Below are positions 1 through 64,000 of a DNA stretch of 64,000 bases, piece after piece. Made by a program: the position numbers and the translations under genes. The stretch spans positions 1 through 64,000 of the forward strand of contig PGZO01000021.1 in assembly GCA_002841375.1 (NCBI GenBank). The letters are read 5' to 3'. The notes under the pieces are model-generated. The model ran no database searches. It had not been told where the DNA came from and was given only the letters and a program-made list of their open reading frames with translations. The DNA is from Firmicutes bacterium HGW-Firmicutes-7 (GTDB taxonomy: Bacteria > Bacillota > Clostridia > Lachnospirales > Vallitaleaceae). Position 1 is the stretch's first letter. Each line of letters starts with the position of its first letter.

Positions 1-57
<57 letters not shown>

Positions 58-175
58 CTTGTTCATTTTGTGCTGACTATTATCATTATTACTTGTTTGC
101 TGGTTTGTTTACTGTTCAGTTTTCAAGGTTCATCTTGTAAATAATTACTAACTTTTCTTAACGTTAGCGAAAAAA

Positions 176-204
176 ATTATATCATATGTGCAACTGTTTG
201 TCAA
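176..204 (-). promoter_or_regulatory. Consensus rRNA operon promoter
   Basis: On the minus strand TTGACA and TATAAT are both perfect matches to consensus and are separated by exactly 17 bases. The predicted start lies near 169, giving a leader of about 110 bases before 16S. The -35 box starts only 13 bases beyond the 3' end of the upstream tRNA-Ser, so rRNA transcription can start independently of the tRNAs. Confidence 0.85.
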
Positions 205-217
205 TAATAAAATCTGA

Positions 218-306
218 CGGAGAAGGAGGGATTTGAACCCTCGCGCCGCTATTAACGACCTATCCGCTTTCCAGGCGAACCCCTTCAGCCGCTTGGGTAC
301 TTCTCC
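218..306 (-). tRNA. tRNA-Ser (anticodon GGA)
   Basis: On the minus strand a class II tRNA with a long variable arm folds cleanly. The acceptor is GGAGAAG/CTTCTCC, the anticodon stem TTCGC/GCGGA encloses loop CTGGAAA, and the T arm contains GGTTCAAAT. The 3' CCA is not encoded. It reads UCC/UCU codons. It sits between a second tRNA-Ser and the rrn promoter. Confidence 0.96.
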
Positions 307-356
307 AAACAACTAAACACTATGAATTTCACTTTTCAAAATTATATTTTGAAAAA

Positions 357-442
357 CGGAGAAGGTGGGATTCGAACCCACGGCCCCTTTCGGAGTCACT
401 GGTTTTCAAGACCAGCTCCTTAAACCGCTCGGACACCTCTCC
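357..442 (-). tRNA. tRNA-Ser (anticodon TGA)
   Basis: A class II tRNA on the minus strand. Acceptor GGAGAGG pairs with CTTCTCC (one G-T wobble), anticodon stem CTGGT/ACCAG encloses loop CTTGAAA, and there is a long variable arm and a GGTTCGAAT T loop. The anticodon TGA reads UCA/UCG. CCA is not encoded. It is first in a two-gene tRNA-Ser unit, 50 bases ahead of tRNA-Ser(GGA). Confidence 0.96.
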
Positions 443-481
443 ATGTCGATTTAGAATGTTTCACGCTCTTGGCGCTTAATT

Positions 482-510
482 AATTTATCATATCTTCTGT
501 CTCATGTCAA
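482..510 (-). promoter_or_regulatory. Promoter of the tRNA-Ser pair
   Basis: The minus strand carries TTGACA, a 17-base spacer and TAAATT (4 of 6 to consensus). The predicted start is about 30 bases before tRNA-Ser(TGA). The hexamers lie just past the 3' end of ispD. Confidence 0.7.
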
Positions 511-541
511 GATTTTTTTTAAATAAAATTCTCCCATTTTT

Positions 542-1264
542 TTAGCGTTTATTCTTATCCGTAGACCCACAGTTCATATATTCTTTAAAGAATTGAAGAT
601 CTTCAGGTGTCGTAATTTTTATATTCATGTAACTTCCTTCAACTACTTTTACCTTGATATCTGTAAAGCGTTCAACAAGCATCGAGTCGTCTGTCCCACG
701 AAAGCCCTCTTTCATACTTCTCTTATATGCATTTAAAAGCAACCCTTTTTCAAATGCTTGTGGCGTTTGAATTGCATAGAGCAAATTTCTATCAGGCGTA
801 TCTGCGACATTTTTATATTCATCTACGACTTTAATAGTATCTTTAGCATTTACACCAAATATACACGCTTTATATTTAATTGTCTCTTCAATAATGTAAT
901 CTATAGCTTCAACATCAATCATTGGTCTTACTCCATCATGAACTAATATGATATCCACATCATCACTTAGAACTTTTATGCCTTCAAATACTGAATCTTG
1001 TCTATCCTTTCCTCCACTAACAATGCTTTTCACTTTAGTAAAGTTATATCTATTCTTTATATATTTTTCAATATACCCAATTTCATTTTCGCCAACTACT
1101 AATATAATTTCATCTACTAAATTCGATTTTTGAAATTTTTCAATTGTATATGCAACGATAGGTTTTCCATCTATTTCAATATATTGCTTACTTACATCAT
1201 TTTTCATACGTTTCCCTTGACCCGCAGCTGCTATGATCACACCAATTTTCTTTGACTTTCTCAT
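542..1264 (-). CDS. ispD: 2-C-methyl-D-erythritol 4-phosphate cytidylyltransferase
   Basis: IspD transfers CMP from CTP to methylerythritol 4-phosphate, the third step of the non-mevalonate isoprenoid pathway in the cytoplasm. The N-terminal nucleotide-binding signature IIAAAGQGKRM and the HDGVRP motif are present. The length of 240 residues matches the family. I start at the ATG at 1264 because AAGGGG lies about 8 bases upstream. A longer reading from 1321 has no ribosome site and adds 19 residues before the conserved start. It is a single gene, with the tRNA-Ser promoter immediately downstream. Confidence 0.95.
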   Translation of the reverse strand: MRKSKKIGVIIAAAGQGKRMKNDVSKQYIEIDGKPIVAYTIEKFQKSNLVDEIILVVGENEIGYIEKYIKNRYNFTKVKSIVSGGKDRQDSVFEGIKVLSDDVDIILVHDGVRPMIDVEAIDYIIEETIKYKACIFGVNAKDTIKVVDEYKNVADTPDRNLLYAIQTPQAFEKGLLLNAYKRSMKEGFRGTDDSMLVERFTDIKVKVVEGSYMNIKITTPEDLQFFKEYMNCGSTDKNKR

Positions 1265-1396
1265 ATGTTTTATCCCCTTATAAAGAAATATACTTGGTTT
1301 ACGAATGACTGATACACTCATTCATTCTACATCATAATAAATATTTTGAAAAGACCTATTCTATATTAGAAATATCTTAAGGAACGTTGCGATTTT

Positions 1397-1425
1397 TTTA
1401 GAATAAATTTAGGTGATATTATAAT
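1397..1425 (+). promoter_or_regulatory. Possible promoter of the ferritin gene
   Basis: A perfect TATAAT at 1420-1425 lies 45 bases before the ferritin start. The -35 region at the expected distance (TTTAGA) is weak. An overlapping candidate (TTGAAC, 16 bases, TATAAA) would start transcription inside the ribosome site and is less likely. Confidence 0.4.
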
Positions 1426-1469
1426 TGAACTCAATATTGTAAATACTATAAAATATGGAGGTATTGATT

Positions 1470-1976
1470 ATGATAAGCACGCAACTACTAAAGGAACTCA
1501 ACCTGCAAGTGAAATATGAGTATTACTCTGCACATTTGTATCTTGCAATGGCTGCATATTGTTATTCTATCGATTTAGATGGCTTTGCAAATTTCTTTAA
1601 GGTACAATCTGAAGAAGAAAGATTCCATGCAATGAAGTTTTTTAATTATATTAATGAAATGGACTGTACTATTGATATTCAAGCACTAGACACGCCACCT
1701 TCTGATTATGTAAATGCTTTAGATGTTTTCGAACGTTCTCTTGAGCACGAAAAATTTGTGACTTCAAGAATTTATCTTTTAATGGATATTGCTACACAAG
1801 AAAAAGAATATGCTACAATTAGTTTTCTGAAATGGTTTATTGATGAACAAGTTGAAGAAGAAGCCAGCTTTAAGGCAATAATCCAAAAATTAAAACGTGC
1901 CAATGGGGATGTCAGCATTTTATATGCTTTAGATCGTGAATTATCACTACGTGTATTTACACCCCCTGTAATATAG
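1470..1976 (+). CDS. ftnA: Ferritin
   Basis: A non-haem ferritin that oxidises and stores iron as a 24-subunit shell in the cytoplasm. The four-helix pattern is clear. Helix A carries the EYYSAHLYLAMA ferroxidase segment, helix B has EEERFHAMK (the E..H iron ligand pair), and the later FIDEQVEEEASF helix supplies the Q/E ligands. The length of 168 residues is typical. The ATG at 1470 follows GGAGG, and an in-frame ATG at 1455 overlaps that ribosome site and is rejected. It stands alone, convergent with tsaD across a shared hairpin. No Fur-type operator was recognised. Confidence 0.93.
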   Translation: MISTQLLKELNLQVKYEYYSAHLYLAMAAYCYSIDLDGFANFFKVQSEEERFHAMKFFNYINEMDCTIDIQALDTPPSDYVNALDVFERSLEHEKFVTSRIYLLMDIATQEKEYATISFLKWFIDEQVEEEASFKAIIQKLKRANGDVSILYALDRELSLRVFTPPVI

Positions 1977-2010
1977 CTTAGGTATAGGATTCTTTCATTA
2001 GGTCAAACTT

Positions 2011-2058
2011 AATAAAGCCGATAAATGGCGTAATAATACGTCATTTATCGGCTTTATT
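2011..2058. terminator. Bidirectional terminator between ferritin and tsaD
   Basis: A 17-bp perfect stem (AATAAAGCCGATAAATG with its complement at 2042-2058) has A/T-rich flanks on both sides. It lies between two convergent genes and can end both transcripts. Confidence 0.85.
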
Positions 2059-2089
2059 AAAAATTTTACATATAGTATATCAAGCTTTT

Positions 2090-3118
2090 CTACTCAATTT
2101 TTTCTCCAATCTTCAGATTAGGAACTGCATTAAGTTCCATGCCATGTCTAATTCCCTTTAGGTAGTCATAATACGCTGCACATCCAATCATTGCTGCATT
2201 ATCTGTACAGTACACCATCGAAGGATATTGCAAATAAAATTTTTCTTTATTACAAGCTGCTTGCATTTCTTCTCGAAGCTTACTATTTGCAGCCACTCCG
2301 CCGGCTAAAGCAATTTGGTTTATATTATGCTTTTTAGCAGCTTTTATTGTTTTATCTACAATAACTTCTACAACCGCTGCTTGAAAGGATGCCGCAATAT
2401 CCGCTTCACAGATCACTTCATTTTTCATTGCGCTTTGATTAATATAATTTAACACAGCAGATTTAATACCACTAAAACTAAAATCAAAAGAACCTGCTTC
2501 TAAATAAGATCTTGGAAAATCTATTGCCTTACTATTACCAGATTTAGCTAACTCATCAATTTTAGGTCCTCCTGGATATCCTAAACCTATCGACCTAGCC
2601 ACCTTATCAAAAGCTTCTCCAACTGCATCGTCACGGGTTTTTCCAAGTATTTCATACTTACCATAATCTTTTACATACACAAGGTGGGTATGACCCCCTG
2701 AGACAACCATACAAATATAAGGTGGTTTAAATTGTGGATTTTCAATATAATTTGCACAAATATGGCCTTCAATATGATGAACACCAATTAAAGGTTTATT
2801 ACATGCAAAGGCTATTGCTTTTGCTGACGCCAATCCAACAAGTAAAGCCCCTACAAGTCCAGGCGCGTATGTAACTGCTATCGCATCTAAATCTTCAAAG
2901 GTAACTTGTGCCTCATCTAAAGCCTCTTGTATTACAGGATTTATTTTCTCAATATGCTTTCTAGATGCAATTTCAGGCACAACCCCACCGTATCTTTTGT
3001 GAAGTTCTATCTGAGAAGAAATGATATTGGATAGCACTGTAGTTCCATTTACAACCACTGCCGCAGAAGTTTCATCACAAGATGATTCAAGTGCAAGTAT
3101 TTTTATATCGTTTTTCAT
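2090..3118 (-). CDS. tsaD: tRNA N6-adenosine threonylcarbamoyltransferase TsaD
   Basis: TsaD transfers the threonylcarbamoyl group to A37 of ANN-decoding tRNAs (t6A), acting with TsaB and TsaE. It opens with the ASKHA signature [11 protein letters not shown]. The metal-binding HIEGH is at residues 115-119, [10 protein letters not shown] is the nucleotide-binding segment, and the C-terminal [13 protein letters not shown] is conserved. The length of 342 residues is normal. The start follows AGGAG. Its partners tsaB and tsaE are on the same strand but about 4.7 kb away, with unrelated genes between. A membrane-anchored protein is 29 bases upstream and may be co-transcribed. Confidence 0.97.
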
Positions 3119-3147
3119 AATATCTCCTACATAATTATCAGTAAAGA

Positions 3148-3744
3148 TTAATTAATAATTGGGAATCCTTCTATTGAGCCAAAACCCTTTAATTCCCATA
3201 GCTTATCCTTATTTTGCTCGAAGATGTATCCTTTATAAACCTCGCCTTGGTCACTTGTAACATTCATATAGTAAATAACATTAAAAATCATCATGGGACG
3301 TTCATCTTTTTCAGATTCTATAAATTGTGGTCCAATTACTTTATAACCAATAATAGAATAGTTAGCTTTTTTATATTCTTCGAGCTCTTTTTGCAATCTT
3401 TCCAAATGGATATCTTCCGGATTATTATTTAATGTTTGTTTAGAATAATATTCTCTTTGAAGTTTGAGCAGTAGCGCTGCTTCTTCGTCATCTGGCTTAC
3501 CAGAGTACAAAATTTTCGTGATCATGCAATTAAATTCAGCTAGTTGATCAGGGTTTACTTGAAGCTTTCTTACCTTTTTAAGCAATTCTTCATAATCAGC
3601 CTTCGCCTGGGAGATAATTTTCCCCTCAACAAGTCCATTACTTTCTATTTCTTTTCCTGTATTTTGTTCCATTTTGTTACTAATATAAAAGTAAAATGTT
3701 ACACCAAGGCTTATTAGAATGATTATTGCTATTATTTTTCTCAT
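3148..3744 (-). CDS. Membrane-anchored protein of unknown function
   Basis: I do not recognise a named family. The 198-residue product has one N-terminal hydrophobic segment (about residues 4-21) followed by polar sequence, so it is probably anchored in the membrane with a ~175-residue outer domain. A helical, lysine- and glutamate-rich part (about 45-130) precedes a likely beta-rich end resembling an NTF2-like or DUF4829-type extracytoplasmic fold, but that is only a guess. The ATG follows GGGGTGA. It sits between rnz and tsaD on the same strand with short gaps, so co-transcription is plausible. Confidence 0.75.
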
Positions 3745-3788
3745 TTAGTCACCCCATTAATTTCTTTCTATCATTTATATCGTACATT

Positions 3789-4715
3789 TTATTGATCCTC
3801 AGTAGTATCATCTTCAAACTTAAAAGTCGTTGTCATACGATCCTTCCCAACTACAGTATTTTGAAATATTTTCTTAGCAACATGCAAATAATCCTTTGGA
3901 TAAACAAGTGACGGACTAAAGTGCGTTAGCCAAAGTTCTGATACGTTTGCATTTTTAGCTAATGTGGCTGCTTCCTCAAAAGTCATGTGTTTATATGCAC
4001 TCGCCTTTGTTTCTTCTGTTTCTTCTCCATACATACCTTCACAAACAAATAAATCCGCATCCTTTGCATAAGTTTCAATTTGTTTAACTGGTCTTGAATC
4101 AGTACAATAGCTAATTTTTAATCCTTTTCGGCTATCCCCTAATACCATATCAGGGGTAAGCAATTGTCCTTCCAGTTCAATTGTGTTTCCTTTTTGTAAC
4201 GGAGACCAACACTTAAGCGGTATATTATTAGCCTTTGCTTTATCAATATCAAACTTGCCTTGCCTTTTAATATTTATATTATAAGCATAGCATAAAATGT
4301 TATGCTTCACTCTATATGCTTCAATATTGTATTGCCCACTATTAAAATTTTCATAGGGTTCATTCATTTCAATAAAATTAATTGTATAGGGTAACTCAGG
4401 TGCAATAACTCGAAGCCCATTTACCACCCTTTCTAATCCCTTGGGTCCAACTAATGTTAAGGGCTCTGTTCTATTTGAATTACCTATCGTTAATAAAAGG
4501 CCAGGAAGGCCACTTATATGGTCACCATGATAATGTGTAAAACAAATTAAATCAATGGCCTTAAAACTCCATCCCTGCTGTTTAATTGTAATTTGTGTAC
4601 CTTCTCCACAATCAATCAGCATATTACTACCATTATACCTTACCATGAGCGCCGTAAGCCATCTGTACGGCAATGGCATCATACCACCTGTTCCTAATAA
4701 ACATACATCTAACAT
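3789..4715 (-). CDS. rnz: Ribonuclease Z
   Basis: A metallo-beta-lactamase-fold endonuclease that matures tRNA 3' ends. It is needed here at least for CCA-less tRNAs, and both tRNA-Ser genes in this window lack an encoded CCA. The zinc motif THYHGDH is at residues 60-66, further ligands are in ISYCTDSRP and LTHFSPS, and the GEGTQ turn is present. The 308-residue length fits. The N-terminal segment LLGTGGMMPLPYRWLTAL differs from the E. coli/B. subtilis type but is, to my knowledge, common in Clostridia. The start follows AAGGAAAA. Confidence 0.92.
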   Translation of the reverse strand: MLDVCLLGTGGMMPLPYRWLTALMVRYNGSNMLIDCGEGTQITIKQQGWSFKAIDLICFTHYHGDHISGLPGLLLTIGNSNRTEPLTLVGPKGLERVVNGLRVIAPELPYTINFIEMNEPYENFNSGQYNIEAYRVKHNILCYAYNINIKRQGKFDIDKAKANNIPLKCWSPLQKGNTIELEGQLLTPDMVLGDSRKGLKISYCTDSRPVKQIETYAKDADLFVCEGMYGEETEETKASAYKHMTFEEAATLAKNANVSELWLTHFSPSLVYPKDYLHVAKKIFQNTVVGKDRMTTTFKFEDDTTEDQ

Positions 4716-4873
4716 TTTATATTTTCCTTTTCTAATTATTATTAATACAAGAACCTCGGTTATTCTGATTCCTATCTTTTTCTACCAAATAACTTGTTCC
4801 CACACTTCGTAAAAACCTTCTATCTATAACTTCTGTTTTTAAGTTTATTATTTATATATATTCCAATAAAATA

Positions 4874-4909
4874 ATAAAGCGTATGAATTTATTATATCAT
4901 ACGCTTTAT
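4874..4909 (-). terminator. Terminator of the zinc-ribbon gene
   Basis: A 13-bp perfect stem (ATAAAGCGTATGA and its complement) starts four bases beyond the stop of the gene at 4913 and is followed on the minus strand by a T-rich tract. Confidence 0.8.
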
Positions 4910-4912
4910 CTG

Positions 4913-5146
4913 TTAGATAGCCTCATTGTTTTTTTTTACCTCAATAGGAATTATAAAGTTTTTAATTAAATCATCATAACAAGTTTCGCATAGTTGAAAA
5001 GTATGTGTTTGGAGATCTTTTTTTGAAAAATATCCCCAGGACTTGGAAATCTCAAGGTACTCCTCATAAGCACTCACACTTTGTATGACTTGTCCACACT
5101 GATTGCATTTTACTTCAGCTTTTATTTTGTTTTCCCCCGTCATCAT
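4913..5146 (-). CDS. Small zinc-ribbon-like protein, unknown function
   Basis: A 77-residue protein with two cysteine pairs, CNQC near the N-terminus and CETC near residue 57, spaced as in a zinc ribbon. No other motif is recognised. I start at the first of two adjacent ATGs at 5146 because AAGGGAG lies just upstream. An ATG at 5167 precedes that ribosome site. It has its own terminator, so it looks like a genuine single-gene unit between rnz and the Lon-like gene. Roles in metal sensing or nucleic acid binding are possible but unproven. Confidence 0.65.
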   Translation of the reverse strand: MMTGENKIKAEVKCNQCGQVIQSVSAYEEYLEISKSWGYFSKKDLQTHTFQLCETCYDDLIKNFIIPIEVKKNNEAI

Positions 5147-5267
5147 CCACACTCCCTTCAAAAACATTTCGTTTATAGTGGTCTTTTTTATTATACTCTG
5201 TGCTTATGCTTATGTATAGTGGTACATACATCCAACATTTTTATTGATACTTGTTTATTGGCAAGCC

Positions 5268-5297
5268 ATCAAATGCAAGCCTATGCTTGCATTTGAT
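5268..5297 (-). terminator. Perfect hairpin enclosing the stop codon of the Lon-like gene
   Basis: Thirteen bases (ATCAAATGCAAGC) pair perfectly with 5285-5297 across a four-base loop. The stem includes the last codons of the gene and the loop holds the UAG stop. There is no T tract after it, so it is a weak candidate for classical termination and may instead block 3' exonucleases. Confidence 0.6.
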
Positions 5298-7584
5298 TTA
5301 TAAATACGTTTGCAGCCTTTTTAACTCTTTTAAATGTTGTATTCATTAAAATGGATACCCCTTCTTCAATTCTATTTATTCCATATATATGAAATTTTCG
5401 TCTTCGAATAACTTGCATTAACTCATCACTTAAAACAATTTCATTGATATTTTTAAAGGGTACAATCACACCTTGCTTTCCGGTTAGCCCTTTTAATTTA
5501 CAGGCATTATAATATCCTTCAATTTTCTTGGAAACTGCCCCGATCGGTTGAATATTACCAAACTGATCTACTGAACCTGTAATAGCAACCTCTTGATTTA
5601 TAGAAATATTTGAAAGAGCAGATAAAATTGCGTATATCTCCGCACAGGATGCACTATCACCTTCAATTTCGCCGTAAACCTGCTCAAAACAAATTGCGCA
5701 GCTAAGAGATAATGGTTTTTCTTTAGCAAAATTACTATTTATATAATTCGTAATTATACTTATTCCTTTCCCAAATACCTTTCCACTTAATTTATTTTCC
5801 TTTTCAACACTAATAATTCCTTCTTCTCCAGCATGAGTTGTGGCAGTTATTCTAATTGGAGAGGCAATTTCAAAATCTACAAATCGGTTAACAGACAGTC
5901 CATTAATTTGACCAATCTTTTTACCCTTGACATCTATAATCAATTGATTTGAAATAATCCATTCTTCAAGTATTTTGATATAATGGTTGCTATGCTTTAT
6001 TAATTCCTCTTCGCCCTTTTTTATATGTCTCTCTTTAATCAACTTCTCATTATCTTCTTTAGCAAAAAGTTCACTCATACTAATAAGCTTATCGATCTGG
6101 GTTAATTTAGTCGTTAGTTTCGTTCTATTACCTGTATACCTAATACAATAGTTTATTATTCTTTTTTTAGCCAAATCACTTAATCGTTTGTTTTCCAAAT
6201 AAGCCATGTAGCCACATATATTATCCTCATTCGCTTCAACCACCTCTGGAACAACGAGATGATATGGAAATATCTCTTTGAATTCCGGATCATATTCAGC
6301 CAAAATATTATAGGTACTCTCTTCGCCTATTAATATGATATTAATATCTAAGGGGATTTTTTGAGGCACAATTGTTTTAACTGGCAACGCACCTAGCTGT
6401 TCTCTAATAGCATCATATTCAATTACTTTTTCAAATAATGTTTTTTTTAGTTTATCCCATATAAGCTTGTTGCCGATTAAATCATTAATATCAAGAATTG
6501 CATATCCACCATTTGCCTTATGAATGAGCCCAGCTTTCACATGGGTGAAATCAGTAGTAAATACACCCGAGTCATTAATATATTCAATTTTACCAAAAAG
6601 ATCATAGTAAGTTGTCTTATTAGCATATATTACATTAGATTCTGCATCCAACGAACTCCTAATAATATTAACTAAATACTTATACTTATTTTCTTTTTCA
6701 ATCTTTTCAAGTTGAATAAGCTCGTTATATTTTTCTACTTCATGTCTATTTATTTCTAAGAATAGCTTTTTTAATTGCTCTTCTAAATCCTTTTTTATAT
6801 TATCAATATAATCATTAACCGCATCACATTTCCAATCTATCGTTTTTATTTCATTAAAGTTTATTTCAATAATTTCAGTAATTAATTGTTCTTTGTAGAC
6901 CTTTAATTTTTTCTTAATATCCTTTTTAAATTTCTTAATTCTTTTCATAACTTCTATTGATTTTTTTTCCATATAATCCAAATCCTTGATAATCTCTTCT
7001 TGCTCTGATGCATCAAGGTTGTCATAATCATTCTCACTAATTTTCTTGCCATTAATAACGGGAATAAAAAATACGCCTTTATCGCTTATATGAGTTGAAA
7101 AACCAATTTCTTTTGCATCGCTTTTTAATGTTTCGAGTTCCTTTTCACTAACTTCTAAAACCTGACCCTTCATAGCCTTTTCAACTTCTTTTAATTCCTT
7201 ACTACTAAAGCATTTCTTGCTCTCTTCAAAAGTTTTAATAACACTTCCTTCTACCTTCTCCTTGAACAAGTTGCCTTGGCCTTTCTCAAGTTTAATTAGA
7301 ATTGGAAAACTTGGCTGCAGAAAATTGTATACATACCCCCAATCATAAGTTACACTCACATACTGGCCTAAAATCTCAATTAAGAATTCTTCAGCCTTCG
7401 AGCCTTTATTATTAGATATATATATGTGTTGATTGTGACCTAATTTAAGAATGGTTTCTAACATATTTTTGAGGTCATAATTTCCTGGAAACAGCTTACT
7501 ACAACTATGGCTCTTTTCAAGTACAGTTTTAAAATCATAATCTATTTTTAACTGATCGAAGGTTAATTCCTTATCAACTGACAT
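5281..7584 (-). CDS. Lon-family (S16) protease, LonB-like type, with altered Walker A
   Basis: A COG1067-type protease, distinct from housekeeping Lon. The C-terminal S16 domain is intact: GDSASCAE places catalytic Ser at residue 644 and VSKKIEG places Lys at 687, the same 43-residue spacing as E. coli Lon. A Walker-B-like GGYAILDINDL (about 365-375) sits in the AAA part, and a long charged coiled-coil-like insertion spans about 180-310. The expected N-terminal P-loop reads SNNKGSKA near residue 56-63 and lacks the glycines and Ser/Thr of GxxGxGK[ST]. It may not bind ATP normally. The start follows AGGAG. The 767-residue length fits the family. Confidence 0.85.
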   Translation of the reverse strand: MSVDKELTFDQLKIDYDFKTVLEKSHSCSKLFPGNYDLKNMLETILKLGHNQHIYISNNKGSKAEEFLIEILGQYVSVTYDWGYVYNFLQPSFPILIKLEKGQGNLFKEKVEGSVIKTFEESKKCFSSKELKEVEKAMKGQVLEVSEKELETLKSDAKEIGFSTHISDKGVFFIPVINGKKISENDYDNLDASEQEEIIKDLDYMEKKSIEVMKRIKKFKKDIKKKLKVYKEQLITEIIEINFNEIKTIDWKCDAVNDYIDNIKKDLEEQLKKLFLEINRHEVEKYNELIQLEKIEKENKYKYLVNIIRSSLDAESNVIYANKTTYYDLFGKIEYINDSGVFTTDFTHVKAGLIHKANGGYAILDINDLIGNKLIWDKLKKTLFEKVIEYDAIREQLGALPVKTIVPQKIPLDINIILIGEESTYNILAEYDPEFKEIFPYHLVVPEVVEANEDNICGYMAYLENKRLSDLAKKRIINYCIRYTGNRTKLTTKLTQIDKLISMSELFAKEDNEKLIKERHIKKGEEELIKHSNHYIKILEEWIISNQLIIDVKGKKIGQINGLSVNRFVDFEIASPIRITATTHAGEEGIISVEKENKLSGKVFGKGISIITNYINSNFAKEKPLSLSCAICFEQVYGEIEGDSASCAEIYAILSALSNISINQEVAITGSVDQFGNIQPIGAVSKKIEGYYNACKLKGLTGKQGVIVPFKNINEIVLSDELMQVIRRRKFHIYGINRIEEGVSILMNTTFKRVKKAANVFINQMQA

Positions 7585-7763
7585 ATTTTCTCCTCATTGC
7601 TTTTTGTGTATATATTATTTTATACAAAAGCCTCTTATGATGTTACGAGAAGCACTTTTATTAGACGAACTTTATTATTCTATCAAAATTGGAACGTTTT
7701 CTAAAGTAAATCGTTAGGATCAAAGGATACTCGCCCTCCGCATTCGCTACGAGCTCGTAATCT

Positions 7764-7825
7764 AACGCAAGCTTTGCTTGCCCATCAGTGGGTGCCCCCA
7801 CACCCACTGTTTTTGGAAGTAAGTT
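7764..7825. repeat. Copy 1 of a ~62-bp GC-rich hairpin repeat
   Basis: Begins AACGCAAGCTTTGCTTG and contains CAGTGGGTG (7786-7794) paired with CACCCACTG (7801-7809). A second copy lies at 29467-29527, with only about four differences over the first 45 bases. Both are intergenic and more GC-rich than their surroundings. The rest of the 7585-7848 gap, between the Lon-like gene and tsaB, holds nothing I recognise. Confidence 0.75.
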
Positions 7826-7830
7826 ACATT

Positions 7831-7850
7831 AAAAAAAGAGCTTTCGCTCT
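7831..7850 (-). terminator. Terminator of tsaB, starting in its stop codon
   Basis: On the minus strand a 5-bp AGAGC/GCTCT stem with a GAAA loop is followed by seven Ts. The hairpin begins inside the UAG stop codon of tsaB. Confidence 0.8.
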
Positions 7851-8559
7851 AGTTTTTCTTGTGCTTTTCATCGTATTCTCTTTCAGCTTGCGGTTTTCTT
7901 AAATATATAGGGGCATGCTCCATATAGCTTTGGGTCAACCCTTCTCTTGCATATTTTCTACCTAAAAGAGCAATGGAAGAAGCCCGTTGAATTCTATTTT
8001 GAGGACTTGCTACATGCCATTTTCTTTCTCCAAAGAGTTCCTTTATTCTATCCTCATTAGGTTTGAATCCATCTCCTAAAAATATTACTTCTTTATTATA
8101 ACTTAATATTTTCTCAATTATATTATCAATTTCTGTTGCCATCATTTCGGTAAGTGGTTGAAGGTGTTCTTCGTTATATTCATATAGTGCAGTATACACC
8201 TGATGTCTTCTTGCATCCATTAATGGGCAAATCAGTAAATCTGTTCTATCGATATTATTTGCTAAGCCTTCTAGTGTTGGTACTGATACGATTGGCAAAT
8301 TAAGCACATGCGCTAATCCCTTTGCAGTAGCACTCCCAATTCTTAATCCTGTGAACGAACCAGGCCCTCCTGAAACAGCTATTATATCTACTGTTTTCAT
8401 GTCTAAATCAATAACCTTAATTATTTCTTCCAACATGGGCATAAGTATAACAGAATGAGTTTTCTTAAAATTGGTCGTATATTCACAAATAATTTCATCC
8501 TTATCTGCAATAGCAACTGAAGCAACGAGTCCTGATGTTTCTATAGCTAATACCTTCAT
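7849..8559 (-). CDS. tsaB: t6A synthesis subunit TsaB
   Basis: An inactive TsaD paralogue that scaffolds the TsaB-TsaD-TsaE complex for t6A37 tRNA modification. It starts MKVLAIETSG, and GGPGSFTGLRIG (about 65-76) is the family signature. The length of 236 residues is usual. The start follows GAAGGTGA. The last gene of a tex-tsaE-tsaB run; the gap to tsaE is 32 bases. Confidence 0.95.
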   Translation of the reverse strand: MKVLAIETSGLVASVAIADKDEIICEYTTNFKKTHSVILMPMLEEIIKVIDLDMKTVDIIAVSGGPGSFTGLRIGSATAKGLAHVLNLPIVSVPTLEGLANNIDRTDLLICPLMDARRHQVYTALYEYNEEHLQPLTEMMATEIDNIIEKILSYNKEVIFLGDGFKPNEDRIKELFGERKWHVASPQNRIQRASSIALLGRKYAREGLTQSYMEHAPIYLRKPQAEREYDEKHKKN

Positions 8560-8591
8560 TTTTTCACCTTCATTTTTTATATATGCTTTTT

Positions 8592-9017
8592 CTACGTGAT
8601 TTGTATTGTAATTAACCTATACTCCAACCCTTTTGATAAATCTTTTTCAATATAAATCCATATTGCTTCCTCTGGAATTAAGTCTTCTATATAATTAGCC
8701 CATTCGATAAAGGTTACCCCATCTCCATAGAAATAATCCTCATATCCAATTTCATCCATTTCTTCTAACTCTTGAATTCTATACACATCAAAATGATAGA
8801 ATGGCATTTGGGTGCCTAGGTACTCATTCACAATTGTAAAAGTAGGGCTTGTAATCTGCTCTTTAATTCCCAATCCTTCTGCAAATCCTTTGGTGAAAAT
8901 GGTTTTACCAACACCCAAATCGCCCACTAGACAATAAACTTGTCCCTTCTCTGCTTTTAATCCAATTTCTTTACCAATGTTCATTGTATCTTTTGGTGAT
9001 AGTGAAACAGCTATCAT
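8592..9017 (-). CDS. tsaE: t6A synthesis ATPase TsaE
   Basis: A small P-loop ATPase that drives cycling of the t6A complex. The Walker A GDLGVGKT is near residues 32-39. The SPTFTIVNEY and HFDVYR segments, typical of TsaE (YjeE), follow, and FIEWANYI is near the C-terminus. Length 141. The start follows AAGGAG. It lies between tex and tsaB on the same strand with short gaps, so one transcript is likely. Confidence 0.95.
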   Translation of the reverse strand: MIAVSLSPKDTMNIGKEIGLKAEKGQVYCLVGDLGVGKTIFTKGFAEGLGIKEQITSPTFTIVNEYLGTQMPFYHFDVYRIQELEEMDEIGYEDYFYGDGVTFIEWANYIEDLIPEEAIWIYIEKDLSKGLEYRLITIQIT

Positions 9018-9061
9018 AAAACTTATACTCCTTATTTCATCAAGTCTAAATTATTAGTTAG

Positions 9062-11203
9062 TTAGATCAACATACTAAGTGCAATTCTTTTTTTCTCCAA
9101 ATCAACAGATAATACCTTAACATCAACGATATCACCTACTGAAACAACTTCTAATGGATGCTTAATAAATTTATCGCATAGTTGTGATATATGAACAAGT
9201 CCATCTTGATGAACCCCAATGTCAATAAAAGCGCCAAAATCAATAACATTTCTTACGGTACCTTTTAAAATCATGCCATCACTTAGGTCTTTCATTTCAA
9301 GTACATCTGTTCGAAGAATGGGCTTTTGCATCTCTTCTCTAGGATCTCTACCCGGTTTTTCTAATTCCTTCACAATATCTTCTAGTGTTGGAACACCTAC
9401 CTCCAATTTTTGAGCAAGTGCTTCAAGATTTTTAATTGCTTTACTAAATTCTTTTAGCTGTCCACCTTTAACATCCTCTAAACCATAACCCATCTCTGAT
9501 AGAAGCTTTGTCGCAACAGCATAGCTTTCAGGATGGACGCCCGTATTATCTAATGGGTTTTTTCCATCTGTTATTCTTAGAAACCCTGCACATTGTTCAA
9601 ATGCTTTCGCACCAAGCTTAGCAACCTTCTGGAGTTCTTTTCTATTATAAAATTTCCCCCCCGCTTCTCTATATGCAACAATATTTGTTGCAAGCGTTTT
9701 ACTAATCCCTGAAACATATTGAAGAAGAGATGGTGATGCTGTATTTAAATCTACGCCCACTCTATTCACTGAATCTTCAACTACTGCAGATAAGGCTTCA
9801 CCTAAGATTTTTTGGTTCATATCGTGTTGGTATTGCCCTACACCTACAGATTTCGGATCAATTTTAACTAGCTCAGCTAAAGGATCTTGAAGCCTTCTAC
9901 CAATCGAAACAGCACTTCTAAGTGCAACATCAAATTGTGGAAATTCTTCAGTTCCAAGTTTAGAAGCAGAATAAACGGATGCACCAGCCTCGTTAACGAT
10001 AATGTATTGCACCGGTTGCTTAAGCTCTTTAATTAATTCAACTGTAAATATTTCCGTTTCTCTTGAAGCAGTTCCATTACCTATAGATATTAACTCTACC
10101 TTATGCTTTTCGATTAATTTTTTAAGTGTTGCTTTAGAACCTTTAATATCGCTTTTTGGAGGAGTAGGATAAATCACAGTTGTATCTAATACTTTTCCTG
10201 TTCCATCAATTACAGCAATCTTGCAACCTGTTCTAAAAGCAGGATCAATTGCTAAAACTATTTTATCATGAATTGGTGGTTGCATTAATAACTGTTCTAG
10301 ATTTTTTCCAAATACCTTTATAGCGCCTTCTTCTGCCTTTTCTGTTAATGCGCTTCGAATTTCACGTTCTATTGCAGGTGCGATCAATCTCTTATAACTA
10401 TCATCAATTGTTTCATTTAATACTGGCTTAGAAAATTGATTATCCGCAATCACCACTCGCCTATTTAAATAACAAATAATTTCAATAATTGGCGCTTCTA
10501 GCTTAACTGTTAGAATCTTCTCTTTTTCGCCTCTATTAATTGCTAAAATTCTATGTCCAACAATTTGCTTAATGTTCTCTGAATAATCATAATACATTTC
10601 AAATACAGAAGCTACTTTATCATCTTTCGCCTTCGTAAGAATCTTACCTTTTTCAAAGGTTAATTTTCGTATTTCTTTTCTATAGTCCGCATCATCCGAA
10701 ATAATTTCAGCGATGATGTCTTTTGCTCCATCTATTGCTTCTTCTACGGTATTCACTTCTTTATCAGTATTAACATACGTCATCGCAATTTCTGCGACTG
10801 GACGATCTAACCTTTGTAACATGATTTCAAGTGCCAAAGGTTCTAATCCTTTTTCTTTAGCTACTGTAGCTCTTGTCCTTCTCTTTGGTCTAAATGGTCT
10901 ATATAAGTCATCTACCTCCACTAATGTTTTGGCAGAAGTAATTTGTATCTCTAATTCTTCCGTTAACAATCCTTGTTCACTGATACTACTAATTACTTGT
11001 TCCTTTTTGGACTCAAGATTATTTAAATAAATCCATCTCTCATGAAAATCCCTTAGTACTTCATCCGTTAAAGATCCAGTAACTTCCTTTCTGTACCTTG
11101 AAATAAATGGAATCGTATTTCCTTGCTCTATAAGTTCTACGGTATTTTTGACTTGCCAATCTTTTAGACTAAATTCTTTTTCTATCGCTTTTAAAATATC
11201 CAT
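9062..11203 (-). CDS. tex: RNA-binding transcription accessory protein Tex
   Basis: A 713-residue Tex homologue. Domains in order: an N-terminal helical Tex domain, a YqgF/RNase H-like domain (VLAIDPAFRTGCKIAVID region, about 320-450), tandem helix-hairpin-helix (SPSLLQYVSGISKTLA, about 500-560), and a C-terminal S1 RNA-binding domain (MILKGTVRNVIDFGAFIDIG, about 645-712). Tex binds RNA and affects transcription and expression of various factors, but its exact role is not settled. The start follows AAGGAG. It is the first gene ahead of tsaE and tsaB. Confidence 0.96.
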   Translation of the reverse strand: MDILKAIEKEFSLKDWQVKNTVELIEQGNTIPFISRYRKEVTGSLTDEVLRDFHERWIYLNNLESKKEQVISSISEQGLLTEELEIQITSAKTLVEVDDLYRPFRPKRRTRATVAKEKGLEPLALEIMLQRLDRPVAEIAMTYVNTDKEVNTVEEAIDGAKDIIAEIISDDADYRKEIRKLTFEKGKILTKAKDDKVASVFEMYYDYSENIKQIVGHRILAINRGEKEKILTVKLEAPIIEIICYLNRRVVIADNQFSKPVLNETIDDSYKRLIAPAIEREIRSALTEKAEEGAIKVFGKNLEQLLMQPPIHDKIVLAIDPAFRTGCKIAVIDGTGKVLDTTVIYPTPPKSDIKGSKATLKKLIEKHKVELISIGNGTASRETEIFTVELIKELKQPVQYIIVNEAGASVYSASKLGTEEFPQFDVALRSAVSIGRRLQDPLAELVKIDPKSVGVGQYQHDMNQKILGEALSAVVEDSVNRVGVDLNTASPSLLQYVSGISKTLATNIVAYREAGGKFYNRKELQKVAKLGAKAFEQCAGFLRITDGKNPLDNTGVHPESYAVATKLLSEMGYGLEDVKGGQLKEFSKAIKNLEALAQKLEVGVPTLEDIVKELEKPGRDPREEMQKPILRTDVLEMKDLSDGMILKGTVRNVIDFGAFIDIGVHQDGLVHISQLCDKFIKHPLEVVSVGDIVDVKVLSVDLEKKRIALSMLI

Positions 11204-11306
11204 ATACGGTCTCCTTAAAATAAATCTTTACCTATTATATCAGAAAGTGGAAAAAATACCAACTATTGATTGGTTTAGCTTATGCATACCAACCTTTTCA
11301 GCAAAT

Positions 11307-11351
11307 AAAAAAGCTAGCTCCCCATAGAATTTAAATCTATTTTGAGCTAGC
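11307..11351 (-). terminator. Terminator of the hom-lysC operon
   Basis: GCTAGCTC at 11313-11320 pairs with GAGCTAGC at 11344-11351, with an inner palindrome around TTTAAA. On the minus strand the stem is followed by TTTTTT. It sits 15 bases past the lysC stop. Confidence 0.85.
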
Positions 11352-11365
11352 CCTTATATATAAAA

Positions 11366-12580
11366 TTATTTTGATGCAGCAAGCTTGAACTGTTCATGAA
11401 TAGCGTTCATTGCCGCTTCAACATCATGCTCATCTACTAGAACTGATATTTTAATTTCAGAAGTGGAGATCATCTTGATATTAATATCCGCATCATAAAG
11501 TGCCTCAAACATAGTTGATGCAACTCCTGCATTTGAAGCCATTCCTGCTCCTACAAGAGATACCTTCGCCACATCTTCATCCACTTCTACTTTTGACCCA
11601 GATATTCTGTCTAAATTTCCTTCAATAATACTAACCGCTTCCTTTAAGTCACTCGTTGGTAATGTAAAGGAAATATCCTTCGAGCCCTCTCTACCAACTG
11701 ATTGAAGTATAATATCAACATTAATACCTTTTTTTGCTAACAATGAAAACAACATAAAGGCTTTACCTGGCTCATCTTTAATACCAATTACCGCTATTCT
11801 AGCAACATCCTTATCAGATGCCACACCACTCACAAGCATTTTTTCCATTCTACATTCCTCCTTAACGATTGTTCCTTCTTCTCTTGTCAAACTTGATCTA
11901 ACAACTAATTCTACACCATATTTTTTTGCTAATTCTACTGAACGATTATGAAGAACTTTAGCGCCTAAAGATGCAAGCTCAAGCATTTCATCATAAGTTA
12001 TTTCATCAAGCTTTCTCGCATTCTTTACGACTCTTGGGTCCGCTGTATAAACACCATTAACATCTGTAAATATTTCACATTTATCTGCATCAAGGGCGGC
12101 GGCTAGAGCAACAGCAGTCGTATCAGAGCCACCACGTCCAAGTGTTGTAATGTCCTCATATCTATTTATTCCTTGAAACCCTGTAACAATAACAATATTT
12201 TTTCTATCTAACTCCGTTCTAATTCTATCTGAGTCAATCTTCTTAAGTCTAGCATTTCCATAAGTAGACGTTGTAACCATAGGTACTTGATAAGCATTTA
12301 AAGATATTGCTGGATACCCAAGCGATTCTATTGCCATAGCCATCAGTGATACCGATTGTTGTTCTCCCGTTGCAAGAAGCATATCCATTTCTCTTCTTGA
12401 TGGATTAGGATTTATCTCTTTTGCTTTGTCTAGAAGTTCATCTGTAGTATCTCCTTGTGCTGACAGTACAACAATAACTTCATGACCTGCTATATAGTCT
12501 TCTAAAATCCTATTTGCTACATTAAAAACTCGTTCTTTATTTGCAAGTGAACTGCCTCCAAATTTTTTAACAATTAGCAC
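11366..12580 (-). CDS. lysC: Aspartate kinase
   Basis: Phosphorylates aspartate, the entry to Lys, Thr, Met and diaminopimelate synthesis. The kinase domain starts IVKKFGGSSLAN. FTDVNGVYTADPR and the GRGGSDTTAVALAAAL motif (~150-165) are intact. Two ACT domains fill the last ~140 residues and should mediate feedback control. I start at GTG 12580 because a perfect AGGAGG lies seven bases upstream. A longer frame from 12670 would overlap the previous gene and adds 30 non-conserved residues. The 404-residue length fits the family. Last gene of the aspartate-family operon. Confidence 0.96.
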   Translation of the reverse strand: MLIVKKFGGSSLANKERVFNVANRILEDYIAGHEVIVVLSAQGDTTDELLDKAKEINPNPSRREMDMLLATGEQQSVSLMAMAIESLGYPAISLNAYQVPMVTTSTYGNARLKKIDSDRIRTELDRKNIVIVTGFQGINRYEDITTLGRGGSDTTAVALAAALDADKCEIFTDVNGVYTADPRVVKNARKLDEITYDEMLELASLGAKVLHNRSVELAKKYGVELVVRSSLTREEGTIVKEECRMEKMLVSGVASDKDVARIAVIGIKDEPGKAFMLFSLLAKKGINVDIILQSVGREGSKDISFTLPTSDLKEAVSIIEGNLDRISGSKVEVDEDVAKVSLVGAGMASNAGVASTMFEALYDADINIKMISTSEIKISVLVDEHDVEAAMNAIHEQFKLAASK

Positions 12581-12609
12581 TGTTTTTCCTCCTATATTAA
12601 CGCAAATTT

Positions 12610-13833
12610 TTAAATAACCTTGTTTGTTTTCTCTAGCAAATAATCCATAAGTAAATGTCCTTGGGTACAATGTATTCCTGTATTTGCCCCATTTTTTTCT
12701 GTATAAGTAAATCCGGAATTTTTATTTAAAGTACTGTCATATAGAATATATGGCACTGGATTACTCGTATGTGTTCTTAAAGCAATAGGTGTTGGATGAT
12801 CCGGTAAAATTAAAATCCTAAAATCAACGCGCTTTTCTTCTAATGCCGCTACTATTGGTGTAACAATTTTAGCATCCAAAGCTTCTATCGCTTTAATTTT
12901 ATTTTCTAGTTCACCTCTATGACCACATTCATCCGGCGCCTCAACATGAAGGTAAACAAAATCTTGGCCTCTATCTAAAGCATCAATGCATGCGCTAGCT
13001 TTACCTTCATAGTTCGTATTTAAAGTGCCTGTGGCTCCTTCAATGTCTATGCTTTCCATCTTTGCAGCAATCGCAATTCCTTTTAACAAATCTACTGCTG
13101 AAATCATACTTCCCTTAAGAATATACTTCTCTTCAAAAGAAGGCAATACAGGCTTCTTACCTTCACCCCAAATCCAAATTGAATTAGCAGGTTTCAGACC
13201 TTTTTCTTTTCTTCTTAAATTCACTGGATGATTATTTAACAACTCATAACTGGTCTTCATCATATGATATATCTCTTGGGCACCATCACCCTTTGGTAAA
13301 TAATCTCCAATTCTTTTACCCAAAATATCATGAGGAGGTGTTAAATTAACCTGTACTGAACCACCTTCCCAAATTAAGGCATGTCTATAACTAACACCAG
13401 GATAAAAATGCATAATCTCATTCCCAAAGTTCTTCTCAATATAGATAATTAACTCCTTGGCTTCCTCAGAGGTAATTTCATCTGAACTATGGTCAAGTAT
13501 AACCTTATCATCATATACCTCCTCCTCAGACAGAGTTACAACGTTACATCTAAAGCAAATATCGGTATCTTTCATTGAAATTTTCATACTTATTGCTTCT
13601 AATGGTGATCTACCCGTATAGTACTTCTTAGGATTATAACCCATTACCGAAAGATTTGCTGTATCACTTCCAGGAGACATCCCTTTAGGGATTGTACTCA
13701 CTAAGCCAAGCTCACCCTTCATAGATAATTTATCTATTGTAGGTTTATTTGCAACTTCTAATGGTGTTTTTAAACCTAATTGCTCTAAAGGTTCATCTGC
13801 CATGCCATCGCCAAGAATTACAACATACTTCAT
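12610..13833 (-). CDS. Phosphoglycerate-mutase-like protein, probable homoserine kinase
   Basis: Belongs to the archaeal-type cofactor-independent phosphoglycerate mutase (ApgM) branch of the alkaline phosphatase superfamily. Metal-site motifs: LGDGMADEP at the N-terminus, GSDTANLSVMG with the catalytic Ser (about 55-65), HVEAPDECGHRG (about 285-296), LPDHPTP and GIHCTQGH near the end. Length 407. The context hom - this gene - lysC is the hallmark of the subgroup proposed as an alternative homoserine kinase (TIGR02535). No other homoserine kinase is in the window. Phosphoglycerate mutase activity remains an alternative. The start follows AAGGAGG, 12 bases after hom. Confidence 0.85.
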   Translation of the reverse strand: MKYVVILGDGMADEPLEQLGLKTPLEVANKPTIDKLSMKGELGLVSTIPKGMSPGSDTANLSVMGYNPKKYYTGRSPLEAISMKISMKDTDICFRCNVVTLSEEEVYDDKVILDHSSDEITSEEAKELIIYIEKNFGNEIMHFYPGVSYRHALIWEGGSVQVNLTPPHDILGKRIGDYLPKGDGAQEIYHMMKTSYELLNNHPVNLRRKEKGLKPANSIWIWGEGKKPVLPSFEEKYILKGSMISAVDLLKGIAIAAKMESIDIEGATGTLNTNYEGKASACIDALDRGQDFVYLHVEAPDECGHRGELENKIKAIEALDAKIVTPIVAALEEKRVDFRILILPDHPTPIALRTHTSNPVPYILYDSTLNKNSGFTYTEKNGANTGIHCTQGHLLMDYLLEKTNKVI

Positions 13834-13845
13834 TGTGTTTCCTCC

Positions 13846-15084
13846 TTAACCTACTCTTATAGCACTTTCAATTTGTAATATTGAAGGTTGCCTTTCAAAA
13901 ATCCTTAATTTGTTTTGCAAATCTTTTTCAGAACTTTTAGTCGTTACAAAAGCAATCTCTTCTTCATAATCATTTAATTTTACAAAATTTACGTCGCCAA
14001 ATATTTTTAATACACTGTCCTTTGAAGCTGGAAAAAAATCAGTCTTAGCTACAACGAGGTATCCAAATTTCACTTCATCTATTGACATAAGTTCCATTTT
14101 CTTCGTGCTCCAGAAAGACATAATATTTCTTCCTAAGTGTTTTATCGCATCAACTATATCAGTTACTACAGCACTTGCTGTAGGCAACTTCCCTGCACCT
14201 TTCCCATAAAACATTACTTCTCCAATTACATTGCCCTTTACTAATATGGCATTAAATACACCATGTACATGTGATAACGGATGCTCATTGTCAATTAACA
14301 TTGGTGCAACCATCGCATATACTTTATCATCTATCTTTTTGCAAGTAGCCAAAAGCTTAATATCTAATCCAAGTTTTTTTGCATATGCCATATCCTTATC
14401 AGAAATATTTGTAATCCCTTCCGTATATATATCTTCATAATCAACATGCATGCCGAAGGCCAAAGATGCAAGAATTGCAATCTTTCTGCATGCGTCATGA
14501 CCTTCAACGTCTGCTTCTGGATTTCTTTCTGCATACCCTTTATCTTGGGCTTCTTTTAACACTGTGTCAAAGGATAATCCTTCTTCTGACATCATCTTTG
14601 ATAAAATAAAATTCGTAGTACCGTTTAAAATACCTGTAATTTCATATATCTCATCAGCAGTTAACGACTGGTTGAGGGGTCTAATGATAGGTATTCCTCC
14701 CCCAACACTTGCCTCAAACATGAAATTTATATTTTTATCCTTAGCTATTTCTAACAGCTCAGCACCATGCTTCGCGACAAGTTCTTTATTAGAGGTTACA
14801 ACACTCTTACCTTTAACTAAAGCACTTTTAACAAATGTATAAGCCGGTTCTATACCGCCCATTACTTCTGCAATAACCTTTACTTCATCATCATTTAATA
14901 TTTGTTCAAAATCATGTGTTAAAATATCTTCAATAGGTGAGCCCGGAAATTCTCTTAGATCAAGTACATATTTTAGATGAATTTCTTCGCCTGCCTTCTT
15001 ATTAATGCTCTCTTGATTTTTACTTAAGACTTCCACAACACCAGAACCTACTGTTCCATATCCAAGTACTGCTATACTTATCAT
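13846..15084 (-). CDS. hom: Homoserine dehydrogenase
   Basis: Reduces aspartate semialdehyde to homoserine. The N-terminal Rossmann motif GYGTVGSGV, the catalytic region GGIPIIRPLNQ, and GILNGTTNFIL with EAQDKGYAERNPEADVEG are all present. A C-terminal ACT domain (about 340-410) suggests threonine feedback. I use the ATG at 15084, eight bases after AGGGAG. A GTG at 15093 overlaps the upstream stop and lacks a site. Its ribosome site lies inside the end of the ACT gene, so the two are probably translationally coupled. Confidence 0.95.
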   Translation of the reverse strand: MISIAVLGYGTVGSGVVEVLSKNQESINKKAGEEIHLKYVLDLREFPGSPIEDILTHDFEQILNDDEVKVIAEVMGGIEPAYTFVKSALVKGKSVVTSNKELVAKHGAELLEIAKDKNINFMFEASVGGGIPIIRPLNQSLTADEIYEITGILNGTTNFILSKMMSEEGLSFDTVLKEAQDKGYAERNPEADVEGHDACRKIAILASLAFGMHVDYEDIYTEGITNISDKDMAYAKKLGLDIKLLATCKKIDDKVYAMVAPMLIDNEHPLSHVHGVFNAILVKGNVIGEVMFYGKGAGKLPTASAVVTDIVDAIKHLGRNIMSFWSTKKMELMSIDEVKFGYLVVAKTDFFPASKDSVLKIFGDVNFVKLNDYEEEIAFVTTKSSEKDLQNKLRIFERQPSILQIESAIRVG

Positions 15085-15089
15085 CTTTA

Positions 15090-15533
15090 TCACTCCCTAG
15101 CTAGAATTTTCACTTGATGGATTCCTTCATGAGCTTCCATCTTGCTAATCATATCTTGTATGTCACCTGTTGATGGTAAAACTTCGATACTTAATGTTAT
15201 ATTAGCCACACCATTGATTGGAATGGTTTGATGAATAGTTAAAATATTCGCCTTATATTCTGCAACTTTGTGAAGTACGCCCGATAAAATGCCCGGTTCA
15301 TCGTCAATTCCCATACCTAGCGTTATGGTTGCACCTCTTGAATTTTCGTAAAAAGGAAAGATATCATCTTTATATTTATAAAATGAACTTCTACTAATAC
15401 CTACCGCATCGACTGCTTCTTGTATCGTTATCGCTTTCTCTTTTTCAATTAATTGCTTCGCTTGAACCACTTTTAAGTAAACCTCTGGTAAAGCTTTACT
15501 TGTAATGATATAGTATTTTGCAGAGTCTGGCAT
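15090..15533 (-). CDS. ACT domain-containing protein (UPF0735/PheB type)
   Basis: A 147-residue protein with an N-terminal helix-turn-helix-like part (ITIQEAVDAVGISRSSFYKY, about 36-56) and a C-terminal ACT domain (about 70-145, starting TITLGMGIDDEPGILS). The family is known as UPF0735 and is sometimes labelled PheB; its biochemical role is not established. Its place as first gene before hom suggests an amino-acid-sensing regulator of the operon. AAGGTGATG lies before the ATG at 15533. Two earlier in-frame starts (GTG 15542, ATG 15539) overlap that site. Confidence 0.85.
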   Translation of the reverse strand: MPDSAKYYIITSKALPEVYLKVVQAKQLIEKEKAITIQEAVDAVGISRSSFYKYKDDIFPFYENSRGATITLGMGIDDEPGILSGVLHKVAEYKANILTIHQTIPINGVANITLSIEVLPSTGDIQDMISKMEAHEGIHQVKILARE

Positions 15534-15660
15534 GTTCATCACCTTTTTGTTTTTTTGAGAAGAACAAATGTATTCTCTCGAAAGATAATATCATAGGTCA
15601 TCGTAAACATCAAGTTATTTTTAAAATTTTATATGAATTTTAAACTATTTGCTTTATAGA

Positions 15661-15703
15661 AATAGGGGAATATGATTAAAACAGCAAATCATATTCCCCT
15701 ATT
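15661..15703 (-). terminator. Terminator of cheW
   Basis: A 17-bp perfect stem, AATAGGGGAATATGATT paired with 15687-15703, with a 9-base loop. It lies past the cheW stop and ahead of the aspartate-family operon. Confidence 0.8.
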
Positions 15704-15724
15704 TATTTACTAGGACACGCTTAA

Positions 15725-16189
15725 TTATTCTGCAACTTCTACTACTTCACCTAAAGATATCTTCTCTTCGTCTGTTACAACTAGTTCTACATCTAAAAGT
15801 ATAATCATACGTTCATCAACCTTTGCAACGCTTTTAATATACCTTCGATCAATACCCGTCAATATTTTCGGGGTTGCTTCGATACTTTCATCTTCAATAT
15901 TTAAGATTTCTACAACTGTATCCACTACAAATCCAACCTTCATATTGTTCGTAAATGCTACGATAATTTTAGTCTTATCATCATTTTCTTTGTCACTAAG
16001 ATGAAATTTCTTTCTTAAACTAAAAACAGGAAGAACCTCGCCTCTTAAGTTAATAATTCCATCAACATATTCTGGTGCGTTTGGGATTTTTACGACTTCT
16101 TGATACTTTTCAATACCATTAACACACATGATATCCAGTCCATATTCTTCTTTATCTAACTTGAATACTACTTGCTGTAATGTTGCCAT
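15725..16189 (-). CDS. cheW: CheW-like coupling protein
   Basis: A single CheW domain (154 residues) that normally links chemoreceptors to the CheA kinase. Conserved blocks are QVVFKLDKEEYGLDI at the start, PNAPEYVDGIINLRGEVLPV (about 40-60) and DKTKIIVAFTNNMKVGFVVD. No other chemotaxis or flagellar gene is in the window, so its partner receptor and kinase must be elsewhere. I start at the ATG at 16189 after AGGAGG. An upstream ATG at 16234 has no site. The gene has its own terminator. Confidence 0.93.
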   Translation of the reverse strand: MATLQQVVFKLDKEEYGLDIMCVNGIEKYQEVVKIPNAPEYVDGIINLRGEVLPVFSLRKKFHLSDKENDDKTKIIVAFTNNMKVGFVVDTVVEILNIEDESIEATPKILTGIDRRYIKSVAKVDERMIILLDVELVVTDEEKISLGEVVEVAE

Positions 16190-16311
16190 AATCTTTCCTC
16201 CTATGCATTTTTTAAAAGTGCCTGCCACTTTCATTTGACAAAAAAGGTTCCTTTTTATACTTGTAGAACAATCTTTCTTGCCAACAAGATTTTATTAATT
16301 ATTACTACCTA

Positions 16312-17419
16312 TTAATTTGACATACTTTTATTTAGATATGCATTTATAAATACATCAATTTTACCGTCCATTACAGCACTAACATTTCCAACTTCCTCAT
16401 TTGTTCTATGATCTTTAACCATACTATAAGGGTTCATGACATAGGACCGTATTTGACTTCCCCATGCAATATCCTTCATTTCCCCTCTGATGCCTTGCAT
16501 TTTATCGATTTGCTCTTGTTGTTTATATTCAAACAGCTTTGCCTTAAGCATTTTCATAGCACGATCTTTATTTTTATGCTGGGAACGTTCATTTTGGCAT
16601 TGAACAACAATACCAGTAGGCAGATGTGTAATTCTCACAGCGGAGTCTGTCGTATTTATATGTTGCCCACCAGCACCGCTTGCTCGGTAGGTGTCAATTC
16701 TTAAATCATCATCTAATATCTCAACATCAACATCATCATCAATTTCAGGTAGCACATCACATGAAGCAAAAGATGTATGCCTTCTGCCTGAAGAGTCAAA
16801 CGGTGATATTCTAACGAGCCTATGCACACCTTTTTCTGATCTCAAATATCCATACGCATTATCCCCAGATATCTGTATTGTAATTGATTTAATTCCAGCC
16901 TCTTCACCATCTAGAATGTCAAGTATCTCAGTCTTATAACCTTTATCATCAGCCCATCTATTATACATTCTAAATAACATACTAACCCAGTCACAGGCTT
17001 CTGTTCCACCTGCACCTGCATGCAATGACATAATGGCATTATTTCCATCATATTCACCTGATAATAATGTAGCGATTCTAAGTTGCTCAAATTCTTTAAT
17101 AAAAAGGGCAAGTGTTTCTTTAACCTCTAATACGATTTCATCATCTTGCTCTTCCATACCCATTTCAATAAGTACTTCTATATCTTCAAAAGTACGATTC
17201 ATTTCATCATAGGCTGCTATCTTATCCTTGAGCTGTTTTAAGTGTTTAAGGATGTTTTGAGAATTCGTTGCATCATTCCAAAAGCCTTCATTTGCAGTCT
17301 CATCCTCAATTTCTTCTATTCTTATTTTAGCATCTTTTACGTCAAAGTGAAACACCCATTTCAAATATTTTTTCTTTATAACTATTAAGCTGTTGCTTTG
17401 CTTGATCTAGTTCTAGCAT
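16312..17419 (-). CDS. prfB: Peptide chain release factor 2 with programmed +1 frameshift
   Basis: RF2 releases peptides at UGA and UAA. The gene starts at ATG 17419 (after GGGGTG) and encodes 25 residues to an in-frame UGA at 17342-17344. The slippery CTT TGA C allows +1 slippage into the main frame, whose first residue is Asp 26, giving 368 residues. This is the classic autoregulatory frameshift: low RF2 favours slippage. The stop-recognition SPF motif (RISPFDSSG) and the catalytic GGQ (GAGGQHINTTDSAVR) are intact. An ATG at 17364 in the main frame is not the true start. It lies downstream of secA on the same strand. Confidence 0.96.
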
Positions 17420-17454
17420 ATTTACACCCCTTTTTTTTTAATATTCATTCGTTA

Positions 17455-20025
17455 TTATTTACCACAGCATTGTTTGTATTTCTTACCACTACCACATGAA
17501 CATGGATCATTTCTTCCAATCTTTTTCTCAGTTCTTCTAATAGGTGTTTTTACAGTGTCACCATCTCCACGGTTGGTTCCCGTTACCTTTGCTACGCTTT
17601 CACGCTCTATTTTTCTTGCCGGTCTCACACTAAAGAGTGATCTTACCGTATCGTCTTGTATGCTTTCAGTCATTTCATCAAACATATCAAAGCCTAAAAA
17701 CTTATATTCAACAAGCGGATCTCTTTGTCCGTAAGCCGCAAGGCTAACACCTTGTCGCATTTGGTCCATATTATCAATGTGATCCATCCATTTTCTATCA
17801 ATAACTCTAAGCAAAATAACTCTTTCTGCTTCTCTCATCATTTCTGGTTCATCAAATTCTTTTTCTATTTTATCATAAATTTTAATAGCTTTATTATATA
17901 TCAAATCCATAAAGCTTTCTCTCGTAATTGTTTCTTTTTCTTTTTCTGATACTTCTAAATTAGTGATCGGAATAATATTAACTAGTGCTTCCTTTAACTG
18001 TGCTAAGTCCCATTCATCAATTTCATCCATTCCATTAGAGTGAGAATTAACAATACGTTCAATCGTCTCTTTAAGCATACTGAAAACATACTCTCGCATG
18101 TCATTACCCTCTAATACTTTTCTTCTTTCGCCATATATAATCTCTCTCTGTTCATTCATAACTTGATCATAATCTAGTAATCGCTTACGCAATCCAAAGT
18201 TATTTCCTTCAACTTTTCTTTGGGCATTTTCAATTGCATTGGATAAGATTCCCGCTGCGATTGGTTGGCCTTCTGGTAACCCCAATCTATTAACTGTGTT
18301 TTTCATTTTGTCAGAGCCAAATAAACGCATTAAATCGTCATCTAATGACAAGTAAAAAGTAGATTCACCTGGATCACCTTGACGTCCAGCACGCCCTCTT
18401 AACTGATTATCTATACGTCTAGATTCATGTCTCTCCGTACCCATTATTTTGAGGCCACCAACTTCAATCACACCTTCACCAAGCTTAATATCCGTACCAC
18501 GACCTGCCATATTCGTTGCAATTGTAACACCACCAAATTGACCAGCGTCTGCAACGATATCTGCTTCTCTTTCATGGAACTTAGCGTTTAAGACATTATG
18601 CTTAACACCATTTTTTCTTAATCTATTACTAAGCTCTTCGGATGCATCAATTGTAATCGTACCTACCAATACAGGCTGGCCTATCTTGTTTGCTTCAATG
18701 ATATCTTGTATAATGGCGTTTGTTTTCTCTTCATGAGAACGATATACAACATCCGGATGATCTTTTCTTGCAATAGGTCTATTTGTCGGAATAACAATAA
18801 CATCCATTCCATATATTTCTCTAAATTCCTGTTCCTCTGTTAAAGCTGTACCTGTCATGCCAGCTTTTTTAGTATATCTATTAAAGTAATTTTGAAAAGT
18901 AATTGTAGCAAGTGTCTTACTTTCTCTACGAACTTGAACGTACTCCTTTGCCTCAATCGCTTGATGAAGACCGTTAGAATATCTTCTACCTGGCATCAAA
19001 CGACCAGTAAATTCATCAACGATTAGAATTTCATCATCCTTATTAACATAATCCTTGTCTTTAAACATAATATTATGTGCTTTAAGCGCTAATGTAATAT
19101 GATGTTGAATTTCCATATTCTCAGGGTCTGCAAGGTTAGCAATTTGAAAGTATGATTCTGCTTTGTGAACCCCATCTGCTGTTAATGTAACATTCTTTGC
19201 TTTCTCATCAACAACATAATCGCCTTCTTCTTGTATTTCTTCATTTAAGATGGCACTCATCTTCGTAACTTCTCCAATAATACGTCCTTTTGTAAGACGC
19301 CTAACAAATAGATCGGCTTGTTGATATAAGTGTGTAGACTTATTGCTACTACCTGAAATAATCAAAGGTGTTCTAGCCTCATCAACTAAAACAGAGTCAA
19401 CCTCATCAATGATTGCATAATGAAGTGGTCGCTGAACCATATCGTGTTTATATAAAACCATATTATCTCTTAAATAATCAAATCCATACTCATTATTCGT
19501 TCCATATGTAATGTCACATCCATAGGCTGCTCTTCTATCTTCATTTGTAATACCGTTGACAATAACACCAACAGATAAACCTAGAAATTCATATACCTGA
19601 CCCATCCACTCTGCATCACGACTAGCTAAATAGTCATTAACTGTAACTACGTGAACGCCTTGGCCTTCAAGTGCATTTAAATATGCAGATAATGGCGCTA
19701 CAAGAGTTTTACCTTCTCCTGTTTTCATTTCTGCAATTCTGCCTTGATGTAAAATAATACCCCCAATTAACTGTACTCTATAGTGGGTCATGCCAAGAAC
19801 TCTAGTCGAAGTTTCTCTTACAGCTGCAAAAGCTTCAGGTAACAAATCATCTAAGGTTTCCCCTTGTTTGAAGCGTTCTCTAAACTCAGTAGTTTTTGCT
19901 TTTAATTCGTCATCAGATAGTCCCTTAAATTGATCTTGCAAACTTTCTATTTGATCTGCTAGGCCTTCTATTCTTTTTAATTCTCTTTCACTATGTGTTC
20001 CAAATATTTTTTCAAATACATTCAT
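17455..20025 (-). CDS. secA: Protein translocase ATPase SecA
   Basis: The motor that drives secretory proteins through Sec[11 protein letters not shown] (about 100-107) is Walker [17 protein letters not shown] holds the DEAD-like Walker B region, and the second motor half contains [13 protein letters not shown] and [11 protein letters not shown]. The SEC-C zinc-binding tail [15 protein letters not shown] is complete. At 856 residues it is full length. The start follows GGAAGGTG. The prfB gene begins 35 bases downstream, an arrangement common in Firmicutes. A MITE-like element sits about 90 bases upstream and may touch its promoter. Confidence 0.98.
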
Positions 20026-20419
20026 AATTTACACCTTCCAATCTCTTAAGTAAACAAGCTTATGATTACCTTATTCTTACAAATATAGTCTATTTTTATA
20101 CAATAATCATGTGGCATTAGTGTCAAAAGTATATCGTTGTTCTTTCTCGCACAACATATTGTGGATGAATGCTTTAACCATCGCTATATGTTGTATAAGA
20201 ATTAGAACCAACTTGCTTTTTACACTACAACCATCATGTATGTTTTTTATATTGACATTATTTCATTCTACCATTAACTGGTAGGTTATTCAATATTAAT
20301 TTCTCTTTTGTTATTGATTTGTAATAGGCATGATAGAAAATAATTGCTCTCCTCGATCGATTCATGATAAAATACTTATAAACTTCATATTATTACAAAT
20401 AAATCATGGGGGTACAATT
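20026..20419. other. Intergenic region between secA and the fusion gene
   Basis: This 394-base divergent spacer holds MITE copy A. It should also contain promoters for both genes. For the fusion gene, TTGCTC and TAAAAT at 18-base spacing (about 20343-20372) is the best candidate I see, but weak. No riboswitch or small gene was recognised. Confidence 0.5.
20113..20232. mobile_element. MITE-like 120-bp inverted-repeat element, copy A
   Basis: Exactly 120 bases, matching the reverse complement of 63508-63627 at all but about 14 positions by hand count. Imperfect terminal inverted repeats start GG.(4)AGTGTCAAAAG, and the interior is also largely self-complementary. A 7-bp direct repeat ATCATGT flanks both ends (20106-20112 and 20233-20239), consistent with target duplication. 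It has no coding capacity. It sits between the divergent secA and the TIM-ligase fusion gene. Confidence 0.85.
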
Positions 20420-22909
20420 ATGAAATTATCTTTTTCCACCTTGGGGTGTCCTAGTTGGTCATGGTCAGACATGATTTCTACAGCTAAAGACTTAGGATTT
20501 GATGGAATTGAAGTGCGTGGTATCGCACATCAATTATTTGCACCAAAAGCTTTACCTTTTACGCCAGAAAATATTGAAAGCACTAAGTTAAAAATGAATC
20601 ACCTTAATCTTGAAATATCTTGCCTTTCTTCTGCTTGCTATTTATTTGATCAAGAAAATATTCTTCAACATCTTTGTGAAGGCAAAGAATACGTAGACTT
20701 AGCAAATAAACTAGGTGTGAAATACGTTAGAGTTCTAGGGGATAAGGAACCCCATGTTACCGAACCCGTTGATATGAACGCAGTAAGAGAAGCAGCTATT
20801 ATTTTAGCTGATTATGCAAAGGACAAAAATGTTTCTATTTTAATAGAAACAAATGGTGTGTTTGCCAACTCAACGACTATGAATGCCTTTATGAACTCCT
20901 TAAACAAAGAAAATGTTGGCGTGTTATGGGATGTACATCATCCTTTTACTTTCATGCATGAGTCATTGGAGTATACTTATGAAACGTTAAAACCCTTCAT
21001 AAAATACATTCATGTTAAAGACTCCATCGTTGTAGAAAATAAGATAATTTATAAAATGCTTGGGGAGGGCGCAATACCTATAAAACAACTTATAATGCGC
21101 TTAGCCGCTGAGCAATATGATGGTTATGTCGTTCTTGAATGGACCAAAAGATGGCAAAGAGATTTAGAGGAGCCTGGTATTGTCTTTCCACATTTCATTA
21201 ATACGATAAAATCTTATCAAATCTCATCTTCCAATGTGCTGACTACAAAAGGCCTTGTTAAGTTAACTATGGGTGATTTAATAGATCAAATTGCTGATGC
21301 CTATCCAAATCATGAAGCCGTTGCTTATGGAGATCAAGATTATAGAAAAACTTATAGTGAACTTAGAGAAGATATTAATCAGGTTGCTAAAGGATTAATG
21401 GCACTAGGTATTAGAAAAGGGGATAGCGTTGCTGTATGGGCAACAAATTACCCTCAATGGATTACTGCTTTATTTGCTACTGCTAAAATCGGGGCTGTGC
21501 TCGTAACGGTTAACACAAACTATAAGATATATGAAGCCGAATATTTGTTAAAGCAATCTGACGCCACAACTTTAATATTAATGGAAGGCTTTAAGGATAC
21601 GAACTATGTTGAAATTATAAACAATCTATGTCCAGAGCTAACCCACTGCGAACCTGGCAAACTAAATTCCACAAAATTTCCATATCTAAAGAATATTATT
21701 TACTTAGATTATCGTGAATATGCAGGGATGTATAATTGGAAGGAACTATATTCTTTAGGCAAAGATATTTCTGACGAAGAACTCTATAATATCCAAAGTG
21801 TTCTAGATCCAGATGACATTATTAATATGCAATACACTTCTGGAACAACTGGCTTTCCAAAGGGCGTTATGTTAACCCACTATAATATTGTAAACAATGG
21901 CAAGAACATCGGTGATTGTATGCATTTTACCAAGAATGATCGTTTATGCATACCCGTACCTTTTTTCCATTGCTTTGGTTTAGTACTTGGTCTGCTCGCT
22001 TGTGTAACCCATGGTTCTACCATGGTACCCGTTGACCATTACAATCCCGAAGTGGTTATGGCTACCCTCGATAAAGAAAAATGCACAGCTTGTCATGGTG
22101 TGCCAACAATGTGGATAGCAATGCTTAATCATCCTAATTTCAAGAATTATAATTTTTCCCCTCTTAGAACTGGAATAATGGCTGGTTCCCCTTGCCCTGA
22201 AAAAGCTATGAGGCAAGTTGTAGAAGATATGGGTTGTAAAGAAATCACCATCGCCTACGGCCAAACCGAAGCCGCTCCTGTTTGTACTCAGTCAAAAGCA
22301 GATGATAGCATTGAAAGAAAAGTTACAACTGTAGGACGTGCACTTCCTTTTATAGAATGCAAAGTGGTAGATCCTGAAACTGGTGAAACCGCCCCTTATG
22401 GCGTCCAAGGAGAATTTGTTGCACGAGGTTATAATGTAATGAAGGGATATTATAAAATGCCTGAAGCTACTTACGCAGCTATTGATGAAAATGGATGGCT
22501 TCATACTGGTGATTTAGCTACTATGGATGAAGAAGGCTACTTTAAGATTACTGGACGTATAAAAGATATGATTATTCGTGGTGGCGAAAATATTTACCCC
22601 AAAGAAATAGAAGAGTTCCTCTATACTGTTAGTGGAATATTAGATGTTCAAGTTATTGGTATTCCAGATAAACAATATAATGAAGTCGTTGGTGCATTTG
22701 TAATTTTAAAAGAAGGCGCTTCCCTGACTGAAGAGGATATTAAAGAACAGGTTCGTATCCATATGGCTAGACATAAGGTTCCAAAGCATATTTTCTTTAC
22801 AGATAGCTTCCCAATGACTGCTAGTGGCAAAATCCAGAAGTTTAAGTTAAGAGATCTTGCAGTTGAAACGCTTCAATTATCTGAAGATGACTTAAATGCA
22901 ACTGTATAA
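20420..22909 (+). CDS. Fusion of a TIM-barrel epimerase-like domain and an acyl-CoA ligase
   Basis: An 829-residue two-domain protein. Residues 1-~262 form an AP-endonuclease-2/sugar phosphate isomerase-epimerase barrel with its metal-ligand set visible: Glu143 (ETN), Asp171 (WDVHHP), His198 (HVKDS) and Glu240 (VLEWT). Residues ~275-829 form an AMP-forming acyl-CoA synthetase: TSGTTGFPKG at 473, YGQTEAAPV, GWLHTGDLA, GRIKDMIIRGGENIYP and the catalytic Lys804 in SGKIQKFKL. Both halves look active. The ATG at 20420 follows GGGGG; an upstream in-frame ATG at 20330 has no site. The substrate is not evident. Possibly a sugar- or polyol-derived acid activated as its CoA ester, but that is speculation. 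Confidence 0.9.
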   Translation: MKLSFSTLGCPSWSWSDMISTAKDLGFDGIEVRGIAHQLFAPKALPFTPENIESTKLKMNHLNLEISCLSSACYLFDQENILQHLCEGKEYVDLANKLGVKYVRVLGDKEPHVTEPVDMNAVREAAIILADYAKDKNVSILIETNGVFANSTTMNAFMNSLNKENVGVLWDVHHPFTFMHESLEYTYETLKPFIKYIHVKDSIVVENKIIYKMLGEGAIPIKQLIMRLAAEQYDGYVVLEWTKRWQRDLEEPGIVFPHFINTIKSYQISSSNVLTTKGLVKLTMGDLIDQIADAYPNHEAVAYGDQDYRKTYSELREDINQVAKGLMALGIRKGDSVAVWATNYPQWITALFATAKIGAVLVTVNTNYKIYEAEYLLKQSDATTLILMEGFKDTNYVEIINNLCPELTHCEPGKLNSTKFPYLKNIIYLDYREYAGMYNWKELYSLGKDISDEELYNIQSVLDPDDIINMQYTSGTTGFPKGVMLTHYNIVNNGKNIGDCMHFTKNDRLCIPVPFFHCFGLVLGLLACVTHGSTMVPVDHYNPEVVMATLDKEKCTACHGVPTMWIAMLNHPNFKNYNFSPLRTGIMAGSPCPEKAMRQVVEDMGCKEITIAYGQTEAAPVCTQSKADDSIERKVTTVGRALPFIECKVVDPETGETAPYGVQGEFVARGYNVMKGYYKMPEATYAAIDENGWLHTGDLATMDEEGYFKITGRIKDMIIRGGENIYPKEIEEFLYTVSGILDVQVIGIPDKQYNEVVGAFVILKEGASLTEEDIKEQVRIHMARHKVPKHIFFTDSFPMTASGKIQKFKLRDLAVETLQLSEDDLNATV

Positions 22910-22948
22910 GACTTATTTTATGTTTAATTCTTAAGGGTTATAATGCTA

Positions 22949-22977
22949 TTGCTTGCTGACAAATTGTCGGTTATAAT
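22949..22977 (+). promoter_or_regulatory. Promoter of the HPP gene with a palindrome in the spacer
   Basis: TTGCTT, a 17-base spacer and a perfect TATAAT lie 30 bases before the HPP start. The spacer contains the palindrome GACAAATTGTC (22958-22968), which could be an operator. Confidence 0.65.
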
Positions 22978-23006
22978 GACAATATAAAGCATTTACGGAG
23001 GCACAT

Positions 23007-23486
23007 ATGTATATTATTGATCCTAAGCTTAAGGGAAATATAAGAAGATATTTTATCCAGTGTATTTGCATTACTATCTTTATATACTTAGTAATTTCAA
23101 TCGTTGATGTAACAATGAATATAACTTTAGTCGCCTCTATAGGTGCAACAACTTTTATCGTATTTACTATGCCTCATAGAAGGGTTTCAAATGTAAGATA
23201 TGTACTTGGAGGTTATATCATAGGCATATTAACCGGTACCCTTTGCTGGTTTTTTGGATCTACTTATAACTTTATAGGCCTTAGTTTTGCAGGAGCTTTA
23301 GCCATTGGTATAAGTATATTCTTTATGGCCATTACCAATACGGAGCATCCACCTGCCGCTGCTTTTGCTTTTGGTATCGTCATGGACGGTTTTCACTTAA
23401 AGACCATTGTCATTATGTTATTCATACTTATACTTTTTCAGATTATTAAAAAATTCACCAAGAAGTGGTTAATTGATTTGGTTTAA
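23007..23486 (+). CDS. HPP family integral membrane protein
   Basis: A 159-residue protein with four or five membrane segments. The motif TEHPPAAAFAFG (about 112-123) identifies the HPP family (named for its His-Pro-Pro). Some HPP proteins of cyanobacteria and chloroplasts take part in nitrite transport, but most bacterial members are uncharacterised. The start follows CGGAGG. It has its own promoter and terminator, so it is likely a single-gene unit. Confidence 0.88.
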   Translation: MYIIDPKLKGNIRRYFIQCICITIFIYLVISIVDVTMNITLVASIGATTFIVFTMPHRRVSNVRYVLGGYIIGILTGTLCWFFGSTYNFIGLSFAGALAIGISIFFMAITNTEHPPAAAFAFGIVMDGFHLKTIVIMLFILILFQIIKKFTKKWLIDLV

Positions 23487-23529
23487 AAGAGTGAGAATTT
23501 AGAGAAATCTTTATTTTCACTCTTTTTTC
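23486..23529 (+). terminator. Terminator of the HPP gene
   Basis: AAAAGAGTGA pairs with TCACTCTTTT and is followed by further Ts. It starts at the stop codon of the HPP gene. Confidence 0.8.
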
Positions 23530-23635
23530 GAATCAATTCTGTTCACATTTCAATCCCTCGACAACGTCTGCTTTTATAACATTATAATAGTATATCTAAT
23601 CGACATTTTCTTCTTTTTTCCTACCCATCTAATAT

Positions 23636-23643
23636 GCTATAAT
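23636..23643 (+). promoter_or_regulatory. Extended -10 promoter of the repeat lipoprotein
   Basis: TGCTATAAT matches an extended -10 (TGnTATAAT) with no good -35. It would give a 5' leader of about 115 bases before the lipoprotein. I could not match that leader to a known riboswitch. Confidence 0.5.
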
Positions 23644-23763
23644 CAAATAAAATAACAATCGTTCGTGAGCTTTTTGTTCAAAGAAATTTGGAGCCTTGTC
23701 AATAGCATTAAAAGCTTATTACCCAAAATACCCTAGGTGATAGGCACCATATAGGAGAAACCT

Positions 23764-24930
23764 ATGAAGCCAATAAACTTTCCAAAGCAAATAATAATTC
23801 TTTTATTACTAGCCTTTATTTTATCCTTATCTACAAGTTGTGGAAAAAAATTTGTTGAGGAAGAAGTGAATAAAACCGTATCATCTACCACTGTAGAAGA
23901 ACCAGATCCCGAAGATTCGGACGACCCAGTTATGAAGATGTCACTTAGCCTTAAAGAGCATGGAATTAATCTTAATAAATATGAGTTGTCACCGGATTTA
24001 TTTACGTACTATATATATGATTGCTTTGATGGCAATATTGATAATTACCTCTCATACTTAAAAACAAATTATGCTATGGATTTTGAAATCTCACTATTAG
24101 AATTCAATGTTTGGACGGCAACCCAATATATGTCTGAACGTCTCAAAGAATTAGATATATATATTGATGATTATGAAATAAATCCCTACAACTTACTCAT
24201 TTATATTGATCGACGTTTTGATGGGGACATAGATGAATTCATTTTGGCTATGACTGAATGGTACGAAAATGATTTTGATTTTTTTCTAACATTATTTGAA
24301 GATGCTTGGTGGGATATGATGCAAGATGATTACTACTTAGCTTTTGAAAACTATTTATATGCTCACGACATAAATTTACATGATTATAACGTAGATTTAT
24401 GGGAATTTGAAGAATTTATTCAATTCTATTATGATGGTAAAATAGATACGTTTCTGCTATGTTTGGCTGACTTTTATTCAAATGATTTCGCCTTATTTCT
24501 TAATACAGAATATTATCATACTGATCCTCAATTTGAGTCCAATATATTTGCTGATGCTCCAAACGATTATTCAAGTTCATTTTATGGACCTTTTGATAAT
24601 ACTCAAACGCCTCAGTTTGAATCAAATGCTTTTGCCGATGATTCAAATTCTTCTTCTAATTCATTTTATGGACCTTTTGATAATACCCAAACACCGCAAC
24701 TTGAGTCTAATTTTTTTGCTGATGATCCAAGACCTTATTCAAATTCATTTTATAATGATTTAGGAGACACTGACTTAGTTGATTCTTTTGACCCCTACAA
24801 CGCCCGCATACCATATTTTGGAAACCGCACTTACGATAGCTTCTTTGGGCAGTACCTTCATGAAGAATACCTTACAGATCTCTATAAAGAGAGTTTTAGG
24901 ATTCAGTCTGGTTTAAGAAAAACTGATTAA
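23764..24930 (+). CDS. Repeat-built lipoprotein of unknown function
   Basis: A 388-residue protein with a lipoprotein signal: lysine, a hydrophobic core and lipobox LSTSC with Cys26. Three aromatic, acidic repeats of ~60-70 residues follow (about 62-115, 128-180, 193-245). Each has the pattern LK.h.I.l..Y.....l..YI...FDGnID.fl......fdf.l. A second set of three 28-residue tandem repeats (PQFESN.FAD....SSSFYGPFDNTQT) covers residues 255-336. The tail is aromatic and polar. It is very acidic and probably surface exposed. I do not recognise a family. The start follows ATAGGAG. Confidence 0.85.
   Translation: MKPINFPKQIIILLLLAFILSLSTSCGKKFVEEEVNKTVSSTTVEEPDPEDSDDPVMKMSLSLKEHGINLNKYELSPDLFTYYIYDCFDGNIDNYLSYLKTNYAMDFEISLLEFNVWTATQYMSERLKELDIYIDDYEINPYNLLIYIDRRFDGDIDEFILAMTEWYENDFDFFLTLFEDAWWDMMQDDYYLAFENYLYAHDINLHDYNVDLWEFEEFIQFYYDGKIDTFLLCLADFYSNDFALFLNTEYYHTDPQFESNIFADAPNDYSSSFYGPFDNTQTPQFESNAFADDSNSSSNSFYGPFDNTQTPQLESNFFADDPRPYSNSFYNDLGDTDLVDSFDPYNARIPYFGNRTYDSFFGQYLHEEYLTDLYKESFRIQSGLRKTD
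24526..24771 (+). repeat. Three tandem 84-bp coding repeats
   Basis: Units at 24526-24609, 24610-24693 and 24694-24771 (the last slightly short) encode the PQ(F/L)ESN...SFYGPFDNTQT peptide. The first two are nearly identical at the protein level, so they are likely recent and may vary in copy number between strains. Confidence 0.85.
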
Positions 24931-24933
24931 CTA

Positions 24934-27039
24934 CTAATCCATTTTTGATTTAATTAATTCAAGAATATCTTCAACTTTAGGCGCATTAAATAGAATATTT
25001 AAGTCTCTTTGGTTTAATAACAATTCCATTAATGTGGTGAGTGCATTATAGTGACTGGTCTTGTCTATAGGTGCTAAGGTAAAAATAAGCTTTACAGGGT
25101 CATTTGTCTCGTGTCCAAAAGCAACAGCTTCTGAGAGCCTTATAAGACTCATACCTAGCTTGTTTACTCCTTTATTATGTGAAGCGTGTGAAAAAGCAAT
25201 ACCAGGTGCAATAACGATATATGGACCTAGTTTTTTAATGTTGTCAAGAATAACTTTCGTATATGTATCTGATATACTGTCTTGTTCATATAAAAGTTCA
25301 CAACCTGCAATAATGGCTTCTTGCCAATTATCTACTTTTACATTTAACTTAATATTTATCTCATTTAATAAATCAACCAAAGATGCTTGCGGTCCTTCAA
25401 TCATTCGAAAACTTTGATTGACTGTATTAATGCTTGTTGCTTGATTATGAGCTTCAAGCATAAAAGCTTCAATTTTTTCAATGTTCTCTTTCTTCAAAAG
25501 AGGGTTTACCAATATTGTAGGAAACTGGCTTCGCTTAAGCTCTATGGTGCTAATGACCAAATCAACAGGCCAATCTGTCCTTTTAAAGAAGTCTAAATAA
25601 GATACCGTTTCTAAAATATCTAGATCACTAAAGTTTGTACTTATGCGATTATAAAGCATTTTCGCAGTACCAAGACCACTAGCACATACAAGCAACACAT
25701 TCAATTTCTTATTGAATTGCACCTTGCCTTTTTCAATTTCTGCTGCAAAGTGTAAAGTAATATAGGATAGTTCATCATCGTTCATGTCAATAGGGTATTT
25801 AATTTTAAGCAATAGGATAGCTTCTTTAACGACAAGAAAAAGTCGGTAATAATTTTGTCTGATGTCTTCTAGAAGAGGGTTGGTCAAATACATTTTATAC
25901 TTGCACCGGTGTACCGCAGGCTTAAGATGGATACATAGATCTACTAGCATATGGTTCTCATCATGAAATTCTACATTCAATTGTGTTTTAATAAAGTTTG
26001 TAATATCCTTTGCCATTTCCATATAATCAAATTCTTCATTATTGAATAAAAGAGAGACATTAAAATTGTTGTTGCTTTCAGGCGAAGCAGTCCCATCCTT
26101 TTTGTCCTTTTCTGTTGGTTTACCAAGTTGTGCTGCCAAGATATGTAAGGTGATATACCCAACTTCAGACTTTGGAATCATGATTTCAAAATTTTCTTCT
26201 AGTATTTCAGCAAATTTCTCTCCTGTTTTAAACTCATCTGTTTTTTCTAATAACAATAAATCTTCAGTTGGTAAGAAAATGCTTTTGCCAGCTTGTATAC
26301 GTTGCAATGCAATAGCAAGATGCGTGAACAAACTAGCAAAAGAATTGTCCCCAAGCCGGACACCCAGCATAACTTGTAAAGCATTTAAGGATTTTTCTAA
26401 TATGTTCAAATCTACACTAAAAAATAATGGGTTATTATTTAAACCAAGTCGATTTTGTTTGTTGTATATTTTATGATCAAATTCATGGTTGCAGATGATA
26501 CCTAATATTTGTTCTGTTGTCAAAAAATCCTTCGCAAGACCTAGTAGCGCATTGCGCTTAGCTGTTTCTGTTCCTTCAATTTTGATGCCATAGTTTGGTT
26601 TCTTTATAAGGTCTAATTGATATTTTCTTAACCATTCCTCAATAAATATGATTTCTTTCATAACGGTACCCCGGCTGATCTTTAAACACGCTTGGAGATA
26701 AGCAGTTTTAAGTGGTTCTTCAGAATTAAGCAATTCTAACAATAAGATCTTTTGGCGTTCCTCGCTAGAATAATAGTAATCTTTTGGTGTCTTTCCATCT
26801 AAAAGTTCAAGAATTACACGACGTTGATCCTCACCACCTTCAAGAATAAACCCTTTTCCGTAAATAACTTCAATGAAACCTAATTGCTTTTGCTTTAACC
26901 AATCGTTTATTTCTTTAATATCATAACGAATTGTTCTTTCCGATATTTTATACGTTTCTTTCATTGTAGTGATATTTATAGGTGTATGAACAGATGCAAT
27001 CTGAATGAGCATTTTTAGACAACGGTTATTCAAACTCAT
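24934..27039 (-). CDS. PRD-domain PTS transcription regulator (BglG/MtlR-like)
   Basis: A 701-residue regulator: two helix-turn-helix domains at the N-terminus (ISERTIRYDIKEIN near 30-45), two PRD domains (about 170-410, with histidines in FTHLAIA, YITLHILA, CIHLKPAVH and YITLHFAAE), an EIIB-like domain with CASGLGTAK (Cys452), and an EIIA domain with FSHASH (His618). PTS phosphorylation of these sites should tie activity to substrate supply. It is divergent from the ascorbate-type PTS genes, which it presumably controls. Its own EIIA domain closely resembles the free EIIA next door. The start follows TAGGAGG. Confidence 0.93.
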   Translation of the reverse strand: MSLNNRCLKMLIQIASVHTPINITTMKETYKISERTIRYDIKEINDWLKQKQLGFIEVIYGKGFILEGGEDQRRVILELLDGKTPKDYYYSSEERQKILLLELLNSEEPLKTAYLQACLKISRGTVMKEIIFIEEWLRKYQLDLIKKPNYGIKIEGTETAKRNALLGLAKDFLTTEQILGIICNHEFDHKIYNKQNRLGLNNNPLFFSVDLNILEKSLNALQVMLGVRLGDNSFASLFTHLAIALQRIQAGKSIFLPTEDLLLLEKTDEFKTGEKFAEILEENFEIMIPKSEVGYITLHILAAQLGKPTEKDKKDGTASPESNNNFNVSLLFNNEEFDYMEMAKDITNFIKTQLNVEFHDENHMLVDLCIHLKPAVHRCKYKMYLTNPLLEDIRQNYYRLFLVVKEAILLLKIKYPIDMNDDELSYITLHFAAEIEKGKVQFNKKLNVLLVCASGLGTAKMLYNRISTNFSDLDILETVSYLDFFKRTDWPVDLVISTIELKRSQFPTILVNPLLKKENIEKIEAFMLEAHNQATSINTVNQSFRMIEGPQASLVDLLNEINIKLNVKVDNWQEAIIAGCELLYEQDSISDTYTKVILDNIKKLGPYIVIAPGIAFSHASHNKGVNKLGMSLIRLSEAVAFGHETNDPVKLIFTLAPIDKTSHYNALTTLMELLLNQRDLNILFNAPKVEDILELIKSKMD

Positions 27040-27348
27040 GGTAATCCTCCTATAAGCTATGGCTCATTTCTATTTAATCATATTCATAAGTAGACATCAA
27101 CAAGAATATGAATAAATAATACAAAATTGCAACAATGCTACGATTACACAATTTTAAATGTATATGCAAGAAATCACACAAACTTAATGTTACAAGTAAT
27201 TTAGTGCTTATGTATTCAAATTCTGTATTAATCTAATTTTGCAAAATTGAATCGGCAATATATTGGATGGTTAATAATTGGAATTCTTTTGAAATAATGA
27301 GTATACTTGCATTATAGAAGTGATTAAATCTTAAAAGGTGGCGTAAAA
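27040..27348. other. Divergent PTS regulator/operon intergenic region
   Basis: 309 AT-rich bases between the regulator and the PTS operon. The palindrome AATTTTGCAAAATT (27235-27248) and a related AAAATTGCAA near 27124 are candidate operators. Otherwise I see only the promoter listed separately. Confidence 0.5.
27289..27318 (+). promoter_or_regulatory. Probable promoter of the PTS operon
   Basis: TTGAAA (5 of 6), an 18-base spacer and TATAGA (4 of 6) lie 30 bases before the IIA gene. The palindrome at 27235-27248 lies upstream, in a position suited to an activator. Confidence 0.55.
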
Positions 27349-27798
27349 ATGTTGCTAAATGAAATGCTGTTAATCGACAGAATTAAAGTGAATGTAGAAG
27401 CAAAAGGCTGGGAAGAAGCAATAGATATTGGTGGTAATTTATTAATTGATCAAGCTTTAATTGAAAAAAGCTATATTGAGGCAGTTAAGCAAACTTTACG
27501 ATCATTAGGTCCCTATATTGTCTTAGCACCAGGTATTGCCATATCTCATTCTAGGCCAGAAAATGGTGTGCACAAAACATGTATGAGTTTGATTCAGTTA
27601 AAAGAGCCTGTTGAATTCGGACACGATACAAATGATCCCGTTAAGGTGATTTTCACATTGGCAACGACTGATAAAGAAGCTCATCTTCAATCCTTAAGGC
27701 AATTAATGAGTTTGATGATGGTAAGTGAAGATCTTGAAGTGTTATTTACTGCTAAAGATGTAGATGACATTATCGAAGTGATAAATAAACATTCATGA
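27349..27798 (+). CDS. PTS IIA component, ascorbate (UlaC/SgaA) type
   Basis: A 149-residue EIIA of the fructose/mannitol (EIIA-2) fold that passes phosphate from HPr to IIB. The phospho-histidine lies in APGIAISHSRPENGV. DTNDPVKVIFTLA is conserved. The start follows AAAAGGTGG. It shares long matches (for example LGPYIV.APGIA.SH) with the EIIA domain of the divergent regulator. First gene of IIA-IIB-IIC. Confidence 0.92.
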   Translation: MLLNEMLLIDRIKVNVEAKGWEEAIDIGGNLLIDQALIEKSYIEAVKQTLRSLGPYIVLAPGIAISHSRPENGVHKTCMSLIQLKEPVEFGHDTNDPVKVIFTLATTDKEAHLQSLRQLMSLMMVSEDLEVLFTAKDVDDIIEVINKHS

Positions 27799-27814
27799 TT
27801 AAAGGAGGATTTTC

Positions 27815-28093
27815 ATGTTAAAAATATTGGTGGTATGTGGTAATGGATTAGGCAGTAGCTTCTTAATGGAGATGAATATTAACAAGGTATTGAAAGAAAT
27901 TGGCGCTAAAGTAGATGTTGATCATTGTGACTTAACTTCAGCAAAAGGCTATAAAGCAAACATTATTGTTGGAACAAAAGACATAACAAGCCAACTTGTT
28001 GGTTATGCAGAAGTATTGGTTGAATTAAATAACATTCTTGATATAGCAGACATGAAGAATAAGGTTATTGAAGCGTTAGCAAAGTTCGAATAA
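27815..28093 (+). CDS. PTS IIB component, ascorbate (UlaB/SgaB) type
   Basis: A 92-residue EIIB of the lactate/ascorbate type. The active-site cysteine is in ILVVCGNGLGSSF at residues 4-16. It receives phosphate from the IIA encoded 16 bases upstream and passes it to the incoming sugar via IIC. The start follows AAAGGAGG. Confidence 0.92.
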   Translation: MLKILVVCGNGLGSSFLMEMNINKVLKEIGAKVDVDHCDLTSAKGYKANIIVGTKDITSQLVGYAEVLVELNNILDIADMKNKVIEALAKFE

Positions 28094-28160
28094 CATCGGT
28101 ACTACGGTCTTTTCATCCAATGAAAAACCATAATAATATTTATAACTTAATGGGAGGAAT

Positions 28161-29432
28161 ATGATGAGCGTATTAAAGTTTTTAATGAACGATGTACTTA
28201 GTCAACCTGCAGTACTAATTGGTGTTTTTGCACTAATTGGTTTGTTGGCACAAAAAAAAGCTATAACAGAAATTATTACCGGATCACTTAAGGCAACTAT
28301 TGGGTTCTTAATTCTTGGAGCTGGTGCGGGTACATTAGTAGGTGCACTAAACCATTTCAGTGTAATCTTTACTGAGGCCTTTCATATCACAGGTGTAATC
28401 CCAAATAATGAAGCCATTGTTTCTATCGCACAAGAGGTAATTGGTACGGAGACGGCATTGATTATGGTCTTTGGTATGTTGGTAAATATACTGCTTGCTC
28501 GGCTCACACCATTTAAGTACATATTTTTAACAGGTCACCATACAATGTTCATGGCAGCGATGTTATCAGCCATTCTTGTAGGTGCTGGATTTAGTGGTGC
28601 ACCACTCGTTATTATTGGATCTGTGGTATTAGGTTGTGTTATGGTATTATTCCCAGCGATGGCTCAACCATTCATGAAACAGATCACCGGTACAGATGAT
28701 GTTGCGCTCGGACATTTTGGTACTACCGGTTATGTGGCCGCTGCTTTAGTTGGTAAAGCGATTGGCAACAAAGAAAAATCAACTGAAGATATGAATTTTC
28801 CTAAAGGGCTTATGTTTCTTAGAGATACAACTATAGCAACAGGTGTAACAATGTTGATTTTGTTCTTAATCTCTGTGCTATTTGCAGGACCTGCCTTTGT
28901 TGAAGATCAAGTAAGTGGTGGTCAAAACTTTATTATGTTTGCTATTATGCAAAGTTTAACTTTTTCCGCTGGTGTATATGTTGTTCTAGCTGGCGTTAGA
29001 ATGATTATTAGTGAAATTGTTCCCGCCTTCAAAGGATTTGCAGACAGAATTGTTCCAGATGCCAAACCAGCCCTTGACTGTCCAGTAGTATTTCCATTTG
29101 CTCCAGTAGCAGTAATCGTTGGATTCATTTCTAGTTTTGCTGCCGGAATTGTGGGCATGTTCGTACTCTCAGCCATTGGTGTAACAGTTATTATTCCCGG
29201 TGTTATTCCTCACTTCTTTACAGGTGCAGCCGCAGGTGTGTTTGGTAATGCAACCGGTGGTAGAAGAGGTGCAACCGTTGGTGCCTTTGTGAATGGCCTT
29301 ATGATCACATTCTTACCTGTACTGCTATTACCAGTCCTTGGCGCTCTTGGTTATGCAAATACAACCTTTGGTGACGCTGACTTTGGAATCATTGGCATTA
29401 TATTTGGTTATATTTTAAAATTGTTTATGTAA
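28161..29432 (+). CDS. PTS IIC component, ascorbate (UlaA/SgaT) family
   Basis: A 423-residue permease with about ten to eleven membrane segments. The N-terminus LSQPAVLIGVFALIGLLAQ, the LILGAGAGTLVGAL segment and FLTGHHTMFMAAML are typical of SgaT/UlaA. These transport L-ascorbate in enterobacteria. The true substrate here is unknown, because no ulaD-G-type catabolic genes adjoin. The start follows GGGAGG. An HPr gene follows after a gap containing a hairpin repeat. Confidence 0.93.
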   Translation: MMSVLKFLMNDVLSQPAVLIGVFALIGLLAQKKAITEIITGSLKATIGFLILGAGAGTLVGALNHFSVIFTEAFHITGVIPNNEAIVSIAQEVIGTETALIMVFGMLVNILLARLTPFKYIFLTGHHTMFMAAMLSAILVGAGFSGAPLVIIGSVVLGCVMVLFPAMAQPFMKQITGTDDVALGHFGTTGYVAAALVGKAIGNKEKSTEDMNFPKGLMFLRDTTIATGVTMLILFLISVLFAGPAFVEDQVSGGQNFIMFAIMQSLTFSAGVYVVLAGVRMIISEIVPAFKGFADRIVPDAKPALDCPVVFPFAPVAVIVGFISSFAAGIVGMFVLSAIGVTVIIPGVIPHFFTGAAAGVFGNATGGRRGATVGAFVNGLMITFLPVLLLPVLGALGYANTTFGDADFGIIGIIFGYILKLFM

Positions 29433-29466
29433 ATAGTTAGCCTGCCCCCCTATTACTATAAGTAAA

Positions 29467-29527
29467 AACGCAAGCTTTACTTGCCCATCAATGGGGACCC
29501 CCACACCCACTGATGGGCAAGTAAATT
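29467..29527. repeat. Copy 2 of the ~62-bp GC-rich hairpin repeat
   Basis: Matches 7764-7825. This copy has a perfect 12-bp inverted repeat, ACTTGCCCATCA at 29479-29490 with its complement at 29511-29522, so it should form a stable hairpin in the IIC-HPr spacer. The paired right arm is degenerate in copy 1. Confidence 0.75.
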
Positions 29528-29601
29528 CCCCCCATTTAAAGAAATGGGCAACTTCCTTCGTTAGGTTAAAATGCTAGCGCTTTCAAAAAGGAGATCAAAT
29601 T

Positions 29602-29868
29602 ATGATAACGAAGAAATTTGTAATAAAGAACGAGCATGGATTACATGCAAGACCAGCATCTTTGTTTTGTAGTATGGCTAGCAAGTTCAAGTCAGATATT
29701 AAAGTTAAAAGAGAAGGCAAGAATATGGAAGCAAATGGTAAAAGTGTCATTTCCATCTTGATGCTAGAAATATATCCGGGTAGCATCATAGAAATAAGCG
29801 CCAATGGTGTGGATGAAGTGATTACTCTAAATGCGATTACAGCCTTAATTAATAGCAATTTCGAATAA
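29602..29868 (+). CDS. ptsH: HPr family phosphocarrier protein
   Basis: An 88-residue HPr. The phospho-histidine is in EHGLHARPAS. The Ser46 region reads NGKSVISILML, so the site for HPr kinase is kept. It follows the PTS operon by 170 bases, and a hairpin repeat lies between. It may be the general HPr or one dedicated to this PTS. The start follows AAAGGAG. Confidence 0.92.
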   Translation: MITKKFVIKNEHGLHARPASLFCSMASKFKSDIKVKREGKNMEANGKSVISILMLEIYPGSIIEISANGVDEVITLNAITALINSNFE

Positions 29869-29925
29869 TAGGTTATTAACTTATATCATAGAGACTGCTG
29901 TAAATGGTCTTATCATAACTTAAAC

Positions 29926-29953
29926 ACAAGAGCATCCCTTCGGATGCTCTTGT
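29926..29953. terminator. Terminator between ptsH and hpf
   Basis: A 12-bp perfect stem ACAAGAGCATCC with a CTTC/GAAG tetraloop lies between the convergent genes. T-richness is modest on either side. Confidence 0.7.
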
Positions 29954-29982
29954 AAATACCTCACTTTATGTTTTAATGCTGA

Positions 29983-30525
29983 TCAATCTTCTTCCGTTTC
30001 TTCTGGCTCAATCAAGCCATAGTTGCCACCTTTTCTTTTATATACAACATTAACTTCATACGTATCTCTATTTCTGAATACATAGAAATCATGTCCTAAC
30101 AAATCCATCTCCATACAAGCTTCTTCGGAATCCATTGGTTTTACCGCAAATTTTTTGCTTCTAACAATTTCAATTCCCTCTTTTTCGATAAAATATTCTC
30201 GGTCAATAAAGTCTTGTTTAAAAGTACCATGATGCCTATGCTTGTCTACAAGTTTATTTTTATGCTTCAATAATTGTCTTTCAAGAACATCTACCACCAA
30301 ATCAATTGCCGCATACATACTTTCAGCTTCTTCCTCTGCACGAAGGACACTTCCCTTAATAGGAATCGTTACCTCGATGATTTGACGCTGTTTTTCAACA
30401 ACCATTGTAATGATTGCTTCATTGTCCATTGAAAAATACTTTTCAAGCTTACCTATCTTTTCCATGACTACGTCTTTAAGCGCTCTTGTAACCTCAATAT
30501 TTTTACCACTAATGATATAACGCAT
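29983..30525 (-). CDS. hpf: Long-form ribosome hibernation promoting factor
   Basis: A 180-residue HPF that pairs 70S ribosomes into inactive 100S dimers in slow growth. The N-terminal S30AE/YfiA fold (ISGKNIEVTRALKDVVMEK) is followed by the C-terminal dimerisation domain (about 120-175, ending EVNVVYKRKGGNYGLIEPE), so it is the long form typical of Firmicutes. The ATG at 30525 follows AAGGAGTG. An ATG at 30543 precedes the site. It has a long upstream region. Confidence 0.95.
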   Translation of the reverse strand: MRYIISGKNIEVTRALKDVVMEKIGKLEKYFSMDNEAIITMVVEKQRQIIEVTIPIKGSVLRAEEEAESMYAAIDLVVDVLERQLLKHKNKLVDKHRHHGTFKQDFIDREYFIEKEGIEIVRSKKFAVKPMDSEEACMEMDLLGHDFYVFRNRDTYEVNVVYKRKGGNYGLIEPEETEED

Positions 30526-31338
30526 AAATATCACTCCTTCCAAAATGATATGAGAAATTCCATATCATTTGCTTCTTAATATATAACTATTGCTAAAACA
30601 TTTGTCCATATTTAACTAAGATTTAGACATGCTCTTTAACAACTAATTATACTTAAATATTCAATATTTGTTTCAATATTCCTTTTATGCATACAAAAAT
30701 AAATAGTCTGACTAATTCGATATTATTCTGTTAATTCATACAATTTAACCCTTTAACCTGTGGATAACTCTCAATTATACCCGTAGTTGCAACATAATTT
30801 ATGTGGATATTGTGATTAACTCTGTGCACAACCCGAAATTATTGGATTTTTGACATTTTCAAGTGTGGATATTATTTTCACGCTTTTATGTTATGTCACC
30901 CTACTTACACTTAATATATACCTTAATTTTCTTATTTTACTTGGTGAAATGTTATGTTCAAAATCTATACACAACTAATATTAGATTAATTGATTTCAAC
31001 AACAAAATGCTATAGGTATTTGTTCCCAACTTTACAATTTAATTATGCATCTTTTCCTTGAATTGTATGTAAATATGTCGGAAATTGAAAAAACTTGACG
31101 CGTGTAAATTCTTCAATATATATACGAAGTGCGTTAAAAAATACCATATTCTACACTTTAAATGCCCTTATGCATATTCTTTGTAAATTAAAAATTTTGT
31201 TAAATTGCATTTTTCAACACTAACAGTCTAACAAAATTTCCCCATCAATTGTATTAATGTAGTCAGAAAAAGGGCTATTTCTCTTTAGAAATTAATCTAA
31301 TTCGAAATAGCCCTCATTTAAGTAATATATATTATGAA
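30526..31338. other. ~0.8-kb gene-free region with DnaA-box-like sites
   Basis: No reading frame with a ribosome site was seen. A perfect DnaA box TGTGGATAA lies at 30759-30767 and one-mismatch versions TGTGGATAT at 30802-30810 and 30864-30872, all in the same orientation. A plus-strand promoter-like pair, TTGACG (31095-31100) and TATATA (18-base spacer), lies nearer the hydA terminator. The right-hand end is the hydA terminator. The hpf promoter should be in the left part. Confidence 0.55.
31271..31314 (-). terminator. Terminator of the hydrogenase operon
   Basis: An 11-bp perfect stem AGGGCTATTTC with its complement at 31304-31314 lies 25 bases past the hydA stop. The minus strand then reads TTTTTCTGA. 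Confidence 0.8.
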
Positions 31339-33099
31339 CTAAACTTTATCTTTAATGTGGTAATGCGTATGTAGTAACTTATGGGATAATTCACCCATTG
31401 GCTTACCAAGATAAGCTTCATAAATCTCTGTAATAGCTGGATTCTCATGAGATTTCCTAATTGGCATATCTTTGTCAATTTGGTAAATAGCAGCTTGACG
31501 TTTTTTAATAATATCAGAATTACCATGATGGTAAGGTTGACCAGCTCCACCTATACAACCACCAGGACAAGCCATAACCTCAATTGCATGTAAGTTTCTA
31601 GGATTTCCGTCTCTTACTTCTGTTAATAATGCTCTAGCGTTTCCGAGTCCATGTGCAATACCGATGTTTAACATTAATCCGTCTACATCTACAGCAGCAA
31701 CTCTTACACCCTCAAAACCTCTTAGTTCTTCAAAGTCTATTTTTGGCAATGGTTTCTTAGTGTATACTTCATATGCTGTACGTACAGCAGCTTCAATAAC
31801 ACCACCCGTAGTACCGAAAATTACACCTGCACCAGTTGACATGCCTAATGGATTGTCAAATTCTGTTTCTTCTAATGCTGTTAATTCAATATTCGCATGC
31901 TTAATTAGTTGACCTAATTCACGCGTAGAAATAACAATATCGATATCTGGATTTCCATCTACTGAAAATTCTTTTCTTGTAGCTTCATATTTTTTCGCAA
32001 GACATGGCATTACAGAAACAACAACCATTTTTTCTCTTGGAATGTTCAATTTTTCTGCAAAATAGGTTTTTGCAATTGCGCCAAACATTTGTTGAGGAGA
32101 TTTAGCTGTAGAAGGAATATCAATTAATTCTGGAAATTGGCTTTCAATAAAATTAACCCAAGCTGGACAGCAAGATGTTAAAATAGGTAATGCTTTTGCA
32201 TCTCCACCTAAGAAAGCTTCTAGTCTACCTAATAACTCAGTTCCTTCTTCTAATATCGTTAAATCAGCAGCAAAATCAGTGTCAAACACATGATCAAAGC
32301 CTAATTGTCTAAGTGCTGTTACCATTTGGCCAGTAACGATACTTCCTGGCTCACGGCCAAATTCTTCACCAATAGCTACTCTTACTGCAGGAGCTGTTTG
32401 CACAACTACTACTTTTTCAGGATCTGCTAAAGCTTGAACAACTTCCCAAGTTGCATCATTTTCTGTTAATGCACCCGTTGGACATACAGCCACACATTGT
32501 CCACAATGTGTACAGACAGTTTCGCCCATTGGTAATTCAAACGCAGGAGAAATAACTGCATTGAAACCTCTATTAATTCCTGATAATGCACCTACTTCTT
32601 GCACTGTATTACACATTGTTTCACAACGACGACACATAATACATTTATCCATATCACGGATTAATGATCGAGTAATATCTTTCTTGTATGTAGATTGTGC
32701 ATCTCCAGTAATACCAATTTGTCTAAGACCGCATCTTTCTGCTAAATCTTGAAGTTCACATTCGCCTGCTTTTGCACAGCTTAAGCAATCTTTTGGATGA
32801 TCGGAGATTAATAATTCTAATACTGTTTTTCTTGCTTCTAGCACTCTCATGCTATTCGTTCTTACAACCATTCCATTTGTAGCTGGCGTAGCACATGAAG
32901 GTGCAAGATTTCTTCTTCCATCAACTTCTACAACACACACACGACATGAAGCAGCTTGGTTCACCATTTTTGTATCATGTAAGTCTAAATGACATAATGT
33001 TGGAACATGAACGCCTGCCTTTTTAGTAGCATCTAGGATGGTACTACCACTAGGTACAAGCACTTCTTTATTGTCAATAACAACTTTAATATCTGACAT
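31339..33099 (-). CDS. hydA: [FeFe] hydrogenase catalytic subunit HydA (bifurcating type)
   Basis: A 586-residue subunit that makes H2 at the H-cluster. In order: an N-terminal [2Fe-2S] ferredoxin domain, a His/Cys cluster loop (HPKDCLSCAKAGECEL), two [4Fe-4S] motifs (CIMCRRCETMC and CTHCGQCVAVC), then the H-cluster motifs TSCCPAWVNF, MPCLAKKYE and MACPGGCIGGAG with its small-subunit tail. All ligands are present. With HydB and HydC it should couple oxidation of NADH and reduced ferredoxin to H2 formation. Last gene of the operon. The start follows AAGGAG. Confidence 0.96.
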   Translation of the reverse strand: MSDIKVVIDNKEVLVPSGSTILDATKKAGVHVPTLCHLDLHDTKMVNQAASCRVCVVEVDGRRNLAPSCATPATNGMVVRTNSMRVLEARKTVLELLISDHPKDCLSCAKAGECELQDLAERCGLRQIGITGDAQSTYKKDITRSLIRDMDKCIMCRRCETMCNTVQEVGALSGINRGFNAVISPAFELPMGETVCTHCGQCVAVCPTGALTENDATWEVVQALADPEKVVVVQTAPAVRVAIGEEFGREPGSIVTGQMVTALRQLGFDHVFDTDFAADLTILEEGTELLGRLEAFLGGDAKALPILTSCCPAWVNFIESQFPELIDIPSTAKSPQQMFGAIAKTYFAEKLNIPREKMVVVSVMPCLAKKYEATRKEFSVDGNPDIDIVISTRELGQLIKHANIELTALEETEFDNPLGMSTGAGVIFGTTGGVIEAAVRTAYEVYTKKPLPKIDFEELRGFEGVRVAAVDVDGLMLNIGIAHGLGNARALLTEVRDGNPRNLHAIEVMACPGGCIGGAGQPYHHGNSDIIKKRQAAIYQIDKDMPIRKSHENPAITEIYEAYLGKPMGELSHKLLHTHYHIKDKV

Positions 33100-33164
33100 G
33101 GGTTACACTCCTTTTTATCTATTTGATTTCAATCTATAGTTTTGATAAGTAGTTATTTAATAGA

Positions 33165-34958
33165 TTATTGTTTTGAAATTGCTTCAAATTTACATTTATC
33201 ATAGCAAGCGCCACATTTTATACATTTTGCTTGATCAATTACATGTGGTTTTTTAACCGTTCCTGTAATAGCATTTGTAGGACAGACTCTTACACAAGCT
33301 GTACAGCCCACACATTTTGCTTCACTGATAATGTATTGAAGTAAGTTAGTACATTGACCTGCTGGACATCTTCCGTCTTTAATATGCGCAATGTATTCAT
33401 CCCAAAATGCTTCCATTGTTGATAAAACAGGATTTGGTGCAGTTTGGCCAAGACCACATAGTGCAGTATCTTTTATTACTCTACTTAGTCTCTTAAGCTC
33501 ATCGAGATGTTCCATTTTACCTTTACCATCTGTTATCAATTCAAGTAATTCAGATAATCTCTTTGTACCTACACGACAAGGTGTACATTTGCCACAAGAT
33601 TCTTCTTCAGTAAATTCTAGGTAGAATTTTGCTACTGCTGGCATACAATCATCTTCATCCATAACAATCATACCGCCAGATCCCATCATAGAGCCTTTTG
33701 CAATAAGATTTTCATAGTCAATTGGTGTATCTAAGTCATCAACTGTTAAGCAACCACCTGATGGACCACCTGTTTGAACAGCTTTAAATTTCTTACCATC
33801 CTTGATTCCACCACCAATATCATATATAACTTCACGAAGCGTTGTACCCATAGGCACTTCAATAAGTCCAACATTATTAATTTTACCTGCTAATGCAAAT
33901 ACTTTTGTACCTTTTGATTTTTCTGAACCAATACTTGAAAACCAATCTGCACCTTTTAATAAAATAACTGGTACATTTGCAAAAGTTTCAACGTTATTAA
34001 CGTTAGTAGGCTTGCCCCAATATCCTGATTCTGCTGGGAATGGAGGTTTCGTAGTTGGTTCTCCACGCTCACCTTCCATTGAGTGAATCAATGCTGTTTC
34101 TTCACCACAAACGAATGCGCCTGCACCAAAGGTTAATTCTATATCAAAATCAAAACCTGTACCCATAATATCTTTTCCAAGTAATCCGTATTCTCTTGCA
34201 TCTTCAATTGCTTTTTCTAAACGTTTAATCGCAAGTGGATATTCTGCACGTATATAAACTTTACCAATAGTAGCACCCATAGAGTAACCACAAATAGCCA
34301 TTGCTTCAACTACTGAATGTGGATCACCTTCTAATATAGAACGGTCCATAAAGGCACCTGGATCTCCTTCATCAGCATTACATACAACATATTTTTGATC
34401 CGCATCATTTTTAGATGCGATTTCCCATTTAAGACCAGTTGGGAAGCCACCGCCTCCTCTACCTCTTAGGCCTGAATCTTTAACAACCTTGATTACATCT
34501 TGAGGCGTCATTTCAGTTAAAGCCATTCCTAATGCGTGGTAACCATCTCTTGCTATGTACTCATCAATATTGTCAGGATCTATTAATCCACAATTTCTAA
34601 GTGCGATACGTAATTGTTTTTTGTAGAAATCCATTTTCTTAGAATCTGAAACCATTTTTTCAGTTTTTGGATCCACAAATAGTAATCTTTCTACTTTTCT
34701 ACCTTTTATTATGTGCTCATTTACGATTTCTTCTGCATCGTCTGGAGTCACTTGAACGTAAAAAGTATTATCAGGTAATATTTTTACAACAGGTCCCTTT
34801 TCACAAAATCCAAAACAGCCTGTTTTGAGTACTTGTACTTCGTCTGTCATATTTGCTTCTGCAACATATTTTTCTAAGTTTGCCGTAATTAAGTCAGATT
34901 CAGCTGACTTGCAGCCTGTTCCACTACAGACCAACATATGCATTGTATAATTAGCCAT
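33165..34958 (-). CDS. hydB: Hydrogenase subunit HydB (NuoF-like)
   Basis: A 597-residue flavoprotein that binds FMN and NAD(H). An N-terminal thioredoxin-like [2Fe-2S] domain (about 1-90) is followed by the NuoF core with the NADH motif GRGGGGFPTGLKW and FMN motif GAGAFVCGEETAL, a [4Fe-4S] site ESCGKCTPCRVG, and a C-terminal double ferredoxin domain (CVGCTACVRVCP and CIKCGACYDKC). This is the site expected to bifurcate electrons. The start follows GGGAGG. Confidence 0.95.
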   Translation of the reverse strand: MANYTMHMLVCSGTGCKSAESDLITANLEKYVAEANMTDEVQVLKTGCFGFCEKGPVVKILPDNTFYVQVTPDDAEEIVNEHIIKGRKVERLLFVDPKTEKMVSDSKKMDFYKKQLRIALRNCGLIDPDNIDEYIARDGYHALGMALTEMTPQDVIKVVKDSGLRGRGGGGFPTGLKWEIASKNDADQKYVVCNADEGDPGAFMDRSILEGDPHSVVEAMAICGYSMGATIGKVYIRAEYPLAIKRLEKAIEDAREYGLLGKDIMGTGFDFDIELTFGAGAFVCGEETALIHSMEGERGEPTTKPPFPAESGYWGKPTNVNNVETFANVPVILLKGADWFSSIGSEKSKGTKVFALAGKINNVGLIEVPMGTTLREVIYDIGGGIKDGKKFKAVQTGGPSGGCLTVDDLDTPIDYENLIAKGSMMGSGGMIVMDEDDCMPAVAKFYLEFTEEESCGKCTPCRVGTKRLSELLELITDGKGKMEHLDELKRLSRVIKDTALCGLGQTAPNPVLSTMEAFWDEYIAHIKDGRCPAGQCTNLLQYIISEAKCVGCTACVRVCPTNAITGTVKKPHVIDQAKCIKCGACYDKCKFEAISKQ

Positions 34959-35021
34959 TTTTTAACCTCCCAATCTTTTTCGGTAAGATGATTATTTATT
35001 TCTCATTTAAATATTTATTAT

Positions 35022-35420
35022 TTATTGATCAATTGTTTTATGAGTCATTGGTATAATGCCATCTACTAACTCACCTTTGATTACATGTTCATCAATAATC
35101 TCTTTAGCTTTTTCTTTTGTTACATCACCATAGATTACTGGCTCTTTGCCTGGTGTTGTTACTTCAATGGTTGGTTCAGCATAGCAATAACCCATACAAC
35201 CTGTTTGTGTTACAACCGCATTTTCAATACCTTGACTTGTCATTTCATCAATCATGTAGTTCATAATTTCTCTAGCGCCAGATGCAATACCACAAGTTGC
35301 CATTGCTACTCTAATTTGAATTAAGTTATCAATGTTTTCGCCTTTTTCTCTTAAGCCGACTTTTGATTGAACTTGATCTTTGATTTTTTTAAGTTCTTCG
35401 AATGATTTTATTTTAGCCAT
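35022..35420 (-). CDS. Thioredoxin-like [2Fe-2S] ferredoxin
   Basis: A 132-residue protein with the four-cysteine set of a thioredoxin-like [2Fe-2S] ferredoxin: CGIASGA near residue 43 and TGCMGYCYAEPTIEV near residue 83. The fourth expected ligand position is Cys in the GCMGYC pair. It resembles the N-terminal domain of HydB and likely serves as an extra electron carrier in the complex. It lies between hydC and hydB, as in other Clostridia. The start follows AAGGAGG. Confidence 0.88.
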   Translation of the reverse strand: MAKIKSFEELKKIKDQVQSKVGLREKGENIDNLIQIRVAMATCGIASGAREIMNYMIDEMTSQGIENAVVTQTGCMGYCYAEPTIEVTTPGKEPVIYGDVTKEKAKEIIDEHVIKGELVDGIIPMTHKTIDQ

Positions 35421-35444
35421 TATCTGTTCCTCCTTATATTATAA

Positions 35445-35924
35445 TTATCTGTAATTATCGATAATACCTTTTACCATGTCAGGTGTGATGCGGCCATATA
35501 CTTTTTCTCCTACCAAGATAACTGGTGCTAAACCACATGCACCTACGCAACGAAGAGAAGTAATTGAGAATTTACCATCTGGAGTTGTTTCACCAACACC
35601 AATATTAATTTCTTTCTTAATCGCATCGAGTATTTTTTCAGCACCTCTTACATAACACGCTGTTCCCAAACAAATTGCAATATCGTTTTCGCCTTTTGGT
35701 ACCATTGTAAAATAAGAATAAAACGTAACGACACCAAAAACCTTTGCTGTTGGTACATCCAGTTTTTTAGCAACAAACTTTTGTACTTCTGCTGGAAGGT
35801 ACCCAAATATGTTCTGTGCTTTGTGGAGCACACGAATAAGCTCACCCTTAGTTGTTGGTAAGCTGTTAATAAAAGCCTCTAGTTCTTGAAACTTTTCTTC
35901 AGTTAATTGAATATTAGCAACCAT
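35445..35924 (-). CDS. hydC: Hydrogenase subunit HydC (NuoE-like)
   Basis: A 159-residue [2Fe-2S] subunit of the bifurcating hydrogenase. A helical N-terminus (LHKAQNIFGYLPAEVQ) is followed by the ligands CLGTACYVRGA and LRCVGACGLAPV. The family is NuoE/HydC. The start follows AAGGAGG. The operon order is PHP, hydC, ferredoxin, hydB, hydA. Confidence 0.95.
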   Translation of the reverse strand: MVANIQLTEEKFQELEAFINSLPTTKGELIRVLHKAQNIFGYLPAEVQKFVAKKLDVPTAKVFGVVTFYSYFTMVPKGENDIAICLGTACYVRGAEKILDAIKKEINIGVGETTPDGKFSITSLRCVGACGLAPVILVGEKVYGRITPDMVKGIIDNYR

Positions 35925-36036
35925 TGATTAACCTCCTTAATTTTTAGCATTAATATATGTTTAAATTAGATAAATACTTTAATTCAAGTATTCATCCTAG
36001 ACAAAAAAGTGATAAGTAAACTTTCTTGTCTATTAA

Positions 36037-36750
36037 TTAACAGGGATGATTCGCATTAATTCTCTCAATAATGCCTCGAACTGACTTAGTAGCTACTTCT
36101 ATTTGTCTATTACAAATTCCAATAAAACCTAGTTCATGTGAATCTGATGATTGAAGAATAGAATAATTAGAAAATTGCTTTGCTAATGTCTCATAATTTG
36201 CATGTCGAGAAATCTCTAACGTTGGTAAATTCATGTTACTCGGTATCATACCTAAGTTGGAAATAATGCTATAACTTGGTCTGTCGATATGCGCCGGAAT
36301 ACATACACCTTTATGGAATTGTACCAGCTTGATTACTTCATTTAAAGATAGCTCTGTCGCTTGGGTGAGCAGTCTTTCCTCTTTACCTATTATGTCGTCT
36401 TCTGAATTAAATAGTAATTGCTCTCCAAATAATTTGTCTTTGTTACGAATATCTGGAAGCTTTTGGAATATACATTCCTGCATTTTATAAGCTGCCTCTA
36501 ACTCTTCAAATAAGCATAAAATATGTATTTCTTCTTTGGTCTCAATTTCCATTCCTGGAATGACTATAAGCTCTGTACCTTTAGCGACTTGCAATACCGC
36601 TTCAACATTTTGACAAGTATTATGATCTGTAATGGCAATGGCATCTAACCCATTTAATAATGCCATATTCACAATATTATTTGGTGTCATACTATTTTCT
36701 CCACATGGTGAAAGTGCCGTATGTATATGAAAATCATATGTTAACTTCAT
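36037..36750 (-). CDS. PHP domain metal-dependent phosphoesterase
   Basis: A 237-residue PHP protein. DFHIHTALSPC at the N-terminus, ITDHNTCQN (about 40-48), GMEIETKEE, HIDRPSYS and SSDSHELG supply the metal ligands of the trinuclear PHP site. Such genes often precede hydC in Clostridia, but their substrate is not known. It is likely first in the hydrogenase operon behind a good promoter. The start follows GGAG. Confidence 0.88.
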   Translation of the reverse strand: MKLTYDFHIHTALSPCGENSMTPNNIVNMALLNGLDAIAITDHNTCQNVEAVLQVAKGTELIVIPGMEIETKEEIHILCLFEELEAAYKMQECIFQKLPDIRNKDKLFGEQLLFNSEDDIIGKEERLLTQATELSLNEVIKLVQFHKGVCIPAHIDRPSYSIISNLGMIPSNMNLPTLEISRHANYETLAKQFSNYSILQSSDSHELGFIGICNRQIEVATKSVRGIIERINANHPC

Positions 36751-36799
36751 ATAGACTCCAATTGTTAAATATTTGTCAAGGGTGTGCAGAACCTTTTAT

Positions 36800-36828
36800 A
36801 TTATAACATCTTTGAACCTCTGTGTAAA
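36800..36828 (-). promoter_or_regulatory. Promoter of the PHP-hydrogenase operon
   Basis: On the minus strand, TTTACA, a 17-base spacer and a perfect TATAAT lie about 50 bases before the PHP gene. No Rex-type operator was identified with confidence. Confidence 0.75.
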
Positions 36829-36916
36829 TAATATTATGCGATATTTTCTCTTATATTTTTCACAAACTTTTTTATAGACCTCTGTCGAATTTTATTAACG
36901 TTGCTGTAATAACTGT

Positions 36917-36945
36917 TTGTATTTATATTCATCTTTTGTTAAAAT
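36917..36945 (+). promoter_or_regulatory. Promoter of the phosphorelay genes
   Basis: TTGTAT, a 17-base spacer and TAAAAT. It would give a leader of about 65 bases that contains the MITE-like fragment at 36962-36985. Confidence 0.6.
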
Positions 36946-36961
36946 AGAATATATGATTAGG

Positions 36962-36985
36962 ATGTCAAAAGCAAGTCGCTCTAAT
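36962..36985 (+). repeat. Possible fragment of the MITE-like element
   Basis: ATGTCAAAAGCAAGTCGCTC and the following TAAT match the terminal ~24 bases of the 120-bp element (consensus GTGTCAAAAGCAAGTTGGTT then CTAAT) with only a few differences. No second end is visible. Confidence 0.4.
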
Positions 36986-37015
36986 GTATATACATAAAAA
37001 TAAGTAGGTGAGATT

Positions 37016-38650
37016 ATGAACTTTATATTTGACGTATTCCCATATTTTATAAGCATATTAATACTAGCAATAGCTTATACTTTATTCCAAAAAAAAGATC
37101 GTATTCATGCACAAGAAATAGAAGCCTATAAAGCTTCAGATGCTTCAGCACTAATCCAACTTCGTGTAATAGAAGCTTGTGACTTTATGGTTATAGTATA
37201 TTCCCAAGCAAATGAAATAATCTATATTAATCCTTACGCGCAAGCTTTTTTCAATATAAAAGATCTTCCAATTGGTAAATCCTTCAAGGAAACTTTACCT
37301 ACAATACATTCAGCATTATCTAACATGACAAGTAATATGCCCTTAGAAAAAAGAATAGTGCATGAAAGTCTTACTGACAAGCACGATCTTTTTCTAAAGA
37401 TAAAGCCTATCGATACAGCTGAATTTAAAGGCAATATTTTATTTATCAATAGGATAGATGATATCTCAAAGCTTGAAACACAATTAGATAATCTTAAAGA
37501 AAAAACTGAAGATGTTATAAAATCTAAGAGCATGTTTTTGGCAAATATGAGTCATGAGCTAAGAACACCCTTAAATGTAATTATTGGAATGTCCGAATTA
37601 CTTATTGATACTGACCTAGCACCTACTCAGCAAGACTTAATCCATAATATCAATCAATCCGCCAATGTTTTATATGATATTATTAATACCATTTTGGATT
37701 TTTCAAAGTTAGAAGCAAACCAAATGGGTCTCGAAAGTGTTCCAATGGAAATCCCCAAGTTATTATCAGAGATAGAAAATATCTTTTCACATCAAGCTTC
37801 TGTCAAAAAAATAGGTCTTAATTTCATTGTTCCTGAACAGATGCCTATGATTGTTGGAGATCCGATTAGACTCCGTCAAATTCTAGTAAATATGATCGGA
37901 AATGCGATCAAGTTTACGCACATTGGTTCCGTTACGGTATCCATACGACTCGTAAATCTAGACAAGAAAATGGCTACCTTTGAATTTAAAATTGAGGATA
38001 CTGGAATTGGCTTCCCAATGGAGGCAAAAGAAAAAATATTTAATCCTTTTGTCCAGGAAGATGACTCCATCACAAGAAACTTTGGTGGCACAGGTCTTGG
38101 TCTTCCAATATGCCGCTCCTTGGTTAAAGTTCACAATGGCAGCATTGACGTTAATAGTGTAGTGGGAAAGGGGTCTACCTTTATCATTACTATCCCTTAC
38201 CCCTTAGCTGAAGGTTATATAAGTACTAATAACAAGAAAACTTCCGCTCAAAAGGAAGTGACAGCTAAAATATTAGTTGCTGAGGACAATTTAACGAACC
38301 AAAAGTTACTTAAAATGCAACTGAAAAATTTAAACTATGATGTAAATATTGTAGAGAACGGTCAACAAGCTGTAGAAGAATATTTTGAGAATGATTATGA
38401 CATTATTATTATGGATTGCCAAATGCCTATAATGGATGGTTTTTGTGCTACCTTAATTATCAGACAGCAAGAAGAGTTATTTAATAGGCATATTCCGATT
38501 GTCGCATTAACTGCAAGTGCTTTAAAGGAAGACAAAGACAAATGCATTGAGTGTGGAATGGATGATTATATTACTAAGCCAGTTAAGATTGAAACACTCC
38601 ACAAAACACTTCAACATTGGTTAGCTGAGGCTAATAACCTTAATTCATAA
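37016..38650 (+). CDS. Hybrid sensor histidine kinase
   Basis: A 544-residue protein: one N-terminal membrane segment (about 5-25), a PAS-like domain (about 48-150), HisKA with FLANMSHELRTPLN (His180), HATPase_c with N box NMIGNAIKFT, G1 DTGIGFP and G2 GGTGLGLPI, and a C-terminal receiver domain (Asp467 in IIIMDCQMP, Lys in ITKPV). It should phosphorylate itself, then its receiver, and pass phosphate to the separate Hpt protein 15 bases downstream. The start follows AGTAGGTGA. Confidence 0.93.
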   Translation: MNFIFDVFPYFISILILAIAYTLFQKKDRIHAQEIEAYKASDASALIQLRVIEACDFMVIVYSQANEIIYINPYAQAFFNIKDLPIGKSFKETLPTIHSALSNMTSNMPLEKRIVHESLTDKHDLFLKIKPIDTAEFKGNILFINRIDDISKLETQLDNLKEKTEDVIKSKSMFLANMSHELRTPLNVIIGMSELLIDTDLAPTQQDLIHNINQSANVLYDIINTILDFSKLEANQMGLESVPMEIPKLLSEIENIFSHQASVKKIGLNFIVPEQMPMIVGDPIRLRQILVNMIGNAIKFTHIGSVTVSIRLVNLDKKMATFEFKIEDTGIGFPMEAKEKIFNPFVQEDDSITRNFGGTGLGLPICRSLVKVHNGSIDVNSVVGKGSTFIITIPYPLAEGYISTNNKKTSAQKEVTAKILVAEDNLTNQKLLKMQLKNLNYDVNIVENGQQAVEEYFENDYDIIIMDCQMPIMDGFCATLIIRQQEELFNRHIPIVALTASALKEDKDKCIECGMDDYITKPVKIETLHKTLQHWLAEANNLNS

Positions 38651-38665
38651 AGGTAGGTAGTTCAT

Positions 38666-39046
38666 ATGGAAGAGTACATTCGTTTATTCATAAAAAATAT
38701 GGGTGTGGATTCGGTAGAAGATATTAAGGATCTATACCAGGATTATATGTATGAATGCAATCAACTTGTGATGGAAATTGATACAGCATTTAAAGACCAA
38801 TTCTTGGATCATAGTTATGTTGAAAAAATTGTTCATAATCTAAAAGGTGTTTCGGCTAATCTTTACGTTCATGATGTATATGAAAATGCATCTAAACTTG
38901 ATGATGCCCTACTTAATGGCGATAGCAATTCGTACACTTTCCAAGAAATACTTAATTTATGGCACCAAACCCACTTAGCATATAACGCTTCAAAGAATAA
39001 GATTGTTCATTACTTTAAGCAGCACGGTTATACTCTTACATCATGA
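38666..39046 (+). CDS. Histidine phosphotransfer (Hpt) protein
   Basis: A 126-residue all-helical Hpt protein with the HxxKG motif VHNLKGVSANL (His57). It should shuttle phosphate from the hybrid kinase receiver to the response regulator encoded next. The start follows AAAGGTAGG. The stop codon overlaps a 19-bp hairpin. Confidence 0.85.
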   Translation: MEEYIRLFIKNMGVDSVEDIKDLYQDYMYECNQLVMEIDTAFKDQFLDHSYVEKIVHNLKGVSANLYVHDVYENASKLDDALLNGDSNSYTFQEILNLWHQTHLAYNASKNKIVHYFKQHGYTLTS

Positions 39047-39088
39047 TTAAAGTGTCAAAAGCATATAGTTGCTTTTGACGCTTTAATC
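39045..39088. repeat. Short hairpin sharing its sequence with the MITE ends
   Basis: A 19-bp stem (GATTAAAGTGTCAAAAGCA and its complement, one G-T) closes a TATAGT loop. Nineteen of the 20 bases of GTGTCAAAAGCATATAGTTG match the end of the 120-bp element copy at 63508-63627. It has no T tract, so it is a poor classical terminator. It separates the Hpt and receiver genes. Confidence 0.7.
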
Positions 39089-39115
39089 ACATCATAATAC
39101 TAAGGACGTGATTTT

Positions 39116-39694
39116 ATGTTATTTAAAAATAGTGTAATACTTATTGTTGATGATTCCTATACGATTCGTCACCAAGTGAAACTATTGCTCAAAAAATATG
39201 ATTTAACCGTTGTAGAAGCTTGCGATAAATTTACAATGTTAAATTATTTATCTGTAAATAATAAACCTGTTGATCTAATCATTATGGATCTTGGACTTAA
39301 AAATGAAACTGGTTATGATTTAATGAAGTGTATTAGAGAACATAAATCTCATAAAAATACACCCATTATTGTTTTAACTGGAAACGCAAAAAAGAATGCT
39401 GTTATAGCAACCATTCCTTATTCTATAACCTATTATGCAATTAAACCAATTGATCCATACGACTTATCACTAAAGGTATTAACTGCTATAGAACTAAGTT
39501 CTAAGAATAAACTTTCTCCATCATCCCCAAATCAACTTAACAACACCTTAGGCGATCAAAACTATGAGAATCATATTAATGATAAAGACTATTTAGTAGA
39601 TATTGAAAAAGAACTTCATAAAACAAATATGTCAAAAATAAATAAAGTACTTGATATAGATATTTCACCAATCAAACCCCCACTAGATGAGTAG
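39116..39694 (+). CDS. Stand-alone response regulator receiver protein
   Basis: A 192-residue protein with a receiver domain (residues 1-~125; acidic VDDS, Asp58 in IIMDLGL, Thr in VLTGN, Lys in AIKPID) and a ~65-residue polar tail rich in Ser, Asn and Lys with no recognised output domain. It would be the last step of the relay, or act through a partner. Its stop abuts the stop of the convergent TetR gene with no gap. The start follows AAGGACGTG. Confidence 0.9.
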   Translation: MLFKNSVILIVDDSYTIRHQVKLLLKKYDLTVVEACDKFTMLNYLSVNNKPVDLIIMDLGLKNETGYDLMKCIREHKSHKNTPIIVLTGNAKKNAVIATIPYSITYYAIKPIDPYDLSLKVLTAIELSSKNKLSPSSPNQLNNTLGDQNYENHINDKDYLVDIEKELHKTNMSKINKVLDIDISPIKPPLDE

Positions 39695-40339
39695 TCACGA
39701 AGCTGTTTCCAAATACTTAATAATCATTTCCTTATACACAGCAAGGGCAGTTAATACATTTATTTGACAACTTGACTTTAATACCTTCTCTCGTAATATA
39801 AGTTTTTGAGCTAATGCAATAAAAAGATCGAGGCAAGTTCCTCCAGCCTCTTGTGCGCATATATCTTTTCTGATGGTACCATCTAACTTACCTTTTTCAA
39901 TTATACCGGTTAATATAGGTAAGTTATTGGTAACCATCTTGCTATATTCATCCATAGGATATTGATCTTTCCAACTCATAACAAAGGAATCCAATTGATC
40001 CATAAATACGAGCATTGATGGGTTCTCACTGAATTTTAATGAAAGGTAGTTCATAATTTGTAATGTTTGTTCTATGCCCGTACCAAATAAAAGGGAATGG
40101 TCATAAGACAGCTCGTTTTCCCAATAATCTTTAGCGACTTCCATCACTAATTCCATTTTTGTTGTATAATATCTATAAACTGAAGCAACACCAACTTCGG
40201 CTCGTAGAGCAATGTCCTGCATCGTAGTTTTTTCAATAGACTTCTCGGCAAATATAACCTTTGCAGCGTTAATGACATCACTTTTCCTGTTATGAATTGC
40301 TTCTAATCGTTCCTTTTCTCGCTTGTCCTTAGCTCCCAT
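39695..40339 (-). CDS. TetR family transcription regulator
   Basis: A 214-residue TetR-type repressor. The N-terminal helix-turn-helix is clear (TTMQDIALRAEVGVASVYRY, about 38-57). The C-terminal ligand domain is not assignable. It lies 34 bases downstream of the GH2 gene on the same strand, so it may regulate that transcription unit. The start follows AAGGTGG. Confidence 0.92.
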   Translation of the reverse strand: MGAKDKREKERLEAIHNRKSDVINAAKVIFAEKSIEKTTMQDIALRAEVGVASVYRYYTTKMELVMEVAKDYWENELSYDHSLLFGTGIEQTLQIMNYLSLKFSENPSMLVFMDQLDSFVMSWKDQYPMDEYSKMVTNNLPILTGIIEKGKLDGTIRKDICAQEAGGTCLDLFIALAQKLILREKVLKSSCQINVLTALAVYKEMIIKYLETAS

Positions 40340-40373
40340 AATGCCACCTTTTTATGTTACTTTTTGGGGTCAA

Positions 40374-43300
40374 TCAAAATGCACGACAAATTTTGTACCC
40401 ATATTTATATTCAATATTCTTTTTAAGCTGATACTTTTTTTGTAACGTTTCATCAAGACCAACACCTTTTTGCTTATAGTCAATGTTCAAGGTAATACTA
40501 TTTCTCATTCTAATAGATTGAATATGATGTGCTTCGTCCAAATCATTTAAAGTATAAGGCCACGCGCTCATATTGAGCAATGTTTTTCCCGCATCTTCAA
40601 AAAACAAACCTTCTCCCTCTCCAGTAGTTGCTGAGAACCATCTTATATCTGTTCTATTAGAATTTTCTTGAGGTCTTAAATAATTATGAATATAATCATT
40701 TATATGGCAAGAATATACGCCAACCTTTGCGCCCTCTTGTCTATCAACATAGTTTTCATGTATCCCCTTGCCAAACCAAGAAATTTGGTTAAACTCATTG
40801 CTAATTTCCATTGTACTACCAAATTTAATCAAATTCTTCTTAGGCGTTAGTTGATGGCTAACAACTATTTCACCATTCCCATCGATTGTATATTCAGTAA
40901 TTAGACTGTTTTTTATATGCTTCACCTTTCTCATAATTTTGATTACCACTTCGGACCTGTTATTCTCAATTATTACCTTTTGAACTTTATAGCTTTCAGA
41001 GACTTTTTTCCAGTTAATTTTTCCGAATGAAATAAAACTTTTTCTATCTATTTCTTCCTTTAGATCATTATCAGTAGCTGCTCTATAAAAGTTCAGTTTT
41101 AAAGGAGATATAAGGTATTCTTTGCCCTCAAAAATAAGAGATGTTACATCCCCGGTAAGCTTGGAAACACGGCAAGAAAATCCTTCGCCCAATACTTCAA
41201 CCTTTATTTTACGATCATGAACTTCTAACATGTTTAGAGATACTTTTTTCTCTTTTACTCGAACAATATTTGGCACTTTAAGTTGTTCCCACGCAATAAC
41301 TTCGTCTACGACTCCCCAACTACTGTTTTCTTTTAAGCAACAGTTAATGTTAATATGGTATTCAGCTCCTTCTAGCTTTTTATAATCCGTTATAGGAAGC
41401 GTTATCACTTTAGATTCACCAGGCTCTATATCAATTTCCTCAAGCGCCCCTTGTTTTAAAAGTTCTCCATCTTCAAGGAGTTCCCAATTAATTTTATATT
41501 GGTTCATATTAATAAAAGTATTCTTATTGTATATTTCAATCATATTAACGATTAAGTCAATTTCTTTAACGCCAAAGCCTTGATAAACTTTTTTCACTTC
41601 ATAAGCTGTAGGGTGCAAAGATCGATCTGCAGCAACGATACCGCTTATACAAAAATATCCACTTGTTTTTTCTTCGCCAAAATCTCTTCCATACAGCCAA
41701 ACATTTTCACCATCTATGTTTTTCCTAATGGCTTGGTCTGCAAAATCATATATAAACCCACCACACCAATTGTCGTATTTTTCAAACTTATCCATATACA
41801 TCTTCAAATTTCCAAAGCCATTTTCTCTTCCAGCTCCATAGGCACAAAGTAGCGCAGGCTTTTGATAATAATCTTGATCATTTCCTATTTCATCTATATA
41901 CTCAAGTGATGTATTTTGTTTAGAAATAAAATCACTAATAAGAAGTTCTAAGTCACCTTCAAAATGAAATGGCCTTGAAATGTCTAGTTCAATTCCAGCC
42001 TTTTTCATTTCAAAATAGTTCTCACCATGTCCTACTTCATTTCCTAATGACCAAATAATAACACTTGGGTGATTTCTATCTCTAACAACCATTCGCGTCA
42101 TCCTGTCAACCATCGACTTACACCAATCCGGATTGTTGGATATAGAAATCGTCTCATCATGCTCATAAGTCTCAATATCGACTTCGTCCATAACATATAA
42201 TCCATATTGGTCACATAGATCATAAAAATAAGCATCATTAGGATAATGATTCGTTCTAATGGCATTTATATTGCAACTTTTCAGCAACTTAATATCTTGT
42301 TCATATCTATCTTCAGAAACAGCGAAGCCGGTATCTGGATCAAAATCATGTCTATTAATGCCCTTTAAAATAATCGTTTTCCCATTAATCAATAGCTTTG
42401 CATCATGTATTTCTACACTTCTAAATCCAAATGTGAACTTTTTAGCTGTAATCACTTGTCCAAAATGGTTTTTTAGAACAATGGCACCAACATAAAGATC
42501 TGGTGTTTCTGCTGTCCACTTTTTAGGATTAACAATATCAGCTTCCATTGTTACTTTGCTAAACCCTTCTGCTGGTGCGACCAATCTACATTCAGACATG
42601 TAACCATCTTCTATTTCCGTAAAAGACTCTGCCAAATACGCAGACATTTGTATACCTTGCTCTTGGGCTGAATAATTAGCTACTTCAACATCTATTTTTA
42701 TAATTGCATCTTCGTAGGAATCGTCCAACCTACATGACACAAAATAATCTCTTATTGTTATTTTAGGTTCAGAATATACATACACATCTCTATATATACC
42801 ACTCAGAAACCAAGTATTATGACCCTCTAAGTATGTTCCATCTGAATATCTATATACCTCAACCGAAACGGTGTTTTCTTCACCATATTTTAAATATTTA
42901 GTAATATCAAACTCAGCAGGTGTCATGGAGCCTTGACTATAACCAACTCTCTCCCCATTTATCCAAATATAAAAAGCAGACTTTACTGCACCAAAGTGTA
43001 TAAAAACCTCTCTATTTACCCATGTACTTGAAATAGTAAAGTGTTTTTTATAGGAACCCACTGCATTTTCATTGTGATCTATAATAGGGACATGCTCCCC
43101 CTTCATTGAAGGCGAGAAATCTGAGGTTAGAAAATACGGCTGATTTTCTTCATCATAGCCTTGTAACTGCCATAAACCTGGCACTTGTATCGTTTGCCAG
43201 CTACTTATATCATAGTTTAGATCATAAAAATCGATAGGTCTAACACTAGGATTTTTAGATAGCATAAAATGCCAGATTCCATTCAAATCCAATCGCCACG

Positions 43301-43427
43301 AAGAATTGTCACCACCTTTCAGCTGTTCTAAAGTACTATAATGAAAGCTTTCAACATGTGGCTTTTCCTTGCAAATTTCAATAACTTTAGGATTTTCCCA
43401 ATCAGCTGCAATACAATTCACCTTCAT
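40374..43427 (-). CDS. GH2 beta-galactosidase-like protein lacking the usual nucleophile
   Basis: A 1017-residue LacZ-type protein with all domains: sugar-binding jelly roll (about 45-225), Ig-like, TIM barrel (about 345-630, GINRHDFDPDTG), second Ig-like and the C-terminal beta-sandwich. The acid/base Glu464 is in IIWSLGNEVGHG. The nucleophile segment, normally CEYAHAMGN, reads CAYGAGREN, with Ala529 in place of Glu. The metal-ligand EThH is ETY. It is either catalytically dead, of altered mechanism, or a binding protein. The reading frame is intact, so it is not an obvious pseudogene. The start after GGAGG is ATG 43427 or possibly GTG 43421. Confidence 0.85.
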   Translation of the reverse strand: MKVNCIAADWENPKVIEICKEKPHVESFHYSTLEQLKGGDNSSWRLDLNGIWHFMLSKNPSVRPIDFYDLNYDISSWQTIQVPGLWQLQGYDEENQPYFLTSDFSPSMKGEHVPIIDHNENAVGSYKKHFTISSTWVNREVFIHFGAVKSAFYIWINGERVGYSQGSMTPAEFDITKYLKYGEENTVSVEVYRYSDGTYLEGHNTWFLSGIYRDVYVYSEPKITIRDYFVSCRLDDSYEDAIIKIDVEVANYSAQEQGIQMSAYLAESFTEIEDGYMSECRLVAPAEGFSKVTMEADIVNPKKWTAETPDLYVGAIVLKNHFGQVITAKKFTFGFRSVEIHDAKLLINGKTIILKGINRHDFDPDTGFAVSEDRYEQDIKLLKSCNINAIRTNHYPNDAYFYDLCDQYGLYVMDEVDIETYEHDETISISNNPDWCKSMVDRMTRMVVRDRNHPSVIIWSLGNEVGHGENYFEMKKAGIELDISRPFHFEGDLELLISDFISKQNTSLEYIDEIGNDQDYYQKPALLCAYGAGRENGFGNLKMYMDKFEKYDNWCGGFIYDFADQAIRKNIDGENVWLYGRDFGEEKTSGYFCISGIVAADRSLHPTAYEVKKVYQGFGVKEIDLIVNMIEIYNKNTFINMNQYKINWELLEDGELLKQGALEEIDIEPGESKVITLPITDYKKLEGAEYHININCCLKENSSWGVVDEVIAWEQLKVPNIVRVKEKKVSLNMLEVHDRKIKVEVLGEGFSCRVSKLTGDVTSLIFEGKEYLISPLKLNFYRAATDNDLKEEIDRKSFISFGKINWKKVSESYKVQKVIIENNRSEVVIKIMRKVKHIKNSLITEYTIDGNGEIVVSHQLTPKKNLIKFGSTMEISNEFNQISWFGKGIHENYVDRQEGAKVGVYSCHINDYIHNYLRPQENSNRTDIRWFSATTGEGEGLFFEDAGKTLLNMSAWPYTLNDLDEAHHIQSIRMRNSITLNIDYKQKGVGLDETLQKKYQLKKNIEYKYGYKICRAF

Positions 43428-43511
43428 TCCCCTCCTTTGATAGGTTTACTATCACATTGATAAGTATTATATCATTATCTTCCATAAATGTCAATAAATG
43501 CTAGTTTAAGA

Positions 43512-43550
43512 CAAAAAAAGATAGCACTTTAAATTTAAAGTAGCTATCTT
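43512..43550 (-). terminator. Terminator of the gene at 43608
   Basis: AAGATAGC.ACTTTAAA pairs with its complement to 43550, giving a long stem with one mismatch, followed on the minus strand by seven Ts. Confidence 0.8.
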
Positions 43551-43607
43551 GCTATGAGCAAAAAGTCCCTAATACAATAATCAGAGGGCCGTTAGGGGAT
43601 ATCTTGA

Positions 43608-44474
43608 TTATAATGGTAACAATTCATCTATTTTTAGTTTTTGATTTACAAAAAAACTCAAGATCTCCCCTTCCATTTTAAATTTCAATTGAATAATTCC
43701 CATAAATTTTTCATTCGCTACACAATGCACATCCTGTATATTTTTGAAAGGAATATAAGTATGAATATAACTATAGTCTGTATCCAATCTTCTTTTCAGC
43801 GGATGTTGTTTGCTAATAACAATGAGCTCTTTTCCATTCTCCAAAAACATGGTATTTTGCAACATATATTTATTATAAATATCCCAAATATATTCATACC
43901 ACTTCTTCTTCATCAGTTCTAAATAGAGAATTGGTTGAAAACCAAGAATATTAATTTGTTCTCTTTGCTCCATTTCGTTTAGTAAATTTTGAAATAAATG
44001 ATTTGTGATCTTTGCTACATACGCTCGATGTGGTTGAAAAAAATCTTCAGAATCTTTAAGATATTCAATTCTAAGAAAATCAACAACCTGATCAATTATT
44101 CTATGCGAAACTGTGTTGTATTGGATGATTTCTTTGCCTGATTTAGCAAAAAATATCAATTCACCTTTTAATAAATTATGGCAATTCTGAATTGAATAAA
44201 TATCTGCATAGGTAATTCTTTTCTCTGATACTCTCTTCTCTTTTAATTCATAGACTACAACTTCATTATGGCCAAAGCTAACTAAGCTATTATATAGAAC
44301 GTCTCCTGGATTAGCATTTCTTCTTTCAATCTTAACCGGTATTTTTAATACCATTTTTACTTTCGAAGCATCATACATATAGTATTCCCTAAACAAAGGG
44401 GGAACATCTTCTTGACAGTGCACTTCAAGCAGCCATGGTCCAAAGCGATCATATTCTTTTTGTAAACTATTCAT
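43608..44474 (-). CDS. Conserved-looking protein of unknown function
   Basis: A 288-residue cytoplasmic protein with no signal or membrane segment. I do not recognise a family. The sequence alternates beta-rich stretches (about 35-125 and 205-285) with a helical middle (about 130-205), and the two beta parts end in similar patterns, suggesting two PH-like modules around a helical linker. The start follows AAGGAG. A MarR-type regulator lies 40 bases upstream on the same strand and may control it. Confidence 0.7.
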   Translation of the reverse strand: MNSLQKEYDRFGPWLLEVHCQEDVPPLFREYYMYDASKVKMVLKIPVKIERRNANPGDVLYNSLVSFGHNEVVVYELKEKRVSEKRITYADIYSIQNCHNLLKGELIFFAKSGKEIIQYNTVSHRIIDQVVDFLRIEYLKDSEDFFQPHRAYVAKITNHLFQNLLNEMEQREQINILGFQPILYLELMKKKWYEYIWDIYNKYMLQNTMFLENGKELIVISKQHPLKRRLDTDYSYIHTYIPFKNIQDVHCVANEKFMGIIQLKFKMEGEILSFFVNQKLKIDELLPL

Positions 44475-44514
44475 AAACTCATCTCCTTTTTATATTTCAA
44501 CTTTATTTGTTTAA

Positions 44515-44967
44515 CTATAAATCTGTAATTCTATTACTGATTTTTTCTACAAGCTTAATAAACGTTTCTCTATCAAGATCATTCTCCAACGCTTCGTAAA
44601 CCAAACTAAAAATGTTGTTTTTATATGCTTTACGAATAGCCATAACTTGATTTCCATAATCTGTTAATTCTAATCTAAAAGTCCTTTTATCTGTTGAGCA
44701 AATTTTTCTACTCAATAACTTTTTACGTTCCATTCGATCAATAATACTCGTCAACGTACTACTCGGAATATCCATCAATTGTACAGCTTCTCTCGTAGAA
44801 AGATCTGGTATTTGCTCCATCAAATTTAATACACCTAATTCCGCTACTGTAAGCTTTTCAAGTGCTTTTGGTTTATTTGCTTTTTCAATTTTGGATTTAT
44901 ACAACACCATTAGTTGGTGTATAGAATTATCTAATTTAATAATCCATTGATCTCTATGTTTTTTCAA
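44515..44967 (-). CDS. MarR family transcription regulator
   Basis: A ~150-residue winged-helix repressor. The DNA-binding part reads STREAVQLMDIPSSTLTSII and the wing has KICSTDKRTFRLELT. AGAGGGG lies six bases before the TTG at 44967, so I prefer that start to the ATG at 44985, which lacks a site. The ligand is unknown. It may regulate the unknown gene downstream. Confidence 0.88.
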   Translation of the reverse strand: MKKHRDQWIIKLDNSIHQLMVLYKSKIEKANKPKALEKLTVAELGVLNLMEQIPDLSTREAVQLMDIPSSTLTSIIDRMERKKLLSRKICSTDKRTFRLELTDYGNQVMAIRKAYKNNIFSLVYEALENDLDRETFIKLVEKISNRITDL

Positions 44968-45128
44968 AATTGTCCCCTCTCGCATATCAAGATTTGTTAC
45001 GATAATCGTAATTTACGTATTACGTAATAATAACATAGCACATTTTATATTTTTTTACAATACTAAACAACCAAGAAAGTTGTAATCTTTTTACGGCTTC
45101 GTAGGAAAGCAGAACTTTCCTATGGGAT

Positions 45129-45163
45129 AAAAAAAAGGCTATCTCTACTTCTAGAAATAGCCT
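45129..45163 (-). terminator. Terminator of the PilZ gene run
   Basis: AGGCTATCTCTA pairs with its near complement ending at 45163, followed on the minus strand by eight Ts. Confidence 0.85.
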
Positions 45164-45199
45164 CATGTATAATGGTCCAAGTTCAGTTGGTGTTTTTAA

Positions 45200-45547
45200 T
45201 TATTCATCTTCAAGTATAGCTTCATACTCATCTACTTTTTTAGATAAAAATTCTGCTAACCCTACAAACTCACATCCGTAAAATATTGCATCTTCAACCT
45301 CTTCTTTTCTTATGATTTTAAGCACACAATAAAAAAACTGTGTCTTATCGAATTCAATCTTTGCGTTAAAATAATACTCCATTGGAAATTGCGCTTTACT
45401 TAAAAATCCAATCCCAGTTTTTGAAATATTAATCACCTCAATATCTTCTTCAAGATTCTCAATAATTTCATTATCCTGTTTAAATAGCTTATTAATCTCT
45501 AACTGCAAAAATATTGGTAGTCGCTTATGCTTTCTTCTTTCTTCCAT
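45200..45547 (-). CDS. PilZ domain c-di-GMP receptor protein
   Basis: A 115-residue single PilZ domain. The c-di-GMP-binding motifs are RRKHKR (RxxxR) at residues 4-9 and NISKTGIGF (NxSxxG) near 40. It is the last gene of a run with a GGDEF cyclase 26 bases upstream, so it is likely a local receptor. The output target is not known. The start follows GAGGGAG. Confidence 0.9.
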   Translation of the reverse strand: MEERRKHKRLPIFLQLEINKLFKQDNEIIENLEEDIEVINISKTGIGFLSKAQFPMEYYFNAKIEFDKTQFFYCVLKIIRKEEVEDAIFYGCEFVGLAEFLSKKVDEYEAILEDE

Positions 45548-45573
45548 CTGTAACTCCCTCCATAATTATTAAG

Positions 45574-47169
45574 TTAATTTGTATAATTCATATCCTGTAA
45601 CGCTTCATGCGCAATACATAATTGATTTCTTCCATTATCCTTTGCTTCATAAAGTGCTTTATCCGCAATTCTTATCATGTCCTCTGCTTTATTTGGATGT
45701 CCAATTTTATTATCTGTTACCCCCAAGCTTATTGTTGCAATAATTTCAACTTCTTCTACAACAATTGGTGATTTTTGTAAGGTTTCAAGAATTTTATTTC
45801 CAATAACACAAGCAGCTTTTATATTTTTTCCCATAAGAATAATCACAAACTCATCTCCACCGAATCTCCCTACAATATCATTTTCATCCGTATACACTGA
45901 ACAGACATTAACAATATGCTTCATCACATTATCACCAGCAATATGTCCATAGGTATCGTTAATTCCTTTAAACTTATCAATGTCAAATACAAGACAAGAT
46001 AAATCTTTTCCACTCTCATCGGCGATACTGAATTCCTCATCGAATTTTAACATGAAGTACTTTCTATTATATGCCCCTGTCAAATAATCATTAATCGCAA
46101 TTGAAAGGAGTTCTTCATTTTGTTTTCCCAAAATATCTATTATATATTGTAATTCTTGCCTTTGTTGGGTAACCTTCTCATAATTGGTTTTAATACGTGT
46201 TATTTCTTTTTCATATTGAACTATTTCATGTTTAATTCGCATGCTCGAAAGGTTGCTTTCCCTATTAATCGCATTCATTTGTTTCAATAGATCACTATAT
46301 TTTTTCAACGAAATATACGCAGCTTGAAAATCACCTTGCTTTGCGTACGCCTTATGTAACCAATCATAGGCGCAATATAGTTCAAAATTAAATTCATATT
46401 TTTCAGCAAGAAGCTCCGACTTATTAGCATAATTAATAGCTAGGACATATTTTTTCTTTTCATAAAAAATGTTTGCATGAATTAAATAACACCATATTAA
46501 TAAAAATACATTGCTATTTTTAGTAGCTTCTAATTCTGCCTCAAGTACATAGATTTTAGCAACATTATATACACCCTTAGTTGTGTATAAGAGGGCTAAA
46601 TTAACTTTAATTTCTGTTATCTGACTATATTTATGTTCCTTGGCAATTTCTAAAGCATTTATAAGATATCCTTCTGCATGATCATACTGTTTTAAACGAT
46701 AATAAGCCTCACCTATACTATTAAACAACTTTGTTATTTGTTTGCTCTTATTATATTTATGGGCAGTTTTTAATCCTTTCTTTAGAAGCTCAACGGCTTC
46801 TTGAAAAGCTTCCTGTCTAATCAATAACTTTGCAAAACAATTAAGATTGTCCAATGCTCGATTAACAGATTCTACTTCCTCTAATAACTTTAATACCTCT
46901 ACTGCATAGTTATAAGCGTTACCATAATCTGCCTTATCGAAAAACACTCTGGCCATAATATTGTTAAGTTCTATTAGTCCCGCAATGTCATTGATTGCTA
47001 CACAATCATTTAACACATCATCATACGAGTTTATAACTGTCTTATAATCCAGATTTTTAACTAATTCACGCAAAGTAATAAATTTATCATGAAGTTGATT
47101 TTTAATATCGTTATCCACTATTTTTCCCTTTATCATACTCATTAAATGCTTATGTACATCTAACAACAT
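45574..47169 (-). CDS. TPR-GGDEF diguanylate cyclase
   Basis: A 531-residue cytoplasmic protein: about seven TPR-like helical repeats (about 20-300), a coiled-coil linker (about 305-355) and a GGDEF domain with intact active site GRFGGDEF and NDTYGHIAGD. The inhibitory I-site position reads DEND instead of RxxD, so product inhibition is likely absent. No membrane segment. No ribosome site fits the ATG at 47169; GTG 47118 after AAAGGG is an alternative start that would drop 17 residues. It should make c-di-GMP for the PilZ protein encoded next. Confidence 0.9.
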   Translation of the reverse strand: MLLDVHKHLMSMIKGKIVDNDIKNQLHDKFITLRELVKNLDYKTVINSYDDVLNDCVAINDIAGLIELNNIMARVFFDKADYGNAYNYAVEVLKLLEEVESVNRALDNLNCFAKLLIRQEAFQEAVELLKKGLKTAHKYNKSKQITKLFNSIGEAYYRLKQYDHAEGYLINALEIAKEHKYSQITEIKVNLALLYTTKGVYNVAKIYVLEAELEATKNSNVFLLIWCYLIHANIFYEKKKYVLAINYANKSELLAEKYEFNFELYCAYDWLHKAYAKQGDFQAAYISLKKYSDLLKQMNAINRESNLSSMRIKHEIVQYEKEITRIKTNYEKVTQQRQELQYIIDILGKQNEELLSIAINDYLTGAYNRKYFMLKFDEEFSIADESGKDLSCLVFDIDKFKGINDTYGHIAGDNVMKHIVNVCSVYTDENDIVGRFGGDEFVIILMGKNIKAACVIGNKILETLQKSPIVVEEVEIIATISLGVTDNKIGHPNKAEDMIRIADKALYEAKDNGRNQLCIAHEALQDMNYTN

Positions 47170-47213
47170 TTTACACTATATACGTGATGTTTTCAAATCA
47201 TTTTAAGTGATCC

Positions 47214-48083
47214 TTAATATTTTTTATTAAACAACTTTCTATAGGCTTCAATCTCATCTTTTCTAATATCATTAAAAGTTCCTCTTATTTTTCCTAGTAA
47301 CCTACTGTTCATTATTCCCTCATCTAACATTTCTATTAATTCTCTTGCCTTTTCTCCATCCTTTGGATAAGATATACCGTAAATCGTTACAACTGCTTTG
47401 TTTTTAAAATTGTTCACATTTTCCTTTACTAAACTACGAACCTTATTCTCTATTTCAACAATATTTTCTTTTCCCGTAAAAGGACAAATTAACAATAGCT
47501 TCATAGGGCCATATCTCATTACTAAATCCGTTTCTCTAAGTCTGTCTTTAAGTTTTTCTATTATTTCAATTGTCTCATCTTCCATAACACTATGTAGTTC
47601 AATCATAACCAATGAAATGCTGTACTTTCCCCTGTCGGCTCTAACCAACTCGAAATCTATTACTGAATCGTCTACATAAGTATATTCAATCTGTTCTTCA
47701 ATCTGAAAAGGTACTACCGTATTAGTAAGTATATTCTTTATTTTATTTTTAAGCACTTCTTCTTTTAAAGGTAATATGATAATATCATTTGCACCAGCCT
47801 CCATTGCATCATCAATTACACGTGTCTCATACCGATCAATAATGAGTAGTACCTTGATTTTTTTATTGCTTACTTCTTTAATCATTTCAAAATCTCTTTC
47901 ATACGTAGAATAGTTTAGTTCATGAATCAACATAACTATTGAATCCTTTAAAAGCCCATGCTTAAACCTTAAATCTTCTGGATTTTGAAATTCAATAAAA
48001 TCATAACCTAAACTAACTATCGTATATAATACTATTTTTCTTGTTGCATTTCCTGCAACATTCATTAACACCTTGTTTTTCAT
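47214..48083 (-). CDS. Degenerate receiver plus degenerate GGDEF protein
   Basis: A 289-residue protein: an N-terminal receiver-like fold (about 5-115) without a clear phospho-acceptor Asp, and a C-terminal GGDEF-like domain (about 130-270) where the catalytic loop RYGGDEF is RYGPMKL. It cannot be a normal cyclase. It may bind nucleotide or act as a scaffold for the active cyclase encoded next. The ATG at 48083 has GGAG seven bases upstream; the ATG at 48107 has none. Confidence 0.75.
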   Translation of the reverse strand: MKNKVLMNVAGNATRKIVLYTIVSLGYDFIEFQNPEDLRFKHGLLKDSIVMLIHELNYSTYERDFEMIKEVSNKKIKVLLIIDRYETRVIDDAMEAGANDIIILPLKEEVLKNKIKNILTNTVVPFQIEEQIEYTYVDDSVIDFELVRADRGKYSISLVMIELHSVMEDETIEIIEKLKDRLRETDLVMRYGPMKLLLICPFTGKENIVEIENKVRSLVKENVNNFKNKAVVTIYGISYPKDGEKARELIEMLDEGIMNSRLLGKIRGTFNDIRKDEIEAYRKLFNKKY

Positions 48084-48118
48084 AATTATACTCCACTCCC
48101 TTGGCATAATTCATTCCC

Positions 48119-49039
48119 TTAATGACTCTTTATCCAATCTAACATATAACAATAAACCTCACTTTTATTGATTTCATTTAGCAATTCATGTCGTGCATCC
48201 TTAAATAGCTTCAATTTGATGTTGTCACCATATCCCAAGGCTCCATATAGACTTACTATTTTCTTTACTCCCTCCCCATTAAATCCAACTGGATCTGATT
48301 CACCCGAAGTAAATAGCAAAGGTATTTGCGGTGTTTTCTTTATTTTCTCTTCTCTTTGACTTATAATAATTTCCTTAAATAGATTAATATAAAAAGTTGC
48401 TGAATAACTATAGCCACATAATTCATCTGAAAGATATTTTTCCACTTGCTGCTCGTCTCTTGAAAGCCAATCACATTGAGTTCGTGCAGGTTCAAACTCT
48501 AAATTAAAGCCTCCAATTGCAAGATTATTCAAAAACCTACTCCTTGAACTCTTTGAAGAAAATAGTCTTACAATCTTGCCCGAAAATATTCCAATATTCA
48601 ATAGGAAGGGTTTCGCAGCCATTGTTCCCATAATGATTGCCTTCGACACATAATTTCCATGTTCTTGAAGATATCTTCTACAAATAAGAGAGCCCATGCT
48701 ATGTCCTAAGAGCGTAATATCAAGACCGTTCTCTTTGGCTATTATAAATTCTTGTACCAATCTTACATCTTCAATAATATTCGCAAAGGTATCTTTTTTA
48801 TCGAATATGCCTAAAACTTGGCCTTTTGCTAAACTTTCCCCATGTTTCCTATGGTCATGCGCATAAACCACATAATTATTAGCAACTAAGTAGCTTGCAA
48901 AGTTTCTATATCTTTCACAGTGTTCTGCCATACCATGCAATAAATGAACCACCCCAATAGGTACTTCACCACCTCTAAACCTTATGATATGGAGACTGCT
49001 CCCTTCTTTCCCATCGATCCTATAACACTTCTCCTCCAT
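48119..49039 (-). CDS. Alpha/beta hydrolase, lysophospholipase-like
   Basis: A 306-residue serine hydrolase of the monoacylglycerol lipase type. HGMAEHCERY forms the oxyanion turn, GHSMGS (about 112-117) holds the nucleophile, and the Asp (SGESDPVG) and His (DARHELLNE) of the triad are in place. No signal sequence. The start follows CAGGAG. It overlaps no neighbour, lying five bases from the DHH gene. Confidence 0.9.
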   Translation of the reverse strand: MEEKCYRIDGKEGSSLHIIRFRGGEVPIGVVHLLHGMAEHCERYRNFASYLVANNYVVYAHDHRKHGESLAKGQVLGIFDKKDTFANIIEDVRLVQEFIIAKENGLDITLLGHSMGSLICRRYLQEHGNYVSKAIIMGTMAAKPFLLNIGIFSGKIVRLFSSKSSRSRFLNNLAIGGFNLEFEPARTQCDWLSRDEQQVEKYLSDELCGYSYSATFYINLFKEIIISQREEKIKKTPQIPLLFTSGESDPVGFNGEGVKKIVSLYGALGYGDNIKLKLFKDARHELLNEINKSEVYCYMLDWIKSH

Positions 49040-49044
49040 ACCGA

Positions 49045-50037
49045 TTATCTCCTGTTTATTTTTTCTTCGACAAAACCAATTGTTCTATATCTTACATAAG
49101 TATCTAACTCTTTATTTTGCAGAAAATACATTTCTTCTAAGGGGATAAACCCTCCGGCCATTTCTTTGTGTCCACCACCTACACCTTTGTCCTTTAATAT
49201 ATACTTGACTAATTCATCAGCATAAATGTATTTTTCTCCACTCCTTACTGAAAATTTTATTCCATCAGGTCGCTTTGCATACGATACAACAATAGATGTA
49301 CCTTCAATCGTATATACCATGTCACTTATTGTTCCGAGAAGAGAGTCATTACAATTTTCAATGTGTACAAATCCTATGTTTCCGTATATTTCAAAAGTCT
49401 CTAACGCTTTAGCATAAGCATATATATCTTCCCTACCAATTTCATTCATTCGCAGCTTCTTTATTTTTGATAGGTTAGATAGTCCGTATAACCAATAAAA
49501 ATTATCTAAATCTCTTTGATCAGAAGATCTTGTTAAATTATTTGTATCGTTCATTATACCGTACAAAAGTGCAGTAGCAACGTCTGTAGAAGGTTCTATA
49601 TCTAATGCCTTGTAGTAATCCGTAATAATTGTAGCGCAAGCACCAATCTCTTCTTGGATATCTTTAAATATATAATTTTGATCTCCCATATCATGATGAT
49701 GATCTATCACTGCTACTTTCTTGCCTCTTATTGAAGTAATATTAGAGTTCCCTGCTTGAGAATCAATTAAAATTACAAAATCTTTAGGTGAGCTAGAGAA
49801 GCTGTTTTCTTTTACCAACATATTAATATCAAACATCTCAACCATCTTCTTAGAATTAACCTTCTCTATAACATTCATATACACAATTTTTGCATCAATA
49901 TCAAATTTCTTCAATAATTCACATAACGCAAAGCTACTTGCAATAGCATCAGGGTCTGGCATATTATGTGGCTGAATATAAACCTTTTCAGCACCTTTCA
50001 TGCTTTCTATTAATCCTAAAAACGCATTGATCATCAT
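49045..50037 (-). CDS. DHH family phosphoesterase (NrnA-like)
   Basis: A 330-residue DHH/DHHA1 protein, probably a nanoRNase/pAp phosphatase that clears short RNAs, and in some bacteria pGpG from c-di-GMP breakdown. Motifs are HNMPDPDAIAS, LIDSQAGN, VIDHHHDMGD (the DHH) and C-terminal GGGHKEMAGG. The neighbouring GGDEF and PilZ genes make a pGpG role attractive, but this is inference. The start is ATG 50037 or the next ATG, after GAAGGG. Confidence 0.9.
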   Translation of the reverse strand: MMINAFLGLIESMKGAEKVYIQPHNMPDPDAIASSFALCELLKKFDIDAKIVYMNVIEKVNSKKMVEMFDINMLVKENSFSSSPKDFVILIDSQAGNSNITSIRGKKVAVIDHHHDMGDQNYIFKDIQEEIGACATIITDYYKALDIEPSTDVATALLYGIMNDTNNLTRSSDQRDLDNFYWLYGLSNLSKIKKLRMNEIGREDIYAYAKALETFEIYGNIGFVHIENCNDSLLGTISDMVYTIEGTSIVVSYAKRPDGIKFSVRSGEKYIYADELVKYILKDKGVGGGHKEMAGGFIPLEEMYFLQNKELDTYVRYRTIGFVEEKINRR

Positions 50038-50066
50038 ACCCTTCCCCTTTCATTTTTCGTTACCTT

Positions 50067-51710
50067 TTATTCTATCTTACTGGTAAAAGCCTTTAAACAT
50101 ACATTGCTATCAAATACCTTCTCAGTACTGTCCCAAGATGAACCATTTTGGCTCATATAGCCCTCTCCATCACTAATAATAACATTGTCTAACCAATCTA
50201 CTTTCTTATAGTATTCCGCTGCAACTGGTAAGTTACTCCCTGCAGTTGCAATTTTCACAACAACTGCAAATTTACTTTCTACAGTAATAGGCAAATCCAA
50301 GTCTATTGTGTAATAGCCTTTGTAGTCTAGTGTGCCTTTCTTAACAAGTGTCATATTTTTAAAATCCGAAGGGGTTTTAAACTTTTTAACAACATATACT
50401 TCGTATCTTGTATTTTTGTCGGTTGCATAAAAACTCACTGCCTTAAGATTTTCTTTTTTATCCTTTACCTCATAAGCATTCGCAAAGTATGCAGTGTCGG
50501 TTCCATAACCTAATCGGCCAATCCATCCTAAATAATCAGTTTGATATATGCGTGAGTAATTCGAAATATTATCTACTCTTGAATATACGACATTTTCTGT
50601 TCCAATATATTTATCATGGTATGAAACATAAAAATATCCTTTATCTCCAAAATCCTCACCATAACTATTTTTACAAATAAATGCCCCGTTCGCTTCAGGA
50701 ATTGTTGCAAAATTTTCTTTTGGATAATGATCATCCCATCCGACGATAACTACTGCATGGTTGAATTTAGCATTCCCTTTGTAATAAAATGAATTGGTTT
50801 TATTATTGTATATTGTATTCGTAGTATCTATTAAACTTTCATCAAAATACATAGCAGATTGAACTCCTCCATATAGAAGAAGTGATAGTTTTATCGCTAT
50901 ATAATCTTTAGATGGTAGCACCTTAGCTTCTTGCACATGCTTAACCGCCTTAGCTGAAACATTCATTTTACCATCACCATAAGGATCATCTTGCTCTGTA
51001 ACAGGGCCATCCCACCTGGCTAAATAGCTCATAGCTATATTAAAATCTCCACCTTTATTTTGAGAGACGTTATATCCATGTCCTAAGCTTAAATGATCCT
51101 CAGAAAAGTCATTCACATTCGGCATTAACACTGATTCAATCGCACCAAGCGTAGCAAATGCCCAACATGCGCCTATTTCCTTTTGATCTTTTACTGGTGT
51201 TAACTTGTTGTTTTGCCTTAAATCAAATTTGGATGGAATCTTACTAATCGTTGTATTATTATTCCTATTACTTATGTATATAACCTTTTCCTTTGCAGAC
51301 CAGTTTACGTCACATCCAAAAGCTTCCATGACTGCTCTAATAGGTAAATAGGTTCTTCCGTTGATTATGGTAGAGCTCGTATCGTTAATAATAACATCGG
51401 AATTTCTATAGATATATTTTTTCCCAATAGGGACTTTTACGATAACATCTCCTTTTTGGGCAATCGCCATCTTTTCATTTGAATTCCAGGTTACTTTAGC
51501 GCCAAACATTTCCAAAATAACCCTAAAAGGAACTTGTGCACGATTGTTGTCATCTAAAAACGGGACGCCAGCCATTTCACTGAAAATAATCTCATTATTA
51601 TTTAATAGTACTTTGATATCATTCGTACGATGATCTGTTGCAACAATGCTCACCTGTACTAAAAGTGATATGAAGATTGCAAGTAAAATACTCGTGAATT
51701 TTTTTTTCAA
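50067..51710 (-). CDS. Secreted papain-like (C1) protease with copper-amine-oxidase-like N-domain
   Basis: A 547-residue exported protein. It has a signal peptide (about 1-25), a copper-amine-oxidase-N-like stalk (about 30-150, with VPFRVILEMFGAKVTW and LPIRAVMEAFGCDVNW repeats), and a C1 peptidase with Gln (PVKDQ), Cys (GACWAFA), His (FNHAVVIVGWDD) and Asn (CKNSYGEDFG). The last ~130 residues form a beta-rich lectin-like domain. No prodomain is obvious. The start is TTG at 51710 after GGTGG. Confidence 0.9.
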   Translation of the reverse strand: MKKKFTSILLAIFISLLVQVSIVATDHRTNDIKVLLNNNEIIFSEMAGVPFLDDNNRAQVPFRVILEMFGAKVTWNSNEKMAIAQKGDVIVKVPIGKKYIYRNSDVIINDTSSTIINGRTYLPIRAVMEAFGCDVNWSAKEKVIYISNRNNNTTISKIPSKFDLRQNNKLTPVKDQKEIGACWAFATLGAIESVLMPNVNDFSEDHLSLGHGYNVSQNKGGDFNIAMSYLARWDGPVTEQDDPYGDGKMNVSAKAVKHVQEAKVLPSKDYIAIKLSLLLYGGVQSAMYFDESLIDTTNTIYNNKTNSFYYKGNAKFNHAVVIVGWDDHYPKENFATIPEANGAFICKNSYGEDFGDKGYFYVSYHDKYIGTENVVYSRVDNISNYSRIYQTDYLGWIGRLGYGTDTAYFANAYEVKDKKENLKAVSFYATDKNTRYEVYVVKKFKTPSDFKNMTLVKKGTLDYKGYYTIDLDLPITVESKFAVVVKIATAGSNLPVAAEYYKKVDWLDNVIISDGEGYMSQNGSSWDSTEKVFDSNVCLKAFTSKIE

Positions 51711-51759
51711 GTCAATACCACCTTTCCCGTCATCATAAAGAAGTGGGGGACTTCGCTTA

Positions 51760-52914
51760 TTAGGTTAAATTAGAATTATATCGTGGTTTGGGCCCCATAT
51801 ACTGATAGAGATTCGTTTTAAGCATCCCACTATAGAGCTTTCTCTTTTTATCAGCATTTTTACCAAAGTATCTTTCAAAATCCTCAAAAGAGGTTATTAT
51901 ACTATAAGACCAAGTATCTAAACTGCGAAATTGTTCTCCCATTTCTTTATACAACTGAGTTACTTTTTCTCTATCTTCTAGTCTTTCACCATAAGGAGGG
52001 TTCGTAACAATTACACCGCACTTCTTGTTAGAGGTTAATTTTTGCATTTCTCTTTCTTGAAAATGAATATGTTGTTCTACGCCTGCAATTTTTGCATTTT
52101 CTCTAGCAATTTTTAAAATTTTATAGTCTATATCAAAGGCTTGAATATTCAATTCAACAGAATCGTCTCTTAAACTTTTCGCTTCTTCTACCGCATCTGT
52201 CCAAAACTTTGAAGGAATTAGATTTGTCCATTCTTCTGCTACAAAGCCTCTATTTAATCCAGGCGCTATATTGGCACCTATCATAGCCGCTTCGATTGGA
52301 AATGTACCACTACCACAAAACGGATCTGCAAACACTCTACTTTTGTTCCATGGTGATAGTTGAATGATCCCAGCTGCCAAGCTCTCTCTAATTGGCGCTA
52401 TTCCTGAAAACTGTCTATAACCTCTTTTGTGAAGAGAAGCTCCTGAAGTATCAATACCAATTGATACAATGTTTTTCTTTATAAAAACGCGCATTGGAAA
52501 CTCAACGCCTTCTTCTTTAAACCAGTCTATCTTATATACCCTTTTTAATCTTTCAACAATTGCTTTCTTAACTATAGATTGAATATCAGAAGGGCTAAAA
52601 AGTTCAGATTTAATTGAACTTGCTTTTGTTACCCAAAATTTACCACTTTCTGGTATATAATCTTCCCATGGTAATTGTTTGATTCCTTCAAATAATTCAT
52701 CAAAAGTTTTAGCTTCAAATTGACCAACATCTAGAAGTACCCTTTCGCCAGATCTTAACCACAAGTTACTTTTACAAATAGCTCCTGCATCACCAATAAA
52801 CGAAATTCTACCATCATCGACGTTTGCAATATTATAACCTAAATTTTGTATTTCTCTTTTTACTACTGCCTCAATACCAAAAAGGCATGGAATTGTTAGT
52901 TTATATTCTGTCAT
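51760..52914 (-). CDS. THUMP-domain class I RNA methyltransferase (YpsC/RlmL-N type)
   Basis: A 384-residue enzyme. A THUMP RNA-binding domain (about 1-155) is followed by an N6_Mtase fold with ADPFCGSGTFPIEAAMIG (SAM site) and TNPPYGERL (NPPY, for N2-guanine methylation). It resembles the N-terminal half of RlmL, which methylates G2445 of 23S rRNA; the exact site here is inferred. The start follows AAGGAG. Confidence 0.92.
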   Translation of the reverse strand: MTEYKLTIPCLFGIEAVVKREIQNLGYNIANVDDGRISFIGDAGAICKSNLWLRSGERVLLDVGQFEAKTFDELFEGIKQLPWEDYIPESGKFWVTKASSIKSELFSPSDIQSIVKKAIVERLKRVYKIDWFKEEGVEFPMRVFIKKNIVSIGIDTSGASLHKRGYRQFSGIAPIRESLAAGIIQLSPWNKSRVFADPFCGSGTFPIEAAMIGANIAPGLNRGFVAEEWTNLIPSKFWTDAVEEAKSLRDDSVELNIQAFDIDYKILKIARENAKIAGVEQHIHFQEREMQKLTSNKKCGVIVTNPPYGERLEDREKVTQLYKEMGEQFRSLDTWSYSIITSFEDFERYFGKNADKKRKLYSGMLKTNLYQYMGPKPRYNSNLT

Positions 52915-53154
52915 TTTATTCTCCTTAACTCCTTGTGAAACTTTTATTCCAAATTTTTATCAGAAAACTATTCTATCCTCCATTATACGTTATTGTAACC
53001 AATAACTCAATAAACTAAAATTAAATTTTAATGTCGTTTTTTTATTCGACTTAATCTATACCCAATTTTGAACATTCTGTGTTATAATAGTACAAGATGT
53101 CTAACGAAAATCCTTTGGACTCAATATTCAAACAGAAGAAAGGATCACCTTCCT

Positions 53155-53949
53155 ATGAGAAAAATAAATTTTTTTAGCAAAATATATCTTAGTATGACCT
53201 CAAAATCCTTTTATGTCACAATTATTCATGAACACTTTTTTAAATCCTTTTTATATTTATTATTGTTGTCTTTCCTATTGGCTTCACCTTTTTCCATTTA
53301 TTCTGGATTTAAGACTTATGATAAAACCACCCATTTAATAGAATTTATTAGTAGCGAACAAGTTCCCTCTTTTAACTTTCAAGAAGGAAAATTAGAAATT
53401 CTTGATAATGAACCTTTTATTTATGCTGATGAAAATAAGTTTCTGAAAATTATTATTGATAATAGTGATACTTATACCTTTAATGATTTAGCAGGATATT
53501 ATATGGGTTACTTAATTACGGAAGAAAGTCTAATAAGTTCACAACTCGGAACAACACCTAAGTCTACGAATTATGAAGATTTTTTTATTAGAAACCTAAG
53601 CAAACCTGAGCTTATAGAATTGTTGCAATTGTACCAACCATTAATTGGCATTGGGTATGGCAGTTTGGCGCTCTTTCTTGCTATTACTTCAATAGGGTTT
53701 AAAAGCTTACTGTCCTATTTCACAGTCTCATTTTTCAAAAACTTACTTCGCATACCGTTAAGTTTTTCTCAGTGCTATAAAATCGCAATATATGCTATGA
53801 CGACTTCTATTGTCGTGATAGAATTTTTAAATATTACTAACTTAGTACCCTCACAGTTCTTCTTTGGGATTTATTTCTTCATTAATGTACTTTATATAGG
53901 AAACATCATAAAGTACCTAAGTACGTTTAAAACAAATATATCTACATAA
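53155..53949 (+). CDS. DUF1189 family membrane protein
   Basis: A 264-residue protein with the N-terminal pattern of DUF1189, a first membrane segment at about 30-50, a ~130-residue outer domain and three further membrane segments (about 155-260). The function is unknown. I use the ATG at 53155 after AAGGA. An in-frame ATG at 53068 has no site and adds 29 poor residues. It is convergent with the rRNA methylase gene. Confidence 0.75.
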   Translation: MRKINFFSKIYLSMTSKSFYVTIIHEHFFKSFLYLLLLSFLLASPFSIYSGFKTYDKTTHLIEFISSEQVPSFNFQEGKLEILDNEPFIYADENKFLKIIIDNSDTYTFNDLAGYYMGYLITEESLISSQLGTTPKSTNYEDFFIRNLSKPELIELLQLYQPLIGIGYGSLALFLAITSIGFKSLLSYFTVSFFKNLLRIPLSFSQCYKIAIYAMTTSIVVIEFLNITNLVPSQFFFGIYFFINVLYIGNIIKYLSTFKTNIST

Positions 53950-53977
53950 ATAACATTTTATGACAAGCTTAAAAAGC

Positions 53978-54019
53978 AAGGGAGTAACAGAATCAATTTT
54001 CTGTACTCCCTTTATTTTT
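53978..54019. terminator. Terminator between DUF1189 and the rRNA methylase
   Basis: AAGGGAGTA.CAGAA pairs with TTCTGTACTCCCTT, followed by TATTTTT on the plus strand. The right arm overlaps the stop of the convergent gene. Confidence 0.8.
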
Positions 54020-54791
54020 GTCGTTGCCTAACAGCTTCATACATCAATATACCTGCTGCAACAGCTGCGTTTAATGACTCTGCTTTTCCTAACATTGGTA
54101 TTTTAATATAAGAAGAAGCTAATGCTGCAATCTCTTCTGATAACCCCTGTCCTTCATTTCCAATTAGAAAGCAAGCGCTTTCCTTATAATTCATAGAATA
54201 ATAATACTGCGTTCCCTTTAAGTGGGCGGCATAAAGCTTTACCCCCTTATTGATTAATAGTTTTAAAGCCTCACCTAGTTCTGCTTCAATAATTATTGGA
54301 ACCCTATAAATTGATCCCATAGTAGCTCTCACAACCTTTGGGTTATATATGTCTACTGATCCAGCTGATATAATGACCCCTTGCGCATTTACGGCATCCG
54401 CAGTTCTAATAATTGTTCCAATATTTCCTGGATCTTGAATGTTATCTAGTGCAATTAGTAACGGCTGATTCCTAAAGTCTATATCTTCAAGTTGTGTCGT
54501 CCTTTGCTGAATTACACCGATAATTCCTTGTGGTGTTACAAGGGTCGACATATGAAGTAAAACCTTATCTGTTACAAATTCCAAGCTCTTAAATGAACAT
54601 TCATCCAAATAAAGCTTGTTTTCCTTAAAAAAGACCTCTGTAACAAAAACCTCTTCAATAAGTTCAATTGGTGTTTCTTCCATTATCTTTTTGCCTTCTA
54701 CAACAAACAGACCTTCTCTTTTTCTTTCCTTTTGCTTTTGCTGCAAGGCACATACTCTTTTAACTTTAGTATTTTGAATACTTGTAATCAT
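54012..54791 (-). CDS. TrmH/SpoU family RNA 2'-O-methyltransferase
   Basis: A 259-residue SPOUT enzyme. The N-terminal substrate-binding domain is short. The knot motifs are ALDNIQDPGNIGTIIRTA (motif 1), LIGNEGQGLSEE (motif 2) and IPMLGKAESLNAAVAAGI (motif 3). It probably methylates 23S rRNA; the site is unknown. The start follows AAAGGATG. It follows the trkH-trkA pair by 10 bases. Confidence 0.93.
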   Translation of the reverse strand: MITSIQNTKVKRVCALQQKQKERKREGLFVVEGKKIMEETPIELIEEVFVTEVFFKENKLYLDECSFKSLEFVTDKVLLHMSTLVTPQGIIGVIQQRTTQLEDIDFRNQPLLIALDNIQDPGNIGTIIRTADAVNAQGVIISAGSVDIYNPKVVRATMGSIYRVPIIIEAELGEALKLLINKGVKLYAAHLKGTQYYYSMNYKESACFLIGNEGQGLSEEIAALASSYIKIPMLGKAESLNAAVAAGILMYEAVRQRQK

Positions 54792-54801
54792 AATACATCC
54801 T

Positions 54802-55458
54802 TTAACTGTGTAGTTTTTGCAATTCTATATTGCTTCCGATGACAACCAATACATCTCGCTCACTGAGCACTTCGTTTGGACCCGGCGTTATCGACAGCGT
54901 ATCATCACTTTTTCGAATAGCCATAACATTAATACTGTGTTTTGCCCTTAAGTTCAATTCTTTTAAAGTTTTACCAATCCAACCATCCTTTACTGTAATT
55001 TCAACAATACTATATTCTTCCGAAAGCTCAACATAGTCTACAAAATTATCTGATATCAAGTTATTTGCAATACGGATACCAATTTCTCTTTCAGGGAAAA
55101 CGACTTTATCCGCTCCAACTTTTTCTAAAACTCTTTTGTGAATATCATTTTGAGCCTTTGCTATGACAAACGGAACACCTAATTCCTTTGCCAAAATTGT
55201 AGCCATAATACTAGATTGCATATTATTTGATATCGCAATAATCGCAACATCAAAATTTCTAATTCCAAGTGCATGAAGTGCTTCGGAATCAGTAACATCT
55301 GCCTGTACGGCATGCGTTACACGTTCAGAAATATCTTGAATTATTTCTTCATTAATATCTATCGCAAGTACATCACATCCATTTTTCGATAAAGTCTGAG
55401 CAACACTACGTCCAAACTTACCTAATCCAAAGACAACAAAATCTCTTTTCTTCGCCAT
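54802..55458 (-). CDS. trkA: TrkA/KtrA family potassium channel regulatory subunit
   Basis: A ~218-residue RCK protein. An N-terminal Rossmann nucleotide-binding domain (VFGLGKFGRSVAQTL) is followed by a TrkA-C domain (about 135-217). It gates the membrane subunit in response to nucleotides, and possibly c-di-AMP in this class. The ATG at 55458 has GGAGG six bases upstream; starts at 55479 and 55461 are also in frame. Next to trkH, 60 bases upstream. Confidence 0.93.
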   Translation of the reverse strand: MAKKRDFVVFGLGKFGRSVAQTLSKNGCDVLAIDINEEIIQDISERVTHAVQADVTDSEALHALGIRNFDVAIIAISNNMQSSIMATILAKELGVPFVIAKAQNDIHKRVLEKVGADKVVFPEREIGIRIANNLISDNFVDYVELSEEYSIVEITVKDGWIGKTLKELNLRAKHSINVMAIRKSDDTLSITPGPNEVLSERDVLVVIGSNIELQKLHS

Positions 55459-55518
55459 CATAATCCTCCAATACTTCAATCATGTAATATTAATAAAACA
55501 ACTTATTAGGCCTCCTGC

Positions 55519-56910
55519 TTATCCTACCATAACCTTTTCTTCCGGATTCCTAATTGTAGTCTTTCTTTTTTTATCCTTTAACGTAAATGCTACCATCATT
55601 GTAATCGGTCCTAATCGACCAATAAACATTGTAAAACACATTATAAGCTTACCCATTGACGACAACTCTGATGTAATACCAAGTGATAATCCTACTGTAC
55701 CAAACCCTGATACTGCTTCAAAAAATATATCCATAAAATTATATTTATTTAAAATTTCAATCTCAGTAAGAGATAGAAGCATTGTAGTAGATATTACAAC
55801 TGTTATACTAATCACCATAACTGCTAATGCTTTTTTAACAATGTCCCAAGAAATTCTTTTATTAAAGGCTTCAACATCGGCCCTTCCTCTTGTAACAGAT
55901 ACGACTGCTAAAAATATTATTCCAAAGGTTACCGTCTTAATACCACCAGAAGTACCCGCTGGGGACCCTCCGATAAACATTAATATGATGGTCATAAACT
56001 TCGAAGCATTATTCATTTGAGAAAGATTCATCGTATTAAATCCGGCAGTTCTCGTTGTAACAGATTGGAACAAGCTACCAAGTAATCTTTCATGAAAAGG
56101 CAATTCCCCAAGTGTATCAGGATTCATTCCTTCAACTACTAGAAAAAAGATAAAACCTACACCTATAAGTGCAACAGAAATAACCGTAACTAACTTTGTA
56201 TGAAGAGATAACTTATGAAAAGCTCTCCTAATTGGATATTTATATTTCTTCTTGTCTTTTATTAGCTTTATATAATCCAACCATACGGTAAATCCTAGTC
56301 CTCCTAATACTATTAACGTCATAATAGTAAAATTCACTAAAACATCTCCAAAATATGGTGTTAAGCTACTATCTCCCACAATGTCAAAGCCAGCATTACA
56401 TAATGCTGATACAGAGTGAAATATCCCCATAAATACACCATACCATTGATACTCTGGTACAAAGCGAATAGATAACAAAATAGCTCCTATGGCCTCAATT
56501 AATAGTGTTCCAAGAACGACATTTTTCGTTAACCTTACCATTCCTGATAAAGAATACTGATTAAGTGCTTCTTGAATAATTAACCTTTCCTTTAAACTAA
56601 TTTTTTTACCAAGTATTATAAACAAAGTTGTTGTGATCGTCATAAAACCTAAGCCGCCGATTTGGATAAGCGCTAAAATAGCAATTTTTCCAAACATCGT
56701 CCAATGCTCTAATGTATTAACTACTGCCAACCCCGTCACACATACTGCTGAAGTAGCTGTAAATAATGCATTTAACAAACCAATACTTTGTCCATCATTA
56801 CTAGAAATTGGAAGATTTAGTATTAAAGTGCCAATTAATATAATAAACAAAAACCCTAAAACAAGTATTTGTGTAGGTTTCAAATTCATTAGTATGCTTT
56901 TCTTTTCCAT
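55519..56910 (-). CDS. trkH: TrkH/KtrB family potassium transporter
   Basis: A 463-residue membrane protein with four M1-P-M2 repeats. Selectivity-filter segments appear as TAVCVTGLAV, SALCNAGFDI, TRTAGFNT and SGFGTVGLSLG. With TrkA it takes up K+ (Ktr type, coupled to Na+ or membrane potential). The start follows CGGAGG. Probably first of trkH-trkA-methylase. Confidence 0.95.
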   Translation of the reverse strand: MEKKSILMNLKPTQILVLGFLFIILIGTLILNLPISSNDGQSIGLLNALFTATSAVCVTGLAVVNTLEHWTMFGKIAILALIQIGGLGFMTITTTLFIILGKKISLKERLIIQEALNQYSLSGMVRLTKNVVLGTLLIEAIGAILLSIRFVPEYQWYGVFMGIFHSVSALCNAGFDIVGDSSLTPYFGDVLVNFTIMTLIVLGGLGFTVWLDYIKLIKDKKKYKYPIRRAFHKLSLHTKLVTVISVALIGVGFIFFLVVEGMNPDTLGELPFHERLLGSLFQSVTTRTAGFNTMNLSQMNNASKFMTIILMFIGGSPAGTSGGIKTVTFGIIFLAVVSVTRGRADVEAFNKRISWDIVKKALAVMVISITVVISTTMLLSLTEIEILNKYNFMDIFFEAVSGFGTVGLSLGITSELSSMGKLIMCFTMFIGRLGPITMMVAFTLKDKKRKTTIRNPEEKVMVG

Positions 56911-57059
56911 TAATTGCCTCCGTAAGTATATAATAACCTTCGTATATTATAACGCATGTTCATGATTATGACAATTATAATTCAGTAATACACCAAGTTT
57001 TAACTTTTTACATTTTCATCTATATTTCGTAGGCATAAATCTGTTTTCACAAAAACTTC

Positions 57060-57088
57060 TTGACAGCATTATCTTGCTGGTGTACTAT
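57060..57088 (+). promoter_or_regulatory. Promoter of the GntR-ABC operon
   Basis: A perfect TTGACA, a 17-base spacer and TACTAT (5 of 6) lie 32 bases before the GntR gene. As with other YtrA regulators, the operator probably overlaps it. Confidence 0.8.
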
Positions 57089-57119
57089 TTACCTATGACA
57101 CGCATGCAGGAGGGCTAAT

Positions 57120-57476
57120 ATGGAGTTCAATACGAGTATACCAATATATCTTCAAGTTATGGATACATTAAAAAAGCAATTAATCCTAGGCGTATTGAAG
57201 CCGGGAGATCAGCTTCCTTCGACAAGGATTCTAGCTAGCTTATACAATGTCAATCCCAATACTGCCGCTAGAATCTACAAAGAGTTGGAACTAGAAAAAA
57301 TTTGTTTTACAAAAAGAGGCTTAGGAACCTTTGTCACAGATTCTGAAGAGACCATTTTAAAGCTAAGAGAACCAATGGCTAACAAAGCGATCGATCACTT
57401 CATCGCAGAGATGACACAATTGGGATATAATTTCTCGGATATGATAAAAATCATTAAAGAAAGAGAGTGTGAATAA
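57120..57476 (+). CDS. GntR family regulator, YtrA subfamily
   Basis: A 118-residue regulator that is mostly one winged-helix domain (IPIYLQVMDTLKKQLILG, then PSTRILASLYNVNPNTA). The short tail with no ligand domain is typical of YtrA-type proteins, which usually repress their adjacent ABC genes in response to cell-envelope stress or peptide antibiotics. The start follows AGGAGGG. It overlaps or abuts the ATP-binding subunit gene. Confidence 0.93.
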   Translation: MEFNTSIPIYLQVMDTLKKQLILGVLKPGDQLPSTRILASLYNVNPNTAARIYKELELEKICFTKRGLGTFVTDSEETILKLREPMANKAIDHFIAEMTQLGYNFSDMIKIIKERECE

Positions 57477-57477
57477 C

Positions 57478-58173
57478 ATGGCTTTATTACAAACTAATAA
57501 TTTAAGTAAAAGATTCGCAAAAACATTGGCCGTTGATGAAGCTACTATAACGCTAGAACCTGGAAAAATATACGGGTTGTTAGGACCAAATGGTAGTGGT
57601 AAGTCAACACTTATGAAAATGATAGCAGGTCTTGTTCATCCATCTAAAGGCGATATTCAAGTTTTAGGTGGTCCAGTCGGGGTAGAATCAAAAAAACACA
57701 TAGCTTATATGACAACGGAACAATATTTATATGAATACATGACCATTAAAACAGTAGGTCAATTTCATATTGACTTCTATAAAGATTTTGAATTTGATAC
57801 TTACAATAAATTAATTGATACAATGAAGCTTGATATGAAAATGAAAGTATCTTCCTTATCCTCTGGCATGGCTTCTAAATTAAAAATTGCAGCGACTATG
57901 TCTCGTAATGCAAAACTATATATGCTAGATGAGCCATTAAATGGAATAGATTTAGTTGCTAGAGATCAAATTATTAATACAATAATCGAGCGAGCTACCC
58001 CTGAAAATACATTGCTTATCTCAAGTCATCTTATTGATGAAATGGAAAAAATATTAGATGAAGTTATTTTCATTAAACAGGGCAAAATTGTTGTTATGGG
58101 AAACGCTGAAGAAATAAGGGAGAAAAACGAAAAATCAATTGTTGATCTTTATAGGGAGGTGTATGGCGTATGA
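57478..58173 (+). CDS. ABC transporter ATP-binding protein
   Basis: A 231-residue ATPase: Walker A GPNGSGKST (about 36-44), signature LSSGMASKLKIA in place of LSGGQ (Ser for the second Gly), Walker B LYMLDEPLNGID, and H loop SSHLIDE. It works with the permease encoded next, overlapping by 4 bases. The start is ATG 57478; a GTG at 57469 overlaps the GntR end. The substrate is unknown. Confidence 0.93.
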   Translation: MALLQTNNLSKRFAKTLAVDEATITLEPGKIYGLLGPNGSGKSTLMKMIAGLVHPSKGDIQVLGGPVGVESKKHIAYMTTEQYLYEYMTIKTVGQFHIDFYKDFEFDTYNKLIDTMKLDMKMKVSSLSSGMASKLKIAATMSRNAKLYMLDEPLNGIDLVARDQIINTIIERATPENTLLISSHLIDEMEKILDEVIFIKQGKIVVMGNAEEIREKNEKSIVDLYREVYGV

Positions 58174-58979
58174 TGAAATTAATAAAATATGAAATTCTGA
58201 GAAAACAAAACAACATCTTTATTGCAATAGCCATCTTAGCATTTTTAGAACTTGGCATATTATTTGGGTTATATAAAGGTGGGCAATGGCTAACACTCTC
58301 TGTATTCTTTATATTTATTATGGTTACTTGTGGAATCCTCACCGTTTTTATAGACACCGTTCGATCGTATTCTTTTGATTTAAACCAAAAACAGGGTTAT
58401 TCCCTCTTTTTAACCCCAACTAGTGGTTATAAAATAATTGGTGCAAAAGGGCTCGTCAGTTTAATAGAATTATTAACTGTTGTACTTGTAGTATTTGGCC
58501 TAATGGTAATTAACTTTCAGTTCACCAAGTACTTGTACTATGATTCCGTAAATGAAGTCACTGCTCAAATAATTCGCTTTATAAACGAATCTAATATATT
58601 GCCTTCCTTAAGCCAAACCTTTTTATTCGTAACGGCAAGCACCTTTGAATGGTTTACAGTTATTATGATTGCAATTCTTGCAATCACATTAAGAAAAACA
58701 ATATTATCGGATTCAAAGATTGGTTGGATAATAAGCTTAGCTTTCTTTATTGCACTATATACTGCTATGGAGTTGATTAATGCAACAGCTCTTGCATCCT
58801 TTGGTTTTATCGGCGACATGACGGATCTGACAAGAATATCTTCCACAACCCCAGATCCATCAATTATTACTGGCTACATTTATAAGTATCTTGGTATTTC
58901 ATCAATATTGTTTCCAATATATATTGGAATATTGTTCTATTTTTCTGGTAAGCTCTTGAACAAACGTGTAGACCTATAA
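58170..58979 (+). CDS. ABC transporter permease (ABC-2-like)
   Basis: A 269-residue membrane protein with six predicted segments. It begins in the ATGA overlap with the ATPase gene, so translation is coupled. The family is the loose permease type that pairs with YtrA regulators. Export of an antimicrobial or lipid is possible but unproven. Confidence 0.85.
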   Translation: MMKLIKYEILRKQNNIFIAIAILAFLELGILFGLYKGGQWLTLSVFFIFIMVTCGILTVFIDTVRSYSFDLNQKQGYSLFLTPTSGYKIIGAKGLVSLIELLTVVLVVFGLMVINFQFTKYLYYDSVNEVTAQIIRFINESNILPSLSQTFLFVTASTFEWFTVIMIAILAITLRKTILSDSKIGWIISLAFFIALYTAMELINATALASFGFIGDMTDLTRISSTTPDPSIITGYIYKYLGISSILFPIYIGILFYFSGKLLNKRVDL

Positions 58980-58987
58980 TAATATTG

Positions 58988-59023
58988 CACCTAGTAACAT
59001 ATAGTGTTACTAGGTGTTTTTTT
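58988..59023 (+). terminator. Terminator of the GntR-ABC operon
   Basis: CACCTAGTAAC pairs with GTTACTAGGTG and is followed by seven Ts. Confidence 0.9.
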
Positions 59024-59058
59024 GTCCAATAAAAAAGTTATTATTTACGAAAGGGGAC

Positions 59059-60882
59059 TTGACTATAAAACTCAGTAAGCGATTACAATACTCATTAATT
59101 TTCACTACAATCTCTTTAAGCTTCTTTATTTTATTATTCATCTATAAAACACATCTAGCTTCAACTGCTACGCTATTACATAAAGAAGAAATTCTAACAA
59201 GCTATACACATGAAAGCATTCAAAAAGAAATGAATGATTTCGACGCATATACCCTCTACTTAGTGTCTGACATATTAAGCGCATCCCCTCTATCTGCAAC
59301 TTTTATGTACCATGATTTAGAAATACTTGGCTTAGAAGGATTAGCCTATAAGTTAGATGACTTCTCGCCAACTTCTTTTAGTGAACGTATTTATAAGGCT
59401 AAACAGGTATTAGAAAAATTAAATACAATAGATTATAATTTTCTTAATGAAGAGCAAAAATTAACCTATGAAATGCTGGAATTTCAAAATCAGCTTGCTG
59501 TAGCCAGCGAACCCTACATATATTATAGTCATATAATCGAACCAAGTTCAGGAATTCAAATGAACCTACTCCTTTCATTGATACAAATTGAACTTTCATC
59601 AAAAGAAGACGTAGATGCATATTTAACACGACTTAAGCAAGTACCAAGGTTATTTAGTCAATTAATAGATTATGAGAAGGTTAAGTCAATTAAAGGTTTG
59701 CAAATGCCTAGTGAGTTATATGATTTAGTTATCGTACAACTTGAGAATTTATTAGTAGACCCAGAGAATTTCATTCTATACCTATCCTTTGAAGAAAGAA
59801 TCAATCAAATCCCGAATATGGATCGGGAAACAAAAGAAGCCTATAAGTTTGCCTGCCTCTCCATTATTGAGGATCAAATATATCCTGCCTATGAAGAACT
59901 AATCACTTCAATCCATGACCTCAAAGTTTATTCTACTACGAATCAAGGTGTTTGTTCTTTTCAAAATGGTCAAGACTATTATAAATACATTATAAAAAAA
60001 GAAACTTCTTATGACATGTCAGTTGAAGCCCTTAGAACTTGGGTAACAAATGAGCTATATACTACAATGGGTATGGTAGAACAACTATATGCTGACTATC
60101 CTGAGCTGATGGACTATGAAGATTTTACTTCACAATTACCAACCTATAATAGTATGGAAGAATTATATGCCATAGAAGAACAATGCTTGGATGAACAATT
60201 TTATGACTATGACATTGATCGGGCATCAGAACATATTATTCCAAACTACATAGAAGAATATGTAGCCGCTGGCTTTTACTTTCCTATAGCCATTGATGGT
60301 GAAGAATATGGTAATATGTATTTACAAGAAAGCGCATATAAAAGCATTAATACAACAACCCTGGAATTATACTTTCACGAAAATATTCCTGGTCATCATA
60401 TGTATTTTAGTAGATTTTATGCAAGTGATTTACCTTTGATACGAAAAGTATGCTCGTGGCTACCTTATGAAGAAGGATGGGCTCAATATGTTCAAGGATT
60501 GAGTATAGATTATTATGGTTTAGATGAACCTTTTACACAACTGTTAAAATTGACAAGAAAGTTGTCTTATTATTATATGTTGCTTTTAGATCTTAGATAT
60601 CATTATGATGGGATTAGCGCCGAAGAAGCCCTCCAAGCCTTTTTAGACTTGGGCTTCCCTGAAATCTCAGCCAAAAAAATTATCACCCGTATGATAGCAC
60701 ATCCAGGTGAAATCATACACTATGTATATGGCTGCTATAAAATAGAAGAGTATTTGAATCAATGTAAGCAATCACTCGGAAGCCAATTCGATATAAAAGA
60801 CTTTCATGAAATGATCTTATCAAATGCTGAATTGCCTTTTACAACAATGGATAAAATAATTGAAAAATATATCAATCATTAA
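59059..60882 (+). CDS. DUF885 family protein, probable metallo-hydrolase
   Basis: About 607 residues. An N-terminal hydrophobic segment (about 10-30) suggests a membrane anchor. The C-terminal DUF885 domain has FHENIPGHHMYFSRF, an HExxxGH-type zinc site, and EEGWAQYVQG. The family resembles M3/M32-type zinc peptidases but is uncharacterised. Start uncertain: no ATG fits. I use TTG 59059, two bases after GGGG, but ATA 59065 would have better spacing. A GTG at 59014 lies inside the preceding terminator and is rejected. Confidence 0.75.
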   Translation: MTIKLSKRLQYSLIFTTISLSFFILLFIYKTHLASTATLLHKEEILTSYTHESIQKEMNDFDAYTLYLVSDILSASPLSATFMYHDLEILGLEGLAYKLDDFSPTSFSERIYKAKQVLEKLNTIDYNFLNEEQKLTYEMLEFQNQLAVASEPYIYYSHIIEPSSGIQMNLLLSLIQIELSSKEDVDAYLTRLKQVPRLFSQLIDYEKVKSIKGLQMPSELYDLVIVQLENLLVDPENFILYLSFEERINQIPNMDRETKEAYKFACLSIIEDQIYPAYEELITSIHDLKVYSTTNQGVCSFQNGQDYYKYIIKKETSYDMSVEALRTWVTNELYTTMGMVEQLYADYPELMDYEDFTSQLPTYNSMEELYAIEEQCLDEQFYDYDIDRASEHIIPNYIEEYVAAGFYFPIAIDGEEYGNMYLQESAYKSINTTTLELYFHENIPGHHMYFSRFYASDLPLIRKVCSWLPYEEGWAQYVQGLSIDYYGLDEPFTQLLKLTRKLSYYYMLLLDLRYHYDGISAEEALQAFLDLGFPEISAKKIITRMIAHPGEIIHYVYGCYKIEEYLNQCKQSLGSQFDIKDFHEMILSNAELPFTTMDKIIEKYINH

Positions 60883-61684
60883 GTCTAGCATAAAGCTCTC
60901 GTTTAATTTTTATTTTGTTTATAACTAAGCTTGCAAAAATCCATATTATTAACAATCCGAAAGCAATAAAAAACGGAACAGTTAATGTCATGGAATATGG
61001 ATAAAAAACAGTATTTACTGCAATGCCCTTTTGCGTCATAATAACTGAACTGCTACCTTCTAGACTCCTCAATTCGGTTAATGCCCTAAGGGCAAACATA
61101 TTAAAATAAGAAATTTTCATCACAACAAAATTTATCAAAAATATAAACATGCTAGCTAACGAGAAATATATAACCAACTTTATACCTTTTAACTCCTTAA
61201 GCGCTAAAAGTAGGCCGATTGATACAAGTGCTAACAACACCATCACAATATATGAAATTATATAAATAATATGTAAAAAAGAAAATATTGAAAATCCTTC
61301 GTTACCTTGTTCATCTTGAATCGTTTTATAATTGTCAAAATAATCAAAAACATAAATCACTAAATCTACAGGCGATGCTTCGACAAATACACCTTCATAT
61401 ATTTTTTGCTCTTTAACATTTAATTCCTTATACTCTTTTGAGATAATATTTTTAGGCATTCTAACAAAACCATGATAAGTTGTACTGCCACCTAGCTCAA
61501 ACCAAGGAAATACAGTCATCAATATGAAAAGCCCTATTATTGCAATTAGAATAATACGAGTTTTTTTTACAGTTCCTAGTTCCTTCTTATTGTTCACTTC
61601 TTCTTTATTTTTAGAATCTATCTGTTGTTTTATCTGTTCATCTTCTTGATCAATAATCTCTTGAATTATATCTTCAACCTCCAT
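60872..61684 (-). CDS. Membrane protein of unknown function
   Basis: A 270-residue protein with a ~35-residue acidic and lysine-rich N-terminal tail and four membrane segments (about 42-62, 135-160, 170-195, 230-260). I do not recognise a family. The ATG at 61684 follows GGAAGGAG; the ATG at 61708 does not. Its 3' end overlaps the convergent DUF885 gene by 11 bases. Confidence 0.7.
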   Translation of the reverse strand: MEVEDIIQEIIDQEDEQIKQQIDSKNKEEVNNKKELGTVKKTRIILIAIIGLFILMTVFPWFELGGSTTYHGFVRMPKNIISKEYKELNVKEQKIYEGVFVEASPVDLVIYVFDYFDNYKTIQDEQGNEGFSIFSFLHIIYIISYIVMVLLALVSIGLLLALKELKGIKLVIYFSLASMFIFLINFVVMKISYFNMFALRALTELRSLEGSSSVIMTQKGIAVNTVFYPYSMTLTVPFFIAFGLLIIWIFASLVINKIKIKRELYARLND

Positions 61685-61771
61685 TGAATGCTCCTTCCAT
61701 CCTATCAAACTCTTATTTTAATTTGTCTTATAATTTTACCATATCCTTTAGTAAAATGGTAACAAATCATA

Positions 61772-62230
61772 TCACTTTTTTTTGGGGTCTTGCACCCATC
61801 TAAAAAAAACAAACACGCCAATCGCTATTAGCCCTACCATTGCACCTATGCTATCTATCATAACATCAAAAAGACTACTTGTTCTTTCAATAGAAAGACT
61901 TTGAAACATCTCATCTATAAATGCAATGCAAATTGATATGATTCCACTTAATAAAAGTGATGGAATCATTCTTTTAAAAATGTTATGAAGAGCAGATACT
62001 AGTAATACTGCAAGAACCATAAATTCAAAAATATGAGCAAGCTTTCGTATGGTATAATGAATTGTAGCAAAATTGTAAGAATAATCCCCCTTACTATGTA
62101 ACAAGGTCTCAACTTTTTTTGCAATACCAGATGAAAGACTATTCGTAGTATTTCCACTTTGGGCAGAGAATCCGAGAATAAGAATAAGAAAAAGAATAAG
62201 TATTATAGCTGGAAAATATCTCTTCATCAT
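61772..62230 (-). CDS. VanZ-like family membrane protein
   Basis: A 152-residue protein with four membrane segments. GFSAQSG near the N-terminus, RKLAHIFEFMVLAVLL in the middle and FIDEMFQS later are the VanZ-like signatures. VanZ gives low-level teicoplanin resistance in enterococci; most homologues have unknown roles. The start follows AGGAGTG (ATG 62230 or 62227). Confidence 0.88.
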   Translation of the reverse strand: MMKRYFPAIILILFLILILGFSAQSGNTTNSLSSGIAKKVETLLHSKGDYSYNFATIHYTIRKLAHIFEFMVLAVLLVSALHNIFKRMIPSLLLSGIISICIAFIDEMFQSLSIERTSSLFDVMIDSIGAMVGLIAIGVFVFFRWVQDPKKK

Positions 62231-62358
62231 ATTTTTTCACTCCTAAATACGATCTATGTTTTTTAGTGTAACACAAGTATAAAGGAAAAATGATTACTAT
62301 GCAAGACATACTCCTTTGAATAGTAGAAAGTTATTATCCTTAAAATCATACAAAAAAC

Positions 62359-62399
62359 AAGCCGAAAACCTCTGCACTACTGCAGCTTTTTTTCGGCTT
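62359..62399 (-). terminator. Terminator of pfkA
   Basis: AAGCCGAAAA pairs with TTTTCGGCTT, with an inner CTGCAGTAGTGCAG hairpin, then GTTTTTTG on the minus strand. Confidence 0.85.
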
Positions 62400-62419
62400 T
62401 AGATTACCATAATAATATC

Positions 62420-63397
62420 CTATCTTGTTTCTAACAGTTTACTTATATCATACCTAAAATCGGAAAAATGCTTTTCCATCGTTAATCCTTCATCAATATC
62501 GAAATCCACATACTTACCATTTTTAAAGGCAACAACTCTATTGCTTTTTCCTTCACATAAGAGATCCACTGCATAAGCGCCCATCATTGATGCATGCATT
62601 CTGTCAAGTGCTGTTGGGCTGCCTCCTCGTTGTAAGTGTCCGAGTATTGTAGCTCTACTTTCGATACCAGTTACTCGCTCAATTTTTTCCGCTAATTCTA
62701 TTGACCCACCTACACCTTCAGCAATAATAATCAGGTTATGTTTTTTTCCTTTTTTCCTATTTTCAATTACTCGTCTTATAATTTCATTTTCATCCATATC
62801 TGGTCTTTCAGGGATAATAATTTCCTCTGCACCATTAACAATACCACACCACAAGGCTATATAGCCCGCATCTCTTCCCATCACTTCAACAATAGAACAT
62901 CTTTCATGTGACGTTGATGTATCTCTTATTCTATCTATGTTTTCCATTGCAGTATTAACTGCTGTGTCAAATCCAATCGTATAATCTGTACATCCAATAT
63001 CCAGATCAATTGTACCGGGAACGCCGATCGTATTTATTCCTAAGTTTGATAGTTTTTCTGCTCCTCTAAAAGAACCATCTCCGCCAATTACTACCAGGCC
63101 ATCAATACCAAACACCTTACACATATCTGCACCTCTTTGTTGCCCTTCAGGTGTTAAAAACTCTTTACATCTTGCTGTATATAAAATTGTTCCACCTTTT
63201 TGAATTGTATCCGAAACACTCTTCGATTCCATTTCAAATATTTCGCCACTAATTAACCCATTATAACCTTTTCGTATTCCCATAACTTTTTTTCCTTGTG
63301 CCAATGCCGTTCTAACCACTGCACGTATTGCCGCATTCATTCCAGGTGCATCTCCACCGCTTGTAAGAACACCAATTGTTGATATTTCTTTATTCAT
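62420..63397 (-). CDS. pfkA: ATP-dependent 6-phosphofructokinase
   Basis: The committing kinase of glycolysis. ATP and sugar sites: GVLTSGGDAPGMNAAIRAV, GGDGSFRGAEKL (Gly104-type, ATP-dependent form), TIDLDIGCTDYTIGFDTA with the catalytic Asp in DID, and GHLQRGGSPTA. Length 325. The ATG at 63397 follows GGAGG; the ATG at 63424 does not. It lies downstream of dnaE, a conserved order in Firmicutes, with a MITE copy between. Its best promoter borrows a -35 from that element. Confidence 0.97.
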   Translation of the reverse strand: MNKEISTIGVLTSGGDAPGMNAAIRAVVRTALAQGKKVMGIRKGYNGLISGEIFEMESKSVSDTIQKGGTILYTARCKEFLTPEGQQRGADMCKVFGIDGLVVIGGDGSFRGAEKLSNLGINTIGVPGTIDLDIGCTDYTIGFDTAVNTAMENIDRIRDTSTSHERCSIVEVMGRDAGYIALWCGIVNGAEEIIIPERPDMDENEIIRRVIENRKKGKKHNLIIIAEGVGGSIELAEKIERVTGIESRATILGHLQRGGSPTALDRMHASMMGAYAVDLLCEGKSNRVVAFKNGKYVDFDIDEGLTMEKHFSDFRYDISKLLETR

Positions 63398-63491
63398 TAT
63401 ATTACCTCCATGATATTTCATCAAACTATATAATTAAACGGAGTTATCCTCCTGCTTCCTTTGAAAGTGGGTGACCCTTCAACGATGTGCA

Positions 63492-63521
63492 ATAATACTA
63501 AAACAATGGTTGTAGCGTCAA
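63492..63521 (-). promoter_or_regulatory. Candidate pfkA promoter formed across the MITE edge
   Basis: On the minus strand, TTGACG inside the terminal repeat of copy B, an 18-base spacer and TATTAT in the flanking DNA. Predicted start about 63485 with a leader of about 88 bases. Confidence 0.55.
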
Positions 63522-63627
63522 AAGTAAGTTAGTTCTAATTCTTACACAACATATAGCGATAGTTAAAGCATCCATGCACTATATGTTGTGCAAGAAAGAA
63601 CAACTATATACTTTTGACACTATAACC
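63508..63627. mobile_element. MITE-like 120-bp inverted-repeat element, copy B
   Basis: Ends GGTTGTAGCGTCAAAAGTA and TACTTTTGACACTATAACC are inverted repeats with two mismatches in 19. The interior (for example CAACATATAG and CTATATGTTG) is also self-complementary. A 6-bp direct repeat AACAAT flanks it (63502-63507 and 63628-63633). It matches copy A in inverse orientation and has the same length. Confidence 0.85.
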
Positions 63628-63685
63628 AACAATTGATTTATTTTTTCCATTGCTTTATAAGCATTACTATTGTATTACATTTTTC

Positions 63686-64000
63686 TCAAAATTTCAACAC
63701 TCTTTCCTTAACTTTTACATTGTTTTCTCCAGCAATTTTTTCAAAGGCTTCTAGAGATTCTTTTGTCAAGCGTATATTATAATTCTTTAATTCTCTTTTC
63801 ATATTTTCTTTTTGAAGATATAAAACAACCTGATGATTACCAAATAGTTGTTCCATGCTATTTTCTAGTGCTTCTCGTTTATTCTCATAATCGGCTTCAT
63901 CATTAAACCTGATAAATAGTTTTTTCTCAATTACATCATCAAATCTATCTATCTGGCTACAAATTAATTTAGCGTTTTGTTCATCCCCTATGCTCACTCT
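63686..64000 (-). CDS. dnaE: DNA polymerase III alpha subunit, C-terminal end (partial)
   Basis: About 104 residues, open to the right edge, so the 5' part is missing. The beta-rich KKLFIRFNDEADYENKREAL segment and helical tail match the C-terminus of the DnaE replicative polymerase subunit, not PolC. The position directly before pfkA supports this. The sequence is too short for active-site evidence. Confidence 0.8.
   Translation of the reverse strand, partial: RVSIGDEQNAKLICSQIDRFDDVIEKKLFIRFNDEADYENKREALENSMEQLFGNHQVVLYLQKENMKRELKNYNIRLTKESLEAFEKIAGENNVKVKERVLKF

Follow-up and report, generated by a model that had tools for sequence, protein, structure and literature searches.

A LacZ-type protein clade that has lost its catalytic nucleophile is probably kept as a pseudoenzyme in an operon with a TetR-family regulator

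Can a LacZ-type gene be kept by selection after its product has lost the catalytic nucleophile, and if so, for what kind of work? This question is raised by lacZ*, a gene in a 64,000-nucleotide stretch of a Clostridia genome that was analysed as a whole (the window). Few glycosidases have been studied as thoroughly as LacZ, and a conserved clade without the nucleophile offers a natural test of what selection can act on in the rest of this large fold. The product of lacZ*, a GH2 protein of 1017 residues, has five Pfam domains above cut-off: PF02837 (Glyco_hydro_2_N), PF00703 (Glyco_hydro_2), PF02836 (Glyco_hydro_2_C), PF16353 (LacZ_4) and PF02929 (Bgal_small_N). This is the full-length architecture of LacZ-type enzymes (E. 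coli LacZ; Thermotoga maritima 6sd0/6s6z), and the best solved relative is the T. maritima beta-galactosidase 6sd0 (E = 5.8e-203, residues 9–995 aligned). An AF2 model from a six-row alignment, of medium quality (mean pLDDT 64.1, pTM 0.56, residues 531–540 below 50), is good for the overall fold only and cannot place Glu535; LacZ-type structures were among its best 50 matches listed. LacZ* scores below the equivalog cut-off of its nearest NCBIfam model (NF052611, 886.8 against 999 bits), and annotating the gene as 'beta-galactosidase' from its domain matches would mislead.

We aligned LacZ* with E. coli LacZ (the sequence from MG1655). Its nucleophile block reads CAYGAGRENGFG, and Ala529 aligns with the nucleophile Glu537; the first-pass annotation was correct in reading alanine here from a GCC codon, two changes away from GAG. 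It had also asked whether the alanine is conserved as a clade. A survey of 22 genomes of the family yielded three Ala-type proteins: LacZ* from the source genome of the window (G000), an orthologue from the same genus (G002; 82% identical, block CAYGPGREN) and one from a third genome of the same family (G004; about 50% identical, block CAFAPSSEN, N terminus missing at the contig end). Position 537 is alanine in all three, and each of the 26 canonical homologues in the alignment has glutamate there. The alanine codons differ (GCC, GCT and GCA) and come from three separate assemblies. In a tree of 29 rows the three proteins formed one group with 100/100 support and a single Glu-to-Ala change, nearest to the Glu-type proteins of G017, genus g5 and G042, and their genes share one syntenic place. 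Three codons in three assemblies within one supported, syntenic clade rule out both a sequencing slip and a lone loss. As reconstructed from these sequences, the nucleophile is shown to have been lost once, before the genus of G000 and G002 split from that of G004.

When the nucleophile codon was left open in a scan, a glutamate codon occupied it in 22 of 22 matches from 392 genomes of the order and in 12 of 12 from 398 genomes of the phylum; the pattern demands His540, Met542 and flanking letters, such that proteins lacking these, like the three, cannot appear, several of the 22 order matches recur in the 26-row set, and the two genome sets have six genomes in common. A scan of genome contigs for the alanine block, with a pattern that fixes the alanine and some flanking letters, misses other substitutions and may omit the source and very near genomes, returned six stretches. 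One (L034) was the G004 protein, a second (L032) gave only a 49-residue match (E = 0.031) with frames that do not read as GH2-like, and the other four gave no match at E <= 1. An order-wide protein search, incomplete in that two candidates were scored per genome and the G004 protein was not returned, added two loci (L028 and L029), both Glu-type. The counts of canonical homologues are exclusive of 1877 plasmid records with a relative and of four viral-contig relatives, the latter with glutamate at the nucleophile position.

The first-pass annotation had described the rest of the protein as well kept. This is so for the fold and not for the active site, where seven further changes separate LacZ* from E. 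coli LacZ: M502 to Q504, Y503 to N505, H540 to A532, M542 to R534, D201 to N204, W568 to Y560 and N604 to S595. D201, M502, Y503, H540, W568 and N604, which we take to be the galactose pocket residues of LacZ, are changed in LacZ* at six of six positions. Across all three clade members, Met502 is replaced by Gln, Tyr503 by Asn or Phe, His540 by Ala or Pro, Met542 by Arg or Ser, and Asn604 by Ser or His (this last position is Asp in some canonical rows too); Asp201 to Asn and Trp568 to Tyr are found in G000 and G002. Gln504 and Ala529 are common to the three members and occur in none of the 26 canonical proteins. The acid/base glutamate, said earlier to be kept as Glu464, is kept in G000 and G002 and is Asp in G004, while the equivalents of H357, H391, E416 and N460 (H360, H394, E419 and N463 in LacZ*) are retained in every member. 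The ETY motif had likewise been noted in place of ETH: Tyr421 does occupy the His418 position in LacZ*, but the other two members keep His, which rules it out as a clade feature. About 24 residues that immediately precede the nucleophile strand, around 517, are absent from the G000 and G002 proteins; they are present in G004 and in the proteins of G017, g5 and G042.

We then compared how the pocket and the rest of the barrel have diverged. The 26 canonical rows are invariant at 91 columns, 18 of which have changed in at least one clade member, among them 201, 461, 502, 503, 537, 540, 542, 568 and 601. Eleven of the 18 belong to a list of 23 pocket positions of LacZ, drawn up after the changed columns were known. 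By this list, pocket identity is 17/23 (74%) for G000/G002, 9/20 (45%) for G000/G004 and 12/20 (60%) for G002/G004, beside 86%, 57% and 58%, respectively, for the rest of the barrel, whereas 16 canonical pairs at 54–62% barrel identity have 87–100% pocket identity. A list fixed beforehand gave 18/21 (86%), 9/20 (45%) and 11/20 (55%) for the same pairs against 73–100% in 17 canonical pairs, and a 15-position core gave 12/15 (80%), 7/15 (47%) and 9/15 (60%) against 100% in 15 of 15. All three lists agree in outcome for both pairs with G004; in G000/G002 pocket conservation equals that of the barrel or falls slightly below it, according to the list used, and most of the case for relaxation comes from the comparisons with G004. 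Fisher's tests against one matched canonical pair (G042/G005, 22/23) gave p = 0.0003 and 0.007, values that are indications, as the pairs have members in common. By these alignments the galactose pocket is dismantled, its positions appearing no longer slower-evolving than the rest of the barrel. A changed and variable pocket argues against an enzyme with a new mechanism and against a pocket conserved as a new sugar site, for either of which the reverse would be expected.

Relaxation of the pocket did not extend to the gene. For lacZ*, G000 and G002 gave a dN/dS of 0.061 (dN 0.102, dS 1.68), an approximate ratio with dS near saturation; it lies within the range of thirteen neighbouring genes (0.034–0.215), and three canonical LacZ pairs gave 0.044, 0.059 and 0.152. 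The selection on the fold that had been proposed is borne out by this value of about 0.06, which marks strong purifying selection. Using a fixed tree, we measured the tree length of domain 5 relative to that of the barrel: it is 0.95 in the clade, and four canonical groups have 1.65, 1.98, 2.29 and 3.05. The domain-4 to barrel ratio is 1.75 against 2.81–6.62; a fifth set, which is not one clade in the fixed tree, lies outside this comparison. Measured in these relative tree lengths, constraint is shown to have moved outside the pocket, with the barrel relatively relaxed and the beta-sandwich domains, domain 5 above all, relatively held.

Table 1 Features of the lacZ*-tetR locus, in window coordinates
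Feature	Position	Strand	Basis
TetR-family regulator, downstream of lacZ* and codirectional, 34 bases between	39695..40339	-	Pair kept in G000, G002 and G004
lacZ* (LacZ-type GH2 protein without nucleophile Glu)	40374..43427	-	ORF, profile and structure-database matches
Codon 529, GCC (Ala) at E. coli LacZ Glu537 position	41841..41843	-	Alignment, codon reading
Codon 464, Glu at acid/base Glu461 position (Asp in G004 orthologue)	42036..42038	-	Alignment
Likely ribosome-binding site, purine-rich AAGGAGGGGA, directly before lacZ* start	43428..43437	-	Sequence
Core of candidate TetR operator, TGATAG-N5-CTATCA; no other exact copy found in G000	43438..43454		Conserved palindrome
Second, overlapping palindrome of candidate operator, TATCA-ATG-TGATA	43450..43462		Sequence
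Candidate -10 box TATAAT	43466..43471	-	Register shared by 7 aligned promoters, sequence exact in 6/7
Candidate -35 box TTGACA, 17 bases before -10	43489..43494	-	Exact in 5/7 aligned promoters

The gene after lacZ* encodes a TetR-family regulator (DNA-binding domain PF00440, E = 3.7e-11). G000, G002 and G004 have kept the pair together with the order of the genes downstream: convergent genes for a response regulator, an HPt-like protein and a histidine kinase, then a PHP-domain gene and hydrogenase-subunit-like genes (the histidine kinase and the PHP domain were checked; the other names come from reading). A candidate operator, TGATAG-N5-CTATCA, follows the -10 box in one register at the lacZ* promoters of G000 and G002, at those of the TetR genes of G005, G008, G017 and G006, and at that of a Melibiase-type gene of G017. 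G000 and G002 each contain one exact copy. About 0.5 exact copies per genome are expected by chance from the base composition of the window, and the force of the argument thus lies in the register at seven promoters and not in the copy count. Forward counts of one-mismatch copies against a control were 6/8 in G000, 10/8 in G002, 13/12 in G004, 9/8 in G005, 6/10 in G008, 18/7 in G016 and 22/13 in G017; since these are near background in G000 and G002, we do not claim a wider regulon. G004 (C341) and G016 (C5) also have exact copies, but within reading frames, and we took these to be chance matches. Conservation of the lacZ* promoter covers two genomes, G000 and G002, the upstream region of G004 being off its contig. 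The regulated role that was first suggested from the TetR neighbour alone is made likely by the conserved candidate operator and promoter.

Homologues of this TetR were found at 1e-10 in 8 of the 22 family genomes, G000 included. Their neighbour in G005, G008, G017 and G006 is the gene of an MFS_2-type sugar symporter. In G016 the homologue lies between a canonical lacZ and an MFS_2-kind symporter, with a Melibiase-type relative beyond; no operator copy with up to one mismatch was found in L044, the stretch with this canonical lacZ-tetR operon. Elsewhere the palindrome marks TetR-symporter operons and the Melibiase-type gene in G017 (loci L056, L057, L058, L074 and L078), making it a candidate mark of a small TetR regulon in the family. 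A symporter homologue was not found at 1e-20 in G000 (99% complete) or G002 (98%), nor was a homologue of the G017 Melibiase-type gene found at 1e-10 in G000, G002 or G005; as G005 lacks it, the Melibiase-type gene cannot be a fixed member of the regulon. In G004 a symporter and a Melibiase-type homologue both occur, in an operon of their own next to the tail of a further LacZ-type protein. This tail, at L077 10012-10809 (G004:C22), is a C-terminal part cut at the contig end and precedes TetR, symporter and Melibiase-type genes, so that G004 may possess an active LacZ as well as the inactive one. The Glu-type lacZ genes of G005, G006, G008 and G017, unlike lacZ*, are not beside a relative of this TetR, and in G007 a TetR homologue was not found at 1e-10.

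We consider it probable that LacZ* is a GH2 pseudoenzyme that no longer works as a retaining galactosidase and is maintained for a non-catalytic role, encoded in a lacZ*-tetR operon, a reading supported by the clade-wide alanine, the 100/100 tree support and purifying selection. Retaining hydrolysis in GH2 is a double displacement with a glycosyl-enzyme intermediate. With the nucleophile gone there should be no such intermediate, and from this established mechanism LacZ* should not hydrolyse beta-galactosides. The sequences show that the ancestral LacZ-type beta-galactosidase, from a lineage that has Glu at 543, lost galactose-binding residues of subsite -1 together with its nucleophile. As constraint lies outside the pocket, the present work of LacZ* is likely to be non-catalytic, with a protein or ligand bound by surfaces elsewhere. 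The two genes would be made as an operon that TetR probably represses and that a sugar-like inducer probably releases, and its candidate operator recurs at TetR genes that adjoin sugar symporters in related genomes. Since no exact operator copy was found in G000 other than that of lacZ*-tetR, the pair looks like a self-contained module. The weakest step is that LacZ* probably works with its TetR or answers the same signal; the pair could be kept just because the operon is old. More speculatively, and in our judgement rather improbably, the dead LacZ may now be a regulatory partner of its own repressor: with the transporter of the old regulon gone from the genus, the sealed pair would consist of TetR and a LacZ* that modulates it (or is its sole other target) through the beta-sandwich domains.

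A ligand-binding pseudoenzyme, in which the old pocket holds or senses a sugar, for example to feed or titrate the TetR inducer, is possible, though unlikely. The title of entry 1jyn names a crystal of E. coli E537Q with lactose, and loss of the nucleophile alone can thus leave binding; moreover, TetR relatives that share the operator have sugar symporters as neighbours, and a Melibiase-type gene follows one of the operator copies. But the galactose-holding residues are lost, and those now in the pocket differ between members, varying in the clade at about the background rate, which weakens the first-pass proposal of sugar binding in the old pocket.

We think it distinctly improbable that LacZ* is a working enzyme with a changed mechanism, acting on another sugar through Glu464 with water, phosphate or an outside nucleophile, or through Glu535. 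Weak or altered chemistry would fit the acid/base glutamate of two of the three members and the retained His, Glu and Asn residues, Gln504 and Ala529 are uniform in the clade and absent from the 26 canonical proteins, and the available part of a survey describes GH2 members in which the acid/base is replaced (PMC12243196). Against this, the acid/base is Asp and the loop Arg is Ser in G004, and the clade pocket, unlike that of matched canonical pairs, varies about as much as the barrel. Glu535 itself, put forward earlier as a substitute nucleophile, is rejected as such: glutamate at the same place, the Gly543 position, coexists with intact Glu537 in six canonical homologues (G005, G006, G007, G008 (L011) and G017 of the family and G042 of the order), and is most simply older than the nucleophile loss. 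These Glu-type proteins are the nearest tree rows; the family members have the DNWCGGFI block and Glu543 in common with LacZ*, and all six proteins differ from it in keeping Glu537, His540, Met502 and Tyr503.

Still less credible is that the gene is decaying, or marks a local loss, and persists without function. The lost catalytic residues and the roughly 24 residues missing in G000 and G002 would suit it, but frames are open in three genomes (in G004 as far as the contig goes), dN/dS stays low, promoter and operator are conserved in G000 and G002, and synteny is kept between genera. We can practically dismiss an error of sequencing or assembly, in favour of which nothing was found and against which stand the separate assemblies, the three codons and several further pocket changes.

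Plant-eating beetles have glycosidase pseudoenzymes, reportedly GH28 polygalacturonases. In these, catalytic function has been lost and the gene kept; as far as the accessible text of that study goes, they differ from LacZ* in belonging to another family, in being eukaryotic and tied to gene-family expansion, and in having no operon with a regulator (PMC6549527). A 2025 survey that divides GH2 into subfamilies gives, in its available part, the nucleophile as an invariant Glu and the acid/base as able to vary; its GH2_16, GH2_19 and GH2_21 depart like LacZ* from the usual catalytic pair, there at the acid/base and here at the nucleophile (PMC12243196). Searches of the open-licence literature, for Vallitalea galactosidases too, listed no report of a GH2 protein with a lost nucleophile. 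Glycosidase pseudoenzymes are thus already known as a kind, and relative to the available parts of these sources a GH2 clade without the nucleophile Glu is new.

Two further observations concern G000. The only other GH2 protein found there with LacZ* as query (745 residues, 31% identity; L079 4952-7189, G000:C42) is encoded beside genes that read as a sugar ABC transporter, an AraC-type regulator and a mutarotase; it may be the real glycosidase and serve hydrolysis. Between lacZ* and a PilZ-like gene (named from reading), window positions 43608-44985 hold genes for a MarR-type regulator and a 288-residue protein with no Pfam match. The two genes are absent at this place in G002, which has a homologue of the 288-residue protein on another contig; at 1e-5, homologues occur in 10 of the 22 family genomes, G000 included.
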